Under the pieces are notes generated by a model that saw only the letters and a program-made list of their open reading frames with translations, was not told where the DNA came from and ran no database searches. A stretch of DNA of 64,000 nucleotides from an uncultured Gemmatimonadota bacterium (GTDB lineage Bacteria; Gemmatimonadota; Gemmatimonadetes; Palauibacterales; Palauibacteraceae), in NCBI GenBank assembly GCA_913043255.1, contig CAJWLK010000001.1, positions 186,001 to 250,000 of the forward strand. Direction: 5' to 3'. Positions within the stretch are counted from its first letter, which is position 1. The number at the start of each line of letters is the position of its first letter. This document shows, piece after piece, positions 1 through 64,000 of this stretch. A program made the position numbers and the translations under genes.

Positions 1-1157
1 GCCTCAAAGCGGGCGAACTCCAGCGCATCTATGGGGGCGGGCGGCTCGTGGGTCGAATGGGTGGACTCGACTACGGTATGCTCAACATGCAGACCGCAGA
101 CGAAAACATGGGCGTATTCCGTCTCAAGCAAGAGGTCATAAACCCGTTTTCCTATGTTGGTGCGATGGTAACGACACGTTTGGGGGCATTGGGTGAAAGT
201 AACATCGCATATGGTCTCGATGGTGAAGTTCGCCCGTTCGGGGACGAATATGTGACCGTCAAATGGGCACAAACATTTGATGAAATCGTTAACGAAGGCA
301 GCCCCCTTGATGCAGGACTCATTCGAGCGCGCTGGGAACATCGGAAACAAGAGGGCTTCGCATACTCAGCTGATTATGGGCGCGTCGGACCTGACTACCT
401 ACCTGGACTCGGTTTTCAGTCGCGGAAAGATTTCAGCTTTTACGGTGGCCAGGCGGGTTATACGTGGTTTGGAAAAGAGGGCTCAAAGCTTCGGGCTATC
501 GCTCTTGGTACGGAAACTGAACACTACTACCGGAACGAAGATGGGACACCCGAATCACGGAAGATCAGCCCTTCGTTTATGCTTGGACTCAACTCTGGTG
601 GATTTTTCATCTTTTCACTGAACTCTAGCTTCGAGAGTATCCGCAATCCTTTCCGGGTAGCAGGGATCACGATAGACCCAGGCGAATACTGGTTTCAACA
701 GTCGGAACTCATGTTCCGATTCCCCTTGAGTCTACCGTGGCGAGGTTCATTCAATGCATCGGCAGGCAGTTTTTATGATGGCCGACGTGTAAGTGTCGGA
801 GTAAGTCCGAACTTCAATATCACAAGCCACCTAGAGGTTGAAACAAGCTATGAGATCAACCGCTTCGAATTTGAGAACCAGGATCTAAGCACACAACTCG
901 CATCTCTCCGGTTGAACTTCGCCCTGAATACACATCTTTCGTTACGAGCGTTCGGCCAATACAACTCCGTGGTCGATCAAACCACACTCAATGCACGAAT
1001 ACGATACCACTTTAGCGAAGGAACCGACCTCTGGATTGTTTATAATGCGGGCTTCAACCTTGAACGAGACAATCTCAGCGGTCCAGGCCCAAACCGCCTC
1101 CCACTCTACTCCGGCCGGACTTTGATGGTCAAATATTCACACAGGCTGACCTTCTAA
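1..1157 (+). CDS. DUF5916-type outer-membrane protein, C-terminal part (5' end outside window)
   Basis: This is the C-terminal part of a larger protein; the frame is open to the left edge of the window, so the GTG at 48 is internal. The visible 384 codons begin with ELQRIYGGGRLVGRMGG followed by DYGMLNMQT, which matches the junction I know from DUF5916 (carbohydrate-binding family 9-like) proteins. The rest alternates aromatic and polar residues in short strands and ends in an aromatic terminal strand (YSHRLTF), as expected for an outer-membrane beta-barrel. The family is common in Bacteroidota and Gemmatimonadota, and its substrate is not known. The gene ends 41 bases before the convergent dehydrogenase gene. 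I am fairly sure of the family, not of the function. Confidence 0.75.
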   Translation, partial: LKAGELQRIYGGGRLVGRMGGLDYGMLNMQTADENMGVFRLKQEVINPFSYVGAMVTTRLGALGESNIAYGLDGEVRPFGDEYVTVKWAQTFDEIVNEGSPLDAGLIRARWEHRKQEGFAYSADYGRVGPDYLPGLGFQSRKDFSFYGGQAGYTWFGKEGSKLRAIALGTETEHYYRNEDGTPESRKISPSFMLGLNSGGFFIFSLNSSFESIRNPFRVAGITIDPGEYWFQQSELMFRFPLSLPWRGSFNASAGSFYDGRRVSVGVSPNFNITSHLEVETSYEINRFEFENQDLSTQLASLRLNFALNTHLSLRAFGQYNSVVDQTTLNARIRYHFSEGTDLWIVYNAGFNLERDNLSGPGPNRLPLYSGRTLMVKYSHRLTF

Positions 1158-1198
1158 CCACTAGCCTTTTACGTGCTACAGGTCGGAATCTGAGGGGA

Positions 1199-2416
1199 TC
1201 AATAGCCTCGTGTCAGGTCCACTACATTCAGCATTCGTTCTCCCGCGATGTATCGTCGCAGATTCTCACGATACAGAAGGAATTGATTGTCGCGATATCG
1301 ATTCGAGTAGTCCGATACGTGGGGTGTCATGACAACGCGCGGCATATCCCAGAGCTCGAAATCCTGTTGAGGCAAGTCGTCTGTTCCATATCCAGCGATC
1401 GCCTCCGAAGCGAGAGCCGCCTTGAGGTCGTCCCAGTTGATAACAGGGGGGCGGACAACGCTGACGAAGTAAGCCGTCTCTTTCATGGAGTCGAAGAACT
1501 TGGCATCAAACATCCCCTCCGTATCAGCTGTCATTGGCACCGAGGCAAACACCACATCGGCTTCGGAAGCCAGCGTGTACATCTCGTCCGAAAGTCCGAC
1601 ATACTGCACGAATTCGGGCCCTTCCGCACGGGTATTCCGTGTCGCTATGACCCTCATCCCCAGCGCATGTGCGAGGCGACCCACTTCAGTCCCGATGCTA
1701 CCCAAACCAATGAGCAGGAGAGTGTTATCCTGAAACTCGCGGTCGAGGTTTGCGTCCTTCACAACATCTGTGATGGCGCGCCCCCACACATGATCTCTCT
1801 GTCGATCGAGATGGATGTCCATCCCACCGATCAGCGATAGAATCAGTGTAAGCGAGTGCTGGGCACTAGCCGATGCAGTCATGCTGCGGATGGACGTGAC
1901 AAGGATGGCGTTCTCTTGCAGAAACGCATTGGTCGCTGGCGCATCAGCCCCGTTGGTAAAGCACCGATCAACCCCCACGCTACCAGATTGAATCCACCGG
2001 ATATCCGGACCAACCACAGCTACCGTGCTCGCACTGCAACCAAGCCCCATAACGACCTGCGCGTCTGCCAACACACCACGATCCACCGCATCACGCTGGT
2101 CCCTCACGGGGATCAGTTCTACCCCCGGTGCAACGGCTTGGAGAAACGCCATGCGTTCCTCTCGAACATCCCATTCCTCAGGCACCACAACCACAACATT
2201 GGTCGGCGGAGCCCAACGAGGCATATCACGCACAGGCACTTCACTCTCCCGGATATTGAATACACGGACCAATTGTTCCGGCGTAAAGTCTTCGTACGAG
2301 CCGCTCGGGAGTCCCTCCGGTTGGGACATATCTTTAGCGGGAGGTGCACAGGCGATCGCGAAAGTGCACAACCCGATCATGACAGGAGGTACGATCTTCC
2401 GATGAGTTATGGGCAT
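1199..2416 (-). CDS. D-2-hydroxyacid dehydrogenase family protein with lipoprotein signal
   Basis: About 405 residues. The NAD-binding Rossmann motif is clear near residue 235 (LLLIGLGSIGTEVGRLAHAL, GxGxxG), and the C-terminal half has the family's conserved Arg (VVRPP) and catalytic His (TPHVS). The usual Glu of the EPLP region appears to be replaced by Asp (TDDLP). Unusually, the N-terminus is a lipoprotein signal: basic residues, a hydrophobic stretch and a lipobox ending FAIAC, with Cys near residue 23, followed by a Pro-rich linker. This predicts an enzyme anchored outside the cytoplasm, where NAD is scarce. GTG 2419 and ATG 2416 are both possible starts; ATG is better spaced from a GAGG. 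The substrate is unknown. Confidence 0.8.
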   Translation of the reverse strand: MPITHRKIVPPVMIGLCTFAIACAPPAKDMSQPEGLPSGSYEDFTPEQLVRVFNIRESEVPVRDMPRWAPPTNVVVVVPEEWDVREERMAFLQAVAPGVELIPVRDQRDAVDRGVLADAQVVMGLGCSASTVAVVGPDIRWIQSGSVGVDRCFTNGADAPATNAFLQENAILVTSIRSMTASASAQHSLTLILSLIGGMDIHLDRQRDHVWGRAITDVVKDANLDREFQDNTLLLIGLGSIGTEVGRLAHALGMRVIATRNTRAEGPEFVQYVGLSDEMYTLASEADVVFASVPMTADTEGMFDAKFFDSMKETAYFVSVVRPPVINWDDLKAALASEAIAGYGTDDLPQQDFELWDMPRVVMTPHVSDYSNRYRDNQFLLYRENLRRYIAGERMLNVVDLTRGY

Positions 2417-2453
2417 CACGATGCCTCGCTTTGCAGGAGAAACCAGCTTAGGG

Positions 2454-3299
2454 CTAAGGGGCGCCTTCTACCCATAACCAGTTTCGAGGAAGGGTATCGA
2501 CCGCTAGACGGTCATACACCTCTCGGACAGATCCAACCAAAGCCTCGCTCCGCATGCGAAGTGTGATGTCCGGTCGGTCCGGTATACTGGGGAGAGCGTT
2601 TTCTACGTAGTCATCAAAACAGGCGATGGCTTCATATACTTCCGGTCGGAGTTCAAACCTTTCTAACCCAGCTCTAACGTCTGTAAAACCAGCCTCAGAG
2701 AATGCCGTAACATACTCCGCCAATCCTCGGACACGTCTCATGCTCATGGACTTGGCTCGCCGCCGCTTCTTCGTATCGACACCTAACCGTTGATAAGCAG
2801 CACGAACCCACAGCCCGGCGAATCTAGCTGTTCTCCCGACATAAGCGTCCGCCATAAATGTGGTCCACGCTCGAAATTTTACCCCAGTGCAACGCCGAAT
2901 AGCCTTCAGGACATTTGCCAAAGCTTTTTGATCCACTACGTAGTGAATTCCGTTACTCCATATTGTGAAATCAAATGCACGACGATCGAGATTCAGGTGC
3001 TCCAAATCCTGAGCATATCCATGAATATATTTGACCGGTGCGTCTCGAAGACGCGTTTGGGCCACCTCAATCAATCTTTCTTCCGGCTCAAGTAGAGTCA
3101 CGCTGCCATCCCAACCAACAGGCCCTTTCAAACACTTGAGGATTGCTATTGCTGACTCTCCCGTCCCTCCTCCCACATCCAGAATTCGGCTACCAGGTTG
3201 GATGTCTAATTTTTCTGTGAATGATTCAATGATGTGTTGTGCAAGCGGGAGTTCCGCAAATGGATCATAGTCGACGAGAGAGGGCGCAGCTTTATCCAC
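2454..3299 (-). CDS. class I SAM-dependent methyltransferase
   Basis: 281 residues. The SAM-binding motif I is ILDVGGGTGES near residue 40, followed by the acidic loop (LLEPEERLIEVAQ) and a motif IV-like stretch (FDFTIWSNGIHYV). This supports a Rossmann-fold methyltransferase. The C-terminal half is rich in Arg and helices and gives no substrate clue. The start is GTG at 3299, with AAGGA about ten bases upstream. The gene lies 65 bases downstream of selD on the same strand and could be cotranscribed with it. A link to selenium metabolism is only a possibility suggested by position. Confidence 0.75.
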   Translation of the reverse strand: MDKAAPSLVDYDPFAELPLAQHIIESFTEKLDIQPGSRILDVGGGTGESAIAILKCLKGPVGWDGSVTLLEPEERLIEVAQTRLRDAPVKYIHGYAQDLEHLNLDRRAFDFTIWSNGIHYVVDQKALANVLKAIRRCTGVKFRAWTTFMADAYVGRTARFAGLWVRAAYQRLGVDTKKRRRAKSMSMRRVRGLAEYVTAFSEAGFTDVRAGLERFELRPEVYEAIACFDDYVENALPSIPDRPDITLRMRSEALVGSVREVYDRLAVDTLPRNWLWVEGAP

Positions 3300-3364
3300 C
3301 TATTAAAATCCTTTTGTTAACTATAGCCTCTACCTCTGCTTCTCAAATTCAGCGGTCCAAACAA

Positions 3365-4426
3365 TTAGCCTAAACCGCGAATAGCAACACCCCTATCCGA
3401 ACTCTCAACGAACTCTCCAATCATAGATGCTGCATATCCTGCAGCATCGAGGGCACTGGCAGCATCTTCAGCTTGATCCGGAGGGACAGCCGCCATCAGA
3501 CCACCAGACGTCTGAGGATCTAATAGCACAAGGCGACGCGACTCAGAGACTGACTCATCCCACTGAACGGAACCACCTGCAGCACTCTCATTGCGATGGG
3601 TTCCATCTGGTACACAACCCTTATCTGCGAGTTGAAGTGCACCCGGTAAAACTCGTGGTGCCATCGTATGAATGTGCGCACTAACAGCAGATGCACGACA
3701 TATCTCCAGTAAGTGTCCAAGTAACCCAAAACCTGTAACATCAGTGGCCGCGTGCACATCGAATCCTCTTAACACTCGAGCAGCTTCCGCATTAAGCTGA
3801 CGCATAGACTGGACCGCCACTAATAGATCTGCTGGGTTCGTGAGGTCACGTTTGACCCCAGTCGTGAGGATTCCGGTTCCGAGTGCTTTTCCGAGGACAA
3901 TAGTGTCGCCCGGTCGAGCCCCTTCTTTTTTCCAAAGGGAATCTGGGTTTGCTAGCCCAATGGCAACAAGCCCGAACTTAGGCTCCGTATCATCGATCGA
4001 ATGCCCACCCGCGATTGGGACTTTCGCCTCTTCACATATCTCGCCCGCACCCCTTAGTATCGCCCCAATGATTTCGGGTGCGAGTTCACTACTCGGAACC
4101 GCTAATACGTTAAGCGCGAAGATCGGGCGAGCCCCCATTGCATATAAGTCACTCAACGCGTTGGCCGCAGCAATAGCCCCAAAATCCGCCGGGTCGTCGA
4201 CAATGGGCGTAAAAAAATCCAGACTCGCAACGATGGCTTCACCGTTATCAAGTAGATAGACAGCGGCATCATCCGGCCCATCCAAACCCACGGCAAGCCG
4301 GTCGTCACGCAGCAACGGGACGTATTCCAAGATACGGCTCAGATCCTCTGAGCCGATCTTACACCCTCAACCAGCGCCGTGTGAATATTGTGTTAGGCGA
4401 GCCAATTCCGCCGACGGTGTATTCAT
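3365..4426 (-). CDS. selD: selenide, water dikinase SelD, itself a selenocysteine protein (in-frame TGA 4367-4369)
   Basis: SelD makes selenophosphate from selenide and ATP for Sec-tRNA and selenouridine synthesis. The reading frame without recoding starts at TTG 4330 and lacks the catalytic N-terminus. Reading through TGA 4367-4369 gives an N-terminus starting at ATG 4426 with QYSHGAG-U-GCKI, nearly identical to the well-known YSHGAGCGCK motif, so the TGA falls on the catalytic Cys position (residue 20 of 353). Downstream motifs are intact: GPDDAAVY (about 50), DFFTPIVDDP (70), AGGHSIDD (135), TDVTGFGLLGH (220) and DPQTSGGL (305). A SECIS hairpin follows the TGA. TGA is used as a normal stop in neighbouring genes, so this is Sec recoding, not an altered code. 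No strong Shine-Dalgarno site is visible before ATG 4426. Confidence 0.93.
4329..4360 (-). promoter_or_regulatory. bacterial SECIS element in selD
   Basis: Read on the minus strand, six bases after the TGA, AAGAT pairs with ATCTT. Inside it an 8-bp perfect stem, CGGCTCAG/CTGAGCCG, closes a five-base loop AGGAT that contains the GG typical of SelB-binding loops. A single unpaired U (4334) sits between the two stems, like the bulged U known from the E. coli fdhF SECIS. Position and shape fit a bSECIS that recruits SelB-Sec-tRNA. The hairpin lies within coding sequence, so the pairing is kept while it also encodes the residues after UGC. Confidence 0.9.
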
Positions 4427-4591
4427 GAACGCGAAGCTACCGCGGCTTCACCTTTACCGCGACGATTCATCGTTTTATCGACATCGCAATTCAAGTGTTA
4501 AAACCGGACGGCGGCGTATAACAAAAGGACAAATACGTACGATAGACCAGAAGTTTCAATAAACGTTGTGGCGGAGATAATACTTTGAATT

Positions 4592-5290
4592 CTACCAGTT
4601 CTTTTCTACTACTGGCTCTTGAAATCGGTTCCGGCCCATAACGCGGTCACGAAGGGCAGCTTCCGCCTCGCCGGCCTGCTCCAAAAGCGCAGCTGCCTGC
4701 TCAGGAGAGAGCATTTGCATGTCACCTGCCCCACCCGCTTGTGCAGCGCCTGACCCGCTCCCCTGAGGCGAATCACCCTGCCCCCCGGCATCACCTCTAC
4801 CGCCCGTCTCTTCCTCTTCGAGCCAAAGTTCAATCAGTTCGAGGTTCCACCGTGCGTCCTCGTGGTCCGGGCGATCACGTAAGACCTGGCGAAACGCCTC
4901 ACGCGCTGCCTCAAGTCCTGTTCGTCGCACATTTGGGTCACTCTCTGCGGACCGTCCGTCAAGTGCAGCACTCAGGCCATAGTTATAGTACCCTTGTTCG
5001 CGCACAGCCGTGCGTTCACTCCCGAGCGACTCCTGAAGAGGATACTGAGCTTCTCCGACTTGCCCCTCCCTAAGAAGTGCCGTCCCAAGGTTATAGTGAT
5101 CGATAGGACGATTTCGTTTTTCAGCCACCTCACGGTAGCGTCGAACCGTCTCTGATTCTTGCGCTGACGGATCTGCCTCTTGCTCTTGCGGTCGAGCCAA
5201 ATCAGGGCCCCACACGAATAAGAGAAGCCCTACAAGGGCTAGCCTCGCAGGATTTCTCTGTCCCCGACAGACGCTTTTGATGAGATTCAT
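4592..5290 (-). CDS. BatC-like tetratricopeptide protein
   Basis: 232 residues from ATG 5290, chosen over the overlapping upstream start because GGAGGG sits four bases before it. There is an N-terminal hydrophobic signal segment (ALVGLLLFVWG), then TPR-like helices: IDHYNLGTALLREGQVGEA and, after a 30-residue spacer, a second repeat with REAFRQVLRDRPDHEDARWN. A Gly/Gln-rich low-complexity linker follows. The C-terminus EPVVEKNW resembles the VEKDW end common in BatC proteins. It is the last gene of the moxR-bat run, ten bases after batB. Probably a periplasmic scaffold partner of the VWA proteins. Confidence 0.75.
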   Translation of the reverse strand: MNLIKSVCRGQRNPARLALVGLLLFVWGPDLARPQEQEADPSAQESETVRRYREVAEKRNRPIDHYNLGTALLREGQVGEAQYPLQESLGSERTAVREQGYYNYGLSAALDGRSAESDPNVRRTGLEAAREAFRQVLRDRPDHEDARWNLELIELWLEEEETGGRGDAGGQGDSPQGSGSGAAQAGGAGDMQMLSPEQAAALLEQAGEAEAALRDRVMGRNRFQEPVVEKNW

Positions 5291-5300
5291 TTTCCCTCCA

Positions 5301-6290
5301 TCATCCACGCGGTAGCAGAAAGGCCTCAGCCCATAAGCTCACAAAAGCGACGAAGAGCAACACTCCAATTATACCATCACTACCTGACGATAACGGATCG
5401 AGTGACCCGCTGACGAGTTCTCGTTCAATTTCAATCACTCCATCTGTACTCCTGACGTAACGGCCACCCGTCGCACTTGAAGCTCGTTGGAGTGAAGCTT
5501 CTTCCAATCGTGTCACCACCGGTTGACCGTCTGGCCCTTGAAGAACCGCTCCACGGCCTCTTCGACGCGATGCCGTCGAGGGATCTAACGAAGCCTCTCG
5601 CGTCAGTGGAATCTGACCTCCTACCTCCGTTCCAAAGCCAACGGCGTGGACAATGATTCCCGTTTCCCGTGCTCGCCCGATTGCATCGTTAATGGACTGC
5701 CCGCTTGTCTCTTCTCCATCGGAAAACACAACAATGCTTTTTCGTGTGTCTTCTGCACCTCCAGCTAATAGATCAATCGCTTGCGTGATGCCAGCAGCCA
5801 AGGAAGAGCCGCCGAGGCCAACTGCAGCGGGTCGGACCCCTTCTACCAACATCTCAACCGCACTGATATCAGTCGTAAGCGGGGAAAGCACATAAGCCCG
5901 GCCCGCAAAGTAAATGACCCCGATTTGACCTGGAATTCGCGTGGCTAGCCTACCCGCCTGCAAGCGCATCTGTTGAAGTCGATTCGGTTCGACATCCGTA
6001 GCCAACATTGAGTTCGAAGCATCTAAGACAAGAATCGTTTCAGCACCCTCAGGATCTGTACGTCGTTCCTCAACTCTCCCCGATCGCATCGCCAATGTTA
6101 TCCCGATCACCCCGATGGCGAGAAGCGCCATCCGAATGTAAGGAATGGATCGTTTTGGTAGTCGTACGTACCGTTCCAAAAGGGACTCATCGGCCAATCG
6201 ATGTCGGTCTGCGTCCGATCGTGTTGTCGCGACTAACCGCAACGCGACCACTATACCGGCGAGGAACAGAGCTATCGGAAGCGCGGTCAT
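5301..6290 (-). CDS. VWA-domain membrane protein BatB
   Basis: 329 residues from ATG 6290; the upstream batA stop is TGA 6294-6292, one base before it, which favours this start over the in-frame start at 6323. An N-terminal membrane helix (ALPIALFLAGIVVALRLVA) and a second helix near residue 60 precede a von Willebrand A domain whose MIDAS motif is DASNSM, followed by the conserved Thr/Asp region (SPLTTD, VFSDGEETSG). A C-terminal hydrophobic helix (IIGVLLFVAFVSLWAEAFLL) closes the protein. Bat proteins act together in the inner membrane. Their exact role, often called aerotolerance, is unsettled. Confidence 0.85.
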   Translation of the reverse strand: MTALPIALFLAGIVVALRLVATTRSDADRHRLADESLLERYVRLPKRSIPYIRMALLAIGVIGITLAMRSGRVEERRTDPEGAETILVLDASNSMLATDVEPNRLQQMRLQAGRLATRIPGQIGVIYFAGRAYVLSPLTTDISAVEMLVEGVRPAAVGLGGSSLAAGITQAIDLLAGGAEDTRKSIVVFSDGEETSGQSINDAIGRARETGIIVHAVGFGTEVGGQIPLTREASLDPSTASRRRGRGAVLQGPDGQPVVTRLEEASLQRASSATGGRYVRSTDGVIEIERELVSGSLDPLSSGSDGIIGVLLFVAFVSLWAEAFLLPRG

Positions 6291-6291
6291 C

Positions 6292-7278
6292 TCAAGCCCA
6301 CACTCGACGCGACCGAGTCGCACTAGCTAATAGCTCGAGCAGCAACAATCCCATAGCAGCGAACAATAACTCGCGACGCAATCCGACCCGCTCTTCCGTC
6401 CGAACCTCTTTGACTGGCGTGGTCTCGAGCTCGTTGATCCGCTCGTATATTCTGGTCAACCCTTCGGGATCAGTCGCACGGAAATAGAGACCCCCCGTCT
6501 GTGTAGCCATCCGGTCAAGCAGGTCATCGTTTACATTTACACGGATGTTGGCGTACTGATATCCAAAGGCGGTACGGGCGACTGGCACAGGCGCGACCCC
6601 ATCACGTCCCACACCAATCGTGTACACTCGAACCCCGAGAGAGGCAGCCGCAGCAGTTGCCTCTTCCGGAGAGATTCCACCGCTGTTGTTATCCCCATCC
6701 GTCAGCAGTACCACAATGCGGGATTCAGGCTCGAGATCTCGCAGTCGGTTTGCTGCCGTTGCCAGCGCAACTCCAATGGCAGTGCCGTCTCGAAGTTGCC
6801 CGGCTTCAAGACGCTCCACTGCGTCTTCCAGGACTGGGTGATCTAGCGTTCCCGGAACCATCGTGAGAGCCTCACCTGCGAAAGCCACCAACCCGATCCA
6901 GTCGGACTCCCGACCCTCGACAAACCGGATGACTTCCCTCTTAGCAACTTCAATCCGGTTATCCGGCCGAAAATCTTCAGCCAACATCGAACTTGAGATG
7001 TCTACCGCCAGCATGATCGCAACACCTTCCCGTTCAGACTCCACTCGTTCCCACACACGAACGGGGTGAACCAGTGCGATCACGATAAGTGTTAAAATCG
7101 CCGAGCGAAGCGCTGCGGGAAGCACCCACCAGAACGATATGCGTTTTCTTGCACCCAAGAGCCGATTGAGGTTCGGGTAAGGGAGTCGCACACGCCCCAC
7201 CTTCATTAGACGCCACCCCAATGGAATCAAAAGGAGGAGGAGCAAGAATGGCCAATCCGTGAGAGCAAACCCCTTCAT
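6292..7278 (-). CDS. VWA-domain membrane protein BatA
   Basis: 328 residues. Two N-terminal membrane helices (WPFLLLLLLIPLGW and SAILTLIVIALVHP) are followed by a VWA domain with a complete MIDAS: DISSSM, then GTAIG and LLTDGDNNSG. A C-terminal hydrophobic helix (LLFAAMGLLLLELLA) anchors the other end. The ATG (7278) overlaps the TGA of the upstream batD-like gene by four bases (ATGA), a sign of translational coupling. BatA and BatB are paralogues side by side, as in Bacteroidota, spirochaete and Gemmatimonadota bat operons. Confidence 0.87.
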   Translation of the reverse strand: MKGFALTDWPFLLLLLLIPLGWRLMKVGRVRLPYPNLNRLLGARKRISFWWVLPAALRSAILTLIVIALVHPVRVWERVESEREGVAIMLAVDISSSMLAEDFRPDNRIEVAKREVIRFVEGRESDWIGLVAFAGEALTMVPGTLDHPVLEDAVERLEAGQLRDGTAIGVALATAANRLRDLEPESRIVVLLTDGDNNSGGISPEEATAAAASLGVRVYTIGVGRDGVAPVPVARTAFGYQYANIRVNVNDDLLDRMATQTGGLYFRATDPEGLTRIYERINELETTPVKEVRTEERVGLRRELLFAAMGLLLLELLASATRSRRVWA

Positions 7279-8177
7279 GGCTGAAACTCGTTGTTGTCAG
7301 AGTCTGGCTTGGCCTTATCTGGTTCATCGATGGGCATCTCAGATCGAATAAACGCCTCACCTGCAGCCAGATCCCGAATAGGTCCTTCACTCTTGGGACG
7401 AACTCGTGCGAATCTAGCTAGAAGCGAGTGTCGCAGCGCACTTAACAAGGATGGGTGATCTAGAGCAAAACCCTTGAGGCTCTGTGCTGGAGACCAACCC
7501 CTAGTCACGCTGACATACCGCCGCAGGGTTTCCTCATAGCCATCATAGAAGTTAGCCGCAGCAAGTCCACCTTCTAGCCACTCTTTTCGCAACCGCCGCA
7601 ACTCGCGTAACGCGGATCCACCTGGCCCCAAAGGCACAATAGCAATCGGATCCCTCTTACGACGCCGGGATAACCACCAGCCCAAGATTGCACTAATGGC
7701 TACCAATCCCATTAAGAGCCACCATGAGAAACCACGTACCTGTAAGAACGACCGGGGATCCCGTAACTCAAGGTTATTCGTCTCCGCAGGCAATACACCA
7801 TGCACCGCGAGTTTTGGAGGAGTTACTAATACGGTTGATTGGTTGGTGCCGTCTAGTTCAATCTCTATCGAAGGGATCGGTACCGTGTCCGCACGCCACG
7901 CTACAAGAAAATAGTCAGCTTGCCACTCAGTTTTGACCTCCCTCGATCGAACCTCTACGGATCTCCGTTGTTCCAACTCTTCGGGGAGATCTAACACAGA
8001 TGGAAATTGAACATCACCTCCACTTTCCCTCGTAATCACAACACTCAACGTGACTACCTCTCCGACCCCTATAGACTCGGGGGTAAAAAACGCCGTTCCA
8101 GCCGGTGCGTTCTGCCCCACGGCGGGTTCTCCCATTGAGCACAAAAGACATGCCACAACGAGGCTTTGAACATTCAT
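7275..8177 (-). CDS. BatD/DUF4381-like membrane protein
   Basis: 300 residues. A signal peptide (LVVACLLCSMGEPAVGQ) is followed by an Ig-like extracytoplasmic domain of about 110 residues (VGEVVTLSVVIT...VPIPSIEIELDG). There is one membrane helix (WWLLMGLVAISAILGWWLS) near residue 155, then a basic cytoplasmic tail with a helical region (ALRELRRLRKEWLEGGL...RRYVSVTRGW) as in DUF4381 proteins. It sits between DUF58 and batA with four-base overlaps on both sides, the usual place for a BatD-type partner. Family assignment rests on layout and context more than on a diagnostic motif. Confidence 0.7.
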   Translation of the reverse strand: MNVQSLVVACLLCSMGEPAVGQNAPAGTAFFTPESIGVGEVVTLSVVITRESGGDVQFPSVLDLPEELEQRRSVEVRSREVKTEWQADYFLVAWRADTVPIPSIEIELDGTNQSTVLVTPPKLAVHGVLPAETNNLELRDPRSFLQVRGFSWWLLMGLVAISAILGWWLSRRRKRDPIAIVPLGPGGSALRELRRLRKEWLEGGLAAANFYDGYEETLRRYVSVTRGWSPAQSLKGFALDHPSLLSALRHSLLARFARVRPKSEGPIRDLAAGEAFIRSEMPIDEPDKAKPDSDNNEFQP

Positions 8178-9103
8178 CGGAAACGGCGGCGACCTCGAGC
8201 CGCAAAAAAAGCTGCCAAGCCCGACTGATATGGTCGATTCGTCTGCAACCGAACAAGATCAACATGACAACGCCCCAAGAGTTGTTCAACTTCCCTATCT
8301 CTCGCACGTGCTTGGTCCGACAGATCCTTACGTACGGCCGGATTTGAGAGGTCCACCACAGCCCGCTGCCCCACCTCTGGATCTTCGAATTCCACCCACC
8401 CTGACTCAGGCAACTCTCTTTCCGCAGGATCGGATATATCAATGGCGATCACATCGTGCCGAGCTGCCAAGGCTAACATCGGCCTCACTAGATCCGTAGC
8501 ATTTACGAAATCAGAAATCACGAAAACGAGAGAGCGGACCGATAACATCCGTGCTGCAGTTGTGAGCGCCAGATTCAAATCAGTGCGGCGTCCTTCTGGT
8601 TCGAATGACACAAGATCGTAGAGCAAACGAAGGTTACGGTCCCGCCCTCGGGCCGGCCGGACATAACGCTCGATGCGATCGCTGAACAGTAACAACCCAA
8701 TGGGATCTCCACTTCGCATTGCTGCAAGCGCCAATACGCTTGCGACCTCGGAAGCCAAATCACGCTTGAGCCCGCCTCGTGTCCCAAAGTCATTGGATGC
8801 CGACACATCAATCATTAAGAGTACCGCCAACTCACGTTCTTCGACAAAACGCTTGACGTATGGTGTCCGCATGCGTGCGGTGACCTTCCAGTCGATCGCC
8901 TGAAAAGGGTCGCCTGGCTGGTATAATCGGACCTCTGAGAATTCAATTCCATGCCCGCGAAACAGAGACTCGTATGGGCCCAATGCAGGGCTATCCATAA
9001 ATCGACGACTCTTGAGCTCTAACCGTCGAACATCATGTGCGACCAATTCGCGGGATTTCAGAGTTGACGATCGAGGGCGCCAAAAAAGATCCAACAAACT
9101 CAC
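8174..9103 (-). CDS. DUF58 domain-containing protein
   Basis: 309 residues from GTG 9103, which overlaps the moxR stop as GTGA; an in-frame start at 9130 would overlap by 31 bases and is less likely. The DUF58 signature is clear: [18 protein letters not shown] followed by IDWKVTARM near residue 75. It continues into a VWA-like fold with DVSASNDFG (degenerate MIDAS) and FVISDF. DUF58 proteins pair with MoxR ATPases and are thought to be their adaptors or substrates. This is the second gene of the six-gene operon. Confidence 0.87.
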
Positions 9104-10122
9104 GGCACAGGAATGGTCTCTAAAAGACAATCAAGCACGCTTTCTGAATCGACCTGTTCCGCTTGAGCTTGGAACGTGAGGACGAGTCGGTGCCTGAGAA
9201 CGTCTCGCGCTATTTCCTTCACATCTGCCGGAGCGACAAACGCGCGCCCTTCGAGAAATGCCTGAGCTCGGGCCGCACGTGCAAGAAAGATAGTCGCGCG
9301 AGGAGAAGCACCGAACTCAATCCAATCGACCAACTCAGGGAGGTCATATTTCGCAGGCTCGCGCGTCGCGAGCACAAGCGCCAGGATATAATCTTCTAAG
9401 CGTTCATCGATATAGATATCTGCTAGAAGTTTGCGTGCGGCCAAAATTTCTTCGGGTTGCACAACAGCACTAATCGCCGGCGGATCCTCTCCTGACATCA
9501 ACCGCAAGATCTCTCGCTCCTCTTCACGGTCTGGGTAATCAACTCGAGTTTTGAACATAAACCGATCAACCTGAGCTTCGGGGAGCGGATACGTACCCTC
9601 GTGCTCGATCGGATTCTGGGTCGCCATGACAAGGAATGGACTTGGAAGGGGGTGTGTATCTTCCCCAATTGTTACCTGTCTCTCCTGCATCGCCTCAAGC
9701 AAGGCGGATTGGACTTTTGCCGGAGCACGATTAATCTCATCAGCCAAAACAATATTGGCGAATATTGGGCCTCGTTTTGCCGTAAAGGCGCCTGTTTTTT
9801 CTTCCCATACAAGAGTACCTATGACGTCAGCTGGAAGAAGGTCAGGCGTAAACTGAATCCGTCGAAAAGTAGTATGTACTGCTTCTGCCAACGTTCGAAC
9901 CGTAAGCGTCTTGGCAAGACCCGGAACGCCTTCTAACAGGATATGCCCCCCCGTAAGCAAGCTCATCAGCACACGATCAATGAGCTCATGCTGACCGACA
10001 ATCCGACGGGCCAAACCTCCCCTAACAGCACCCACGAAGCTCCCGGCTTCGCGGATCTTTTCAGCTTGGGCTTCAAGGTCCTCTTCCGAGATCCCCGCGA
10101 CAGCCAAGGCTTCAGAATTCAT
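9100..10122 (-). CDS. MoxR-family AAA+ ATPase
   Basis: 340 residues from ATG 10122, with GAGAGAG just upstream (GTG 10134 is an alternative start). Walker A is GVPGLAKT near residue 70, Walker B is [14 protein letters not shown], sensor 1 is MATQNP, and the FGASPRAT stretch with its Arg matches the MoxR C-terminal lid. MoxR ATPases are cytoplasmic chaperone-like enzymes that act on VWA proteins, five of which or their partners follow here. As first gene of the operon its upstream region carries the likely promoter and an inverted repeat at 10151-10172. Confidence 0.92.
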
Positions 10123-10150
10123 CCGCTCTCTCACTATTTCTTTCGATATT

Positions 10151-10172
10151 CGGTCCGGCTCAGTTCGGACCG
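10151..10172. repeat. inverted repeat upstream of moxR
   Basis: CGGTCCG and CGGACCG form a perfect 7-bp inverted repeat around an eight-base centre, 29 bases before the chosen moxR start. It could be a 5'-leader hairpin or an operator for a dimeric regulator. No poly-T tract follows in either direction, so it is not an ordinary terminator. The rest of the 10173-10378 gap shows no gene and no convincing promoter pair. Confidence 0.45.
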
Positions 10173-10378
10173 ACGACAGATTTTATGGACGCCATCCGTA
10201 GGCTATCCTCCCACCCCTCTTCAGCGTGTGACACCTCTATGACATTTCCGTCAGAGGAATCTATTACAGCCTAGTGGGGGGTCCGATCTTTATCGCTCAG
10301 CGTCAATGGAGCAAGACACCACACTTTTAAGCTACCCTAAGATTAGCGCACCGCCCCCTTCTTATGCGATGCGTTTTC

Positions 10379-11098
10379 CTAGATTCTTCCTGTAATACGG
10401 TACACCGCAGCCCTTTCATCCTCCGAAAGCATTCGCATAATACCTGAAGCCAGATTCCCCAGCTCGATTGGACCAAAGGCAATGCGGCGAAGTGTCCGAA
10501 CCTTGAGATCAAGCGCCGAAAACATCCGGCGTATCTCTCGGTTACGACCTTCGGTAAGAGTTAGCCCTATTTCGGGAGCCTTGTGATCCGGCCCTATAAT
10601 CCAGTCGGCCTCGCGGGCGATAGCTTTTCCGTCGCTGAGTTGGACTCCGGCAATGAGCCGTTGCGGAAGATTCGCAGGGACGGGTCCCACTAACGAAATA
10701 ACATAGCGCCGCTTTACTTCCCGGCTCGGGTGGAGTAATTGATGTGCGACATCTCCTTCGTTTGACAGCAAGAGAAGCCCCTCGCTCATAAAATCTAATC
10801 GGCCCACATGAAAAAGATGGTGCAATCTACGTGGGATGAAGTCGTAGACGGTGGAACGTCCTTCAGGATCTTTGCGCGTACACGCAACCCGTGCAGGCTT
10901 ATGGAGGGCGATCCAGTTGACTTCACGAAGCTTTACCGGCCTACCGTCCACCTTGACTTGCTGGACTTGGGGGTCGATGGTCGTTCCCAGCCGAGTAATG
11001 ACTAGGCCATCCACTCGTACACGACCTGCTTGGATTAACTCTTCACTCTTACGACGCGACGCGACCCCGGCTCGGGATAGAAACTTCTGGAGACGCAC
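10379..11098 (-). CDS. 23S rRNA pseudouridine synthase, RluB/RsuA family
   Basis: 239 residues from GTG 11098, one base after the scpB stop; a further start at 11131 would add eleven residues. The N-terminal S4 domain (RLQKFLSRAGVASRRKSEE) is followed by the RsuA/RluB catalytic motif GRLDFMSEGLLLLSNEGD, whose Asp is the nucleophile, and the C-terminal GRNREIRRMF. These identify a ribosomal large-subunit pseudouridine synthase. The order scpA-scpB-rluB is a very common bacterial arrangement and supports RluB rather than RsuA. Confidence 0.88.
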   Translation of the reverse strand: MRLQKFLSRAGVASRRKSEELIQAGRVRVDGLVITRLGTTIDPQVQQVKVDGRPVKLREVNWIALHKPARVACTRKDPEGRSTVYDFIPRRLHHLFHVGRLDFMSEGLLLLSNEGDVAHQLLHPSREVKRRYVISLVGPVPANLPQRLIAGVQLSDGKAIAREADWIIGPDHKAPEIGLTLTEGRNREIRRMFSALDLKVRTLRRIAFGPIELGNLASGIMRMLSEDERAAVYRITGRI

Positions 11099-11099
11099 G

Positions 11100-11735
11100 C
11101 TATCGCGATTCGGTTTCGACCTCTTCACCACTCATCGACCCCGTGGCTTCCGAGGTTTCAGGCGAGCGAACTAACGACCCAATATCGCTTTCAGTGACCT
11201 CTTCAGCGGTTGTTCGTGCTAGGGAAATAGGAAGGTCCTGCGCACGTGGAAGGTCCGAAAGAGACTGCAGAGCAAAATGATCGAGAAAATGTTTTGTTGT
11301 CCCGTATAACAAGGGTCGTCCCAACCCTTCACCTCGACCCACCACCGCAATCAATTCCCAGTCTTGGAGAGTACGAAGCACTGACGCCGACGCAACACCA
11401 CGTATCTCCTCAAGCTCGATCCTTCCAAGCGGTTGTCGATATGCAATAATTGCAAGTGTTTCCAGTGCAGCCCGGGATAGCGAAGGTGGCCGCGGAACCG
11501 AGTCAAAACGTTCCAGGTATGGAGCGAACTCAGGTCGCGTGAGAATCTGGTATCCGTCACCAAGTTGGTACACTTGGAATGCCCGACCGTCTCCTTCATA
11601 ACGTTCGCGAAGCCCATCGAGAGCTGTCCGAACGACCCCCACATCAAGAGACTCATCTGCTCGAGCAATTTCACGGGGTGTGAGGGGCGTCTGACTGGCA
11701 AACAGGGTGGCTTCGACGATTTGTTCAGGGCTCAT
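11100..11735 (-). CDS. scpB: segregation and condensation protein B
   Basis: 211 residues. The start MSPEQIVEATLFAS and the central winged-helix block (RAALETLAIIAYRQPLGR then IEEIRG-like LEEIRGVASASVLRTL and GRGEGLGRPLLYGTT) are typical of ScpB, the kite subunit that binds ScpA in the SMC condensin complex. The C-terminal 40 residues are acidic and likely disordered. It follows scpA by 25 bases and precedes rluB by one base, so the three genes are probably one transcript. Confidence 0.92.
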   Translation of the reverse strand: MSPEQIVEATLFASQTPLTPREIARADESLDVGVVRTALDGLRERYEGDGRAFQVYQLGDGYQILTRPEFAPYLERFDSVPRPPSLSRAALETLAIIAYRQPLGRIELEEIRGVASASVLRTLQDWELIAVVGRGEGLGRPLLYGTTKHFLDHFALQSLSDLPRAQDLPISLARTTAEEVTESDIGSLVRSPETSEATGSMSGEEVETESR

Positions 11736-11760
11736 AGATATAGATTTCTTCGTTCTGTGA

Positions 11761-12651
11761 TCATGAGTCTACAGGTGCCAAAGACAACTCCGAAGGCGTT
11801 TCAGTATCGTGCACATCTGTCAGTTTCGAAGCATCCGATGGCCTAACTTTATTAGTTGTCTTGGAGCCAGACCCTGACTTCTTACGGTCATTATCTCCAA
11901 AGAGCCAAATAAAACCAAATCGCTTCACTTGCTCAATTCGCAAAACTTGCTGTCGCGCCAATTCGAGACACGCCAGCAATGCTGCAACCACATGTTCCCG
12001 GTCACGCCACGAGCCAAATAGACGGCTGAACAAAAGGCGATCAGTTTGGTTGAGATGGGTGCGAATTGCACTCATTTTCTCCTCCACTGTAACAACTCTA
12101 GTCGGGGCCACGTGCGTAGTTACCGGATCAGGTTCAGGGATCGCGCCTGCAACTTCGATCAACTCTGCTAGTGTAGTTGTCAGTTTGCCTCGGACCTCTT
12201 CCGGTTGCTGGCGCAGCGCCAGATATCCTTTCCCAAAATGGCGTCGTCGCTCTGCTTCTGCGCCACCTAGTACACCTGCAACCTCCTGGAAAAGTTCATA
12301 TTCAAGCAGGCGCCGAACAAGCTCCGCTCGTGGATCTTCATCCCATTGCACATCGTCTGGTCTCGGCAAGAGAAGTTGCGCCTTGATCCGGATCAAGGTC
12401 GCGGCCAATTCCAAAAACTCGCCGGCACGATCCAACTCTAAGTCCTCGATGCCAGACTCTATAACGGCTTGGAATTGTCTCGTAATCTGGGAGATGGGGA
12501 TGTCGAAGATGTCGATGTCTTGGGAGCGAATCAGGTGGAGTAACAGCTCAAGCGGACCACTGAAGCGGTCTAACTCGACCAGAAACGTGTCTTCACTTTG
12601 CTGGCTAGACAGTCGATTGGGAACTGCCGTTGACAATCCTTCCATCCCCAC
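11761..12651 (-). CDS. scpA: segregation and condensation protein A
   Basis: 296 residues. The N-terminal block FSGPLELLLHLIRSQDIDIF followed by DIPISQITRQF is the ScpA signature that binds the SMC neck, and the FLELAATLIRIKAQLLLP helix follows. The C-terminal winged-helix region contains LFSRLFGSWRDREHVVAALLACLELARQ. ScpA is the kleisin that closes the SMC ring in chromosome segregation. The tail after about residue 255 is charged and Ser/Thr-rich. GTG 12651 (GAGGG upstream) or ATG 12645 may be the start. Confidence 0.92.
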   Translation of the reverse strand: MGMEGLSTAVPNRLSSQQSEDTFLVELDRFSGPLELLLHLIRSQDIDIFDIPISQITRQFQAVIESGIEDLELDRAGEFLELAATLIRIKAQLLLPRPDDVQWDEDPRAELVRRLLEYELFQEVAGVLGGAEAERRRHFGKGYLALRQQPEEVRGKLTTTLAELIEVAGAIPEPDPVTTHVAPTRVVTVEEKMSAIRTHLNQTDRLLFSRLFGSWRDREHVVAALLACLELARQQVLRIEQVKRFGFIWLFGDNDRKKSGSGSKTTNKVRPSDASKLTDVHDTETPSELSLAPVDS

Positions 12652-12798
12652 CTGACCCTCTAATGAAGGCTAGCTTCTTTGCTTGTTGATAGATCGAACG
12701 GTTTGTTCGACCCTGCTGCACACGCAGAGCAAAGGTAGCACGGTTTGGAGAGGGATGCGGCCACTGAGGCCAACTTCCCTCAGAATAACGCGACGAAC

Positions 12799-12827
12799 TT
12801 GAATCACCTTCTCATTGGGTCTATCTT
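12799..12827 (+). promoter_or_regulatory. candidate sigma-70 promoter of rpsT
   Basis: TTGAAT (12799-12804), a 17-base spacer and TATCTT (12822-12827) point toward rpsT, whose GTG start is 66 bases further on. The scpA-rpsT gap (12652-12892) is divergent, so promoters for both sides are expected; I see no equally good pair on the minus strand. Confidence 0.5.
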
Positions 12828-12892
12828 ACTCGACTTTTCCGACCCACGGCAGTGGGTTGTCGTTCGTGTACCGATTAAGGGGTGAAGAGCAC

Positions 12893-13147
12893 GTGCCCAA
12901 CAACGCCAGTCAAAAAAAGCGGCTCCGCCAGTCGGAGGTCCGCCGACTTAAGAACCGAGAGGTTCGGTCAGAGATTCGCACCCGAACCAAACAGCTCCTA
13001 GCGATGGAGTCTCATTCAGAAGCAGATGGTGCCTTGTCTGAACTCTACCGGATCCTAGACCGAGCCGCACGCCGTGGGATCATCAAGCTCAACACTGCAT
13101 CCCGACAAAAAGCGCGTATCGCCAAACACGTTCAGAGTCTCACTTAA
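12893..13147 (+). CDS. rpsT: 30S ribosomal protein S20
   Basis: 84 residues from GTG 12893, preceded by AAGGGGTGAAG. The frame is open further upstream to 12815, but those residues do not resemble S20, while VPNNASQKKRLRQSEVRRLK is a normal S20 N-terminus. The C-terminal half (SELYRILDRAARRGIIKLN then ASRQKARIAKHV) matches the HKNxAARxKSRL region of the family. S20 is a primary 16S rRNA binder and is highly basic. It stands alone on the plus strand between two minus-strand operons. Confidence 0.93.
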   Translation: MPNNASQKKRLRQSEVRRLKNREVRSEIRTRTKQLLAMESHSEADGALSELYRILDRAARRGIIKLNTASRQKARIAKHVQSLT

Positions 13148-13187
13148 GAAACACGCCGATAAAATTAAGGGGGTTGGCTATTATCTT

Positions 13188-13214
13188 CCTTCCCGCTTCC
13201 CGGAAAAGCGAAGG
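13188..13214. other. hairpin between convergent rpsT and pyrC
   Basis: CCTT-CC-CGCTT / AAGCG-AAGG with a seven-base loop forms a bulged hairpin 40 bases after the rpsT stop and 20 bases after the pyrC stop on the other strand. It may help end transcription from both sides, but no T-run follows it in either direction. Confidence 0.35.
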
Positions 13215-13234
13215 TTCAGTAAGCCTATAAAGTA

Positions 13235-14539
13235 CTAGGCTTCTCCCTCGTATCTTATCTCGCCCGCAACGATGGTCCAACGTACTCGCCCTCTGACTTC
13301 CTTTCCTACGAATGGTGTATTTTGGCTCTTCGAGTGAAACTGGCCAGGATCAACGGACCATTTTACATCAGGATCGAACACTACAATGTCTGCGGGACTT
13401 CCCGGCTGTAATGTGCCTCCATCGATTCCCATTGTCCGTGCGGGGGCACAAGACATTCGATCAATCAGTTGTGACAGTGTGAGATCACCCGTTGAAACCA
13501 ATTCGGTGACACATACGCTCAAAGCCGTCTCAAGCCCGACGATTCCAAAGGGAGCATCATCGAACTCTCGTTCTTTTTCTTCGTAATGATGTGGCGCATG
13601 ATCTGTTGCAATTATCCCGATCACACCGTCGATAAGTCCTTGGCGAATCGCCAAACGGTCTTGTTCCGTACGAAGCGGAGGGTTCATCTTCGCCTCCGTC
13701 CGATACCCACGCACTGCCTCTTCAGTTAAGGCGATGTGGTGTGGGGTAACTTCGGCGGTAATACGAACGCCGCGTTCGCGTCCACGGGCAATCAAACCGA
13801 CCGCTTCACGGGTTGAGATATGTTGGATGTGAACATGCCCTCCCGTCAGTTCCGCGAGAAACATGTCGCGTGCCACCACCGCTGCCTCTGACACATTGGG
13901 AATCCCTCGCAGCCCTAACTCAGTGGCAACCGCGCCCTCGTTCATGACACCCGCCGCCGTTAGCGCCATGTCTTCGGCGTGTTGGAGAACTGGGATATCA
14001 AACCTCTGTGTATACTCTAGAAGTCGACGCATGAGCAACGGATCCGCGATGGGATAACCATCGTCAGTCACCGCGACGGCCCCCGCCTCAACCAACCCAC
14101 CAATCTCCGTCATCTGTTCACCCGCGAGCCCTTTTGATGCAGCTCCCACCGGACTAACTCGCGCTCCACCTTCTCCCTTTCGGGCCCAACGTCTGGCCTC
14201 TTCGCGTACATATCCAACCGCAGCTGGGTCGTCGAGAGGTGGGTCGGTATTAGGCATTGCCCAAACAGTGGTGAACCCCCCCGCAGCGGCGGCCTTAGCA
14301 CCTGTCCGAATTGTTTCTTTATGCTCACCCCCCGGCTCACGAAAATGCACATGGACATCGATAAGTCCCGGGGCAACCACCAGCCCTTCAACTGAGATCC
14401 GCACAGCATCATCGGGACCGGAAATCCCTTGCTCTACAGCCATCACGCGCTCATCGACCACAAGCAAATCGAGCTCAGCATCCGTATTGGTGGAAGGATC
14501 AATAACACGACCACCGGTCAAGAGAAGAGGACGAGTCAT
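13235..14539 (-). CDS. pyrC: dihydroorotase
   Basis: 434 residues. It catalyses the reversible ring closure of carbamoyl-aspartate to dihydroorotate in UMP synthesis. Metal ligands are visible as HVHFREPG near residue 60, conserved His in later strands ([15 protein letters not shown]) and the catalytic Asp in IATDHAPHH near residue 305. The closing [13 protein letters not shown] is typical of class I dihydroorotases. The start ATG overlaps the pyrB stop by four bases, so pyrR-pyrB-pyrC is translationally coupled. Confidence 0.94.
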
Positions 14540-15510
14540 TTGTCCTCACCTTTGGCAGACTCCGCGAACTCTGGCTGGCCACCCGCTAAGAGATAGAGAA
14601 CAGCCATACGTACCGCGACACCATTGGTCACCTGCGGAAGAATCACAGATCTAGGGCCATTCGCAACAGCCGAATCAATTTCGACCCCTCGGTTTATAGG
14701 TCCTGGATGGAGCACAATCATGTCGCTCGCAGCCTGCTGAAGCCGGCTCGATGATATGCCGAACACACGGTTATATTCCCTAAGCGATGGCACATACCCC
14801 CCTTGCATACGCTCCAACTGCAACCGCAGTACGTAGAGGACGTCACACCATTCGATACCTTCTTCAACCCGTCCGAACACCTGAACACCCAGGTCCTCAA
14901 TGCCTGCTGGAATGAGCGTTTTCGGCCCACAAACCGCAACTTCAGCCCCGCATTTGAGTAGCCCCCAAATGTTCGACCGTGCAACTCTTGAGTGTTGTAT
15001 ATCTCCGACGATACACACTCGCCGGCCTTCAATATCGCCAAATCGGTCGCGAATCGTGAGCAAGTCAAGCAGAGCTTGGGTTGGATGCGCATGCTGCCCG
15101 TCTCCAGCATTGATCACATTTGAAGGAATCCGATCTGCCAGAAAACGCGCCGCACCAGACGATCCATGACGTACAACAACCATATGAATCCTCATGGCTT
15201 CAAGGTTTCGTGCCGTGTCTACGAGGCTCTCACCCTTCTGCACAGATGATCCGGAGGAAGAGATGTTTACGGTGTCAGCTGACAACCGTTTTTCTGCAAA
15301 CTCAAAACTAATCCGGGTGCGTGTCGAAGGCTCCATAAAAAGGTTGACTATCGTTTGTCCGCGCAAAATGGGGACCTTTTTGATCGGCCGCTCACTAATT
15401 TCTTTGAAAGGCTCAGCCGTATCTAGTATCCCAAGAATCTGCTCTCGGCTGAGATCCTTCAACCCGACAAGATCTTTGCCTAATCGTAGACCTTCCCCAT
15501 TGTCGGTCAT
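14536..15510 (-). CDS. pyrB: aspartate carbamoyltransferase catalytic subunit
   Basis: 324 residues. It joins aspartate and carbamoyl phosphate in the first committed step of pyrimidine synthesis. The carbamoyl-phosphate loop is [19 protein letters not shown] near residue 57, the active-site [12 protein letters not shown] follows near 140, and the C-terminal [12 protein letters not shown] matches the aspartate-binding loop. No pyrI regulatory subunit gene is adjacent, consistent with the pyrR-pyrB-pyrC type with a dihydroorotase partner. Four-base overlaps on both sides show coupling. Confidence 0.95.
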
Positions 15511-16091
15511 TCTTCACCCACCTCACTGGAGCCGGCTAACGCAGCGGAACGATCGACAAGATCAACCCCCCAGGCCCCATCAATGGTGGGAACACGAACT
15601 GAGATCTCTTGTCCAGGAGCCACTTCCGCGAAATGTCCAGCGTAGTCTGGTTGGATTGGAAGCTGACGCCCACCCCGATCGATCAGTACGCAAAGTTCTA
15701 TTTTGGTGGCCCTTCCAAAGTCCGCCAACTCGTTCAACGCAGCTCGGATAGTTCTTCCGGTGTAAAGAACATCATCGACCACCACGACATGGGCACCATC
15801 GATACTGCTTTCAATGACTGTCGTCCCAACCCTCGGCAAGGAATCTATCTGGCCAAAATCATCACGATAAAGCGTAATGTCGAGCGATCCGATTGCAAGT
15901 GTTCCTCGGATACCACGTAAATGCTCTCCGATAGATTCGGCAATCGAATCGCCTCGTCGGCGAATTCCCACTAGAACAAGGTGTGCCGCAGGTGGAACGG
16001 TCTGGCCTATTTGCTGGGCGAGTTCAAGCAAAAGGTTTTTCGTCGCAGATTCATCGAAGAGGGTCTGCGTGATTATTGGGTCGGTAGGCAT
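15507..16091 (-). CDS. pyrR: bifunctional pyr operon regulator / uracil phosphoribosyltransferase
   Basis: 194 residues from ATG 16091; an upstream in-frame start would add 34 residues not found in the family. The PRPP-binding motif [20 protein letters not shown] near residue 110 and the [12 protein letters not shown] stretch identify PyrR. It binds pyr mRNA leaders in response to UMP and may also make UMP from uracil and PRPP. It leads the operon with pyrB and pyrC, so self-regulation is likely, but I could not find a clear PyrR-binding loop or attenuator in the short leader. Confidence 0.92.
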
Positions 16092-16164
16092 TCGGTCGAT
16101 TACAGCGGACCTCAATTCGATCGGGTCGGTGGGCTGGGCACATGGCCGGCCTCGGTCGAGCGGG

Positions 16165-16193
16165 AGTATATGATGCAATAGCCATCTGATCAA
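16165..16193 (-). promoter_or_regulatory. candidate sigma-70 promoter of pyrR operon
   Basis: On the minus strand TTGATC (16193-16188), an exact 17-base spacer and TATACT (16170-16165) lie about 75 bases upstream of the pyrR ATG. Spacing and -10 are close to consensus. The predicted leader is about 65 bases long. Confidence 0.6.
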
Positions 16194-16210
16194 CGTCTCA
16201 ACAAAAGTTC

Positions 16211-18256
16211 ATGACGAACCAGTCTCTTGATTGGCGTAGCTCGTTGACCACTTCTGCAACTCGCCGGTACGTTCTGGTTATGCGTATCCTGCAAATTAAT
16301 CGTCCCCGACACCGGACACCGATTGCGTCTACAATCTTGTTTGGGGCCGTATGCATCTACGGATCAGTACTGACCCCCCCCCTGACCGGCCAGGAACCCC
16401 CTAGTTTTTCGGTAGATGGACCTATGGTCGTGCTCACTGAGGTCCCCTTCAACCTTACAATTCGAACCGATGATGAGGCAGCAGCTTTTTACAGTGTCTC
16501 ATCTGTCAAGGGAGAGGTACTTGTCTCCGGCGAACTCCCCACCCGCAGCGACATTACCACACCAGATATCGAATTGGCCTCAGATGACCTGCCGTTACTT
16601 GTAAAAGTTCAATCAGAGTCTGGGGAGGCGGAAGCTTCTTTTTCCCGGCCACAGTTCCCCGGATGGATCAGTCTACTCCCACCACTTTTCGCAATCGTGC
16701 TAGCGCTGATTTTTCGTGAAGTGGTGATTTCTCTGTTCTTTGGGATCTGGCTTGGTGCCTGGTTCGTCGCCGATCTCAATCCTGTTATTGGGCTTTGGCG
16801 GACTATAGACACATTCGTCGCACCATCCCTCGCCGATCCAGGGCACGCATCGATCATTGTATTTTCAGCACTCCTCTTCGGACTGGTAGGTGTGGTGTCG
16901 CGCTCCGGAGGAACTCGAGGAATTGTTGAGGCAGTTCGGCCACTGGCGACGACTCCTCGTCGTGCACAACTAGCCACATTTTTTGCGGGCCTTGCAATTT
17001 TCTTTGACGATTACGCCAACACACTCATCGTCGGGAATACCTTTCGACCTATATCGGACAAGCTCAAGATATCTCGCGAGAAGTTAGCCTACCTAGTCGA
17101 CTCAACGGCTGCTCCAGTTGTAACGATTGTATTTGTATCCACCTGGGTCGGCTTTGAAATTTCACTCATCGGCGATGGTCTAAAGATCGCGGCAGAACAG
17201 ACAGCTGACCCTGCACTTTCAAATACACTCGCAACAGCAAGCCCGTTCACCCTGTTTTTAAGCACCATCCCTTATCTGTTTTACCCAATTCTATCTCTGG
17301 TTATGGTGGGGCTCATCATTGCTATGCAGAGAGATTTCGGTCCAATGTATGGGGCTGAAAAAAGGGCTCGCCGCGGCGGAGGCGTCTTTCGACCAGGGTC
17401 ACAACTCTTGGTAGATACGGAAGAAACTGGTCTTGACGTCAAAGAAGGCGTTCCACTCCGTTGGTATAATGCGGTGGTTCCCGTTCTCACTGTTGTCTTC
17501 GTTGTCCTCTTTGGTCTCTACTTTGATGGGCGCAACGCGATTGGAGCCACTTCGCTCTGGGACGCATTTGGGGCAGCTGATCCGTTCAAGGCCATAATGT
17601 GGGGGTCCTTAGCTGGTTGTATGGTTGCGATCGGGATGCCCGTTGGGCAGAGAATCATCACCATAAAAGAGGGACTTTCCGGTTGGCTAGCAGGGATCCG
17701 TGCGATGACAATGGGGTTTATCATTTTGATACTCGCATGGTCTCTTGGCGCGGTAACAGAACAACTTGCGACGGCTAGATATCTCACTCAGGTACTTGAA
17801 GGCGGACTATCTCCGGACTTGCTTCCAGCCCTCACATTTTGTACTGCCGCACTCGTCAGCTTCTGTACTGGGACTTCTTGGGCAACGATGACGATTCTGT
17901 TGCCGCTGGTCATACCCTTAATGGTCGCGCTTGGTGGGGTCGTGGGCTTCGAGGGCGGGCTCGGTGGGACAGCACTTCCAGGCGTAGTCAGTGCAGTGCT
18001 CGCGGGATCAATTTTTGGTGACCACTGCTCACCAATCTCGGACACAACCGTTCTCAGTTCGATGTCGGCGGCGTGTGACCACATGGACCATGTTCGGACA
18101 CAGATGCCCTACGCATTGCTTGTAGCCGTCCTAGCTCTGCTATTCGGGCACCTGGCTACAGCGTACGGAACCCCAATCTGGATAGCCTACGGTCTATCTA
18201 TGTTAATCTTAGCGGGTTCAGTCCGATTTATTGGGAAACCAGTCTCAGGATTTTAG
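16211..18256 (+). CDS. NhaC-type Na+/H+ antiporter with exported N-terminal domain
   Basis: Up to 681 residues. The core has about a dozen hydrophobic segments and the NhaC-family signatures FFDDYANTLIVGNTFRPISD near residue 265 and FGDHCSPISDTTVLSSMSAA near 600. Such carriers exchange Na+ for H+ or amino-acid-like substrates. Unusually, the first about 145 residues carry a signal-like segment (TPIASTILFGAVCIYGSVL, cut near TGQE) and a beta-rich domain (MVVLTEVPFNLTIRTDD) before the first transporter helix. ATG 16280 (residue 24) is an equally likely start and puts the signal at the very N-terminus. The gene is divergent from pyrR. Confidence 0.85.
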   Translation: MTNQSLDWRSSLTTSATRRYVLVMRILQINRPRHRTPIASTILFGAVCIYGSVLTPPLTGQEPPSFSVDGPMVVLTEVPFNLTIRTDDEAAAFYSVSSVKGEVLVSGELPTRSDITTPDIELASDDLPLLVKVQSESGEAEASFSRPQFPGWISLLPPLFAIVLALIFREVVISLFFGIWLGAWFVADLNPVIGLWRTIDTFVAPSLADPGHASIIVFSALLFGLVGVVSRSGGTRGIVEAVRPLATTPRRAQLATFFAGLAIFFDDYANTLIVGNTFRPISDKLKISREKLAYLVDSTAAPVVTIVFVSTWVGFEISLIGDGLKIAAEQTADPALSNTLATASPFTLFLSTIPYLFYPILSLVMVGLIIAMQRDFGPMYGAEKRARRGGGVFRPGSQLLVDTEETGLDVKEGVPLRWYNAVVPVLTVVFVVLFGLYFDGRNAIGATSLWDAFGAADPFKAIMWGSLAGCMVAIGMPVGQRIITIKEGLSGWLAGIRAMTMGFIILILAWSLGAVTEQLATARYLTQVLEGGLSPDLLPALTFCTAALVSFCTGTSWATMTILLPLVIPLMVALGGVVGFEGGLGGTALPGVVSAVLAGSIFGDHCSPISDTTVLSSMSAACDHMDHVRTQMPYALLVAVLALLFGHLATAYGTPIWIAYGLSMLILAGSVRFIGKPVSGF

Positions 18257-18312
18257 GCTGCACCAAATATGCGGACATCAACTTCCAAATAAATCAGGAT
18301 TTTCACGAGCCG

Positions 18313-18771
18313 CTAAGATCTTCGAGCCTGGAAGAAGCGTTGCAGTATATGGGCCGACTCTCCGGCAAGAATTCCCTCAATGAGTTCAATGTGATGGTTG
18401 AGACGAGGATCTTGAGCGAGGTTTGCCAGCGAACCACACATCCCCGCCTTGGGATCACGCGCACCAAATACAAGTCTTGAAATGCGAGACAAAACAGCTG
18501 CACCTGTGCACATAGAGCAGGGCTCAAGAGTCGAATAGAGCGTATGTCCCTCCAATCGCCAGTCCCCAGTGCGGATCCCGGCTTCACGTAACACTAACAT
18601 CTCGGCATGTGCTGTTGGATCGGATAGTTTCCGAGTCCTATTGTGCGCTTCTGCCATAATGTCTCCGTTTGGAGAGACAAGAAGCGCTCCAACAGGGACT
18701 TCGCCCTGCGTGGCAGCCGCATCCGCAAGTTCAAGAGCGTGCCGCATGAATGACTCATGTGGAGCGCTCAC
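18313..18771 (-). CDS. tadA: tRNA-specific adenosine deaminase
   Basis: 152 residues. It converts A34 to inosine in tRNA-Arg(ACG). The zinc-deaminase motifs are complete: HAEMLVLREA (His ligand and catalytic Glu) near residue 53 and PCSMCTGA (two Cys ligands) near 83. The SRISRLVFGARDPKAGMCG stretch is typical of TadA rather than cytidine deaminases. Its ATG overlaps the gltX stop by four bases, so the two translation-related genes are coupled. Confidence 0.92.
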   Translation of the reverse strand: MSAPHESFMRHALELADAAATQGEVPVGALLVSPNGDIMAEAHNRTRKLSDPTAHAEMLVLREAGIRTGDWRLEGHTLYSTLEPCSMCTGAAVLSRISRLVFGARDPKAGMCGSLANLAQDPRLNHHIELIEGILAGESAHILQRFFQARRS

Positions 18772-20240
18772 CCTTCAACCGCCTTGGCATCGAGAAAACC
18801 GGTTGCCGCTATAATCCTTTCTTTGACTCGATCACGTCCCATCGCGACGACAACCTCGAAGATACCTGGACTCACACCCTGTCCCATCAGTGCTACGCGC
18901 AATGGATTGATCAGTCTTCCCGCACCAACTCCAAGCCGTTCAGCTAGTGCACGGGTGACTATTTCCAGGGATTCGAGGCTCCATTCGTCGAGTTGATCAA
19001 ATACACTGCCAAGGTCTCGCAATGCGTTAGAAGCTGCTTTGGGTTCTGTCCAGAATCGATCTACTGCAGATGACTCATAATCGATTGTTGCGGCAAAAAA
19101 AGGAGAAACCTGTCCGGCGAGAGCTGGAATCGTTCTCGGACGATTTTTCACAAGATCTAGTATCTCTGCGAGTCGATCTCCTGAGGTCTCTAGCGTCGGA
19201 TGTGTTTTGGACAAAGATAGACCTTCGTCGACCGCACGAGCCCTAAGCTCACGAATAACATCAGGGGCGAGCACCGAGGCAGGACTATTCGCAATATGCT
19301 GTCCATTTAACCATTCGAGTTTTTCAAGGTCAAAAACAGCACTCTTTTTGAGTACCCGGCCGATCTCAAAGACGGAAACCAATTCATCGGCCCCAAACAA
19401 CTCGCGATCATCACCCGGTGACCACCCCAAGAGCGCGAGGAAATTAATCACACCCTGAGCCAAAAATCCCTGCTCTTGGTACTCAAGCACAGACATCGCC
19501 CCGTGCCTTTTTGAGAGCCGTTTTGCATCCGGACCCAAAATCAGTGGCACATGGGCAAAAATCGGAATCGAACTCTCAAGGGCTCGATAGATCACGATCT
19601 GTTTGGGTGTATTCGAGATATGATCATCTCCGCGAATCACATGGGTAATTCGACTTTCCCGGTCATCGGACACCACAGCCAAGTTATAGACCGGCGTGCC
19701 ATCGGATCGGAGAACGATGAAATCATCCACTGCGCCTGCCGGGAATGACATCGGACCATGGATCAGATCTTCCCAACCTATAGCTTCGTTGGGCACTCGT
19801 ACTCGCAGAGCGAACGGTTCCTCAGCTGCAGCTCTTGCCTCAGACTCAACCACCGACAGGTCACCACATCTCCCGTCGTATCCAAACCCAGAACCTGTTC
19901 GTTCAGCTTCTTCCCGACGAGACCTAAGATCCTCTGAGGTACAGAAACAACGGTAAGCCGCACCTCTATCTAGAAGTGCAAAAGCCTCTTCTCGATGTCG
20001 CTCTACTCCGTCGGCTTGAAAAACCGGCCCCTCATCAATCGTCACACCTAACCACTCCAACCCATCTAAAATGATTTGTGTCATTTCAGGACTAGAACGG
20101 GCGCGGTCGGTATCTTCGATGCGAAGCAGGAAAACACCTTCCTCGTGCCGAGCAAAAAGCCAGTTAAACAGTGCCGTCCGTGCACCTCCGACATGAAGGT
20201 ACCCTGTAGGACTTGGTGCAAAACGCACCCTTACGGTCAT
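18768..20240 (-). CDS. gltX: glutamyl-tRNA synthetase
   Basis: 490 residues, the usual length. The class I signatures are PSPTGYLHVGGARTALFNW (HIGH-like) at the N-terminus and LSKRHGAMSVLEY (KMSKS-like) near residue 247. LLRIEDTDRARS and HVIRGDDHISNTPKQI are also conserved GluRS blocks. The enzyme charges tRNA-Glu and, where GatCAB is present, tRNA-Gln. GAGAAGAAGCG precedes the ATG. Confidence 0.95.
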   Translation of the reverse strand: MTVRVRFAPSPTGYLHVGGARTALFNWLFARHEEGVFLLRIEDTDRARSSPEMTQIILDGLEWLGVTIDEGPVFQADGVERHREEAFALLDRGAAYRCFCTSEDLRSRREEAERTGSGFGYDGRCGDLSVVESEARAAAEEPFALRVRVPNEAIGWEDLIHGPMSFPAGAVDDFIVLRSDGTPVYNLAVVSDDRESRITHVIRGDDHISNTPKQIVIYRALESSIPIFAHVPLILGPDAKRLSKRHGAMSVLEYQEQGFLAQGVINFLALLGWSPGDDRELFGADELVSVFEIGRVLKKSAVFDLEKLEWLNGQHIANSPASVLAPDVIRELRARAVDEGLSLSKTHPTLETSGDRLAEILDLVKNRPRTIPALAGQVSPFFAATIDYESSAVDRFWTEPKAASNALRDLGSVFDQLDEWSLESLEIVTRALAERLGVGAGRLINPLRVALMGQGVSPGIFEVVVAMGRDRVKERIIAATGFLDAKAVEG

Positions 20241-20263
20241 CGCTTCTTCTCTAACCTTTTCGA

Positions 20264-21148
20264 CTAGATGCTGTCCTGAAAAACATTGGCATCTCCATCT
20301 CCGGTCTTATAAGCATGCACCACGAGTGTTCCGAAAACCGCTGTACCAAGCGCCACGTGCGCAATCCGCCAGGATTGGGGCAAAATCTCCAAGACCATTA
20401 CCGCACCAACAATCACTTGTGCCACCATCAAAAAAGTTGCGATCCAAGCACTAACCCGTACTCGTTCAGGTCCCACCCACGGTAAAGAAAAGATCCCTAA
20501 CATCAGAAGATATGCACTAACTCGATGGACCCAATGTAAGTGGATACGCCAATGCCCACCCGGAAAAAGTGACCCATTGCACAAAGGGAATCCCTGGCAT
20601 GCAGGGGCTGCACCAAGATTAGCTACTAAACCACCCAGCATCACGGTAACAACTCCAAGACCCACTAGTAGCCACGCCATCCGCACAGCCGGAGTAACTT
20701 GATTCACAAGCGGCGAACCATCGGCGACTCCAAGTGAAGCAAGCAATAGGCTCGCAAACAGAGCCATCGCTGTACCCAAATGCAGAACGACAGTTGTGGG
20801 AGGCAATTCTAACCAAACGGTTATGGCACCGAGAAGAATTTGCACTACCAGCAAAAAGACAATCCAGCTGACGAGCCTAAACCGACCACGCCATGCAGGA
20901 GCCTGCCGATTTAAGCAAGCCCACACAAATAGTACTCCAATCAAGACAGCAATAAACGCCGCGACCAGACGATGCCCCCATTCAATCCACGTCGCAAAGT
21001 CCCATGGAGGAAACAATTGGCCATTGCACAACGGCCAGTCGTCTCCACACCCCATACCACTGCCTGTAATTCGCACAATTCCACCTAGTACGATAAGCAG
21101 ATACGTAAAAAAAGCGGTGAGTGCCGCGTGCCGACGCCATGCATCCAT
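20264..21148 (-). CDS. ctaA: heme A synthase (COX15/CtaA)
   Basis: 294 residues from ATG 21148, with GAGGA six bases upstream; a TTG start at 21160 is possible. There are eight predicted membrane helices in two similar halves. Each half has the heme-ligand His (EWGHRLVAAFIAV, LHLGTAMALF, HWVHRVSAYLLM, AHVALGTAVFG) and a Cys pair in the loop (CGDDWPLCNGQ and CQGFPLCNGS), as in the CtaA subtype with redox-sensitive Cys. It oxidises heme O to heme A, which implies an aa3-type terminal oxidase elsewhere in the genome. Confidence 0.92.
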   Translation of the reverse strand: MDAWRRHAALTAFFTYLLIVLGGIVRITGSGMGCGDDWPLCNGQLFPPWDFATWIEWGHRLVAAFIAVLIGVLFVWACLNRQAPAWRGRFRLVSWIVFLLVVQILLGAITVWLELPPTTVVLHLGTAMALFASLLLASLGVADGSPLVNQVTPAVRMAWLLVGLGVVTVMLGGLVANLGAAPACQGFPLCNGSLFPGGHWRIHLHWVHRVSAYLLMLGIFSLPWVGPERVRVSAWIATFLMVAQVIVGAVMVLEILPQSWRIAHVALGTAVFGTLVVHAYKTGDGDANVFQDSI

Positions 21149-21317
21149 CGAAATCCTCAAAGACCTTGTCTCCTTTATTAATTCGAGTGAGGGGTTCTGT
21201 TTTATAAAATCTAAGAACCATACTCAGTACGCGTTGCCCGTTTTCAAAGAGCGTGTAAGTTCTCGCTCCTCCCGGAATGACCGGGCGCGGAAACTCGGGT
21301 GAGCACCGCTTAAGCGC

Positions 21318-21878
21318 TCAAGGCAGAATTTCCTCAATATCAGCAGATAACGACTCTAGTGTCTGTGGGCCTATATACTCTTTCCGAACCCAACCCTCAG
21401 CGTCCACAATAAGGGTAAAGGGGAAACCAACGGCACCAAACTTGGCAACGGCCGTTGCCATGTCCGTCACCCAAATCGGATAATTCACCCCATACTCAGT
21501 AGCAAAGGTGCGAATGTTCTCGGGCTCACCTGAGTCAACCGCGATCCCGATGACATGGACCCCCTGCTCCTCGTACACGTCCGCCAGTTCAGACAACTCG
21601 GGAAGCTCCGTACGACAGGGCAAGCACCACGTCCCCCAGAAGTTGATCACCGCCGCATCTCCCGACAGATCCAAGATGGAGACTGAAGTTCCCTCCAGGT
21701 CAGTGAAAACATGCGCAGGAGCTTGCTGAACCCCCGAAGGCCCAGCATCGAGTGCCGGAGCATCTCGCTCAGGAGAACCCGTGCATGCCAACACGAAAAC
21801 AAAGAGAACAAAAACAGGCCAAAGAAGTGTCACGTAATGCCTGTCAGTACAATCAACGCGGCGCACTCGGATCATCAT
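21318..21878 (-). CDS. TlpA-family thiol-disulfide oxidoreductase lipoprotein
   Basis: 186 residues. A membrane-targeting signal ends in a lipobox (FVFVLAC, Cys near residue 32). The thioredoxin fold follows with the active site NFWGTWCLPCRTELPEL near residue 80 (CxxC) and the cis-Pro region FPFTLIVDAEG. The family reduces disulfides in the periplasm, often for cytochrome maturation. It starts inside the stop codon of the upstream amidohydrolase (ATGA overlap) and is followed by ctaA after a 169-base gap, so a respiratory role is plausible. Confidence 0.88.
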   Translation of the reverse strand: MMIRVRRVDCTDRHYVTLLWPVFVLFVFVLACTGSPERDAPALDAGPSGVQQAPAHVFTDLEGTSVSILDLSGDAAVINFWGTWCLPCRTELPELSELADVYEEQGVHVIGIAVDSGEPENIRTFATEYGVNYPIWVTDMATAVAKFGAVGFPFTLIVDAEGWVRKEYIGPQTLESLSADIEEILP

Positions 21879-23647
21879 GAACCGGTCCGTCCTGCTTGTG
21901 TCCGTGCGTCTTCCGGCGTCAGGATTACACCTGGGAGAGCATACGTAAGCTCTCCCTCATCCACTACCAGTTCGCCGTTCACAAATACCAAGTCTACCCC
22001 AGACGCATACTGGTGCGGTTCAAAGAACGTTGCATTGTCTTGAAGCTCATCCAAATCAAGGACTGTAACATCAGCGATGAATCCTTCGCGGATCATACCT
22101 CGATCTTTAAGCCCAAGTACCTGGGCTGGCAAAGTGGTCATGGACCGTACAGCACTTTCGACGGAAAGCACTCCTAAGTCCATGGCGTACCGTTTAATCT
22201 TACGTGGGAACGTCCCATAAAATCGTGCATGGACTGGACCGTCACTTGGCAACGCAATTCCTGCATCTGAAGCAGTCACCAACCATGTCTCTCCGGAGAA
22301 CGATTCGACGTCGAGTTCCGAAAGCGAAAAACCTCTTACCCGAGCGCCTCCTGGCCGACTTCGATCTCCTTCCAGTTGGAGTCGAATCGCGACTTCTACC
22401 GGATACGCATCCCACTCAGCCGCGAGTTCTGCAACTGTACGCCCTATTTTTTCTGGGTCTGGATGATCCATAATAACAAGATTTTCCGGACCACCTCGGC
22501 GACTAATCTCATGCGCAACATCTTGGCGTACCTGCTCACCACGACCGGCATCATTCAACGCCGCTTCAAGGACAGCCCCAAAATCCGAAATCGTGGAGTT
22601 GGGGGAAGGACTCATGTTTTCGAACAGCCACCTCGGGAGCAAAACCGTCCCTCCATCACTTCCCGTGGTATTATAGGGGTATTGGTCGGCCCAGATTGGG
22701 ATGCCGCGAGAGCGCGCGCGCTCAATTAAATCTGCCAAGACAGTCCCTGCACCCCAAAAGTCAGAGCCACGGGCCTTTATGTGCGTAGCAACGGTTGTCA
22801 CCCCCGTTCGCTCCGCGATATCAATATCCTCAAGTATCGTCTGGATCATGGTAGGAGGCCCTGGATCATCCTGACTTGGCCAGAACCACATCGGAGTCAT
22901 ACCAGAGCTTCGTTCGTGGACGATATAGATGCCACCACCAGCTCCAGCTGCCTCAACCAACGGGTAGAGTTCAGATGTTTCACTCCACCTGCCAGGCACA
23001 TATTCTAGTCCCGCACTTAGTCCAAATGCACCTTCTGCCATTCCCTGCTCGACCATCCCCGCCATCTGTTGGACCTCGGCGGGTGTCGCAAAACGGCGAT
23101 AGTCTTCTCCAAGTGCTAGCTCGCGAATCGTATTATGCCCAATCATAAGCGCCGCATTAGGCCCGTGTCCGCGATCTTCAAGCCTCGCCCGTTGATCGAC
23201 AATCGGCCACGGAGATCGACCATCTTGGTTAACAACCACCGTGGTTACCCCTTGACTGACCAAGTTAGGGGCTGCCCGTCTCCGTGCCCCCTCACTTCCT
23301 TCAACGCCGGGGGCATCAAGGCCATCATCTGCATGTGAGTGGAGGTCAATGAATCCTGGAACCACATAACGACCTTCCACGTCAATCACCCGATCGGCAC
23401 CAGTTGAAGCAAGATCTCCGATCGCCACAATGAATCCGTTTTTTAATCCCACATCGGCGCGGAACCATGGGTTTCCAGTTCCGTCGAGTACTCGCCCTCC
23501 TCGAAGGAGAGTGTCAAATTGATCGTTCTCTTGCGCGACGGCGGGGGAGGCAGCAACTAGAAAGCCAAGCCCCATAAGAGTGATTTTCACAAGCCTCATC
23601 GGACAATGAAACCCAGATTCCAACACACTTCTTGTGCAACGTGACAT
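21875..23647 (-). CDS. exported N-acyl-D-amino-acid deacylase family amidohydrolase
   Basis: About 590 residues. The start is uncertain: ATG 23647 has GGGGGA just upstream, while ATG 23599 puts the signal peptide (ITLMGLGFLVAASPAVAQ) directly at the N-terminus. The D-aminoacylase signatures are present: RGGRVLDGTGNPWFRADVG, FIDLHSHADDG (HxH zinc ligands), GLSAGLEYVPG, TVATHIKARG and, near the end, SDAGIALPSDGP. The mature protein probably lies in the periplasm and hydrolyses N-acyl-D-amino acids or similar amides. It is coupled to the TlpA lipoprotein gene downstream. Confidence 0.85.
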   Translation of the reverse strand: MSRCTRSVLESGFHCPMRLVKITLMGLGFLVAASPAVAQENDQFDTLLRGGRVLDGTGNPWFRADVGLKNGFIVAIGDLASTGADRVIDVEGRYVVPGFIDLHSHADDGLDAPGVEGSEGARRRAAPNLVSQGVTTVVVNQDGRSPWPIVDQRARLEDRGHGPNAALMIGHNTIRELALGEDYRRFATPAEVQQMAGMVEQGMAEGAFGLSAGLEYVPGRWSETSELYPLVEAAGAGGGIYIVHERSSGMTPMWFWPSQDDPGPPTMIQTILEDIDIAERTGVTTVATHIKARGSDFWGAGTVLADLIERARSRGIPIWADQYPYNTTGSDGGTVLLPRWLFENMSPSPNSTISDFGAVLEAALNDAGRGEQVRQDVAHEISRRGGPENLVIMDHPDPEKIGRTVAELAAEWDAYPVEVAIRLQLEGDRSRPGGARVRGFSLSELDVESFSGETWLVTASDAGIALPSDGPVHARFYGTFPRKIKRYAMDLGVLSVESAVRSMTTLPAQVLGLKDRGMIREGFIADVTVLDLDELQDNATFFEPHQYASGVDLVFVNGELVVDEGELTYALPGVILTPEDARTQAGRTGS

Positions 23648-23818
23648 GATTCCCCCACGAATAAATGCGAGCTCCTCACAAGAGTTATGCTCCCAGTGCA
23701 AAACTGATGACAACGCGGAGAACCGCGCTCGATTGGGAAGCTACCGACCCCATGACAATAGATCCAATCCTGGTCGCTTCGTTTGCGTTAGAAGGGTTTG
23801 TCGGATAGATGGCAACCC

Positions 23819-24838
23819 ATGAATGACATATTCCTTCGAGCCCTAGCTCGCGAACACGTTGAGAGAACGCCCGTATGGTTCATGCGACAAGCGGGTCGGT
23901 GCCTACCAGCCTATCGTGAAGAACGGCGACAATTCGAGTTTCTAGATCTGGTTCGGAATCCTGAGGCCGCCGCGCGCGTCACTGCCCTACCACTTGACTA
24001 CTTTCCTGTGGATGCACTGGTGCTCTTCCAAGATCTTTCGACTCCATTTGAAGCGGCGGGACTCGACATCGAATTAAGGCCTGGTGTGGGACCAGTGGTT
24101 CTGCCACCGTGGGGTGGACTTGAAGACGTGGATCGCCTGGAGCCATTCGATCCACGAGACCGACTCGCATTCGTGCTTGAAGCCATCCGAATTCTGCGAA
24201 ATAGGCATGCGGTGCCCATTATCGGCTTCGTTGGAGCCCCTTTTACCCTGTGTTCGTATCTCTGTAGCGGCCCTCGTGAAAGTAGGCTTGCCCAGCTTCG
24301 TGCGGTGATGACCGGAAAGACAGATACATGGGACCGCTTAGCACGTTTTTGGGTGGACCATCTTGCAGAATTTGCAATAGCGCAACATGAGGCGGGAGCT
24401 GGAGCGATCCAAATCTTTGATTCGTGGTGTGGAATCCTAAGTCCACAGGACTATAAGCAATACGTACTGCCCTATTCGAAGTCGTTACTCCAGCGCATCG
24501 GAGATGCTCAAATACCAACCGTACATTTTGGATCGGCCTACCAGACTATGCTCCCATTACTTGCAGAAGCGGGAGGGGATGCAATTGGTGTGGATTGGCG
24601 CACACCACTTGATGATGCATGGAAAGAGATCGGACTAGATCGTGGGATCCAGGGGAACCTTGACCCTGCAAGCATTTTGGCCGGCGAGGAAACCGCCCTA
24701 GTCGAAACTCGGAAGATTCTTACGAAAGCAGCAGGTCGCCCGGGGCACATTTTTAACGTCGGCCATGGACTTCACCCAAACTCAGACCCCTCTATAATTG
24801 CAGCCGTCGTAGAACAGGTCCAAAATGGACATACTTAA
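23819..24838 (+). CDS. hemE: uroporphyrinogen decarboxylase
   Basis: 339 residues from ATG 23819; a TTG at 23798 would add seven residues. It removes four carboxyl groups from uroporphyrinogen III to give coproporphyrinogen III. The two signatures are PVWFMRQAGRCLPAYRE near the N-terminus and the GFVGAPFTLCSYL block near residue 143. The catalytic Asp lies in LPLDYFPVDALVLFQDLSTP. It overlaps hemH by 14 bases on the same strand, so the two heme genes form an operon. Confidence 0.94.
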   Translation: MNDIFLRALAREHVERTPVWFMRQAGRCLPAYREERRQFEFLDLVRNPEAAARVTALPLDYFPVDALVLFQDLSTPFEAAGLDIELRPGVGPVVLPPWGGLEDVDRLEPFDPRDRLAFVLEAIRILRNRHAVPIIGFVGAPFTLCSYLCSGPRESRLAQLRAVMTGKTDTWDRLARFWVDHLAEFAIAQHEAGAGAIQIFDSWCGILSPQDYKQYVLPYSKSLLQRIGDAQIPTVHFGSAYQTMLPLLAEAGGDAIGVDWRTPLDDAWKEIGLDRGIQGNLDPASILAGEETALVETRKILTKAAGRPGHIFNVGHGLHPNSDPSIIAAVVEQVQNGHT

Positions 24839-25895
24839 CCCTTCTAGAATGACCGATTCAGCTGGCGTGTTGCTCATCAATTTTGGAGAACCAGAGACCA
24901 CCTCTTTGGGTGAAGTCGTTCCATTTCTCGAACGGATTTTCACGGCCAACTCCCGACTTGAGCCAGGTGATGACCCAGAGAGCGAAAGATTACGAAGCCG
25001 TATGTTGGCCAAGCAGCGCGCACCCAGCCTGGCCCGCTCTTACGCGCGTATTGGCGGATCTCCCCTCAACGCACAGGCCCTAGAGCAGGCCCGTATGCTA
25101 TCGTCGGAACTCGCATCAAGAGGAGTCGAGGTTCCAGTTGAAATTGGGATGCAATTCACGGAACCGACAATCGAAGATGCTATCACTCGGCTAAGGCGGC
25201 ATAATCCGAAGAAAATTGCTGTTCTCCCCGTATACCCATTATGTGGTCCGTCCACTACGGTCGCTTCACTAGCCAGCGTTACCACGACAATTGAAAGCCT
25301 TGGGTGGGAACCTGAAATCCTTGAAGTCACGGGGTGGCATCGGCACCCCGACTATCATTCACTCCGGGCAAGAACAACACAGAACGCAGCCCAAGATGCA
25401 GGACTGGACCTAAACACCGAAACTGACCGGCTCCTTTTCAGCGCCCATGGCACTCCGATCCGATACGTTCGCGAAGGAAGTCGGTACGTGAAATACGTGG
25501 AAGAATGGTGCAAAGCCCAAGGACAAACACTCGGCGTCCACAACTGGGATCTCGGATATCAGAATCACTCGAATCGAAAAGTAGAATGGACTCAGCCGTC
25601 TATTGAAGAGGCACTCCAGAGTCTCGCCGGGGTCAAAAATGTGCTCGTAGATCCGGTTAGTTTCATGCACGAACAATCTGAGACCCTCATGGAACTTGAT
25701 ATTGACCTTCGTGACGAAGCCGCCGCACTAGGCATACGATTACACCGGGTACCCGTCCCCCATGATGATGAGGCATTTTCTTCGGTGCTCGCAGACCTCG
25801 TTCTAATGGCGCTGGGGCAAGAAGTGCGAGGAATTCACACTTTGACTCGGTGTAGGTGTAGGCCTGGGGCCACAGTTTGCTTTAATGGGGCCTGA
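24825..25895 (+). CDS. hemH: ferrochelatase
   Basis: 356 residues (or 348 from ATG 24849). It inserts Fe2+ into protoporphyrin IX (or coproporphyrin III). The catalytic His is in LLFSAHGTPIRYV near residue 205 and the conserved Glu region in DPVSFMHEQSETLMELD near 285. GVLLINFGEPETT is the usual N-terminal strand. The tail holds three Cys (CRCRPGATVC), and another Cys lies in VYPLCGPSTT, so a [2Fe-2S] cluster as in some bacterial and animal ferrochelatases is possible. No hemG, hemY or hemQ is adjacent, so which branch of the pathway is used cannot be said from here. Confidence 0.93.
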   Translation: MDILNPSRMTDSAGVLLINFGEPETTSLGEVVPFLERIFTANSRLEPGDDPESERLRSRMLAKQRAPSLARSYARIGGSPLNAQALEQARMLSSELASRGVEVPVEIGMQFTEPTIEDAITRLRRHNPKKIAVLPVYPLCGPSTTVASLASVTTTIESLGWEPEILEVTGWHRHPDYHSLRARTTQNAAQDAGLDLNTETDRLLFSAHGTPIRYVREGSRYVKYVEEWCKAQGQTLGVHNWDLGYQNHSNRKVEWTQPSIEEALQSLAGVKNVLVDPVSFMHEQSETLMELDIDLRDEAAALGIRLHRVPVPHDDEAFSSVLADLVLMALGQEVRGIHTLTRCRCRPGATVCFNGA

Positions 25896-25910
25896 AGTCT
25901 CCCGTAGTAT

Positions 25911-25937
25911 TGGATTGATTGTAACACAACCAATCCA
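25911..25937. terminator. stem-loop between convergent hemH and 25976-26572
   Basis: TGGATTG-A-TTGT-AAC-ACAA-C-CAATCCA folds into an 11-bp stem with one internal mismatch and a three-base loop, 15 bases after the hemH stop. It lies between two convergent genes, so it may stop transcription from both sides. No clear U-tract follows, so an intrinsic terminator is likely but not certain. Confidence 0.5.
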
Positions 25938-25975
25938 TGAAGGATTGCGCACCCCTCAATTTCAGCTGCGATTCG

Positions 25976-26572
25976 TTAACCGGAAGTCGGAGTAGTGAGT
26001 TCCTCAATCACCCGGTCAACCGCACTACTAACCTCACCTCGAATTACACCAGCCAACATGTCGGCTGCTTCCCGAAGAAGAGAGTTAGGAACTCGACGAT
26101 CCTGGTCGAAGCGTACGATTTCTCCTAGGAATACTCCAACGAGCTGGCTGGCCGGTTCCACGTCTGAATCAGTTGATTCCTGAGCATCGAACGAGATATC
26201 GGGCACACTCGCCCGCCACGGCTCGTCTTCTTCGTCGGCCCCCACTTCAGCCTGTTCCATCGGCACGAGAGCAAGTAGGCTGCCTTCAACACCTGGTCCT
26301 CCAAGCCGCGCATTAAGTGCCAATGAAACGGGCTTGTCAAAAATAGACAGGTCGAGAAAATCCCTAACACTCTCATCGGGTATTGCACACCGACCAATCG
26401 TGCGACCCTCATGGAATGTTCCGATACAAACTGTGTTGTCGGGAGTGAGATGATGGTCTACGGTGCGCACCTCTATTTGCACCGGGGATGCTGTTCCGAC
26501 TAGCACATAGTCATGCTTGGACTGATCATCCCTCGGCGGCGGGAGCATGTCTCCGAAATACACGTTCAACAT
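25976..26572 (-). CDS. hypothetical protein
   Basis: 198 residues with no family that I recognise. There is no signal peptide or membrane helix. The N-terminal about 110 residues alternate short strands (YVLVGTASPVQIEVRTVD, TVCIGTFHEGRTIGRCAIP) and may form a small beta domain. An acidic, Ser/Glu-rich linker follows (VGADEEDEPW...STDSDVEPAS), and the last 55 residues look helical (LLREAADMLAGVIRGEV). Codon use resembles its neighbours and it fills the space between hemH and the leucine dehydrogenase, so it is probably a real cytoplasmic protein. Confidence 0.6.
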   Translation of the reverse strand: MLNVYFGDMLPPPRDDQSKHDYVLVGTASPVQIEVRTVDHHLTPDNTVCIGTFHEGRTIGRCAIPDESVRDFLDLSIFDKPVSLALNARLGGPGVEGSLLALVPMEQAEVGADEEDEPWRASVPDISFDAQESTDSDVEPASQLVGVFLGEIVRFDQDRRVPNSLLREAADMLAGVIRGEVSSAVDRVIEELTTPTSG

Positions 26573-26804
26573 TCCGTCACGTCACATTCCCCTTAACACA
26601 CCTCAGACACTATTATCGGACCCTCAACCGTCCTTCCGAACCACTTATTTACAACACTTCGGTAGCCCACGTGAACATCTGGATCGACCAGTTCATTAGA
26701 CGATCACCAAGTAAGTGACGAAAAGCAATCCCAATACTGAGCGAATCCCTCGCGATTCATTTTATCCCTGAAAATTCTCTGGATTAGACACACCTACTAT
26801 TCCC

Positions 26805-27857
26805 TTAGGACTGCTCATCGAGGAAACGTTTTGCCCTACGGTGAGCGACTCTCGAAGGCGAATCATCCAGTTCGTCCGCCTCGGAAAATATATCGTTCAA
26901 AGCTGTTTCAATTTTCTCGACTGCAGCCTCAAGTTGTCTTTCGTCTCGCTCACCCTGGTGTATATGCCCAAAGGCCACTGCACCACCGGCATTAATCACG
27001 TAGTCAGGCGCGTAAAGAATACCACGATCCTGCAGTGCCTTGGCATCAGAGAATGACTCCAGTTGGTTATTCGCGGAACCGGCAACAATCGCGCATTTCA
27101 ATCGTGAAATTGTATCTGGGTTAAGCGTTGCTCCGACCGCACACGGCGCATAGATGTCAAGTGGCATATCATAGACCGTACCTGGTGCGACAGCAGTCGC
27201 TCCGGTTTCTTCGACAGTCTTAGCAACGACAGCCTCATCAATGTCCGAGACAAAAAGGTGGGCACCAGCCGCTTTTAGTCGATCGACCAAAGGCAAACCC
27301 ACGTCCCCCAGCCCCTGGATGAGCACAGAGCGTGATTCAAAACTCTCTGAACCAAAGTGGTACTTTAGAGCGGCACGCATTCCTACAAAAACACCCAGCG
27401 CCGTGTATGGACCCGGATCAGCTGACTGCCCCTCCCTGACTCCAACTGCATGACCGGATATCGCACCGATTCTGATCATATCTTCAGGAGTGGTCCCCAT
27501 ATCTACACCCGTTTGAAACGCACCCTTGAGTGACTTGAGTCGCTCTGCATATCTATCTAGTAACCCGTCGCGCTCACGAGTCGGCAATCGGCCTGGGACA
27601 GCAAGTACAGCTTTCCCACCTCCAAAGGACATGCCTACTCCAGCCCACTTATATGTCATCCCTTCAGCCAAACGAAGTGCGTCCTCCAGCCCAGCGACAG
27701 GTGAATTATAGCTCTTCATACGAGTACCACCTGATGCCACCCCAAGCGTCGTGTTGTGAATTGCAATGAAAATCCAAGTTCCCGTGGGTTGATCATACGC
27801 AACCACCACAGACTCACCATCCCACGAAATAATTTTGTCTTGCAAAGTTTCAATCAT
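26805..27857 (-). CDS. leucine dehydrogenase-like amino-acid dehydrogenase
   Basis: 350 residues from ATG 27857, with GGAG five bases upstream. It belongs to the Glu/Leu/Phe/Val dehydrogenase family. The N-terminal half has the glycine-rich catalytic stretch GVGMSFGGGKAVLAVPG with the conserved Lys, and ASGGTRMKSY. The NAD domain has LIQGLGDVGLPLVDRL (GxGxxG) near residue 180. The length and the GGTRM motif favour leucine or branched-chain dehydrogenase over glutamate dehydrogenase. It deaminates the amino acid to the 2-oxoacid with NAD+, in the cytoplasm. Confidence 0.85.
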   Translation of the reverse strand: MIETLQDKIISWDGESVVVAYDQPTGTWIFIAIHNTTLGVASGGTRMKSYNSPVAGLEDALRLAEGMTYKWAGVGMSFGGGKAVLAVPGRLPTRERDGLLDRYAERLKSLKGAFQTGVDMGTTPEDMIRIGAISGHAVGVREGQSADPGPYTALGVFVGMRAALKYHFGSESFESRSVLIQGLGDVGLPLVDRLKAAGAHLFVSDIDEAVVAKTVEETGATAVAPGTVYDMPLDIYAPCAVGATLNPDTISRLKCAIVAGSANNQLESFSDAKALQDRGILYAPDYVINAGGAVAFGHIHQGERDERQLEAAVEKIETALNDIFSEADELDDSPSRVAHRRAKRFLDEQS

Positions 27858-27970
27858 CTCTTCTCCAGCTCGTCTCGCCGTCACCGGATAAAAACATGTG
27901 ACAAAGCGCTAATATCAGTGACAGGATAGACTTCCCATACGAATGTGAGGACTGTCCAGCCACGCCATTT

Positions 27971-28639
27971 TCAGCGGTAAGTGACAATCTCAAGTAGCGA
28001 CTTTTTCGTTATATTTGGGACAACTGCTTTGTCCGAAGGGTACCCAACTACCAGCATGAGAAATGGACGTTCATTCTTAGGACGATCAAGTATTTCGTTA
28101 AGAAAACCCATAGGGCTCGGTGTATGCGTCAGTGTTACCAAGCCTGCGTGGTGAAGCCCAGTGATCAACATCCCCGTCGCGATACCCACAGATTCCGATA
28201 CGTAGTAGTTCTTGAACTTCTTATCATTCTCTACTGCATAACTCTCTGCAAAAATCGCAATAAGTACAGGGGCCTCCTCCAAAAACGGCTTTTTTTCATC
28301 GGTCCCAAGGGCAGCTAATGCCTCCAACCATTCAGGTGGTGCTCGGTTCTCGTAAAAATCTCGCTCTTCCTCTTCAGCTGCTTCACAGATCTCGCGCTTC
28401 AATTTTGGGTCTCGAACCACAACGAAATGCCATGGTTGTTTATTAGCTCCGTTTGGAGCTGTTGACGCAGCCTCTATACACGCGTCAATCACTTCCGCGG
28501 GAACGGGGTCCTCGGAGTATTCACGAACGGTTCGTCGTAACCGAAGTTGATCTCGGAAAGCGCAAGCAAGTTCGACCATCTCCGCAGGATCACGCCTTCT
28601 GAATCCTTTGAGTGGGACCGGATCGTAAGCCTTACTCAT
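27971..28639 (-). CDS. nitroreductase family FMN oxidoreductase
   Basis: 222 residues. The FMN-binding N-terminal motif [14 protein letters not shown] and [19 protein letters not shown] identify the nitroreductase superfamily. [16 protein letters not shown] lines the flavin pocket, and a helix-rich insert ([20 protein letters not shown]) lies in the middle. These dimeric enzymes use NAD(P)H to reduce nitro compounds, quinones or flavins. The natural substrate cannot be read from the sequence. Confidence 0.85.
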
Positions 28640-28756
28640 GACAGGAACATTGGGTCTTCCACGTATAGCGCATCAAAGAAGACCACCAATGTTAATACTC
28701 GCCATTGGACTCAACCCCGATATCCGGCCCCATACCCACCTGATGTTCTTGGCAAG

Positions 28757-30193
28757 TCACCGGATCCCAACCAACCCCTTTACGGAAGCGATCAGGCGCT
28801 CAGAGTCATACCCGACACCATCTTTAAATACCACAGCAACCTGTTTAATGACTTCCGAATCGACCTCGAGATCACCATCAAGGACTACCAAGTCAGCCAA
28901 CTTCCCGGGTTCCACCGTACCGAGCTCATCATCTATGCCCATGATTCTCGCGCCGTTTGGTCCCATGATTTGCACAACCCTTGGAGCACTAAACCCAGCT
29001 TCAATCAGCAGCTGATAGTTACGCTGATCTCCAAACCCCGCGATCGCACCACCGATCCCTGTAGGATCCACACCAGCAGCGAGCACACCTCCCGCCTCAA
29101 CAAAGCCTCGCTCGAACGCCATGCCCTTCTGCAAGTGTTCTTCGGTCATCGCCCAGTCAGGTGACGATTCAATCTGGTCAACCATCTCCAGGTAATCCTC
29201 ACGGACCTCGGGTGCCATTGCTTCGAGCGTACGCTCGTCAAGCACCCTCCTTCCCTTTGTCATGGGTTCGACAACTGCCATGGTCGACGTCATCCCCACA
29301 CCTGCCGCGACCATCTTCAGAACTACGGAACGGGCTATCTCTCCTTCCGGATCTCCTTCTTCACCTACAACAACCATCGAATTGTCGGGACACTGATCTG
29401 GTTGTTTTCGCGGGTCAAAATCCGTCGCGGTCGCGAATCCGTGTTCAATATTATCTATCCCGAGGTCGACCGCTTCTTGGAACGTCACCGAACAGATATG
29501 GCCAGTAACCCGAATTCCCTGGGCGTGTGCCTCCTCGATAATCGCAGCCAGTTCTGCACGGCGGATTGTCGTGTATGCCTTGATCCACGTAACACCCTCA
29601 GCAGCCCAGTACCGAACGAAACGACGAGCTGCTTCTGGTGAATTAACCTGTGCCATGTCACCGATACTGGGGTCTGGACCCGTGACGTATGGAGCAGTCA
29701 CATGCATTCGAGGGCCCGGCTCAACGCCTCTCTCGATATTGAACTTTACGTTGAGGTCCGCATAGGGTGAGACACTTCCTGTAGTCCGAATCGTAGTCAC
29801 GCCCGCCGCCAGGTAGAGTCTTGGTGCCGAGACACTCTGCTGAGCCGTTCGACCACCGGCCCCCATGAAAAACATGTGATTGTGGAGACCAATCATGCCC
29901 GGGATCACCGTATGACCAGACATATCATGGATATCCGCACCAGCGGGGATGGCGACATCATCGGTAAGCCCCACTGCAGATATCCGACCGTCCTCAATTA
30001 ATACCGTCTGGTTCGACCGAGGGCTTCTTCCCGTCCCATCGATGACCTTAACCCCAGTAAGAGCAACCGCGGGTCCTTCGATAGCTACAAATTCCTTCAC
30101 CCCATCGGACAGTTCAGCGGTAGCTTGTGCAAAAACAAGTGACGGGGAAATCAACATGATCAGGGGCACTATCGTCCATGTAAGCTTTTTCAT
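28757..30193 (-). CDS. exported amidohydrolase family protein
   Basis: 478 residues. A signal peptide (WTIVPLIMLISPSLVFAQ) follows an excellent AAGGAGGAG ribosome-binding site at the ATG. The amidohydrolase frame is KVIDGTGRSPRSNQTVLIEDG, then VIPGMIGLHNHMFFMG (metal-ligand HxH), TGHICSVTFQEA (His), IEHGFATATD and LAAGVDPTGIGG (Asp), and ADLVVLDGDLEVD near the C-terminus. The Lys in TWIKAYTTI fits the carbamylated Lys of imidazolonepropionase-like and prolidase-like members. Periplasmic. The substrate is unknown. Confidence 0.85.
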   Translation of the reverse strand: MKKLTWTIVPLIMLISPSLVFAQATAELSDGVKEFVAIEGPAVALTGVKVIDGTGRSPRSNQTVLIEDGRISAVGLTDDVAIPAGADIHDMSGHTVIPGMIGLHNHMFFMGAGGRTAQQSVSAPRLYLAAGVTTIRTTGSVSPYADLNVKFNIERGVEPGPRMHVTAPYVTGPDPSIGDMAQVNSPEAARRFVRYWAAEGVTWIKAYTTIRRAELAAIIEEAHAQGIRVTGHICSVTFQEAVDLGIDNIEHGFATATDFDPRKQPDQCPDNSMVVVGEEGDPEGEIARSVVLKMVAAGVGMTSTMAVVEPMTKGRRVLDERTLEAMAPEVREDYLEMVDQIESSPDWAMTEEHLQKGMAFERGFVEAGGVLAAGVDPTGIGGAIAGFGDQRNYQLLIEAGFSAPRVVQIMGPNGARIMGIDDELGTVEPGKLADLVVLDGDLEVDSEVIKQVAVVFKDGVGYDSERLIASVKGLVGIR

Positions 30194-30268
30194 TTAACAC
30201 TCCTCCTTCGGGTCCAATAAGGGCAACCTCAAAATACTTTATCCGCCGTATCAAAACAGTCGATCAGG

Positions 30269-32461
30269 TCATTCATCGACAGTAAAGATCATCTTCATCC
30301 CAGCCTCAAGGTGCTCCGCAATATGACAGTGCAACATCCAACGACCGGGGTTTGACAGTTCCAATAAAATGTCCATCGTTCCACCGACAGGCACTAGAGC
30401 AGTGTCTTTCCACGCCAAGTTCTCATTTTCAACTCCGTTAACAGCCAAAACCAGAAAGCGTTGCCCATGGATATGAATCGGGTGCTGCATTTGGTGGAGG
30501 GTCTCACGTCGATTGCGAATGCGTAATTTTACGATGTCGCCGACCTTGAATTTCCAATTAATTTCTTCGTTCTCCAGCCCAGTGTCTGGTTCACGGAGAA
30601 TCCACGAGACCTCATTCGGCGTAGCCATGAGATTCATCATCGGCATGGTCCCCGACCATTCGATCGGGTGAAAATAAGATGAATCGACCGTCATTAGACG
30701 CTCGACAACCAAAGGGAGATCATTCCTCGTCATATCGAGCGTTAGCGTCTTTTCGATCGGAAGATCAAAGAATTGGCGATAGTTATTTATCTCGTCACGA
30801 GCTGCCCGGTTAGCCCGTAACACCTCAAACGACGCCACCAGGTCCGGCAAGGTTGGACCTGGCCCTGTTTGGACAACACCAAGTGTATCCACGTCCAAGA
30901 AGAACTGGCCAGCTATGTGGTCAATCCCTTGGACTCTATTCAACATCTGATAATTGCCGTCGCGGGGAAATCTTACGTGCACGATGTACCGCTCGGCCGG
31001 GGCTATCACGAGGCTCTCAATCCACTCCTCTCGCTCGAAATTGCCCACATCTGTACCCACCAGTTTCATCGGTGCCCCATCGAACGAAAGGTTAAAGGTT
31101 CGCGTATTGGAAACATTCGTAAAAAAGAAGCGCACCACTTCACCGCTCTGCACCTGGAGTGAATAGTTGGATTTTCCGTTAAGAAGCATCGTATTTCCGA
31201 AGCGCCCCATGAGCGTGTGCGTGGCGCTCTCGAAACCAAACGGAACGATTCCATGTTCTCCTAAAAGCAGATCGTCCAACATAACGACCTCTTCACGATG
31301 AACCGGCCCGTAATATTCAGGATCTCCCGACCGTACCAACAAGTTTCCGGCGAGTCCTAAGTCCTGCAGAATGTCTTCCCGGTGGTGTGGGTGGTACCAG
31401 TAAAGACCGGGATCAGGAAAATTCACTTCGTAGCGGAAAGATTCTCCTGGTGCAACCGGATCCTGAGTTATTCCCGGCACTCCATCAAAACGGTTATCCA
31501 GCCGAATCCCATGCCAATGGATCGTTGTCGGCCAGTCTATATGATTCGTGAAATTGATCGTGACGGTGCCACCTTCTGGCACCCACAATAAGGGGCCTGG
31601 AATCTGACCATTGAAGCCATACCCTAAAAGTTCTCTCTCCCCAATTCGCCTTCGCACATATACCGCCTCGAGCGAAAGCGAATCTCCATCGTTCAGTTCA
31701 ACCAGTTCTCTTGGACGGGCATCCATGATTTCACCCTTCCAGTCAGTGCCTGGATACCAGGGGGTGACGATCGGCCTAAGCCGCATTAGAGAAGGAAGCA
31801 TCATGCGTCCCGACATCGGCATGGGGATGGGACCCCACGGATCGTTCAATACACCCTCGTGACCCGCCATCGTCTCCCTACTCGCCGAATTGGGCGAAGC
31901 AAGCGGAATCGCGCCGAGTGCGAATTCAAGAAAATCCGCAGGCTGCATTCGACTCGACGGTGATTGGGCTCTAAGAACGAAGGGACCCGTAGGTTCGACC
32001 CCAACACTTCCCCCTTCGGCCGTAACAAGGATCAAGAACTTATTAAAAGAGACCTGGCCTAGGTTGACTTGACCGTTCGCAGAAACTTCACCCAGCCGGT
32101 CTATCGGAGAGAGTACAGGAGTTGAAGCCCACGCAACGTAACGGTCGTATGGTCCCAACTCTGACGGTGGAGGGAGTCCCCGGGTTGTGAGCACGATGTT
32201 GTAAATCAGATGCCCATCCCTTGTCGCAGCCACCGAGAAAGGACCCACAGGTCGACGGAGTTCCACAACCCCCGAAGCGCCAAATACACGTGGGGTGGGA
32301 ATGAGGGAGATACAATACAAATCAGGATTGGCGGTTTCGCTGGCTGAAGTTTCAGTCAGACAGGGGCCCGACTCCTGACCACGAGTGGGATCAAGCGGGG
32401 CGACACCTAGAAGGAGTCCGACAGCCAGAAGCCCCAGTGACGAATTAAAACTTTTCCTCAT
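30269..32461 (-). CDS. multicopper oxidase (laccase-like) with long N-terminal extension
   Basis: 730 residues from ATG 32461, with GGTGA five bases upstream. All four copper motifs are present in the last 500 residues: IHWHGIRLD, YWYHPHHRED, HPIHIHGQRF and LHCHIAEHLEAGM, with the type 1 Cys and axial Met. The three cupredoxin domains start near residue 250. The first about 240 residues, after a signal peptide (LLAVGLLLGVAP), form an extra beta-rich domain (VVELRRPVGPFSVAATRDG) that I do not recognise. Periplasmic copper-dependent oxidation of metals or phenolics is likely. The substrate is unknown. Confidence 0.88.
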   Translation of the reverse strand: MRKSFNSSLGLLAVGLLLGVAPLDPTRGQESGPCLTETSASETANPDLYCISLIPTPRVFGASGVVELRRPVGPFSVAATRDGHLIYNIVLTTRGLPPPSELGPYDRYVAWASTPVLSPIDRLGEVSANGQVNLGQVSFNKFLILVTAEGGSVGVEPTGPFVLRAQSPSSRMQPADFLEFALGAIPLASPNSASRETMAGHEGVLNDPWGPIPMPMSGRMMLPSLMRLRPIVTPWYPGTDWKGEIMDARPRELVELNDGDSLSLEAVYVRRRIGERELLGYGFNGQIPGPLLWVPEGGTVTINFTNHIDWPTTIHWHGIRLDNRFDGVPGITQDPVAPGESFRYEVNFPDPGLYWYHPHHREDILQDLGLAGNLLVRSGDPEYYGPVHREEVVMLDDLLLGEHGIVPFGFESATHTLMGRFGNTMLLNGKSNYSLQVQSGEVVRFFFTNVSNTRTFNLSFDGAPMKLVGTDVGNFEREEWIESLVIAPAERYIVHVRFPRDGNYQMLNRVQGIDHIAGQFFLDVDTLGVVQTGPGPTLPDLVASFEVLRANRAARDEINNYRQFFDLPIEKTLTLDMTRNDLPLVVERLMTVDSSYFHPIEWSGTMPMMNLMATPNEVSWILREPDTGLENEEINWKFKVGDIVKLRIRNRRETLHQMQHPIHIHGQRFLVLAVNGVENENLAWKDTALVPVGGTMDILLELSNPGRWMLHCHIAEHLEAGMKMIFTVDE

Positions 32462-32466
32462 AGTTA

Positions 32467-33297
32467 TCACCGCTGAATCCATCTTAAAACATCGCCAGCC
32501 ACATCAGCATATTGGGGATCGTTATGTGGTTCGTGGAGTGAGCCATCGTACACAATCAAGTCCGTTTCTCCTCCAACCCGTTCAGCCAACCACCGACTAC
32601 CGTACGCTTCGGATAGCGGATCAGAACTACCATGGATTAGCAGCATCGGATCAGAAATTCGGTCTGCTTCACGTTTAATGAACTTTATGGTATCCAGTGC
32701 TTCAGTACCCCAACGCACCGTTGCTCGTCGAACAACCAAAGGGTCGTCATCGTATGCATCGACTATATCTTGGTCATGGGAAAGTGCTGTGGAGGGGATC
32801 CCCAAATCCATTGTTAATCGCGGAAATATGCGAGATAGGAGACGAGCCATGACCACTAAATGACGCTTTGCAACACCGCTCGGGAAAATACTCGCCCCGC
32901 TAATCACCCAACCGCCGAAACCATGGTACTCTCTACCAAATCCCCCGATCGCCATCTTTAGACAGATGAGTGATCCCATACTGTGCCCATACAAATAAAA
33001 GGGAGTAGAGAGTTGATCTCGGACGACTTCATCCAAGAATTCATGAACATCTGACTCGTAACGATCCCAACAGTCTACGTGACCACGGGGACCTGTCGAA
33101 CGACCATGTCCACGATGATCAAATACGAAACAAGCAATACCTCTGGCCCCCAACCCGGCGGCTAGAGATTTGTAACGACCACCGTGCTCACCCACTCCAT
33201 GCAAAATCACCAAGACCGCCCGACGAGGCTGGGTGGCAGGCCACTCGCGCCAATAGAGTTCCACTCCGTCAGATGCGCGGAGCGTTCCCGAGATCAC
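32467..33297 (-). CDS. alpha/beta hydrolase, monoacylglycerol lipase-like
   Basis: 276 residues from GTG 33297. The nucleophile elbow is YLYGHSMGSLICLK near residue 107, the oxyanion region is VLVILHGVGEHGGRY, the acidic residue lies in MLLIHGSSDPLS, and the last His is in YDGSLHEPHND. FDHRGHGRSTGPRGH is typical of the serine aminopeptidase S33 / monoglyceride lipase group. No signal peptide is visible, so a cytoplasmic esterase or lysophospholipase is likely. It ends five bases before the multicopper oxidase start. Confidence 0.85.
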   Translation of the reverse strand: MISGTLRASDGVELYWREWPATQPRRAVLVILHGVGEHGGRYKSLAAGLGARGIACFVFDHRGHGRSTGPRGHVDCWDRYESDVHEFLDEVVRDQLSTPFYLYGHSMGSLICLKMAIGGFGREYHGFGGWVISGASIFPSGVAKRHLVVMARLLSRIFPRLTMDLGIPSTALSHDQDIVDAYDDDPLVVRRATVRWGTEALDTIKFIKREADRISDPMLLIHGSSDPLSEAYGSRWLAERVGGETDLIVYDGSLHEPHNDPQYADVAGDVLRWIQR

Positions 33298-33353
33298 AGA
33301 GTCAGAAACCTTGAACCATCCAGAAGATTACCTGGCATACTAGAGGAACCAGT

Positions 33354-33884
33354 TCAGGCTGACTCGTCGTCTTCCGGCACTTCAGCGCGTTCCGAGAGTC
33401 GACCATCAATCACGAAAAGGGCACTTACATCACCATCGGCAAGCTGAAGCTGATCGACAATCTCACCCGCCGCCTTCTCCTCCTCTACCTGTTCAGCAAC
33501 AAACCACTGCATCAAGACTTGTGCGGGATAATCATTGTGTTTGACAGAGAGCGCGTACAGATCATTGATCATGCCCGTGACTTTCTGTTCATGGGCCAAC
33601 GCTATCTTCATAACCTCAAGCGGCCTCAGTTTTTCTTCCATCTCCTTGAAGTCAAGCCGGGGGGATTCAATCGCATCGAGTTCGACCTCGCTTCCACGAT
33701 CAATCAGGAAATCGACCAACCGCATCGCATGCGCCAATTCCTCTTGTGCCTGCAGACGCATCCAGTGCCCGAATCCGGAAAGACTCTTAGACTCGAAATA
33801 CGCCATCATTCCGAGGTAGGAGTAGGCGGCGAAAAATTCGTCGCGAATCTGACGGTTGATTCCGTCTTGGATCTCTTTAACCAT
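33354..33884 (-). CDS. ferritin
   Basis: 176 residues from ATG 33884, with AGAGGA just upstream; further in-frame upstream codons are probably not translated. The four-helix ferroxidase residues are visible: Glu in RDEFFAAYSYLGM, Glu and His in AQEELAHAMRLVDFL, Glu in LAHEQKVTG and the EEEKAAG stretch. This matches FtnA-type ferritin, which oxidises Fe2+ and stores it as a mineral in a 24-mer. A role in iron balance next to the copper oxidase and heme genes is reasonable. Confidence 0.92.
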   Translation of the reverse strand: MVKEIQDGINRQIRDEFFAAYSYLGMMAYFESKSLSGFGHWMRLQAQEELAHAMRLVDFLIDRGSEVELDAIESPRLDFKEMEEKLRPLEVMKIALAHEQKVTGMINDLYALSVKHNDYPAQVLMQWFVAEQVEEEKAAGEIVDQLQLADGDVSALFVIDGRLSERAEVPEDDESA

Positions 33885-34201
33885 TATTCCTCTTCTACGC
33901 GTGGCCTTAGGGGCACGGTTCAACTTGTTCGACATCGCTATTCCACCAACATCCAACATCCGCACATCGTGATCATTGCTTCCAAATCTCATAGATTGAT
34001 GTCGCAAGATCAGACCTGTTAAGGAGCATCATGTCTTCACTGGACCGCTGCGGCAACTTTCGCATCCAGTTTACTCCACACTAGCGTTGTGACTGGTATG
34101 ACTTGAAGGCACCATGTAGAGTCGTAGTCACAGATCAGACAAATCGACACTCATTGGATAAAGTGGCTACCGTCATCAATCTAATCCTGAGGAGTTCGTC
34201 C
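33885..34201. promoter_or_regulatory. 317-base divergent intergenic region (ftn / lipoprotein)
   Basis: No gene of normal size. It must hold the promoters of ftn (leftward) and of the 34202 lipoprotein (rightward), but I find no convincing -35/-10 pair and no Fur-like palindrome. A 17-codon frame at 34031-34084 (ATG...TAG, plus strand) is preceded by a perfect AAGGAG at 34021-34026 and may be a leader peptide or chance. Confidence 0.4.
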
Positions 34202-34636
34202 ATGAAGACCTGCGTTACACTTGTTACTCTTGCGGTTCTAGTCTCCACATCTTGCGCATCGAATCCTCAACCTGGCGAACCGGGATACAGCTTTAATCTA
34301 AACGGGCAATACACACTTCAGATGACGGCCAGTGACGGGAGTTCTTTTGCAGGAAACTTTCAGTTAAAAACCTTACGTGGTGGCGCTATAACAGGCACAA
34401 TGTCTATCACGACCCCCATGAACATATCTGGCCAAGTGGAAGGATCACTCCTCGGGTCCGAAGTTAGGCTCCAGACACAATACGAAGTGACTGGCATGGG
34501 ATGTGGTGGACTTGTGGAGGGCACAGCAGTGGTCTCCGAAAACGGCATTGGCGCCGATGGTTTAATGGAAGTCATCGAAGACGAGTGTGGTGGCGGTTTT
34601 TCGACAATGACCTTCTCACTCATAAAAAACTCATAG
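34202..34636 (+). CDS. putative small lipoprotein
   Basis: 144 residues from ATG 34202, with GAGGAG eight bases upstream; the frame is open to 34103, but those residues are not a signal. The signal (CVTLVTLAVLVSTSCAS) ends in a lipobox with Cys near residue 18. The mature part is a small beta-rich domain (YTLQMTASDGSSFAGNFQ, GGAITGTMSITT) with two Cys in YEVTGMGCGG and EDECGGG that could pair. I do not recognise the family. It is likely attached to a membrane outside the cytoplasm. Confidence 0.7.
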   Translation: MKTCVTLVTLAVLVSTSCASNPQPGEPGYSFNLNGQYTLQMTASDGSSFAGNFQLKTLRGGAITGTMSITTPMNISGQVEGSLLGSEVRLQTQYEVTGMGCGGLVEGTAVVSENGIGADGLMEVIEDECGGGFSTMTFSLIKNS

Positions 34637-34756
34637 ACCGAAAAACTTATCCGAAGGGCGTACAGAAACTCTCAAGAACGAGGTTGTGGCAGTCTTCGTG
34701 AGTCTCCTCAACACAGACAGCGTCAGATTTTTTTGGCTTCAGGCCCTATCAACACT

Positions 34757-35548
34757 CTAGTACAACGCCCTCGTGCGCCCTCCGTCTACCGCTATCGAAA
34801 CCCCTGTAACATAGCTGGCGCGCTCAGACGCCAGAAAAGCTACTACTGCAGCGAACTCTCGCGGCTTACCTAACCGACGTGCAGGGATGACGCTATTCCA
34901 ACCATTTTCAACATCTTCTGTCGAAATGCCTCGTTGTTTTGATTGGGCCTCAGCTAACTGCAAAAGTCGATCTGTTCGGGTGAATCCAGGCAAAACGTTG
35001 TTGACTGTGATACCAAAAGAAGCCACTTCATTGGCGAGGGTGCGAGCGAAACCTGTTACTGCTGCACGAACACTATTTGAGAGGATAAGCCCGTCAACCG
35101 GCTCTTTAACCGCTACTGAAGTGATGTTAATTATCCTTCCCCAACCCCGCTCCTTCATCTCCGGAAGGACTCCTCTCGTCAAATTAAGAGCACTCTCAAG
35201 GTTAAGGCGGACAGCAGCCTGCCACGCTTCAGGAGGATGATCTTCGAATGTTCCATAAGGAGGGCCACCCGCGTTGTTAACAAGCACATCTACGTGCCCG
35301 AAGCGGGATACTGCCGCATCTACCAGAGAGCTGATTTCCGCAGAATTCAACAAATCAGTTGGCAACGCTAGAACCTCCCCCGACCCACAACTTTCGACCT
35401 CGGCGGCGGCTTTTTCTAACGCCTCGACTCCGCGTGCACACATGATCAAGTGCGCACCTTCCATCGCCAATTCCTGTGCTACTGCGAGCCCAAGCCCTTT
35501 CGATGAAGCTGCGACAAGGGCAACTTTTCCGGCGAGCCCAAAGTCCAT
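34757..35548 (-). CDS. SDR-family protein with altered active site
   Basis: 263 residues. The NAD(P) motif ASSKGLGLAVAQ (TGxxxGxG variant) is followed by the NNAGGPPYG block near residue 90, and INITSVAVKEP carries the conserved Ser. The place of the catalytic YxxxK reads LILSNSVRAAVTGFA, so both Tyr and Lys are replaced. The C-terminal VTGVSIAVDGGRTR is normal. This LSN..R subfamily is known among SDRs, but its chemistry is not. It shares one base with the cupin stop codon (TGATG), so the two are coupled. Confidence 0.85.
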   Translation of the reverse strand: MDFGLAGKVALVAASSKGLGLAVAQELAMEGAHLIMCARGVEALEKAAAEVESCGSGEVLALPTDLLNSAEISSLVDAAVSRFGHVDVLVNNAGGPPYGTFEDHPPEAWQAAVRLNLESALNLTRGVLPEMKERGWGRIINITSVAVKEPVDGLILSNSVRAAVTGFARTLANEVASFGITVNNVLPGFTRTDRLLQLAEAQSKQRGISTEDVENGWNSVIPARRLGKPREFAAVVAFLASERASYVTGVSIAVDGGRTRALY

Positions 35549-35928
35549 CAGCTTTCTCCCTCATGAAAATAGTCATCAGTCCCGTCTAGCCAGTCCTGCC
35601 GCGGAGGAGAAAAAATGTCGACATCGAGTGTATCCTCTAACGCCTTCGCCTTGTGAGGTACCCACGACGGGATGTGTAGTATTTCACCTTTTCGGACTAC
35701 AACTTCCTCTGTTCCATCTTCGCCCAACCAGAAGTGAAGTGCTCCTTCTAGGATATATGTGAACTGTTCATTCTCATGCGAATGAGTGGGGACAACTGCC
35801 CCTTCATCGATGTATACCTGAGCAACCATCACCCTGTCCCCTGACACCATCCGGCGGCGGATTTGATCAGTGACAGTTTCACAGTCAAGGTCATCCCAAC
35901 GGACGTGACGCACTTTCATCTCGCTCAT
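35548..35928 (-). CDS. small cupin-domain protein
   Basis: 126 residues from ATG 35928, with AAGGAG six bases upstream; upstream in-frame codons lack cupin character. The metal-binding cupin motif is PTHSHENEQFTYILEGALHF (HxH...E) followed by HIPSWVPHKAKAL with the second His. Such single-domain cupins can be dioxygenases, isomerases or sugar-binding proteins. It leads a two-gene unit with the SDR, so they may act on one substrate, but none can be named. Confidence 0.8.
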   Translation of the reverse strand: MSEMKVRHVRWDDLDCETVTDQIRRRMVSGDRVMVAQVYIDEGAVVPTHSHENEQFTYILEGALHFWLGEDGTEEVVVRKGEILHIPSWVPHKAKALEDTLDVDIFSPPRQDWLDGTDDYFHEGES

Positions 35929-36005
35929 TGATATCTCCTTCAGAAGATGTTTATGGCAGTATGCTAAAAGGGGTCTTATCAAATATTTGGAGGAGTGATC
36001 AGAAC

Positions 36006-36389
36006 TCAGCGGGAGTTGGTGTTAAACATCTCGGCAATTGCACGCCACACTCCCGTCTCTTGACGTCGGTAGACCACGATAAACTTTCCGTTTTCCTGAA
36101 ATGGAGCCCCATGGCGCGGCCGTAGCGTTCGATTGAACCTTCCGACCTCGAATCCAATATCTCCCGAGACCTCCGTTGTTTCCGACTCGATTGTCAGCGA
36201 GACCAATCCATGATCCGGGGCCGCACGCCAAAACTCTCGGATAGCATCGATCCCTTGAATCGTCGTGGCACCAGAAGGAAGAATTGTGGCATCCGTCGCA
36301 TAGAATCCGGTGACCATATCGTCGAATTCACAACGGCCAATTTTCGATGCGCGGGCTGCAGACAGTTCGCGGATGGTCGTATTACTCAA
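36006..36389 (-). CDS. SnoaL/NTF2-like small protein (DUF4440 type)
   Basis: 127 residues from TTG 36389; a TAG three codons upstream limits the frame, and no ATG exists before residue 25. The NTF2-like fold is suggested by FYATDATILPSGATTIQGID followed by AIREFWRAAP, then RFNRTLRPRHGAPFQENGKF and IVVYRRQETGVWRAIAEMF. This is the familiar ketosteroid-isomerase-like pattern of small cone-shaped proteins. The N-terminal helix is shorter than usual. No signal peptide. Function unknown. Confidence 0.7.
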   Translation of the reverse strand: MSNTTIRELSAARASKIGRCEFDDMVTGFYATDATILPSGATTIQGIDAIREFWRAAPDHGLVSLTIESETTEVSGDIGFEVGRFNRTLRPRHGAPFQENGKFIVVYRRQETGVWRAIAEMFNTNSR

Positions 36390-36442
36390 CTTATTCTACC
36401 CAGTCCAGGTTAATGGTCAAACCCACGATGCCCGTCCGCCCT

Positions 36443-37378
36443 CTAACGAGCAAGCACCCAGGTCATCCCCCCCTCCAAAAGCCAATCACTACTATTCTGA
36501 GTGAACCCATGCCCGAATCCAACATCGAGTAGGAGCTGCCCGGTCTTCCATTCCCCACTAGCTAGGAACTCACCAAGGTCTTCCGTTCCAAGCGGGACCA
36601 CCCCTCGAGTGCTGGTTCTCCCTCGCGCACCTACGGCCACGCGGAGATGTTCGTTCATCCGGTACAACCATTCAACCGCGTAGGATAGAACATCATTCTG
36701 TTCGAATGATTTGATTGGGGCCTCAAGTATCCCAACACCAATCCATCCTGTGGCCCGCCAGTTCTGAGCTCCCCATGAGAATAAGCCCGCGATTGTTACA
36801 TCTGTGGTATTGGGGCCAATCCCTTTCGTTTCATCGGTATTGGGGAGCTTGGAGACGATATGTGCCCCAGCTGAAAATCCACTTGGTGACCCGATCGGGA
36901 GGAATGAAAACGAGAGTTCAAAGTCACCTACATCAGCAGTACTTCCATCCGTGACACCTGGGTCAAGGAGCACTGCTGGGTTCTCCTGTGAAGATTTGAC
37001 TGACAGCATCTGCCATGCAGTGCCCCGGACCTCAAACACTGAACGGTCGCTAAGGGAGTACGCCAAGTGAATATAAGGTGCCGAAGTGAGGTCCCCCTGT
37101 AGTCCACTCAACGGGAAACGGACATCGGTCTCATAGCGCATGCCAAGCGAAACAAACGCAGCCCCCTGAGTGGCCTCAGCCACCGGTTGAACTGCTGCAT
37201 TTCGTCTTAGCTGACCTTGGACTTGTGATCCGGCAACGAACAATAAAAACGCAGCGATCAACACACCCATACACCAAATCCGATAGCCAGGACCCCTACA
37301 AGAATGTCGCCAGGTAAGAGGTTGATTTGTGTTACTGGATATAGTCAGCTGTGCCCCCCTTACAAGACCGTTAAACAC
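36443..37378 (-). CDS. putative outer-membrane beta-barrel protein
   Basis: About 311 residues. A hydrophobic export signal (MGVLIAAFLLFVAGSQVQGQ) sits unusually far in, near residue 37, so the true start may lie downstream of GTG 37378. A CTG at 37348 has AGGGGGG five bases upstream, and ATG 37270 starts right at the signal. The rest alternates polar and aromatic residues in about ten strands and ends in LLEGGMTWVLAR, like a small outer-membrane barrel. I do not recognise a family. The gene is divergent from the PIG-L gene. Confidence 0.6.
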   Translation of the reverse strand: MFNGLVRGAQLTISSNTNQPLTWRHSCRGPGYRIWCMGVLIAAFLLFVAGSQVQGQLRRNAAVQPVAEATQGAAFVSLGMRYETDVRFPLSGLQGDLTSAPYIHLAYSLSDRSVFEVRGTAWQMLSVKSSQENPAVLLDPGVTDGSTADVGDFELSFSFLPIGSPSGFSAGAHIVSKLPNTDETKGIGPNTTDVTIAGLFSWGAQNWRATGWIGVGILEAPIKSFEQNDVLSYAVEWLYRMNEHLRVAVGARGRTSTRGVVPLGTEDLGEFLASGEWKTGQLLLDVGFGHGFTQNSSDWLLEGGMTWVLAR

Positions 37379-37525
37379 TAAACGTCTTTAACATCCGGAT
37401 CGCATAAGCACGTTTCAACCAACCTAGACCGATACAGCAATCACGTCGAACCTCGGATGAATGTGCAGTGATAAAATGAATCTTATAAGATTAGAGCAGC
37501 ACTTTCCTTTTTTCACTTCCCAGCC

Positions 37526-40267
37526 ATGGGTACCTTCCGCCCCATGATGCTTCGAGCGAAGTTTGTGTACTTCACGACCCTGGCAACCTTTTTGCTCCCT
37601 GCTCTAGCCTTGGCACAAGGCTCCCGGCTGCCAGGGTCTTTGGAGAGTGGGCTGATTCTTCGCCAGCTGGATGGCGTCAAACGAGTGCTACTCGTTGCGG
37701 CTCATCCTGATGATGAAGACACTGGGCTCATTACTATGCTGGCACGCGGCCAAGGTGTCGAAACAGCCTATTTCTCATTTACGCGCGGTGAGGGCGGTCA
37801 AAACGTCATCGGGACCGAACTCGGTGAAGAGTTAGGAATAATCCGCTCCGGTGAGTTACTCGCCGCACGAGCAATCGATGGTGGCATTCAATACTTCGGT
37901 CGTGCCTTTGATTTTGGTTATTCTAAATCAGCTGATGAAACATTTCAAAAATGGCCCAAAAACACGATTCTTGCCGACCTAGTTTGGGCGATTCGATCAT
38001 TCCGACCTCATGTTTTGGTCACGATGTGGGAGGGAACATCGCGGGATGGACATGGGCAACACCAAGTTGCCGGAGCCCTTGCGCGCGAGGCATACGAAAT
38101 TTCCGGGGACCCCGAACAATTCCCCGAGCAAATCGTGAGCGGCCTTCAGCCGTGGTCGCCGTTGAAGATCTATCGACGCACGTTTTTCGATCGTGAATTG
38201 GCAACGCTTGAGATGCCAACAGGATATCTGGACCCCTTGTTGGGGAAGTCATACCACCAAGTAGCGATGGAGAGCAGGAGCCAACACCTATCACAGGATT
38301 TCGGGACGGCAATCCCACCGGGTCCCCGATCCACCTATCTGGCCTTGATCGAGTCACGCGTCGACACCTCAGTTTCTGATCCAATTTTCTCGGGCATCGA
38401 TACTACTCTAACAACATTGGTAGCACCCCTCGGTAATGAAGCGCTCAAGCATGTCTTGGATTACCGCAATGCGATTTCCAAAGCGAAGACTCAACTTTCA
38501 CCGTTGGACCCCAGTCAAAGCCTACCTGCGCTCTCGCAAGCCGCAGAACACCTCGAACAATTGCGTGAGAGTGTTCTACCCACCTGGTTTCAGGGATATC
38601 AATCCCAGGTCCTCGAACTCACACGTGAGCTCAATCGAAAACACGAACTTCTTGGGCGTGCGATCTTGGCCGCTGCAGGAGTACGAATTGAAGTGCGTGC
38701 ACGAGATGACATCCTAGTCCCAGGACAGAAGGTTCTCGTGGAGACTCGGGTTTGGAGTGGGGCGGGTGCCGAAGTACACCTTTCACCCCCCAAGATCGAC
38801 GTGCCCGACGGGTGGATAGTGGAAAGGATAGGGGCGGATATTGACGTCGGACCAGACTACGCAGGACCTTTTGACCGTTTCTTGCAGCGAGAGGAACCAG
38901 TCGCCGACCCTTATTCCGACACCTTTGTACCAGCGGGCCAGATGAACCTGTGGCGATACATGCTGACCGTACCTGACGATGCTGTTTATACCACACCGTA
39001 CTTCCTCGACACGACGCGAACCGGGTCCATTTACCGCGAGTCTGCAACCCCCACATTACGAGGCCAACCTTTTCAACCTCCACTCTTGATGAGTTCCGTA
39101 GTCGCAACCGTATCGGCGAACGGAAGCTCGACCCAAGTCAACGTCGATGACCCCGTTCGCTATCGCGGAGTAGTAGGCTCCGTCGGGGAGTTCTGGAACC
39201 CGATCATCATTGCACCCCGCCTCTCAGTCACTCCAATCCGAAAGTCGGTAATTTGGTCTACAGTTGACCAAAAACCACGGGAAATCTCTTATCGACTAAC
39301 GAACCGAGACCCGCGAGGGATATCCGGCTCGATCGACCTCGGGCTCCCGCTGGGGTGGCGCACTACACCTATTTCCCACGATTTCGACCTATCAACGGAT
39401 GGGTCGGAGACCACCTTAACATTCGTGGTCCACCCCGACAGTCTCGCAGTAGAAGGTGAGTTTTTCATTCCATCGTTCGTCCGAACTGATTCCGAAACCA
39501 ACGAGGGCATCCAAGCGAAAATCATCACTTACCCGCACATCGAACCACGCTTGGTCACATCCGAGTCTAAGATCCGAATCAAACGCTTCCCCATCCAAGT
39601 AGCCGACCGCACGATTGGATACGTGATGGGGTCAGGTGACAACGGTGCTGATGCTATTCGTCAACTTGGTCTCGATGTAGAACTATTAGATCCGAGTGAC
39701 TGGACACCGGATCGACTGGACCACTTCGACACGATCGTGCTCGGAGTGCGTGCCTACGAGGTAAGACAAGATCTAGTTGCAGCTAACCCGTTGTTGCTTG
39801 CATGGGTAGAACGGGGTGGAACGCTCGTCGTTCAATACAACCGCTACGAATTCAATCGAGGAAATTTCGCGCCATATCCGCTCGCGATTGATCGGCCGGC
39901 ACCTCGCGTAACAGACGAAAAGTCCCGAGTGACAATTCGGGACAGCACATCAGTGGTCTTCCAAGCACCCAATCGTATCCGATTGTCAGATTTCGAAGGC
40001 TGGGTTCAGGAACGGGGACTCTATTTCCCTAGTGAGTGGGACCAACGGTATCAAGCGTTACTCGAAATGGCCGACCCTGGGGAGTCTCCGCTCCACGGAA
40101 GTCTACTAATCGCACCATACGGAAAAGGAATCTACGTGCACACGTCGCTTTCATTCTTCCGACAGCTACCGGCGGGCGTTCCAGGAGCCTATCGCCTGTT
40201 TGCCAACTTGATCTCGTTAGACTCATCTCGGTGGCAGAAAAGCTCTAGCTCTGGGTCCCGTGAGTGA
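37526..40267 (+). CDS. large exported PIG-L family deacetylase
   Basis: 913 residues. A signal peptide (FTTLATFLLPALALAQ) precedes an N-terminal PIG-L domain with the zinc motif VAAHPDDEDTG near residue 53 and the second ligand site DGHGQHQ near 175. PIG-L enzymes remove acetyl groups from N-acetylglucosamine-type substrates. The remaining about 600 residues are beta-rich (Ig-like) with a Rossmann-like region near the C-terminus (TIVLGVRAYEVRQDL, GGTLVVQYNRYEF). The gene is followed by an eight-base overlap with a small membrane protein and then a sodium symporter, which suggests uptake of the released sugar. Confidence 0.85.
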   Translation: MGTFRPMMLRAKFVYFTTLATFLLPALALAQGSRLPGSLESGLILRQLDGVKRVLLVAAHPDDEDTGLITMLARGQGVETAYFSFTRGEGGQNVIGTELGEELGIIRSGELLAARAIDGGIQYFGRAFDFGYSKSADETFQKWPKNTILADLVWAIRSFRPHVLVTMWEGTSRDGHGQHQVAGALAREAYEISGDPEQFPEQIVSGLQPWSPLKIYRRTFFDRELATLEMPTGYLDPLLGKSYHQVAMESRSQHLSQDFGTAIPPGPRSTYLALIESRVDTSVSDPIFSGIDTTLTTLVAPLGNEALKHVLDYRNAISKAKTQLSPLDPSQSLPALSQAAEHLEQLRESVLPTWFQGYQSQVLELTRELNRKHELLGRAILAAAGVRIEVRARDDILVPGQKVLVETRVWSGAGAEVHLSPPKIDVPDGWIVERIGADIDVGPDYAGPFDRFLQREEPVADPYSDTFVPAGQMNLWRYMLTVPDDAVYTTPYFLDTTRTGSIYRESATPTLRGQPFQPPLLMSSVVATVSANGSSTQVNVDDPVRYRGVVGSVGEFWNPIIIAPRLSVTPIRKSVIWSTVDQKPREISYRLTNRDPRGISGSIDLGLPLGWRTTPISHDFDLSTDGSETTLTFVVHPDSLAVEGEFFIPSFVRTDSETNEGIQAKIITYPHIEPRLVTSESKIRIKRFPIQVADRTIGYVMGSGDNGADAIRQLGLDVELLDPSDWTPDRLDHFDTIVLGVRAYEVRQDLVAANPLLLAWVERGGTLVVQYNRYEFNRGNFAPYPLAIDRPAPRVTDEKSRVTIRDSTSVVFQAPNRIRLSDFEGWVQERGLYFPSEWDQRYQALLEMADPGESPLHGSLLIAPYGKGIYVHTSLSFFRQLPAGVPGAYRLFANLISLDSSRWQKSSSSGSRE

Positions 40268-40457
40268 ACGCCTCATGATCCAGCGAACAGACGAAAAATG
40301 TTCCAACGAAATTGAAAGCGCTGATAAGGACGAGGACACACGCATCGGCATCTTTCCCAGTTGGCGTGCACTTTATATCTCAGTTCTTCTCTACACCTTA
40401 GCCCTCATCGTTCTTCTCTACACCCTTACTGAACTACTCAATCACAGCGACATATGA
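40260..40457 (+). CDS. small single-span membrane protein
   Basis: 65 residues. It starts at GTG 40260, overlapping the PIG-L stop by eight bases, and its TGA overlaps the ATG of the symporter by four bases, so it is translated in a chain with both. The N-terminal half is charged and hydrophilic; the C-terminal half has one helix (ISVLLYTLALIVLLYTL). I recognise no family. It may be a partner or assembly factor of the symporter. Confidence 0.7.
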   Translation: MSERLMIQRTDEKCSNEIESADKDEDTRIGIFPSWRALYISVLLYTLALIVLLYTLTELLNHSDI

Positions 40458-42154
40458 GCACAGTCGACTGGATCGTGTTTGCGGTTTATTTCAGTGGTGT
40501 AATCGGTTTTGCCTATCATCAGAGTCGGAAAAATGTAGGAGTAGAGGGGTTTTTCCTCGCAAACCGCCGCCTCGGTTGGGGGGCCATTGGGTTATCGGTA
40601 ATGGCCACACAGGCAAGCGCTATCACCTATATCGGAACTACTGGCCAAGCTTTTGACGATGGAATGGAGTTTATCCAAGTCTATCTGGCCCAACCCATTG
40701 CCATGATCATTCTATGCACGGTGTTTGTGCCATTTTTTTATCGTGCCAAAATCTTTACTGCCTATGAGTACTTAGAGAGGCGGTTCGATTCCAAGACACG
40801 ATCCCTCACCAGTTTCCTATTTCTCATGTCGCGTGGCTTAGCTGCCGGGATCGTGCTTTATGCCCCAGCAATCGTCCTTTCAGTTATCCTAGGCTGGGAC
40901 GAGACAGTTACGATTTTGATCATGGGAGTAATCACGGTTGCCTATACCATGCTGGGCGGTATCACAGCGGTGATTTGGACAGATGTTGTTCAGATGTTGA
41001 TGATGTTTGTCGGGATTGGTGTCGCACTCGCCGCTCTCTTCAATTCCCTCCCTCCAAACGTCGGATTTGGTGACGTAGTTTATATTGGGGGCATTCGTGA
41101 GATGTGGACGAGCATTGACCTGTCGTGGGATCCGACCAACCGATACACGATTTGGTCGGGTTTGATCGGGGGCCTGTTCCTTGCCCTAGCGTACTTCGGT
41201 ACAGATCAGAGCCAAGTGCAAAGATATCTAACAGCCAGCTCTCTCCGACAAAGTCGGCTCGCGTTGATTTTTAACGCGTTTTTCAAGGTCCCAATGCAAA
41301 TCTTCATCCTTATGATAGGGGTCCTGCTTTATGTCTTCTATCACTTTGAAAAGCCACCCCTTGTTTTCAACTCTGCAGAAGTTGCTCAGGTAACAGCCAG
41401 CTCTCGAGCAGACGAGTTCACCACGCTCGAAATCCAACACGAAGAAGTGCACGAGCTACGACGATCTGCAACGCTCAAGCTGGTGGAAGCGCGAGCAGAT
41501 CAAGTAACCATGTCCGCCATACAACCCCTACAACGAGAGATCGCAGGATACGATGAAGAACTGGCTACGTTGCGAGCACAATCGAAAGCTTTGATTTCAG
41601 AAATTCGAGGAGCTTCATCGAACGATGTAAACTATGTATTCCCCTCATACCTTATTACCTACGTTCCCGCCGGGTTCCTAGGCCTCTTAATTGCTGTCAT
41701 CTTCGCAGCTGCCATGTCATCGCTCGACTCTGAACTCACCGCACTCTCGAGTGCGACCGTAATTGATTTCTATCAGCGTCACTTTAAAGATGACGGTACT
41801 GACCAACACTATTTGATGGTCTCTCGAATCGTGACTCTTGCATGGGGCGGATTCGCTGTTTTATTCGCTCTATATGCGGGGCAACTTGGATCACTCATTG
41901 AAGCGGTAAATCAAGTCGGATCAATTTTTTACGGATCATTACTGGGAGTCTTTTTGCTCGCGTTTCTCGTAAAACGCTCCACCGCAACCGGAGCATTCGT
42001 TGGTCTTCTCGTCGGACTAGGATCGGTTATTATGGTTTCCCTTTTTACCGAGATCGCTTGGTTATGGTACAACGTTGTTGGGACTGTAATCGTAATGATC
42101 GTAGGGATCGCCCTTCAGGGCGACGAATGGCAAGATCCAGCGACAAGCAGCTAA
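40454..42154 (+). CDS. sodium:solute symporter (SSS family) with coiled-coil insertion
   Basis: 566 residues. The SSS fold is shown by YQFSGVIG-like first helices, GFFLANRRLGWGAIGLSVMA near residue 32 (the Na+ site region), AYTMLGGITAVIWTDVVQM near 170 and LIAVIFAAAMSSLDSELTAL near 410. Between residues about 310 and 395 there is a charged, heptad-like stretch (TLEIQHEEVHELRRSATLK, IAGYDEELATLRAQSKALIS) that predicts a coiled coil in a loop, longer than in ordinary members. The solute is unknown; an aminosugar fits the neighbouring deacetylase. Confidence 0.87.
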   Translation: MSTVDWIVFAVYFSGVIGFAYHQSRKNVGVEGFFLANRRLGWGAIGLSVMATQASAITYIGTTGQAFDDGMEFIQVYLAQPIAMIILCTVFVPFFYRAKIFTAYEYLERRFDSKTRSLTSFLFLMSRGLAAGIVLYAPAIVLSVILGWDETVTILIMGVITVAYTMLGGITAVIWTDVVQMLMMFVGIGVALAALFNSLPPNVGFGDVVYIGGIREMWTSIDLSWDPTNRYTIWSGLIGGLFLALAYFGTDQSQVQRYLTASSLRQSRLALIFNAFFKVPMQIFILMIGVLLYVFYHFEKPPLVFNSAEVAQVTASSRADEFTTLEIQHEEVHELRRSATLKLVEARADQVTMSAIQPLQREIAGYDEELATLRAQSKALISEIRGASSNDVNYVFPSYLITYVPAGFLGLLIAVIFAAAMSSLDSELTALSSATVIDFYQRHFKDDGTDQHYLMVSRIVTLAWGGFAVLFALYAGQLGSLIEAVNQVGSIFYGSLLGVFLLAFLVKRSTATGAFVGLLVGLGSVIMVSLFTEIAWLWYNVVGTVIVMIVGIALQGDEWQDPATSS

Positions 42155-42306
42155 TAGACGTTACTTTATATTCGTGTTAACCGATCGGATCTCCACATGC
42201 TCGGGTTTTGCAGTCGCGGTGTGGACCGTAAAGTCTTCCGCTCGGACGATGCCCTACGACGGGCTATATAAATGCCAAATATGGCTATGAGATTACCCAA
42301 CATTGG

Positions 42307-43983
42307 ATGGTATGGATGCTGACGGACATACAGATCGCAGAGGCAGCTTCACCTCGCCCCATTAGTGAAATCGGTGAGCTCCTCGGTTTGACTGCACAGG
42401 AACTTGAGCCTTACGGACATTACAAAGCCAAGGTCCGACCTGAGACAATCTTCGCGCGCGAACCGGGAGCGGGGCAGCTGGTGCTTGTGACCGGAATCAC
42501 ACCAACAGCGGCGGGGGAAGGAAAAACAACGGTAGCTGTGGGTCTCGCAGATGGTCTGCAACGTGTGGGCGCAAAATCAGTACTGTGCATTCGAGAACCT
42601 AGCTTGGGGCCGGTCTTCGGGATCAAGGGAGGCGCGGCCGGAGGAGGGTATTCGCAGGTCATCCCAATGGCTGATATCAATCTTCATTTCACCGGAGACC
42701 TTCATGCCATCACCTCTGCCCATGCTCTGCTTTCCGCTGCGCTGGACAACCATTTGCAGCAGGGAAACCGGCTCAACATTGACCCTCGCCAAATAACATG
42801 GCGTCGAGCTGTGGACATGAACGATCGCGCACTCCGAAATGTCGTCATCGGTCTGGGCGGCCGCATTGCTGGTGTGCCGCGTGAAGACGGTTTCCTGATT
42901 ACTGCGGCATCGGAAGTGATGGCAATATTCTGCCTCGCAGCAGGTATAGAAGACTTAGAACAGCGGCTGAGTAATATTATCTTGGGCTACACGTACGGAG
43001 GAGACCCTGTTCGGGCCGCCGATTTAAACGTAGCTGGAGCGATGACCCTCCTCCTCCGTGAGGCCCTCGGACCCAATCTGGTCCAGACACTGGAAGGAAC
43101 TCCAGCATTCGTCCACGGTGGGCCATTCGCAAACATTGCACATGGCTGCAACTCAATCATGGCAACTCGGGCTGGACTCGCTTTCGGAGACGTCGTCGTG
43201 ACTGAGGCTGGATTCGGGTCAGAGCTTGGCGCAGAGAAATTCTTTGATATCAAATGTCGTGTTGGAGGATTGACCCCACGTGCAACGGTTTTGGTGGCCA
43301 CAATCCGAGCACTCAAGTTGCACGGTGGTAGCGCGTTAGATGCTCTAGGTACACCCGACGCAAATTCAGTGCGTGCAGGTTTGATCAACCTTGCGGCTCA
43401 CGTCGAGAACATCCGGGGCTTCGGGGTCGAACCTATAGTCGCCATTAACGTATTTGGCACTGATTCTGAAGACGAGATTGAAGCAGTTGCAAAAGCATGC
43501 GACGATCTTGGTGTTCGCTACGCACGTTCAGAAGGACATGCGCGAGGCGGAGAGGGCTGTGAAGACCTAGCTCGAACAGTACTTGAGGTGCTCAGCTCAG
43601 GAAAAAGTAATTATCAGCCGAGATATGAACTTGATAGCACCATCAAGGAAAAGATCGAAAAAATTGCGCAAAATGTTTACGGTGCCGATGGGGTTGATTA
43701 TACAAAAAAAGCAGAAAAGGACATTGCGCAACTCGAGGCGATTGGCCTCGACAACACGCCGATCTGTATCGCCAAAACCCCTAACAGTTTGAGCGATGAC
43801 CCTGCAAAGCTTGGAAGACCAACCGGTTTCCGTATTACAGTTCAGGATGTAAGGCCTTCCGCTGGCGCAGGATTCATTGTGGCCCGAACAGGGACCGTTA
43901 TGACAATGCCGGGGCTACCGAAAATCCCCGCAGCTGAAGGGATGCGCATCGAGGAGAACGGGAGCGTCGTTGGGCTGTTCTGA
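42307..43983 (+). CDS. fhs: formate--tetrahydrofolate ligase
   Basis: 558 residues, the normal length (555 from the alternative ATG 42316). It makes 10-formyl-THF from formate, THF and ATP. The P-loop is ITPTAAGEGKTTVAVGLADG near residue 60, and the conserved EPSLGPVFGIKGGAAGGGYS follows near 98. FVHGGPFANIAHGCNS near 275 and the closing TGTVMTMPGLPKIPAAEGM are also family blocks. It stands alone without other C1 genes. TTTGCA-16-TAAAGT near 42212 is a weak candidate promoter. Confidence 0.96.
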   Translation: MVWMLTDIQIAEAASPRPISEIGELLGLTAQELEPYGHYKAKVRPETIFAREPGAGQLVLVTGITPTAAGEGKTTVAVGLADGLQRVGAKSVLCIREPSLGPVFGIKGGAAGGGYSQVIPMADINLHFTGDLHAITSAHALLSAALDNHLQQGNRLNIDPRQITWRRAVDMNDRALRNVVIGLGGRIAGVPREDGFLITAASEVMAIFCLAAGIEDLEQRLSNIILGYTYGGDPVRAADLNVAGAMTLLLREALGPNLVQTLEGTPAFVHGGPFANIAHGCNSIMATRAGLAFGDVVVTEAGFGSELGAEKFFDIKCRVGGLTPRATVLVATIRALKLHGGSALDALGTPDANSVRAGLINLAAHVENIRGFGVEPIVAINVFGTDSEDEIEAVAKACDDLGVRYARSEGHARGGEGCEDLARTVLEVLSSGKSNYQPRYELDSTIKEKIEKIAQNVYGADGVDYTKKAEKDIAQLEAIGLDNTPICIAKTPNSLSDDPAKLGRPTGFRITVQDVRPSAGAGFIVARTGTVMTMPGLPKIPAAEGMRIEENGSVVGLF

Positions 43984-44115
43984 TTTCCACCTCTTGGTGA
44001 CTTTGGACGCTGCAAAAGACGTTAAATAATTCGCAACGAGACCTTAATCTCCATTTCTCTCAATTTTGATACCGCACGACTTCACCAGTGGAGCGACATA
44101 CAGCCTTGAATATGT

Positions 44116-45858
44116 ATGATTGACATCGATTTTTCGTTGGGTGCTACTGTTGACCTAGAAGCTCGGTTTCGCGACTGGACTTCAACCGGTGCAGTCCAAC
44201 GTCTATGGGATAAAGACACAACCCTGTGGCGGGAAGATCCGACGACACCAGAACTGGCAGACCGCCTCGGATGGTTGGACCTTCCAGAGACTTCTGTGTC
44301 CTTAATAGATTCGCTCCGGAAGCTTCAATCTGAAATTCCATTTTGGATCACGGACCTCCTATTAATTGGGATGGGAGGCGCGAGTTTGGCTCCCCAAGTC
44401 ATCGCACGGACAGTCGGCGGCGAAAAACTACCGCTCACTCTCCTTGATACGACTCATCCCGAATCTATTCGAGATATGGACTGGCTCTCTCCAGGAAACT
44501 CCGTGTTCATCGTAGCGAGCAAATCAGGAACCACGATCGAAACTCTTTCACTATTTCAACACTTCTGGTCGCGCACAAAGGAGGTAGTAGATAATCCGGG
44601 CTCCCATTTTATTGCGGTAACCGATCCAAAATCACCTCTCGCAGACTTAGCGGAAGCACACCAATTCCGTGCTATTTTTGAAGCTCCCGTTGATGTCGGC
44701 GGTCGTTTTTCTGCACTAAGTTCCTTCGGGCTCGTACCATCTGGGCTTGTAGGGGTTGATGTTGGCTCGCTCCTGACATATGCGAGAGAAGCCCGAGAGG
44801 TCTGTAGAGAACCTCTTCGAAACAACCCAGGCTTCCAGCTGGGGGCAGCTCTGGGTGAACTCGCAATGGTTGGACGTGACAAGGTCACTTTTGTCACGAG
44901 CTCATCTTGGACTGCATTTCCCGCATGGGCCGAGCAGCTCATCGCGGAAAGTACAGGCAAAGATGATATAGGGATCGTACCCATTGTAGATGAACCTCAT
45001 TTCGATCCTGCTATATATGGTTCAGACCGTGTTTTCGTAGGCCTTCTGACCACTGGAGAAGCTGCCCTCGAGGCTGCGCAATGGGGAGAAGAGGACCATA
45101 CGCCAGCGCGCATGGACGCACTTGAAGCAGCCGGACATCCAGTTATTCGTATTCGATTGGAAGAGCCCGAAGAGCTTGGAACACTTTTCTTCATCTGGGA
45201 AGTTGCTGTGGCAATGGCAGGGTCGATTCTCAGCATTAACCCATTCGACCAACCTGCGGTCCAGTTGGCTAAGGAATTAGCCCAGGAGGCAATGAGCGGA
45301 GAAATCACTGGGGAGGACATACCCCCAGACTCCGAACTAGACCTAGTCTGGGACCAACCTTCCTTTGGTCACGCGATCAGTGCAACCCCTTCACAACCAG
45401 CGGCCGGAGAGCTCCAAGAGACGTTGCATGATTTCCTGGCTAGCGTGAAAGACGGAGAATACATCGGCGTCCAGGCATACTTGAGAGCAGATGATGAAGA
45501 ACATGAAGATATCTTCGCGAAACTTAGGGAAGCACTGACCCGAGTCACGGGTGCGGCGACCACGCTCGGATATGGACCGCGTTTCCTTCATTCAACTGGA
45601 CAATTACATAAGGGAGGCCCTAATACTGGCGTTTTCCTACAAGTCATGGATAACGCAGCTACCCACCTACCTGTCCCTGAAAGTCACTACACGTTCCGAC
45701 AGCTCATTCGCGCTCAAGCTCAAGGTGATTTCAACGCGCTCAACCAAGGTGATAGACGTGTGCTCCGCATTCGTGTGGGTCCGTCAGATGGAGTTGGCCT
45801 TAGACGTCTAGTTCAACTGATCGACGAAGTGGGAAAAGAGTACAGGGTAGAAACGTGA
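44116..45858 (+). CDS. glucose-6-phosphate isomerase-like protein (tal-pgi type)
   Basis: 580 residues. The SIS-domain sugar-phosphate loops are visible: LLIGMGGASLAPQVIARTV near residue 82 and VASKSGTTIETLSLFQHF near 134, then VDVGGRFSALSSFGLVPSG, which is the PGI-family signature, and HSTGQLHKGGPNTGVFLQV near 490. These last blocks look like the PGI half of the bifunctional transaldolase/PGI proteins rather than of ordinary PGI. No transaldolase part is fused here. It should interconvert glucose-6-P and fructose-6-P in the cytoplasm. Confidence 0.82.
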   Translation: MIDIDFSLGATVDLEARFRDWTSTGAVQRLWDKDTTLWREDPTTPELADRLGWLDLPETSVSLIDSLRKLQSEIPFWITDLLLIGMGGASLAPQVIARTVGGEKLPLTLLDTTHPESIRDMDWLSPGNSVFIVASKSGTTIETLSLFQHFWSRTKEVVDNPGSHFIAVTDPKSPLADLAEAHQFRAIFEAPVDVGGRFSALSSFGLVPSGLVGVDVGSLLTYAREAREVCREPLRNNPGFQLGAALGELAMVGRDKVTFVTSSSWTAFPAWAEQLIAESTGKDDIGIVPIVDEPHFDPAIYGSDRVFVGLLTTGEAALEAAQWGEEDHTPARMDALEAAGHPVIRIRLEEPEELGTLFFIWEVAVAMAGSILSINPFDQPAVQLAKELAQEAMSGEITGEDIPPDSELDLVWDQPSFGHAISATPSQPAAGELQETLHDFLASVKDGEYIGVQAYLRADDEEHEDIFAKLREALTRVTGAATTLGYGPRFLHSTGQLHKGGPNTGVFLQVMDNAATHLPVPESHYTFRQLIRAQAQGDFNALNQGDRRVLRIRVGPSDGVGLRRLVQLIDEVGKEYRVET

Positions 45859-45880
45859 CCCTCCAATCGAACATGACAGC

Positions 45881-46387
45881 TTAAAATTCCGTGACCCGTT
45901 CGATATTGAGTAGTAGTGTCTTATACTGAATCCCACCTGTATAGCCACCTAGTGAACCGTCACTTCTCACCACTCGGTGACATGGTACGATGATTGCCAC
46001 CGGATTCTTGCCCAGTGCATTACCTACGGCACGTACGGCCTTTGGTCTACCGATGCGGTTTGCAATCTCGCTATAGGTCGTAATCGTTCCGAAATCAACA
46101 GAACTAACTGCACCAAGCACCGCACGTTGAAAAACAGTCATACCGGCAAGGTCAACAGGCACATCAAAGTCGTGACGTTTCGCTCCAAAGTACTCGAGAA
46201 GCTGCATTTCCACGCGCTCAAGCTCATCCGAACCGGGGGTGATCTGCACTTGGGGATGTCGACACTCTATTTGCGTGATAAACGCAGCATCACTCATAGG
46301 TCGCCAAGAAAGCATAACCAACCCGTTGTGACTCGCTGCGAGTCGCACTATCCCAAATGGCGCCACAAAACTGTGCCAACAAATCAT
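45881..46387 (-). CDS. ogt: methylated-DNA--[protein]-cysteine S-methyltransferase
   Basis: 168 residues. The active-site motif is IIVPCHRVVRSDGSLGGYTG, whose Cys accepts the methyl group from O6-methylguanine. The DNA-binding helix region TTYSEIANRIGRPKAVRAVG precedes it. The N-terminal domain lacks the Ada zinc cysteines, so this is the Ogt type. It repairs alkylated DNA in a suicide reaction. The gene is convergent with the phosphoglucose isomerase, 22 bases away. Confidence 0.93.
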   Translation of the reverse strand: MICWHSFVAPFGIVRLAASHNGLVMLSWRPMSDAAFITQIECRHPQVQITPGSDELERVEMQLLEYFGAKRHDFDVPVDLAGMTVFQRAVLGAVSSVDFGTITTYSEIANRIGRPKAVRAVGNALGKNPVAIIVPCHRVVRSDGSLGGYTGGIQYKTLLLNIERVTEF

Positions 46388-46489
46388 TAATGTTGAAACG
46401 CTTGGACAAGCTTCATTTCGACGAATCGAAGATGCATCGATAATTCTTCATCTTATTGTTATTAAGCATTATACAAAACTTATCTAATG

Positions 46490-47284
46490 TTATTTATTCC
46501 CCATGGGCAGGTCTGCAACAAACTGAACTCTCACATTTCCCAAGGGTCCGAAATCAGCCATCGCTTCATCTCCCGGTTGAACTGGGGCGAGACCGGTACA
46601 GCTTCCCGTGCTCACTAGATCACCGGCGTTCAAACCGAAACCCAAGTTAGAGCGCCAATTGACGAGCCAGGTAAGTGCTGTAAGAGGGTGGCCAAGTACA
46701 TCAGTACCATAACCCACGCCATACGATTTCGCGTTGATGTACATACGAACCTGTTGACGTCCAAGATCAATTTCCTGCCATTCCACCACAGGCGCACCAT
46801 AGGCAAAAGCAATGTTAACACCACTGTCAGCGATGACCATTAAAGCCCCTGCCCCACCTAGCCCACCCGGTATTCGGGCACCAACGATCTCAATGCCCGG
46901 ACAAACAGCATCGACTGCATCTTTGACCTCATCGGGAGTGTAGATTTCCGTTCGAGCCGGCAGTGATTCGCTAAGCCTAAAGACGAATTCCGCCTCTACA
47001 TGCGGTCCATGTGCAGAGAAAACCGGAACAATCGCGGGGCTAGGGTGGCTAAACCGCTCTAACAGCGCACCAGACATCGGCTCCCGGATCCCGAGCTTTT
47101 TTTGAATCTCACGACTCGTCCCCCCAACCTTCCAGCCAACGACATCCGACTTCGAACGCTGAATCAAATCCGCCTGAACCGCGTAGGCCTCAGCCTCAGT
47201 GTGCAGTTTTTGTGTTGCAGTGATTTTAACGAGGGTGCCATCACATTGTGCCGCCCAGAGAGCCTCAGCGAGAGAAATAGACAT
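46490..47284 (-). CDS. 2-keto-4-pentenoate hydratase-like protein
   Basis: 264 residues from ATG 47284, with AAGGA nine bases upstream. It belongs to the MhpD/HpcG group within the fumarylacetoacetate hydrolase fold. VVGWKVGGTSREIQKKLGI near residue 48 and the acidic metal-site stretch HVEAEFVFRL near 95 are family features, as is DLVSTGSCTGLAPVQPGD near the end. Family members hydrate 2-hydroxypentadienoate in aromatic meta-cleavage pathways. No other pathway gene is nearby, so the substrate here is open. Confidence 0.85.
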   Translation of the reverse strand: MSISLAEALWAAQCDGTLVKITATQKLHTEAEAYAVQADLIQRSKSDVVGWKVGGTSREIQKKLGIREPMSGALLERFSHPSPAIVPVFSAHGPHVEAEFVFRLSESLPARTEIYTPDEVKDAVDAVCPGIEIVGARIPGGLGGAGALMVIADSGVNIAFAYGAPVVEWQEIDLGRQQVRMYINAKSYGVGYGTDVLGHPLTALTWLVNWRSNLGFGLNAGDLVSTGSCTGLAPVQPGDEAMADFGPLGNVRVQFVADLPMGNK

Positions 47285-47437
47285 CTTGCTATCCTTCCCA
47301 TTTGGCACCATAACAGATCGCAATGCAGTATGGTCCCACGGTCATTAAAAACCCAGACAGCAATCATGCTTGACTCTTCGCTAGCATAGGATCGCCATAC
47401 CCCCTACCGTATGGCCCAACTCTCATACTGAACAGAG

Positions 47438-48580
47438 GTGAACGTGAACCACACTACCACGGCGATTGCAGTCTCACGATGTGGAATTGTCCTCCTGTTT
47501 GGAGGACTCGCTGCCGCCTGTATAGACCAAGGAACTCCCCTTGAAGAGAACACGTTAGAAAGTAACCCAAGTATAGAATCCCTGAGCAGTAGCGTTATAC
47601 GTGTACCCCTCCCCGGAGAGACCCACTTCGCCAATTTGAAGCAATTAACTTTCGAAGGAGAAAACGCAGAAGCCTACTTCTCCTCCGATGGGGAGCAGTT
47701 GATCTTTCAACGACGACACCAAGGCGAATACGACTGCGACCAAATCTTTACGATCAGTGTCGCAGGTGGACAACCAACTCTTGTTTCAACTGGCCTCGGT
47801 CGGACCACGTGCGCATATTTTTTCCCCGACACAGAACGGATTCTGTATAGCTCCACCCACCTTGCAAGCGAGGAATGCCCTCCTCCACCTGACTTCCGAC
47901 AGGGTTACGTCTGGGCGCTCTACAACTTCGACATTTTCACAGCAGCTCCGGACGGTTCGGACATCCAAATACTATTCCAGACCTCGGGTTATGACGGAGA
48001 AGCCACAATCGCCCCGGATGGGTCACAAATCGTTTTCACTTCGACGATAGGTGGGGACTTGGACATTTATTCCATGGATCCGGATGGACAAAATGTACGA
48101 CAACTCACAGATGAAATCGGATACGATGGAGGGGCATTCTACTCGCCCGACGCATCAAAAATAGTCTACCGAGCCCGGTATCCTGAAAGTGAAGATGAGC
48201 TGGCTGATTACCAACGCCTTCTCACCGACAATCTTGTTCGACCAGGAGTGTTAGACATTTACGTGATGGACGCAGACGGATCCAACAAACAGAGACTCAC
48301 CGACAATGGGGCAGCAAACTTCGCACCATTCTTTCACCCGAGTGGCGAGAAGGTGATATTTGCTTCGAACGTGCACGATCCAGACAGTCGAAATTTCGAT
48401 CTATTCTTAATTAACATTGATGGAACAGGACTCGAGCAAATCACCTTTAGTGAGGAGTTTGAAAGCTTCCCGATGTTTACTCCTGATGGTGGGCACCTCG
48501 TATTCGCATCGAATCGTAACGGATCACATGATGGGAACACCAATTTGTTCATTGCCGAGTGGATTGAGGATTCCCGATAA
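47438..48580 (+). CDS. TolB-like beta-propeller lipoprotein
   Basis: 380 residues from GTG 47438 (GTG 47444 also possible). A signal with lipobox (GLAAAC, Cys near residue 28) is followed by at least six PD40/WD40-like TolB repeats, for example YFSSDGEQLIFQRRHQG, TIAPDGSQIVFTSTIGG, DIYSMDPDGQNVRQLTDE and HPSGEKVIFASNVHD. The repeats form a beta-propeller anchored to a membrane in the periplasm. Such proteins bind partners or peptides. No enzyme motif is visible. Confidence 0.85.
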   Translation: MNVNHTTTAIAVSRCGIVLLFGGLAAACIDQGTPLEENTLESNPSIESLSSSVIRVPLPGETHFANLKQLTFEGENAEAYFSSDGEQLIFQRRHQGEYDCDQIFTISVAGGQPTLVSTGLGRTTCAYFFPDTERILYSSTHLASEECPPPPDFRQGYVWALYNFDIFTAAPDGSDIQILFQTSGYDGEATIAPDGSQIVFTSTIGGDLDIYSMDPDGQNVRQLTDEIGYDGGAFYSPDASKIVYRARYPESEDELADYQRLLTDNLVRPGVLDIYVMDADGSNKQRLTDNGAANFAPFFHPSGEKVIFASNVHDPDSRNFDLFLINIDGTGLEQITFSEEFESFPMFTPDGGHLVFASNRNGSHDGNTNLFIAEWIEDSR

Positions 48581-48723
48581 ATGAAGAGTCTTCTTAACCC
48601 CGGCGCAGTGCTGTCAAAAGGACGACGCACCGACTCTAGGGCATACCTGTTGATTGGGGATCTCAAGAATCCGAGACTCCCCATGCACTGTGCACACAAT
48701 TACTAGTCAGGAGACCTGCTAGA

Positions 48724-49185
48724 ATGTTGAACACCGGTGATACTGCTCCAGATTTCGAACTGGAAGCCGATGATGGCCAGTTAATCCGTCTCAGCGACCT
48801 CAAGGGACAATCAATCATCCTGTACTTCTACCCCAAAGATGATACGCCAGGATGTACCATACAGGCATGTGACTTCCGGGATAATCTTTCCCAATTTGAG
48901 ACGCAGGGGTGGAAAATATTCGGTATAAGCCCCGATGATACGGCATCACATAAAAAGTTTAAGAAAAAATATGATATAAACTTCCAACTTTTATCTGACC
49001 CAGAACATGAAGTAGCGACGTTGTATGGGGTGTGGGGAAAGAAAAAAATGTATGGCCGTGAATATGAAGGGATCATCCGCAGTACATTTCTGATAAACGC
49101 GTCAGGTATACTCACTCAAGTGCAGGAGAAGGTAAGACCCAAAGGCCACGTGACATCATTATTGTCTAACCTCGCTAACTCGTAG
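48724..49185 (+). CDS. bcp: peroxiredoxin, Bcp/PrxQ type
   Basis: 153 residues. The thioredoxin-like fold carries the peroxidatic Cys in YPKDDTPGCTIQACDFRD near residue 40, with the second Cys five residues later, as in PrxQ. DGQLIRLSDLKGQSIILYF and LSDPEHEVATLYGVWG are also typical. It reduces H2O2 and organic peroxides with thioredoxin. The key codon is TGT, not TGA, so this copy is not a selenoprotein. Confidence 0.93.
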   Translation: MLNTGDTAPDFELEADDGQLIRLSDLKGQSIILYFYPKDDTPGCTIQACDFRDNLSQFETQGWKIFGISPDDTASHKKFKKKYDINFQLLSDPEHEVATLYGVWGKKKMYGREYEGIIRSTFLINASGILTQVQEKVRPKGHVTSLLSNLANS

Positions 49186-49241
49186 CTTATTGTGAAGACT
49201 CAAAAACCAAAATCAGACGGTCTATACTCTAGGGAGGATAA

Positions 49242-49847
49242 ATGAAATCGAGGGCCCTAATTGCGGAACTTTTCGGTACGTTCATCCTTACTACAGCGGT
49301 CCTCACTTCCATAAACAACCCTGGTTTCCCTGTTCCAACACCAGTGATAGCGGGCCTTACCCTTGGGCTTCTTGTTTACACGATTGGTCCAATCTCCGGA
49401 TGTCACATCAACCCGGCAATTACGGTTGGCCTATTCTCGATAGGCCGAATCGACATACGAGATGCAGGGACATACCTCGTCGCTCAGTTTGTGGGTTCAG
49501 TGTTAGCTATGATGCTTGGAAACATCTTCTTCAGCAGCCCCACCGAGCTAGTTGTAAACGGAGCACCCTTGACCGGACTCGCTGAACTGTTTGGGACTGT
49601 ACTTTTAGGATTTGCAGTGGCAAGCGTGGTAGTTGGAAGAGTTTCTGCTAATCTCAGCGGGTTCGTAATAGGGAGCGGGCTCCTCCTCGGAATTTCATTT
49701 GCAGCGACCCAGTCGAACGGCGTACTAAACCCAGCTGTCGCACTCGGCATTGGATCACTTGGTCACACCTACGTTTGGGGCCCCCTCGGAGGTGCACTTA
49801 TCGGCGCCTTCATTGCCAACTTCTTCGCCAATAAAAAAACGGCCTGA
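49242..49847 (+). CDS. MIP-family channel with unusual second NPA motif
   Basis: 201 residues. Six membrane helices in two repeats carry the first pore motif SGCHINPAITVGLF near residue 55 and the second NGVLNPAVALGIG near 168. In typical aquaporins and glycerol channels the second motif reads NPAR, with the Arg in the selectivity filter. Here it is Val, so the pore should be wider or more hydrophobic. The protein is also shorter than most MIPs. It may pass water or another small neutral solute. Confidence 0.85.
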   Translation: MKSRALIAELFGTFILTTAVLTSINNPGFPVPTPVIAGLTLGLLVYTIGPISGCHINPAITVGLFSIGRIDIRDAGTYLVAQFVGSVLAMMLGNIFFSSPTELVVNGAPLTGLAELFGTVLLGFAVASVVVGRVSANLSGFVIGSGLLLGISFAATQSNGVLNPAVALGIGSLGHTYVWGPLGGALIGAFIANFFANKKTA

Positions 49848-49931
49848 ACAAAATACTCGTCATATGGAAAGGGCGGCGATCAACCAAACACCAAACACCG
49901 GCGGCGAGAGAGCGAGGGGTGCACAGATCAG

Positions 49932-50447
49932 CTAAAAAACAACCTCTTCATCCTCAGACTCGGGCTCCGAACCATCTGCCCGCGACCGAAAAATTCGGCT
50001 CTTTCGCATCGTCAATCGCTTTCCGTTCCCACTCGTATATTCAACCACCCATCGATAGTAGAGATCATTTCTACGTAAGACACGCGAGGGCAGTCGAACC
50101 TCCAGATGCTGCAGTGCAGCACGGCGGGCCACCGCATCTTGCTCTTCGTCATCGAGGGGTTCCTCTGCTATCACTACCTGTAAACCCACCAGTTGACCAT
50201 AATCATCGATAGGTGGTTCAGAATCTTGAGGGACTGGAACATACTCTAAACGACGGCTCGTAACCTGGTACGCACGGCCCAGATCAAACGTTGACTCGAT
50301 TGTCACTTCAGATCGTGTACGAAGCGATTTACTGGAAGAAAAATCAGCCGCACGGTAGGTATCTATCAGTCGTTTCTGAGTGCCGTGGTCACAGGCTGAA
50401 ACTGTCAGAAGCAGTAACAAGACGAACCTGAAAATTTTGCGGTTCAT
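49932..50447 (-). CDS. putative lipoprotein of unknown function
   Basis: 171 residues from ATG 50447; the frame is open upstream to 50489. The signal (FRFVLLLLLTVSAC) ends in a lipobox with Cys at residue 19. The mature part mixes beta-like strands (YQVTSRRLEYVPVPQD, GLQVVIAEEPLDDEEQD) and ends in a charged acidic tail (SEPESEDEEVV). I recognise no family. It lies downstream of korAB on the same strand and is convergent with the MIP channel. Confidence 0.65.
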   Translation of the reverse strand: MNRKIFRFVLLLLLTVSACDHGTQKRLIDTYRAADFSSSKSLRTRSEVTIESTFDLGRAYQVTSRRLEYVPVPQDSEPPIDDYGQLVGLQVVIAEEPLDDEEQDAVARRAALQHLEVRLPSRVLRRNDLYYRWVVEYTSGNGKRLTMRKSRIFRSRADGSEPESEDEEVVF

Positions 50448-50528
50448 ACAGATCTCCCATGTTCTGCCCGCTCTGTGGCGAGCCATCACCCCACCCTGTC
50501 TGATATCCCGCTCTGTTCTCTGAGATCC

Positions 50529-51602
50529 CTAGCGGTAATTCTTCATGACTTGATCTAGAGTGTCCGTTCCCGGGCACAAATCTTCAAAAGGTAGATCCCA
50601 GAGCGGCGTCTTGACCGTACCCAAAACTTCATGATGGTCACGCGAATCTGGGTCAATGAAAAGAAGACCGGTTGCCACTTCCCCCGCCAACCTACACTCG
50701 CTGACATATGCATAAGCACGTTCTCGATCAGTTGGATCGTAATCGTGTTCAGTATGCCGAAATCGAACCATACTCCCATCATGCATCTCAACGTCACGCG
50801 TTTCACCCGGCGCTATATCTGCGGTGATTTCCTCCGCCTCCGGCACCAGATCTGATGGTGTTACAAATGCCAACTCGGCCGCCTCTCGGAAATTTTCCCG
50901 AGTGTAGGCATAGCTTTTCGTTGATCCAACATGGTCATTAAACGTCACGCACGGAGAAATCACGTCGATAAGCGCAAGCCCTGGGTGTCGAATACCGGCC
51001 TGAAAAATCGGCACCAGCTGTTCCTTATCGCCCGAGAATCCACGTGCGACAAATGTCGCTCCGATCGATAGCGATAGGAGGACAGGATCAATTGGTGTCT
51101 GCACATTGGGGACCCCCCTCTTTGATTTTGACCCAATGTCGGCTGCAGCCGAAAACTGACCTTTGGTCAATCCGTAAACACCATTATTCTCTATGATGTA
51201 CAACAGGTTCAGGTTCCTACGGACCGCGTGACACATCTGACCAAGACCGATCGATAGCGAATCCCCATCGCCCGAAACTCCGATGTAGAGAAGGTCGCGA
51301 TTAGCCGCATTTGCACCTGTCGCAATTGACGGCATACGACCATGGACGGAGTTAAAACCATGAGACTCAGACATAAAATAAGCAGGTGTCTTTGAAGAAC
51401 AGCCAATACCACTCATTTTTCCAGCTCTATGCGGTGGGATAGACAACGCCCAAATGGCCTCTATCAATGCCGCCGTTACTGAGTCATGTCCACAACCTGC
51501 ACACAACGTCGACATCTGGCCCTCATAGTCCCGTCGCGTAAGTCCGAGCTCATTCTTTTCGAGCCCAGGATGCAACACCCGTGGTTTTGCAATGTGACTC
51601 AT
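50529..51602 (-). CDS. korB: 2-oxoacid:ferredoxin oxidoreductase, beta subunit
   Basis: 357 residues. It carries the thiamine-diphosphate site: STLCAGCGHDSVTAALIEA with the CxxC cluster ligands near residue 33, GIGCSSKTPAYF, then GVSGDGDSLSIGLGQMCHAV (GDG) and ENNGVYGLTKGQ near 140. These are the beta-subunit blocks of 2-oxoglutarate- or pyruvate-ferredoxin oxidoreductases. A C-terminal extension of about 80 residues (TDREPAYAYV-like region) is present. Its start lies inside the korA stop codon (ATGA), so the subunits are coupled. Most likely it acts on 2-oxoglutarate. Confidence 0.88.
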   Translation of the reverse strand: MSHIAKPRVLHPGLEKNELGLTRRDYEGQMSTLCAGCGHDSVTAALIEAIWALSIPPHRAGKMSGIGCSSKTPAYFMSESHGFNSVHGRMPSIATGANAANRDLLYIGVSGDGDSLSIGLGQMCHAVRRNLNLLYIIENNGVYGLTKGQFSAAADIGSKSKRGVPNVQTPIDPVLLSLSIGATFVARGFSGDKEQLVPIFQAGIRHPGLALIDVISPCVTFNDHVGSTKSYAYTRENFREAAELAFVTPSDLVPEAEEITADIAPGETRDVEMHDGSMVRFRHTEHDYDPTDRERAYAYVSECRLAGEVATGLLFIDPDSRDHHEVLGTVKTPLWDLPFEDLCPGTDTLDQVMKNYR

Positions 51603-53431
51603 GACTTCACCCCATCTAAGGAGACTATACCAGCCAATTCGAGCTGCTCTTTAACGCCGGTAATCACGTGATGAGCGCTCATTGGCAATCCCCCATAATA
51701 CGTCACCGACGCCAGTTTTTCTTTCGCGACAGAGGTCTCGATTGTAAGCAACGATAGCAGTTGCGCATCACGGTTTTGTTCAATGACGATGTTCAGCTCG
51801 TGATTCTCTAAGAATTCCACGACTTCTTCAGAGAAGGGAAAGCCTCGGATACGCAGATAATCTATTCGGTCACCCTCCGCTTCAAGCACTTCGATTGCCT
51901 CGCGAACTCCTCCATCGCAACCCCCAAGCGTAACCAAAGCATATCGACCATTTCCATGGGAACGAATTCTTGGGGCAGGCATGGCGCTGGCAGCACTCTC
52001 AATCTTGCTGCCCACCCGATCTAAAACTTCAAGATACTCCTCTGACTCTTCCGTATATGCCCCATATTTTGTATGCCCTGAACCTCGCGTAAAATACGCG
52101 CCCTTCGGGTGCTCCCCAGGGATAGTCCGATAGGCGATCCCGTCACCATCGACATCAAGGAAGCGATAAAATTTTTCTATCTTATCAAGATCTTCCGGAC
52201 TCATAACCTTGCCTCGATCCGGCAGGTATGAATCGTCCCATTCAAACTGAGGAACCGCCCAATCGTTCATTCCAATATCTAAATCAGAGAGGACGAATAC
52301 TGGAGTTTGAAACCGTTCCGCTAGATCAAATGCGAGGACCGCAAACTCAAAACATTCCTTGGGGTCGTTGGGATACAGACAGATGTGTTTGGTATCACCA
52401 TGAGACGCATATGCACACATCATAATGTCACCCTGTTGGGTCCGTGTCGGCATCCCAGTCGATGGTCCTACCCGTTCAATGTTGAAGATGACGCAGGGAA
52501 CTTCTGCATAGTATGCGAGCCCTATAAACTCGTTCATCAATGAGATCCCGGCGCCGCTCGTAGAGGTGAATGACCGTGCTCCAGCCCATGCTGCTCCAAT
52601 CGTTATTCCTAGAGCTGAAAGTTCATCCTCCGCCTGGATAATTGCGGCTCTATTCTTCCCACTGTCCGGGTCAACCCTCAACCGTTTACAAAAGCCAGTA
52701 AAGGCATCTACAAGCGATGTTGATGGAGTGATTGGGTACCACGCAGCCACAGTCGCCCCCGCATATACACAACCTAAAGCCGCAGCCGTGTTTCCATCGA
52801 TGAGTACCGAATCATCGTTCTCCTGCATTGTTTCCAATCGGATCGGAAGCGGACACTCGAAATGCTTGTTCGCATAATCGTACCCCAGTGAAATCGCCTT
52901 GAAGTTTGCATCTAATAGATGTTTCTTTTTTTCTCCGAAGGTTTCCTCTAGAAGCTCACGAATCACCTCCATATCGATCTGGAGGAGTGCAGCCAAAGCC
53001 CCCGTGTAAGTGATGTTCTTCATGAGTATTCTCGTACGAGAACCTTCGAAGTGTTCGAGGCACATCTCTGCCAGTGGTATCCCTAAGAAGGTGACATCTT
53101 CACGTTGGAAGTCAGTAGCCATAGGCCAACTTAAGTCATATAAGAGCCACCCACCTGGCACCAATTCTTCGATGTCTCGCTCGTACGTCTCAGGGTTCAT
53201 GGCAACGATTAGATCAAAGTCGGGAGTCCGCGCCACATGACCTTCAGAGTTCACTCTAATCTCGTACCAAGTTGGAAGCCCCTGGATGTTAGACGGAAAA
53301 ACATTCTTCCCCGACACTGGGACTCCCATTCGGAAGATTGCCTGCATGATGAGACCATTGGCGCTCGCTGACCCCGTACCATTTACGGTGCCAATCTTAA
53401 ATGCGAACTCGTTGATACGGTCAGCCTTCAT
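51599..53431 (-). CDS. korA: 2-oxoacid:ferredoxin oxidoreductase, alpha subunit with fused gamma domain
   Basis: 610 residues. The first about 190 residues are the gamma domain (FKIGTVNGTGSASANGLIMQ, PTWYEIRVNSEGHVAR), and the rest is the alpha domain with WYPITPSTSLVD near residue 235, TSTSGAGISLMNEFIGLAYY near 295 and GPSTGMPTRTQQGD. This gamma-alpha fusion is the KorA/OorA-type organisation. With KorB it oxidatively decarboxylates a 2-oxoacid to its CoA ester, passing electrons to ferredoxin, in the cytoplasm. The next gene upstream encodes the likely redox partner. Confidence 0.9.
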   Translation of the reverse strand: MKADRINEFAFKIGTVNGTGSASANGLIMQAIFRMGVPVSGKNVFPSNIQGLPTWYEIRVNSEGHVARTPDFDLIVAMNPETYERDIEELVPGGWLLYDLSWPMATDFQREDVTFLGIPLAEMCLEHFEGSRTRILMKNITYTGALAALLQIDMEVIRELLEETFGEKKKHLLDANFKAISLGYDYANKHFECPLPIRLETMQENDDSVLIDGNTAAALGCVYAGATVAAWYPITPSTSLVDAFTGFCKRLRVDPDSGKNRAAIIQAEDELSALGITIGAAWAGARSFTSTSGAGISLMNEFIGLAYYAEVPCVIFNIERVGPSTGMPTRTQQGDIMMCAYASHGDTKHICLYPNDPKECFEFAVLAFDLAERFQTPVFVLSDLDIGMNDWAVPQFEWDDSYLPDRGKVMSPEDLDKIEKFYRFLDVDGDGIAYRTIPGEHPKGAYFTRGSGHTKYGAYTEESEEYLEVLDRVGSKIESAASAMPAPRIRSHGNGRYALVTLGGCDGGVREAIEVLEAEGDRIDYLRIRGFPFSEEVVEFLENHELNIVIEQNRDAQLLSLLTIETSVAKEKLASVTYYGGLPMSAHHVITGVKEQLELAGIVSLDGVKS

Positions 53432-53521
53432 GCGGCACGCTCCTGCGTCATGCTCAGTTCCTTAGAGGAGATCAAAAAGAGTGATGTCGAGTCGTAGCCG
53501 AGCTCTAGAGGCTCGCGTGCA

Positions 53522-55372
53522 TCAGATACTCTGCACGGCCGCACGGCCGGGCGCTATTTGTTCTAGTCCCATCTGAGAATATGGGTGGTCATCCTCACGC
53601 CCAGCGTAGGGCTTCAATAGATCAAACGTCTGCATGTCCCAGGCGGCGGTCGGACATCTCTCTGCACATAAGCCACAGTGGATGCAGAGATCTTCATCCT
53701 TGATCATTGCACGACCCGTCTGAGGGAGCCCTTCTGAAACATAAATAGCTTGATCCATGTTGTTCGCAGGAGCCATCAATCGCGTTCGGAGTTCTGCCTC
53801 TTCACCGTTATCCGTAATAGTCAAACAGTTTAGCGGACATATATCGATACACGCATCGCACTCGATACAAAGACTGCCAGTAAAGTGGGTTTGGATATCA
53901 CAATTCAAACATCGCTCAACTTCCGTTAGCGTCTGTTCAAGATCAAACCCCTCTTCAACCTCTGTTTCTATGCTTTGGAGTCTCTTTTCCAACCTTACGT
54001 GTCTCATTCGGGATCGGCCAGCATACTCATAGTCGTTGGAATACGCCCACTCATGGAGGCCCATCTTCGCACTCATTAGGTTCATGCGATCAGGGGGCCG
54101 AAGAAGAAGGTCTTCCCCGTGACAGTACGCGTGGATTGAGATAGCTGCCTGATGTCCATGTTCCGCAGCCCATATGATGTTCTCGGGCCCCCACGCAGAG
54201 TCGCCTCCAAAGAAAACCCCATCACGTGTCGACATGAAGGTTTCCTTATCAACTACGGCCTCGCGCCACTGATTAAACTCAATCCCCACATCATCCTCGA
54301 TCCATGGGAATGCTGTCTCCTGCCCAATCGCCAAGATCACCGCATCAGCCGGGAAAAATACTTCATCCAACTTGGTCGCGCGCAATCGTCCGTTATCATC
54401 AGGGTGCCATTCAACAACATCGAACTTCATTCCCTTGAGAACACCCTCTTCGACGACGAATTCTGTAGGCGAGTGGTTCTCCACAATATCGATGAGCTCC
54501 TCTTCCGCATCTTCTAGCTCCCATGGAGAGGCTTTGAAGTATGGTTTGGATTTGCGAGCCATCACCTTGACGTTTGTTCCTCCGATACGCTTAGAGGTTC
54601 GGCAGCAGTCCATAGCCGTGTTTCCTACACCGATCACCAGGACGTTCTTCTCGATGGAGTCGATGTGCCCAAAAGCAACTGACTCTAGCCAATCAATCCC
54701 GATATGGATGTTATTTGCCTCCCATCGCCCAGGGAGATCCAACTCTTTTCCACGTGGTGCACCCGAGCCCACAAAAATCGCGTCAAAGCCGTCATCTAAG
54801 AGTGACTTCATCGAGTCTATCGGAGTATCGAGCCGGAGCTCAACTCCCATGTCGATGACATAGTTAATCTCTTCCCATAGAACTTCAGGTGGAAGACGAA
54901 ACTGCGGGATGTTGGTCCACATCAGACCACCAGGGCGGTCATTTTTCTCGAAAATTGTAACCTCGTAACCCAATGGCATAAGATCACGAGCAACCGTAAG
55001 CGAAGCTGGACCGGCACCAACACAAGCGATCCTCTTGCCATTTTTCTTCTTGGGGATCTTCGGAAAGCGGGAAGTGACATCGCCTCGGAGATCTGCGGCT
55101 ACTCGCTTAAGACGACAGATGGCAACAGGCTTATCTTCAACTCGAACTCGACGGCAGGCAGGCTCGCAAGGTCGATCACACGTGCGACCCAGTATCCCGG
55201 GAAACACGTTAGACTCCCAGTTGAGCATATACGCGTCATCGTAACGACCCTGCGCGATAAGGCGGATGTACCCAGGTACGTTCGTATGCGCAGGGCAAGC
55301 CCATTGGCAATCAACAACTTTGTGGTAGTAGTCAGGATGCCCGACGTTCGTTGGCTTCAATGTCTTCCCCAA
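53522..55372 (-). CDS. GltD-like FAD/NAD(P) oxidoreductase with two [4Fe-4S] ferredoxin motifs
   Basis: 616 residues from TTG 55372, the only ordinary start before a stop in frame. The N-terminal Cys-rich region (CQWACPAHTNVPGYI, RTCDRPCEPACRR) resembles the GltD cluster domain. FAD binding (GAGPASLTVARDLMPLGYEV) starts near residue 117 and the NAD(P) site (VIGVGNTAMDCCRTSKRIG) near 246. The C-terminus has two ferredoxin motifs, CIECDACIDICP and CIHCGLCAERCP. It lies 90 bases upstream of korA, on the same strand. The likely job is to move electrons between the 2-oxoacid oxidoreductase and NAD(P)H. Confidence 0.87.
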   Translation of the reverse strand: MGKTLKPTNVGHPDYYHKVVDCQWACPAHTNVPGYIRLIAQGRYDDAYMLNWESNVFPGILGRTCDRPCEPACRRVRVEDKPVAICRLKRVAADLRGDVTSRFPKIPKKKNGKRIACVGAGPASLTVARDLMPLGYEVTIFEKNDRPGGLMWTNIPQFRLPPEVLWEEINYVIDMGVELRLDTPIDSMKSLLDDGFDAIFVGSGAPRGKELDLPGRWEANNIHIGIDWLESVAFGHIDSIEKNVLVIGVGNTAMDCCRTSKRIGGTNVKVMARKSKPYFKASPWELEDAEEELIDIVENHSPTEFVVEEGVLKGMKFDVVEWHPDDNGRLRATKLDEVFFPADAVILAIGQETAFPWIEDDVGIEFNQWREAVVDKETFMSTRDGVFFGGDSAWGPENIIWAAEHGHQAAISIHAYCHGEDLLLRPPDRMNLMSAKMGLHEWAYSNDYEYAGRSRMRHVRLEKRLQSIETEVEEGFDLEQTLTEVERCLNCDIQTHFTGSLCIECDACIDICPLNCLTITDNGEEAELRTRLMAPANNMDQAIYVSEGLPQTGRAMIKDEDLCIHCGLCAERCPTAAWDMQTFDLLKPYAGREDDHPYSQMGLEQIAPGRAAVQSI

Positions 55373-55448
55373 AGAGGAGTGCTCGGTGGACCAGGGTTTT
55401 TAGCCTGGACTGACGAAATACACAATGGCCTATGAGAAGAGAATCCTA

Positions 55449-55470
55449 GGCAACGACTAGGCGAGTTGCC
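55449..55470. other. hairpin in the 55373-55588 gap
   Basis: GGCAAC (55449-55454) and GTTGCC (55465-55470) form a six-bp stem with a ten-base loop, followed on the plus strand by AGTTTT. It lies after the BNR-repeat gene on the minus strand and before the GltD-like gene. It may be a weak terminator or leader structure. The rest of the gap holds no gene that I can support. Confidence 0.3.
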
Positions 55471-55588
55471 AGTTTTAAGGCATCAACGGACAGCCTTCCA
55501 TCTTCAACCTTATGGAGTCGCCAACACCCTTCCACAAAATGATACGCAAGGACGACCAAGTCATGGCCCCGCAATGTGGGCAGGCAAG

Positions 55589-56836
55589 TCATTCAGTGAG
55601 CCCCACACTGCGGACTCGAATACCACCTTCTTCATCAGCAAGCGTCCACGCCAGTAAAAGCTCGTCCCCCACACGGGTCATGCGAGGAAAACCGCTCGCA
55701 CGCATTTGTGAGGTTTCAGAGATTACGAGCGCCATATCGAGTTCGCCGGATGCAGTGACCCTCCTAGCCATGACTCTAGGTGAATCATCCGAGGCTTCAA
55801 GCCAAACCACAACCGCTGAACCATCGTCAAGTTGCTCTACATCAAGTCGGCCGAGAGGCAGGCCTTCATCGATTCGAATCCGTCGACCAAAAGTGGCGCC
55901 ACCATCTTTAGAGAACGCTACGTACGCTTTCGGGTCGCCACCGACTCCCGTATACCAGGTGGCCACCAAGCTTTCGTCAATGGCACTAAGCTGTGGCCCA
56001 TTAACGGGACAGCCCGGCACCTCCCACCCATCTTGTGAAATAAGGGATGGATTGCTCCAATGCTCTCCCCCTCCGCGGACTATCGCTATATCTCGAATTT
56101 CTTCCATACTGCGGTCTCTATAGGCGGCTATGAGTCCCTCATTTCCGCGCGCCAGTGCAGTTTGACAACATTCACAAGTTCTATCGTCGAGGAGCACTTC
56201 TGGTCCGAGTATCCCTTCCGAATCGACTGTTCGGAATCGGACTGACATCGCTCCAGCCTCCAACCCTTCATCTTCCTCTTGCTTCCACATTGCTCGACCA
56301 TCAAGCCAAACGAGTGCGGCCCCACCGTCCCATGGAACCAACGAGACAAAGCCGTGTTCAGTTGGAGATGTATCGTCATGCGCACGGAAGGGCTCTGACC
56401 ATGTCACCCCACCATTAGATGAAAGTGACAACATTACGTGGTATGCGTACCGAGCATCTGCGGATCTCTCAAGCCAGTGAGCGATGATCGATCCATCTGC
56501 CATTTCTACCGACGATGGAAAGTCTGCCCAGTTAACGAAAAGTTGGTCCGAAGAGTGGATTGTTTGTGGCGTTGACCACTCACCTCCGTCTCGAACGACA
56601 AGACGAAGGGCCCATATCGCTTCATCTACAGGTTCAAGCCATGTCAACAATGCACGGTCACCTGCTGCAGAAGTCAGATGCGGTTCACCACTCGGGGCAG
56701 GCCTTTCAAATTCCACGTCGTTCAGCTGAAGAACAATTGAGGGACTTTGCGTATATCCACACGATACCGTGCTCATGAGAATCGCCACGGCCAAACTGAT
56801 GCCCCACCACGATACACCTCGATCAGACTTTAGCAT
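55589..56836 (-). CDS. BNR/sialidase-like repeat lipoprotein
   Basis: 415 residues. A signal segment (ISLAVAILMSTVSC) ends in a lipobox-like VSC near residue 27. Asp-box-type repeats of a six-bladed beta-propeller follow, such as SLSSNGGVTWSEPF and AFSKDGGATFGRR. Near residue 220 there is a CECC cluster (DDRTCECCQTALARG), which I have seen as a conserved element of similar proteins. The catalytic Arg triad of true sialidases is not clear, so enzyme activity is uncertain. Probably anchored outside the cytoplasm. Confidence 0.75.
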   Translation of the reverse strand: MLKSDRGVSWWGISLAVAILMSTVSCGYTQSPSIVLQLNDVEFERPAPSGEPHLTSAAGDRALLTWLEPVDEAIWALRLVVRDGGEWSTPQTIHSSDQLFVNWADFPSSVEMADGSIIAHWLERSADARYAYHVMLSLSSNGGVTWSEPFRAHDDTSPTEHGFVSLVPWDGGAALVWLDGRAMWKQEEDEGLEAGAMSVRFRTVDSEGILGPEVLLDDRTCECCQTALARGNEGLIAAYRDRSMEEIRDIAIVRGGGEHWSNPSLISQDGWEVPGCPVNGPQLSAIDESLVATWYTGVGGDPKAYVAFSKDGGATFGRRIRIDEGLPLGRLDVEQLDDGSAVVVWLEASDDSPRVMARRVTASGELDMALVISETSQMRASGFPRMTRVGDELLLAWTLADEEGGIRVRSVGLTE

Positions 56837-56968
56837 TCCCCCTCCAAGTCATAGATGAACGGACTGATCTCTCTCGTGATATCACAAGAGCTCCTGGGTC
56901 AATCCGAACAACATTCAGTATTCGAAGCAACGCTATAAGATATCTCACCACTCCGATCAGAACGAGGA

Positions 56969-58465
56969 CTAATCTTCCAGCCAATCTTCCGCAGAGGCTT
57001 CTAGTTGAACAACTAGATCGCGAAGCAACTCTAGCATTAGATCAATTGTATCCAAATGAGTTCGAAAGACTAATACGGCGAGCCGGAGCGTAAACTTGCC
57101 TTCGATCATCGTGGAAGAGAGGAAAATACGCCCATCACGATGAATCTCCCGGACTAAGGCTCTATTAAAGGCGTTCGCATCTCCATTTTCTGGAACCCAC
57201 CGGAAGGTGACAACTGACAGCTCAGGTTTGGGGCCCACTTCAAAACCCAATTTCTTTATTTCACCATAAAAATAGCGTGCAAGTTCAAGTTTTTCTTCCA
57301 AGCATGCCCGAAATGGTTCCACACCATGAAGTAAAAGCGGTAACCACACCCGCAAACCTCGCCAATGTTTTGTAAGCTCTGGAGAGAGAGCAGCAGGTGC
57401 TCGATTCTCCTCTGCTGCTTCCATGTCCTGTAGATAAGGAGCGTCGTACCCATGCGCATCCCGGAGCTTCTGCCCATCACGCACAAGAACTGCGCCCGTA
57501 CCATAGGGTAGGAAAAGCCCCTTGTGTGGATCCAGCACGATCGAATCCGACCGCTCCATTCCCTCTAAACGAGGTCGACACTCGTCGACCAGTGCAAAGA
57601 AAGCACCGTAGGCAGCATCAACGTGAAACCAGAGGTCTTCTCGCCTCGCAATCTCCGCAATTTCAGCAAGAGGATCTATAGCACCAACGTCAGTCGTCCC
57701 CGCTGATGCGAGGATCAACCATGGGCGGAGGCCCGCAGCACGATCCGCAGCGATCAATTGCACCAAGGATTCGGGGACCATCCGGTAGCGTTCATCGAGT
57801 GCTACTTGTCGATGGACGGCCTTTCCTAACCCCGCCACATAAACAGCCTTTTCAACACAGTGATGGCCGTGGGAAGTAGAGTAAATAACGACTCCCTCGT
57901 AGTCCGCAGGGGTCAGCGCTGCGGCTTCACGAGCAGTCACTACAGCAATGAGGCTCGCAATAGATCCGCCCGATGCCAGATTCCCTGCTGCATCAACAGG
58001 ATATCCGACAAGATCTGCCATCCACGCCAGAGTCGCGTTCTCAATTTCTACCGCACCTGGACCAGCAAACCAAACACCCACATACTCGTTTGTAACATCG
58101 GCAAGGTAGTCCGCGAGCGCCGATGCATAGATGCCACCACCAGGTATGTAGCCAACATGTCCAGGGTGCGCTGGCAGGATTCCTGTTCTAACAACCGCCT
58201 CATCGAGCAAATCAACCAAGGCCTCAATTCGGTGCGTCGCTTCACCTATAGGCAAGTCTCTGATATGCGACGCAGCAGACTTTTCATGACCATATGCAAG
58301 ACGGTCCGACAACTCGTTCAAGAGACCCTGTGCATAACCGTGCGTGACCTTCAACAAGCGATCTCGTTCCCGTGCATCCGGGTCAAGTAAACGCCCCGCC
58401 GCCTCCAGTTGACGGATTCGGTGCCGGTGGGCGTTCCAGTCTGAGGATGAAGATTGTTTGATCAA
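56969..58465 (-). CDS. PLP-dependent aromatic L-amino-acid decarboxylase family protein
   Basis: 498 residues. The cofactor Lys lies in SIVLDPHKGLFLPYGTGA near residue 310, the PLP-stacking and Asp region in WFHVDAAYGAFFALVDE near 278, and LASGGSIASLIAVVTARE near 162. PGHVGYIPGGGIYASALADY is the usual N-terminal block. These are group II decarboxylases, which act on aromatic amino acids, glutamate or histidine. No signal peptide. The start is TTG 58465 with AGAAGG very close upstream, so it is uncertain by a few codons. Confidence 0.87.
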   Translation of the reverse strand: MIKQSSSSDWNAHRHRIRQLEAAGRLLDPDARERDRLLKVTHGYAQGLLNELSDRLAYGHEKSAASHIRDLPIGEATHRIEALVDLLDEAVVRTGILPAHPGHVGYIPGGGIYASALADYLADVTNEYVGVWFAGPGAVEIENATLAWMADLVGYPVDAAGNLASGGSIASLIAVVTAREAAALTPADYEGVVIYSTSHGHHCVEKAVYVAGLGKAVHRQVALDERYRMVPESLVQLIAADRAAGLRPWLILASAGTTDVGAIDPLAEIAEIARREDLWFHVDAAYGAFFALVDECRPRLEGMERSDSIVLDPHKGLFLPYGTGAVLVRDGQKLRDAHGYDAPYLQDMEAAEENRAPAALSPELTKHWRGLRVWLPLLLHGVEPFRACLEEKLELARYFYGEIKKLGFEVGPKPELSVVTFRWVPENGDANAFNRALVREIHRDGRIFLSSTMIEGKFTLRLAVLVFRTHLDTIDLMLELLRDLVVQLEASAEDWLED

Positions 58466-58696
58466 AGCCTTCTAAACCAAAGGAAGAAGAGTATGATTGC
58501 GCTCATGGTTGGCGCGTAAGTTGTACTATTGTTCTGCGATCCTATGTCCCTCTAACCAACAGCGCGAGACTCATTCTGGGGATATCATGTTACCCTAGTT
58601 CGACCAACGAGGGAGTCAACCTAAACGCTAAGCGGTCATTGCGTTTTGTATCCTCTGTCGAGCAAAGAACGGTCGTCTCAAACTTGGAGTGATTCC

Positions 58697-60433
58697 TTGA
58701 GCATCGCGTCTCGTCTCATCATCGGACTTTTGTTCAGCGCCGCAGCCACTACTGCCAGCCATGCTCAAAGTCGAAGCGTACGGGCCGAAGCCTATCTCCG
58801 TTCATTTCATGACCTCGACCGCTTTAACGGAGCAGCGATCATTGTTGACGAAGGTCGTGTTTTGTTCGAAGGCGGATTCGGGCTCGCAGACATTGAGAAT
58901 CAGCTGGCCGTCGAAGCTACCAGTCGTTTTCCAATAGCTTCTCTGACTCGACAATTTATGGCAGCCTTGATTTTGAAGCTTAACGAACAGGGCCTCCTCG
59001 ACCTTCATGCCCCAATTCACAGTGTTATCAATGAGTATCCGTTACCGAACGGAAAACGGATAACGACACACCATCTGCTGACGCACACATCTGGCCTGCC
59101 AATGGTGCCCAACAGCCCTGATGCCGCAGACGCATTATCCCCTGCTGAAATCGTAGCACTCACCTGGAACGAGGCTCTCCAGTTCGAACCTGGAACGCAG
59201 TCTACATATTCCAACTCCGAATCCGTACTTCTCGAATGGATCGTGGAACGAGTCACTGGAATGCCTTATGGCGAAGCCTTATCCCTGTTTGTGTTTGATC
59301 CAGTTGGCCTCAGTGATACCGGCTATGAGTTTGGACTCACCTCCACTGGAACACGTGTAAAAGGTTATACGCGCCAACTCATGGAGTACGAACCTGTTCA
59401 AGATTCATACTCAACACTCCCGTACGTCGACGAAATCTTATTTTCAACGGTTCGCGATCTCCGGAGGTGGGCAAGCGTCATCTCCGAGTGGGAGGAAACA
59501 CCAAGTCTGTTTCTAGAGCAAGAAACATTGGAACGGATGTTGACCCCCAGTCCCGGATCTTATGGTTATGGTTTCCACATTCGCCATCAATCGATCGGAC
59601 GAGAGGAGAATGTAGAGCTTATCGAGCATACAGAAGGAATACCCGGGTTTTCGTCTTTCTTCCGAGTTTTCCCGAAACATCACCGATTGATAGTGCTGCT
59701 GGACAATACGGCATCAGAATTAAGTCCAATCATGGAAGGGCTAACGAGTCTACTCTGGGGTGCCGAAGCCGAACCTCCAAAACCATCGATCGCTCAACGC
59801 ATTCTTCCAATCATCGAGTCCGCAGGGGTCGCGCCCGCGATCGAACGATATCGGAATTGGCGTCAAACACGCCCTACCGAATACGACTACAGTCCCAATG
59901 AACTCATGCTCCTTGCGGAACACTTTCAAAATAAAGATCCCACAGTCGCAATCGAAGTCCTCGAAGCACAAGCAGAAGACACACCCGAAGTTCCACCCAT
60001 ACGGTTTGCGCTCGCAGCACTTTATTCAAACCAGGGAGATACCGCCCGCGCAATATCGCACGTCGAGGCAGCACTCACTTTTAGCCCTGGGACGCCGGAT
60101 CTTATCATGAAAATCCAAGAGCTTGGGGGCGAACCCGACCCAGCGCTAATCTTCCCAATGATCCCGGTTGAAATGACCGAACTAAAACGTCTTACTGGCG
60201 AGTACCGTATTGATCCCGCGACATTACTAACGGTGGAGCTAAACGACGAATCACTCTTCGCCCGTCGATCAAATGAATCTAGCTTTCAGCTCCTCCCACA
60301 ATCGACAACAACGTTCCTTCTTCAAGGATCGAAGGTCCAATTCATCTTTGACCTGGTTGATGGACAAGCAGCAAGCGTCTCGATCTTAGAGGGAGGAGGA
60401 CGAGTTTCATTCCCGAGATTACCTTCATGTTAG
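58697..60433 (+). CDS. exported beta-lactamase-fold serine hydrolase homologue with TPR region
   Basis: 578 residues from TTG 58697, chosen because GGAGTG lies five bases upstream and it puts the signal peptide (LIIGLLFSAAATTASHAQ) at the N-terminus. The beta-lactamase/DD-peptidase family is shown by LLTHTSGLP, the YSN motif in STYSNSESVLLEWIVERVTG, and EHTEGIPGFSS. The SxxK motif reads SLTR, so the catalytic Lys is Arg. After about residue 370 there are TPR-like helices (IRFALAALYSNQGDTARAI) and a small C-terminal beta domain. Likely periplasmic. It may be inactive or altered. Confidence 0.8.
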   Translation: MSIASRLIIGLLFSAAATTASHAQSRSVRAEAYLRSFHDLDRFNGAAIIVDEGRVLFEGGFGLADIENQLAVEATSRFPIASLTRQFMAALILKLNEQGLLDLHAPIHSVINEYPLPNGKRITTHHLLTHTSGLPMVPNSPDAADALSPAEIVALTWNEALQFEPGTQSTYSNSESVLLEWIVERVTGMPYGEALSLFVFDPVGLSDTGYEFGLTSTGTRVKGYTRQLMEYEPVQDSYSTLPYVDEILFSTVRDLRRWASVISEWEETPSLFLEQETLERMLTPSPGSYGYGFHIRHQSIGREENVELIEHTEGIPGFSSFFRVFPKHHRLIVLLDNTASELSPIMEGLTSLLWGAEAEPPKPSIAQRILPIIESAGVAPAIERYRNWRQTRPTEYDYSPNELMLLAEHFQNKDPTVAIEVLEAQAEDTPEVPPIRFALAALYSNQGDTARAISHVEAALTFSPGTPDLIMKIQELGGEPDPALIFPMIPVEMTELKRLTGEYRIDPATLLTVELNDESLFARRSNESSFQLLPQSTTTFLLQGSKVQFIFDLVDGQAASVSILEGGGRVSFPRLPSC

Positions 60434-60550
60434 AGCATCTTGACCGTGCCTCCTCTTTCTCAAGCGATCGAGTAGGAGAGGTGTTTCAGAACATCATTAC
60501 ACCAACTAACTGGAAGGTTTTCCTTTCGTCATGTTCCGAGGGAGGTTCCA

Positions 60551-61684
60551 ATCGACATATATGATGTCGCGGTCGTTGGACTCGGTGCAGTTGGCAGCGC
60601 CACTGCTTCCGACCTGACTCGGCGAGGCCATAAGGTCTTGGGATTGGACCGCTTTGCACCTCCTCACTCCTTGGGGTCGTCTCACAGTGACACACGCATG
60701 ATTCGAGAAGCGTATTATCACGATTCACACTACACTCCACTCGTTAACACCGCCTTCGACTACTGGACAGACCTTGAGACACGAAGTGGCCGCAGATTAC
60801 TCCAAACGACTGGTGCGTTGACCATTGGCCAACCGGAAAGCTTTGGTTTCAGTAGTTCGCTCCAGAGCATCGTAGAAAACGGCTCAGAGTTCGAAGGGCT
60901 CGCGTCAGAGGAGTTGCACAACCGCTATCCCGTTTTCACACCCGACCCGCAAACCTTTGCGATCTACGAACACCGTGCTGGCGTGCTGTCTCCTGAGCAC
61001 TGCATAGAAACCCTGCTTGAGGAAGCTGAGGCTGCCGGCGCTAACCTCCGTTTCAATGAGCCGATGATCAACTGGCGCGCATTCAGGGGGGGGATAGAGA
61101 TTCAGACGGAAAATGCTACTTACCAAACTCGAAGACTAGCGGTAGCAACTGGCGCTTGGACTACCGGACTCTTCCCAGATTTGCCGATATCTCTCGAAGT
61201 CGAACGAACCGTTCAACACTGGTTCGAACCTGCGACTGTTGATGCGACACCACACTTCGCGCCCAATGTTTGTCCTCCTTGGGTCTGGGAGTATGGTCCC
61301 AAATCAACGTGGTATGGCTTTCCAAAGACCACACGTGGGATCAAGGTCGGCATGCATGTACAACAAGGTCGTTTGACTCAGATTGAATGTCTGGATCGGA
61401 ATGTGGCACCGCATGAAGAGTCAACGATGCGCCAGGTACTGGCCCGCTTCATGCCGAGCGCTTCGGGCCCAACCATAGAGTCCTCCGTTTGTATGTACAC
61501 CAAGACTCCTGATGAGGACTTCATTTTGGACCGACACCCAGACTGTTCAGAAATTGTAATCTTCGCCGGAGGATCCGGTCACGCGTTCAAGTTCGCACTC
61601 GTATTAGGCGAGTTGGTCTCAGATCTCTTAACAGACCAAGACCCCGCCCATAACATCCAGCACTTCCGATTGACGCGGTTCTAG
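60551..61684 (+). CDS. SolA/monomeric sarcosine oxidase-like flavoprotein with a noncanonical start
   Basis: About 377 residues if initiated at ATC 60551; the SolA family is about 370-390 long. The ordinary start at TTG 60638 would delete the FAD motif YDVAVVGLGAVGSATAS, which is intact in the same frame just upstream. Between that motif and the in-frame TAG at 60473 there is no ATG, GTG or TTG. GGGAGG (60540-60545) sits five bases before ATC 60551. The covalent-FAD Cys is in VCMYTKTPDEDFILDRHPD near residue 315. Family members oxidise N-methyl amino acids such as sarcosine or N-methyltryptophan to formaldehyde and H2O2. Confidence 0.82.
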   Translation: MDIYDVAVVGLGAVGSATASDLTRRGHKVLGLDRFAPPHSLGSSHSDTRMIREAYYHDSHYTPLVNTAFDYWTDLETRSGRRLLQTTGALTIGQPESFGFSSSLQSIVENGSEFEGLASEELHNRYPVFTPDPQTFAIYEHRAGVLSPEHCIETLLEEAEAAGANLRFNEPMINWRAFRGGIEIQTENATYQTRRLAVATGAWTTGLFPDLPISLEVERTVQHWFEPATVDATPHFAPNVCPPWVWEYGPKSTWYGFPKTTRGIKVGMHVQQGRLTQIECLDRNVAPHEESTMRQVLARFMPSASGPTIESSVCMYTKTPDEDFILDRHPDCSEIVIFAGGSGHAFKFALVLGELVSDLLTDQDPAHNIQHFRLTRF

Positions 61685-61710
61685 TTTGAGGACCGTGAGT
61701 CACAACCGCT

Positions 61711-62778
61711 TCATCTAAGGTCTTCAGCTTCACGTTCTTCTGCCCGTGCACCACTGAGCACATTTGACAACGCATAGTTCGCCTCGTGGCAGGCGTACTC
61801 ATACAAAAGTTCACCCTCCATGGTCCGGAACGGGAGTTCTCCACCCCATGCGCTAGTGTAAGTGTCAGGATCCTCTATGGTAAATTCATAGTTAATCGTA
61901 TTTTCGTCAGCCCTGGTAAACCTCTCAGTAACCTTCAAATTTTCAGCCCCCCCTGGAAACAACCACTGATACGCGTTGACCTGGTCTGGGTTCAAGTTGG
62001 TAGTCTCAACAACCAGTGTATCCCCGTACCAGTGACCCCATGAGTCACCCATCCACGGACGCAAATTCCTCACCAACGGCTTGTGTGAACCTACTTCTAT
62101 GATTCGGACATCGTGCACCATCTCTGTCATGATCATGACATGATCCGGCGTCTGCACGATCGTGTAGTTATTGTTATAAAAGTAGTTTGGGAGCATCGGA
62201 GGACCTGCATTCGATCCAAATGACATTATGCAACGCTCACCTAGGGGTCGGTTCTCGGGGTTGTCGTACTGACCAAACCGACTTCGATTTTCAAAACTCT
62301 TCCGTCGGCGCTCCCGAGCACCTTCGGTCAATGGCGGTATGCGCCCGTTCTCAGGCTGGGTGATTAGCGAACTCCGTTGTTCACCATTAAAAACAGCCAC
62401 CTTATCCCCGGCCTCAATCCAAAAGTAATTGTATCCTCCCACCCCGCCGGCCGGTCCGGTAGAACCATCACCACCTACTGGTGGCGCTTCACGATCAGGA
62501 TCGCTAGGCGCCGAGGTCGTATCGATGTGTCGCTGACGGCCCTCCTCAATTTCGACAACCTGCTCCGGTGTCAGCACCCGACTCTGACCTCGGGGGCGTT
62601 GTATAGGTGTTATCGTCGCATTGCTCCAGTTGCCCTGCAGGTCTGGGTACCCTTCCGGCGTCCGTGGCATAACCCACTCTTGCTCATCTTGAGCCTCTAC
62701 TAGCCCGAGAGAGAGCACTCCTGCAACTATAACCGCACCGGCCGACACCAAGAACAGCAGTAATCTCGGAATGCTCAA
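61711..62778 (-). CDS. exported protein of the PDLQG.W family
   Basis: 355 residues. A signal peptide (LLLFLVSAGAVIVAGVLSLG) is followed by the motif PRTPEGYPDLQGNWSNATIT, which I know from many unnamed proteins of Gemmatimonadota and Acidobacteriota. Later blocks include GERCIMSFGSNAGPPMLPNY, WYGDTLVVETTNLN and YEYACHEANYAL. The family has no established function as far as I know. It is probably periplasmic and beta-rich. It is convergent with the SolA-like gene. Confidence 0.75.
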   Translation of the reverse strand: MSIPRLLLFLVSAGAVIVAGVLSLGLVEAQDEQEWVMPRTPEGYPDLQGNWSNATITPIQRPRGQSRVLTPEQVVEIEEGRQRHIDTTSAPSDPDREAPPVGGDGSTGPAGGVGGYNYFWIEAGDKVAVFNGEQRSSLITQPENGRIPPLTEGARERRRKSFENRSRFGQYDNPENRPLGERCIMSFGSNAGPPMLPNYFYNNNYTIVQTPDHVMIMTEMVHDVRIIEVGSHKPLVRNLRPWMGDSWGHWYGDTLVVETTNLNPDQVNAYQWLFPGGAENLKVTERFTRADENTINYEFTIEDPDTYTSAWGGELPFRTMEGELLYEYACHEANYALSNVLSGARAEEREAEDLR

Positions 62779-62968
62779 CTCTTCTCCTCATCTGTCAAAA
62801 CCCAATTTTCCCAGGCCTGTTCGCAAAACCTAGCGCATATAGAATGAGCGTGCGGATTTGACTTGCGGCTAGCAAGAGAACTGGCCCCTTCTCAAATCAT
62901 TGCTCCCTTGGCGACAAAATTAGAATTTTAACATCCGTATTATAGAGCGTCTGGAGGAACCAAGTCAT

Positions 62969-64000
62969 ATGACAACACGCGGGTCCCTTAACGAAAACAC
63001 ACTCGAGGCACTCCTGCGATCACTCGAGCCGGCGCTAGCGATACATGACCGTCGATATCCAGGGGACCAATCAAATCGACAACCCGTACATACAGTGGCG
63101 GGAGGGGCGCATCTATTCCAGCACAATATCAGCGCAAAACTTGGGCGAGTCGCACTTAACGCACTTGATGACTACGCAGCCACCTCGAAAGATTTCGCTG
63201 AAATAGTTGATCTCAAGGACTCAGCCCTTGCCGCAACCATCTATGAGAGAGTGCGGACAAAACTCAAACGCGAGCCTATCGAGGATTTCCGCATTGATTT
63301 TGAAGACGGATTTGGGCATCGCCCTGATCCCGAAGAAGACGCTTTGGCAATCCAGGCGGCGAAAGAAACTGCTGTCGGAATCGCTGCTAAATCTCTTCCT
63401 CCATTCATTGGAATCCGCATCAAGCCTCTATCACGCGATCTCGCACCACGGGCTCTGAGAACACTAGACCTTTACGTGAGTGAGTTGTCGGAAACAACTG
63501 GAGGGACTCTCCCAGATAATTTCGTAATCACATTGCCTAAAGTCGTCCGTGCCGAACAGGTTGAAACTCTAGTAAACGCCCTCGAGGCGCTTGAGCAAAA
63601 GCTAGGACTAGAAGAGAATGCTCTAGCGATCCAGATCATGGTAGAGACACCCCAATCAATCATCTCGGCAGATGGAAATTCACCCCTCCCACAATTCGTA
63701 GATGCCGCAAAAGGACGCTGTACTGGGGTTCATTTTGGAGTGTACGATTTTACTGCAAGCACTTCTATCACAGCGCGGCATCAACGCATGCAGCACACAG
63801 TCTGCGACCTAGCCCGCAACATTATGTTGGTCTCGTTGTCGGAAACCGGGGTCACGCTGTCCGATGGAGCTACAAACCTTCTGCCCGTACCACGTCATCG
63901 AACAACAGATGGCAAAGACCTTACATCCGCCCAGATCCGTGAAAATCAAGCCTCAATGCAAAGAGCATGGCGGCTCCATTTCGAAGACATTCAACATTCT
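62969..64000 (+). CDS. DUF6986 (HpcH/HpaI aldolase-fold) protein, 5' part
   Basis: 344 codons are visible from ATG 62969 and the frame is open to the right edge. GGAGG lies nine bases before the ATG. The sequence matches the DUF6986 group of the phosphoenolpyruvate/pyruvate aldolase fold: REPIEDFRIDFEDGFGHRP near residue 110, with acidic metal ligands, ITLPKVVRAEQVETLV near 190, IMVETPQSIISADG near 225, and GRCTGVHFGVYDFTAST near 250. Family members are sometimes called phosphoenolpyruvate kinase, without firm evidence. Enzymatic role unknown. The 190-base gap upstream, divergent from the PDLQG.W gene, should hold the promoter. Confidence 0.85.
   Translation, partial: MTTRGSLNENTLEALLRSLEPALAIHDRRYPGDQSNRQPVHTVAGGAHLFQHNISAKLGRVALNALDDYAATSKDFAEIVDLKDSALAATIYERVRTKLKREPIEDFRIDFEDGFGHRPDPEEDALAIQAAKETAVGIAAKSLPPFIGIRIKPLSRDLAPRALRTLDLYVSELSETTGGTLPDNFVITLPKVVRAEQVETLVNALEALEQKLGLEENALAIQIMVETPQSIISADGNSPLPQFVDAAKGRCTGVHFGVYDFTASTSITARHQRMQHTVCDLARNIMLVSLSETGVTLSDGATNLLPVPRHRTTDGKDLTSAQIRENQASMQRAWRLHFEDIQHS

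Follow-up and report, generated by a model that had tools for sequence, protein, structure and literature searches.

The inspection of a 64,000-nt stretch of DNA from a Gemmatimonadota bacterium (hereafter the window, at its full length) revealed a gene for selenophosphate synthetase (selenide, water dikinase; selD) on the reverse strand at positions 3365..4426, whose in-frame TGA at 4367..4369 almost certainly specifies selenocysteine (Sec). The gene, the position and conservation of its TGA, the hairpin that follows and the decoding genes of the genome were established by sequence. We assign a probability of about 97% to the reading that the product is a Sec-containing SelD in which a hairpin directs UGA decoding, Sec20 serves in catalysis and the selenophosphate formed supplies other selenoproteins.

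Reading frame and conservation of the in-frame TGA

The frame running from 4426 to 3365 comprises 353 residues, ends in TAA and contains a single internal stop, the TGA at codon 20 (4369-4367), flanked as MNTPSAELARLTQYSHGAG-TGA-GCKIGSEDLSRIL. Reading through it gave QYSHGAG-U-GCKI, and the resulting protein matched the SelD profile TIGR00476 over all of its positions (1-311 of 311) with 378 bits (cut-off 125). The TGA aligned with Cys17 of E. coli SelD (3u0o), the surrounding RLTQYSHGAG[C]GCKI being identical; the GAG-U-GCK segment fell on E. coli residues 14-20, and the glycine-rich N-terminal loop thus contains both the Cys/Sec site and the Lys that follows it. Among 79 named SelD loci, this column held Cys in 53 and TGA in 26. 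In the absence of recoding, the first start open to a gene finder is the TTG at 4328..4330 (first base 4330), which yields a 321 aa product devoid of the catalytic loop. An earlier note on this DNA had claimed a TGA at the catalytic Cys position (residue 20), a TTG start without recoding, restoration of the motif by read-through and an otherwise intact SelD; its coordinates and residue number proved exact, and the other points were borne out. The truncated gene call is likely to be mis-annotated in public annotation, and a corrected call regains the catalytic loop.

The full-length start was placed at the ATG at 4424..4426. The 57 nt (19 codons) from this ATG to the TGA differed from those of a relative (L021) by nine synonymous changes and one nonsynonymous change, and the 60 nt upstream of the ATG showed 15 identical positions. 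The same excess of synonymous changes and the same upstream drop were seen against three other relatives. The synonymous excess after the ATG, together with the low identity before it, indicates that the stretch preceding the TGA is translated; its codons evolve as coding sequence under protein-level constraint.

In the GTDB family to which the window belongs, a SelD match was found in 29 of 35 genomes, and 27 of these 29 (the window's own included) carried one TGA, always at the same codon. The two remaining matches (L047 in G034 and L048 in G029, two genomes of the same genus that lack a Sec-SelD) were distant Cys forms, 33-38% identical and with much longer frames (749-793 codons); they may correspond to the NADH-dehydrogenase-SelD fusions described previously (PMC4561486). 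In the phylum sample, SelD was present in 280 of 395 genomes and SelB above its cut-off in 281. An internal TGA was found in 136 of the best 150 of the 280 SelD matches, its position being checked for the window's family and 12 other matches; since the matches were ranked by similarity to a Sec-SelD, the share among the other 130 may be lower. In a more distant family (f4), 17 of 25 SelD matches contained a TGA, counted at any position. The identification of the phylum as Gemmatimonadota is borne out by the SelD proteins of several phylum-mates, whose identity to named records of Gemmatimonadetes and Longimicrobiales was 77-82%.

Four genomes of the phylum (G036, G104, G183 and G251) contained a SelD gene with an in-frame TGA and no SelB above the cut-off, G036 having an estimated completeness of 99%. 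Contigs may be missing from these assemblies, or the Sec trait may be in decay.

The possibility of a second Sec in SelD was considered for five phylum relatives that appeared to have two TGAs, and was discarded: in three, the second could be seen to be the stop that ends the gene, and the other two had just one TGA inside the aligned protein. A scan of TGA-joined frames across the window returned apparent terminal stops, leader extensions and selD, and no further selenoprotein gene. No tRNA or Rfam family was found within the 64 kb.

The hairpin downstream of the UGA

A predicted bacterial SECIS hairpin, CGGCUCAGA-GGA-UCUGAGCCG, lies at 4335..4355 on the reverse strand. It has nine base pairs, and its apical GGA loop starts 20 nt after the UGA. 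The 50 nt counted from the UGA had a minimum free energy (MFE) of -21.4 kcal/mol, with a z-score of -4.6 relative to dinucleotide shuffles; when the protein was held fixed, 2 of 1000 synonymous recodings folded as well. A search for such an element had been proposed in the earlier note, and the hairpin proved to be of the bSECIS type in every respect of the published model (PMC13188914), which specifies a loop of 3-9 nt (here 3, GGA), a stem of 4-16 bp (here 9), a G within the first two nucleotides of the loop (here the first), a spacing of 16-37 nt (here 20) and an MFE ≤ -7.5 (here -21.4).

All nine pairs were retained in every distinct sequence of the genus, and one of them was doubly changed, from C-G to U-A, each of the two changes being nonsynonymous (P to S and G to S). 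In a covariation control, 58 of 500 shuffles reached the observed values; the test is thus supportive but weak because the sequences of the genus are nearly identical. Outside the genus the register was not kept; the stem conserved there was shorter and its register shifted. The GGA loop lay 20 nt from the UGA in the window's genus, whereas the distance was 17 nt in the majority of the remaining family members.

In many of the named Sec-SelD genes (those of Gemmatimonadota, Bacillota, Acidimicrobiia, Planctomycetota and other groups), the UGA was followed by a pair of hairpins, of which the second had a tip resembling GCAGGU..CUGC. In the window's family a clear second hairpin was absent, and the first carried the GGA loop. 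As far as folding tells, this suggests that the SECIS has shifted its place within an orthologous selD gene. A fuller scenario, in which the second hairpin decayed, the nearer first one took over and its loop moved by 3 nt between genera while the UGA stayed fixed, the Sec form of SelD being the main and probably ancestral one in the phylum, is put forward tentatively, at somewhat under even odds. If the shift were real, a SECIS could relocate within one orthologous gene around a fixed UGA. Gemmatimonadota would be a good place to study SECIS evolution, since the phylum is rich in close SelD relatives that share the UGA and differ in their hairpins.

In the Cys-SelD gene of Gemmatimonadetes bacterium isolate Ww169 (L110), the Cys codon is still followed by a strong hairpin (-29.6 kcal/mol). 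This hairpin may be a SECIS left over from a Sec-to-Cys change.

Probable Sec decoding in the genome and rival explanations

The genome that contains the window (2.45 Mb in 28 contigs; 94% complete, 0.5% contamination) was searched for the Sec-decoding genes, all three of which the earlier note had taken to be implied by a Sec-SelD. A tRNA-Sec was found above its cut-off (74 bits) and was called tRNA-SeC with anticodon TCA by ARAGORN; SelB scored 361 bits (cut-off 242) in an open ORF of 629 aa, and SelA 501 bits (cut-off 268) in an open ORF of 486 aa. The three genes lie on contig 5. For 2-selenouridine synthase (SelU/YbbB), nothing scored above the cut-off in the genome; a weak match of just 27 residues was rejected and therefore gives no evidence for the 2-selenouridine trait.

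At least four further selenoproteins were predicted in the genome: FdhA, two peroxiredoxin-family (AhpC/TSA) proteins and a SelW-like protein. This count is a minimum, since it comes from targeted searches and a few stretches of a genome that was not rebuilt. The fdhA gene (G000:C2; L129 and L158, about 5273-7984 of L158) has one in-frame TGA, in NQIDNCSRA-U-HAPTVAGL, which coincides with the Sec site of FdhA; ordinary ORF calling splits the gene in two, while the protein read through the TGA reached 725 bits with TIGR01591 (cut-off 666). Its hairpin has a GGUCU loop, as in E. coli fdhF, and the gene adjoins fdhD-like and NuoEF-like genes (names read from the translations). The in-frame TGAs of the other three genes occur in GRW-U-PYC (Prx-like AhpC/TSA protein; G000:C2:145165-145605, L153), TPG-U-T (AhpC/TSA peroxiredoxin; G000:C3:36955-37347, L155) and CVV-U (SelW-like protein; G000:C1:517846-518055, L159). 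In all four genes a hairpin that conforms to the bSECIS model lies after the TGA; taken one by one, those of fdhA, the Prx-like gene and the peroxiredoxin gene were no stronger than synonymous recodings. This Gemmatimonadota family, for which at least five selenoproteins are predicted, joins the list of Sec users.

Translation of SelD would begin at the ATG at 4426. At the UGA (4369-4367), SelB and Sec-tRNA-Sec would bind the hairpin just downstream, Sec being inserted and termination avoided. Sec20 would lie in the flexible N-terminal loop and serve to convert selenide and ATP into selenophosphate, which SelA would use to form Sec-tRNA-Sec. The latter would supply SelD itself and at least four others (FdhA, the TPGUT peroxiredoxin, the Prx-like GRWUPYC protein and the SelW-like CVVU protein). 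We infer that Sec is actually inserted, that Sec20 is used in catalysis and that the loop is self-dependent, SelD requiring its own product.

The TGA is one base away from a Cys codon (TGC or TGT), and Cys-SelD does occur in the phylum, as in L110, so a sequencing or assembly error might be suspected, as the earlier note had also allowed. However, TGA occupies that exact codon in 27 separate genomes of the family, which argues against both chance and error and already refutes the latter; the SECIS-type hairpin after the TGA and the presence of tRNA-Sec, SelA and SelB also speak against an error, whose probability we consider very small. Equally little weight can be given to a selD pseudogene, or to a gene making only the short SelD from TTG 4330 without its catalytic loop: the 321 aa ORF exists, but the constraint on the 19 codons before the TGA, and the fall in conservation upstream of the ATG, are at odds with this, as are the intactness of the remaining protein and the lack of any second SelD in a search of the genome.

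Since the gene is conserved and yet holds a TGA in frame, genome-wide reassignment of UGA (to Trp or Gly, for example) might also be considered. This is contradicted by normal stop use, as TGA terminates 21 of the window's 35 long open stretches, by the occurrence of the TGA at the Cys/Sec site in selD and likewise at known Cys/Sec sites in the other genes found, and by the presence of tRNA-Sec; reassignment is thus extremely improbable. Decoding as Sec is the reading retained below.

Relation to known SelD proteins

SelD is the second most widespread family of prokaryotic selenoproteins. In a published reference set, 19% of SelD genes encoded Sec, always at the same position (PMC4561486), and every selenoprotein-containing bacterium had FdhA or SelD (PMC1794560). 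The Sec-SelD described here is therefore ordinary in kind, the form being already known and common; what is less documented is its frequency in Gemmatimonadota. The phylum was not named in the main text of the selenium literature searched, although a supplementary table entry may exist, and, as far as titles and abstracts tell, none of the publications containing both Sec and Gemmatimonadota terms treats Sec use in this phylum.

The occurrence of Sec-SelD in bacteria and animals, noted earlier for this gene, agrees with the literature: the Sec-SelD of bacteria and archaea and the SPS2-Sec of animals have Sec at the same N-terminal loop position as the window's SelD, and bacterial Sec-SelD genes likewise have a bSECIS directly after the UGA in organisms that possess the Sec machinery (PMC4561486, PMC13188914). 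While many of the other Sec-SelD genes examined have the GCAGGU..CUGC-tipped hairpin, the SECIS predicted for the window's family appears to lie nearer the UGA. E. coli SelD (the Cys17 form, PDB 3u0o) belongs to the same family over residues 8-342 and shares the RLTQYSHGAG-x-GCKI motif, but has Cys instead of Sec and needs no recoding. The Aquifex aeolicus SelD (PDB 2yye and 2zod) aligned as the same family with the same catalytic site, but is more distant, and its crystallised chain has Cys at that site.
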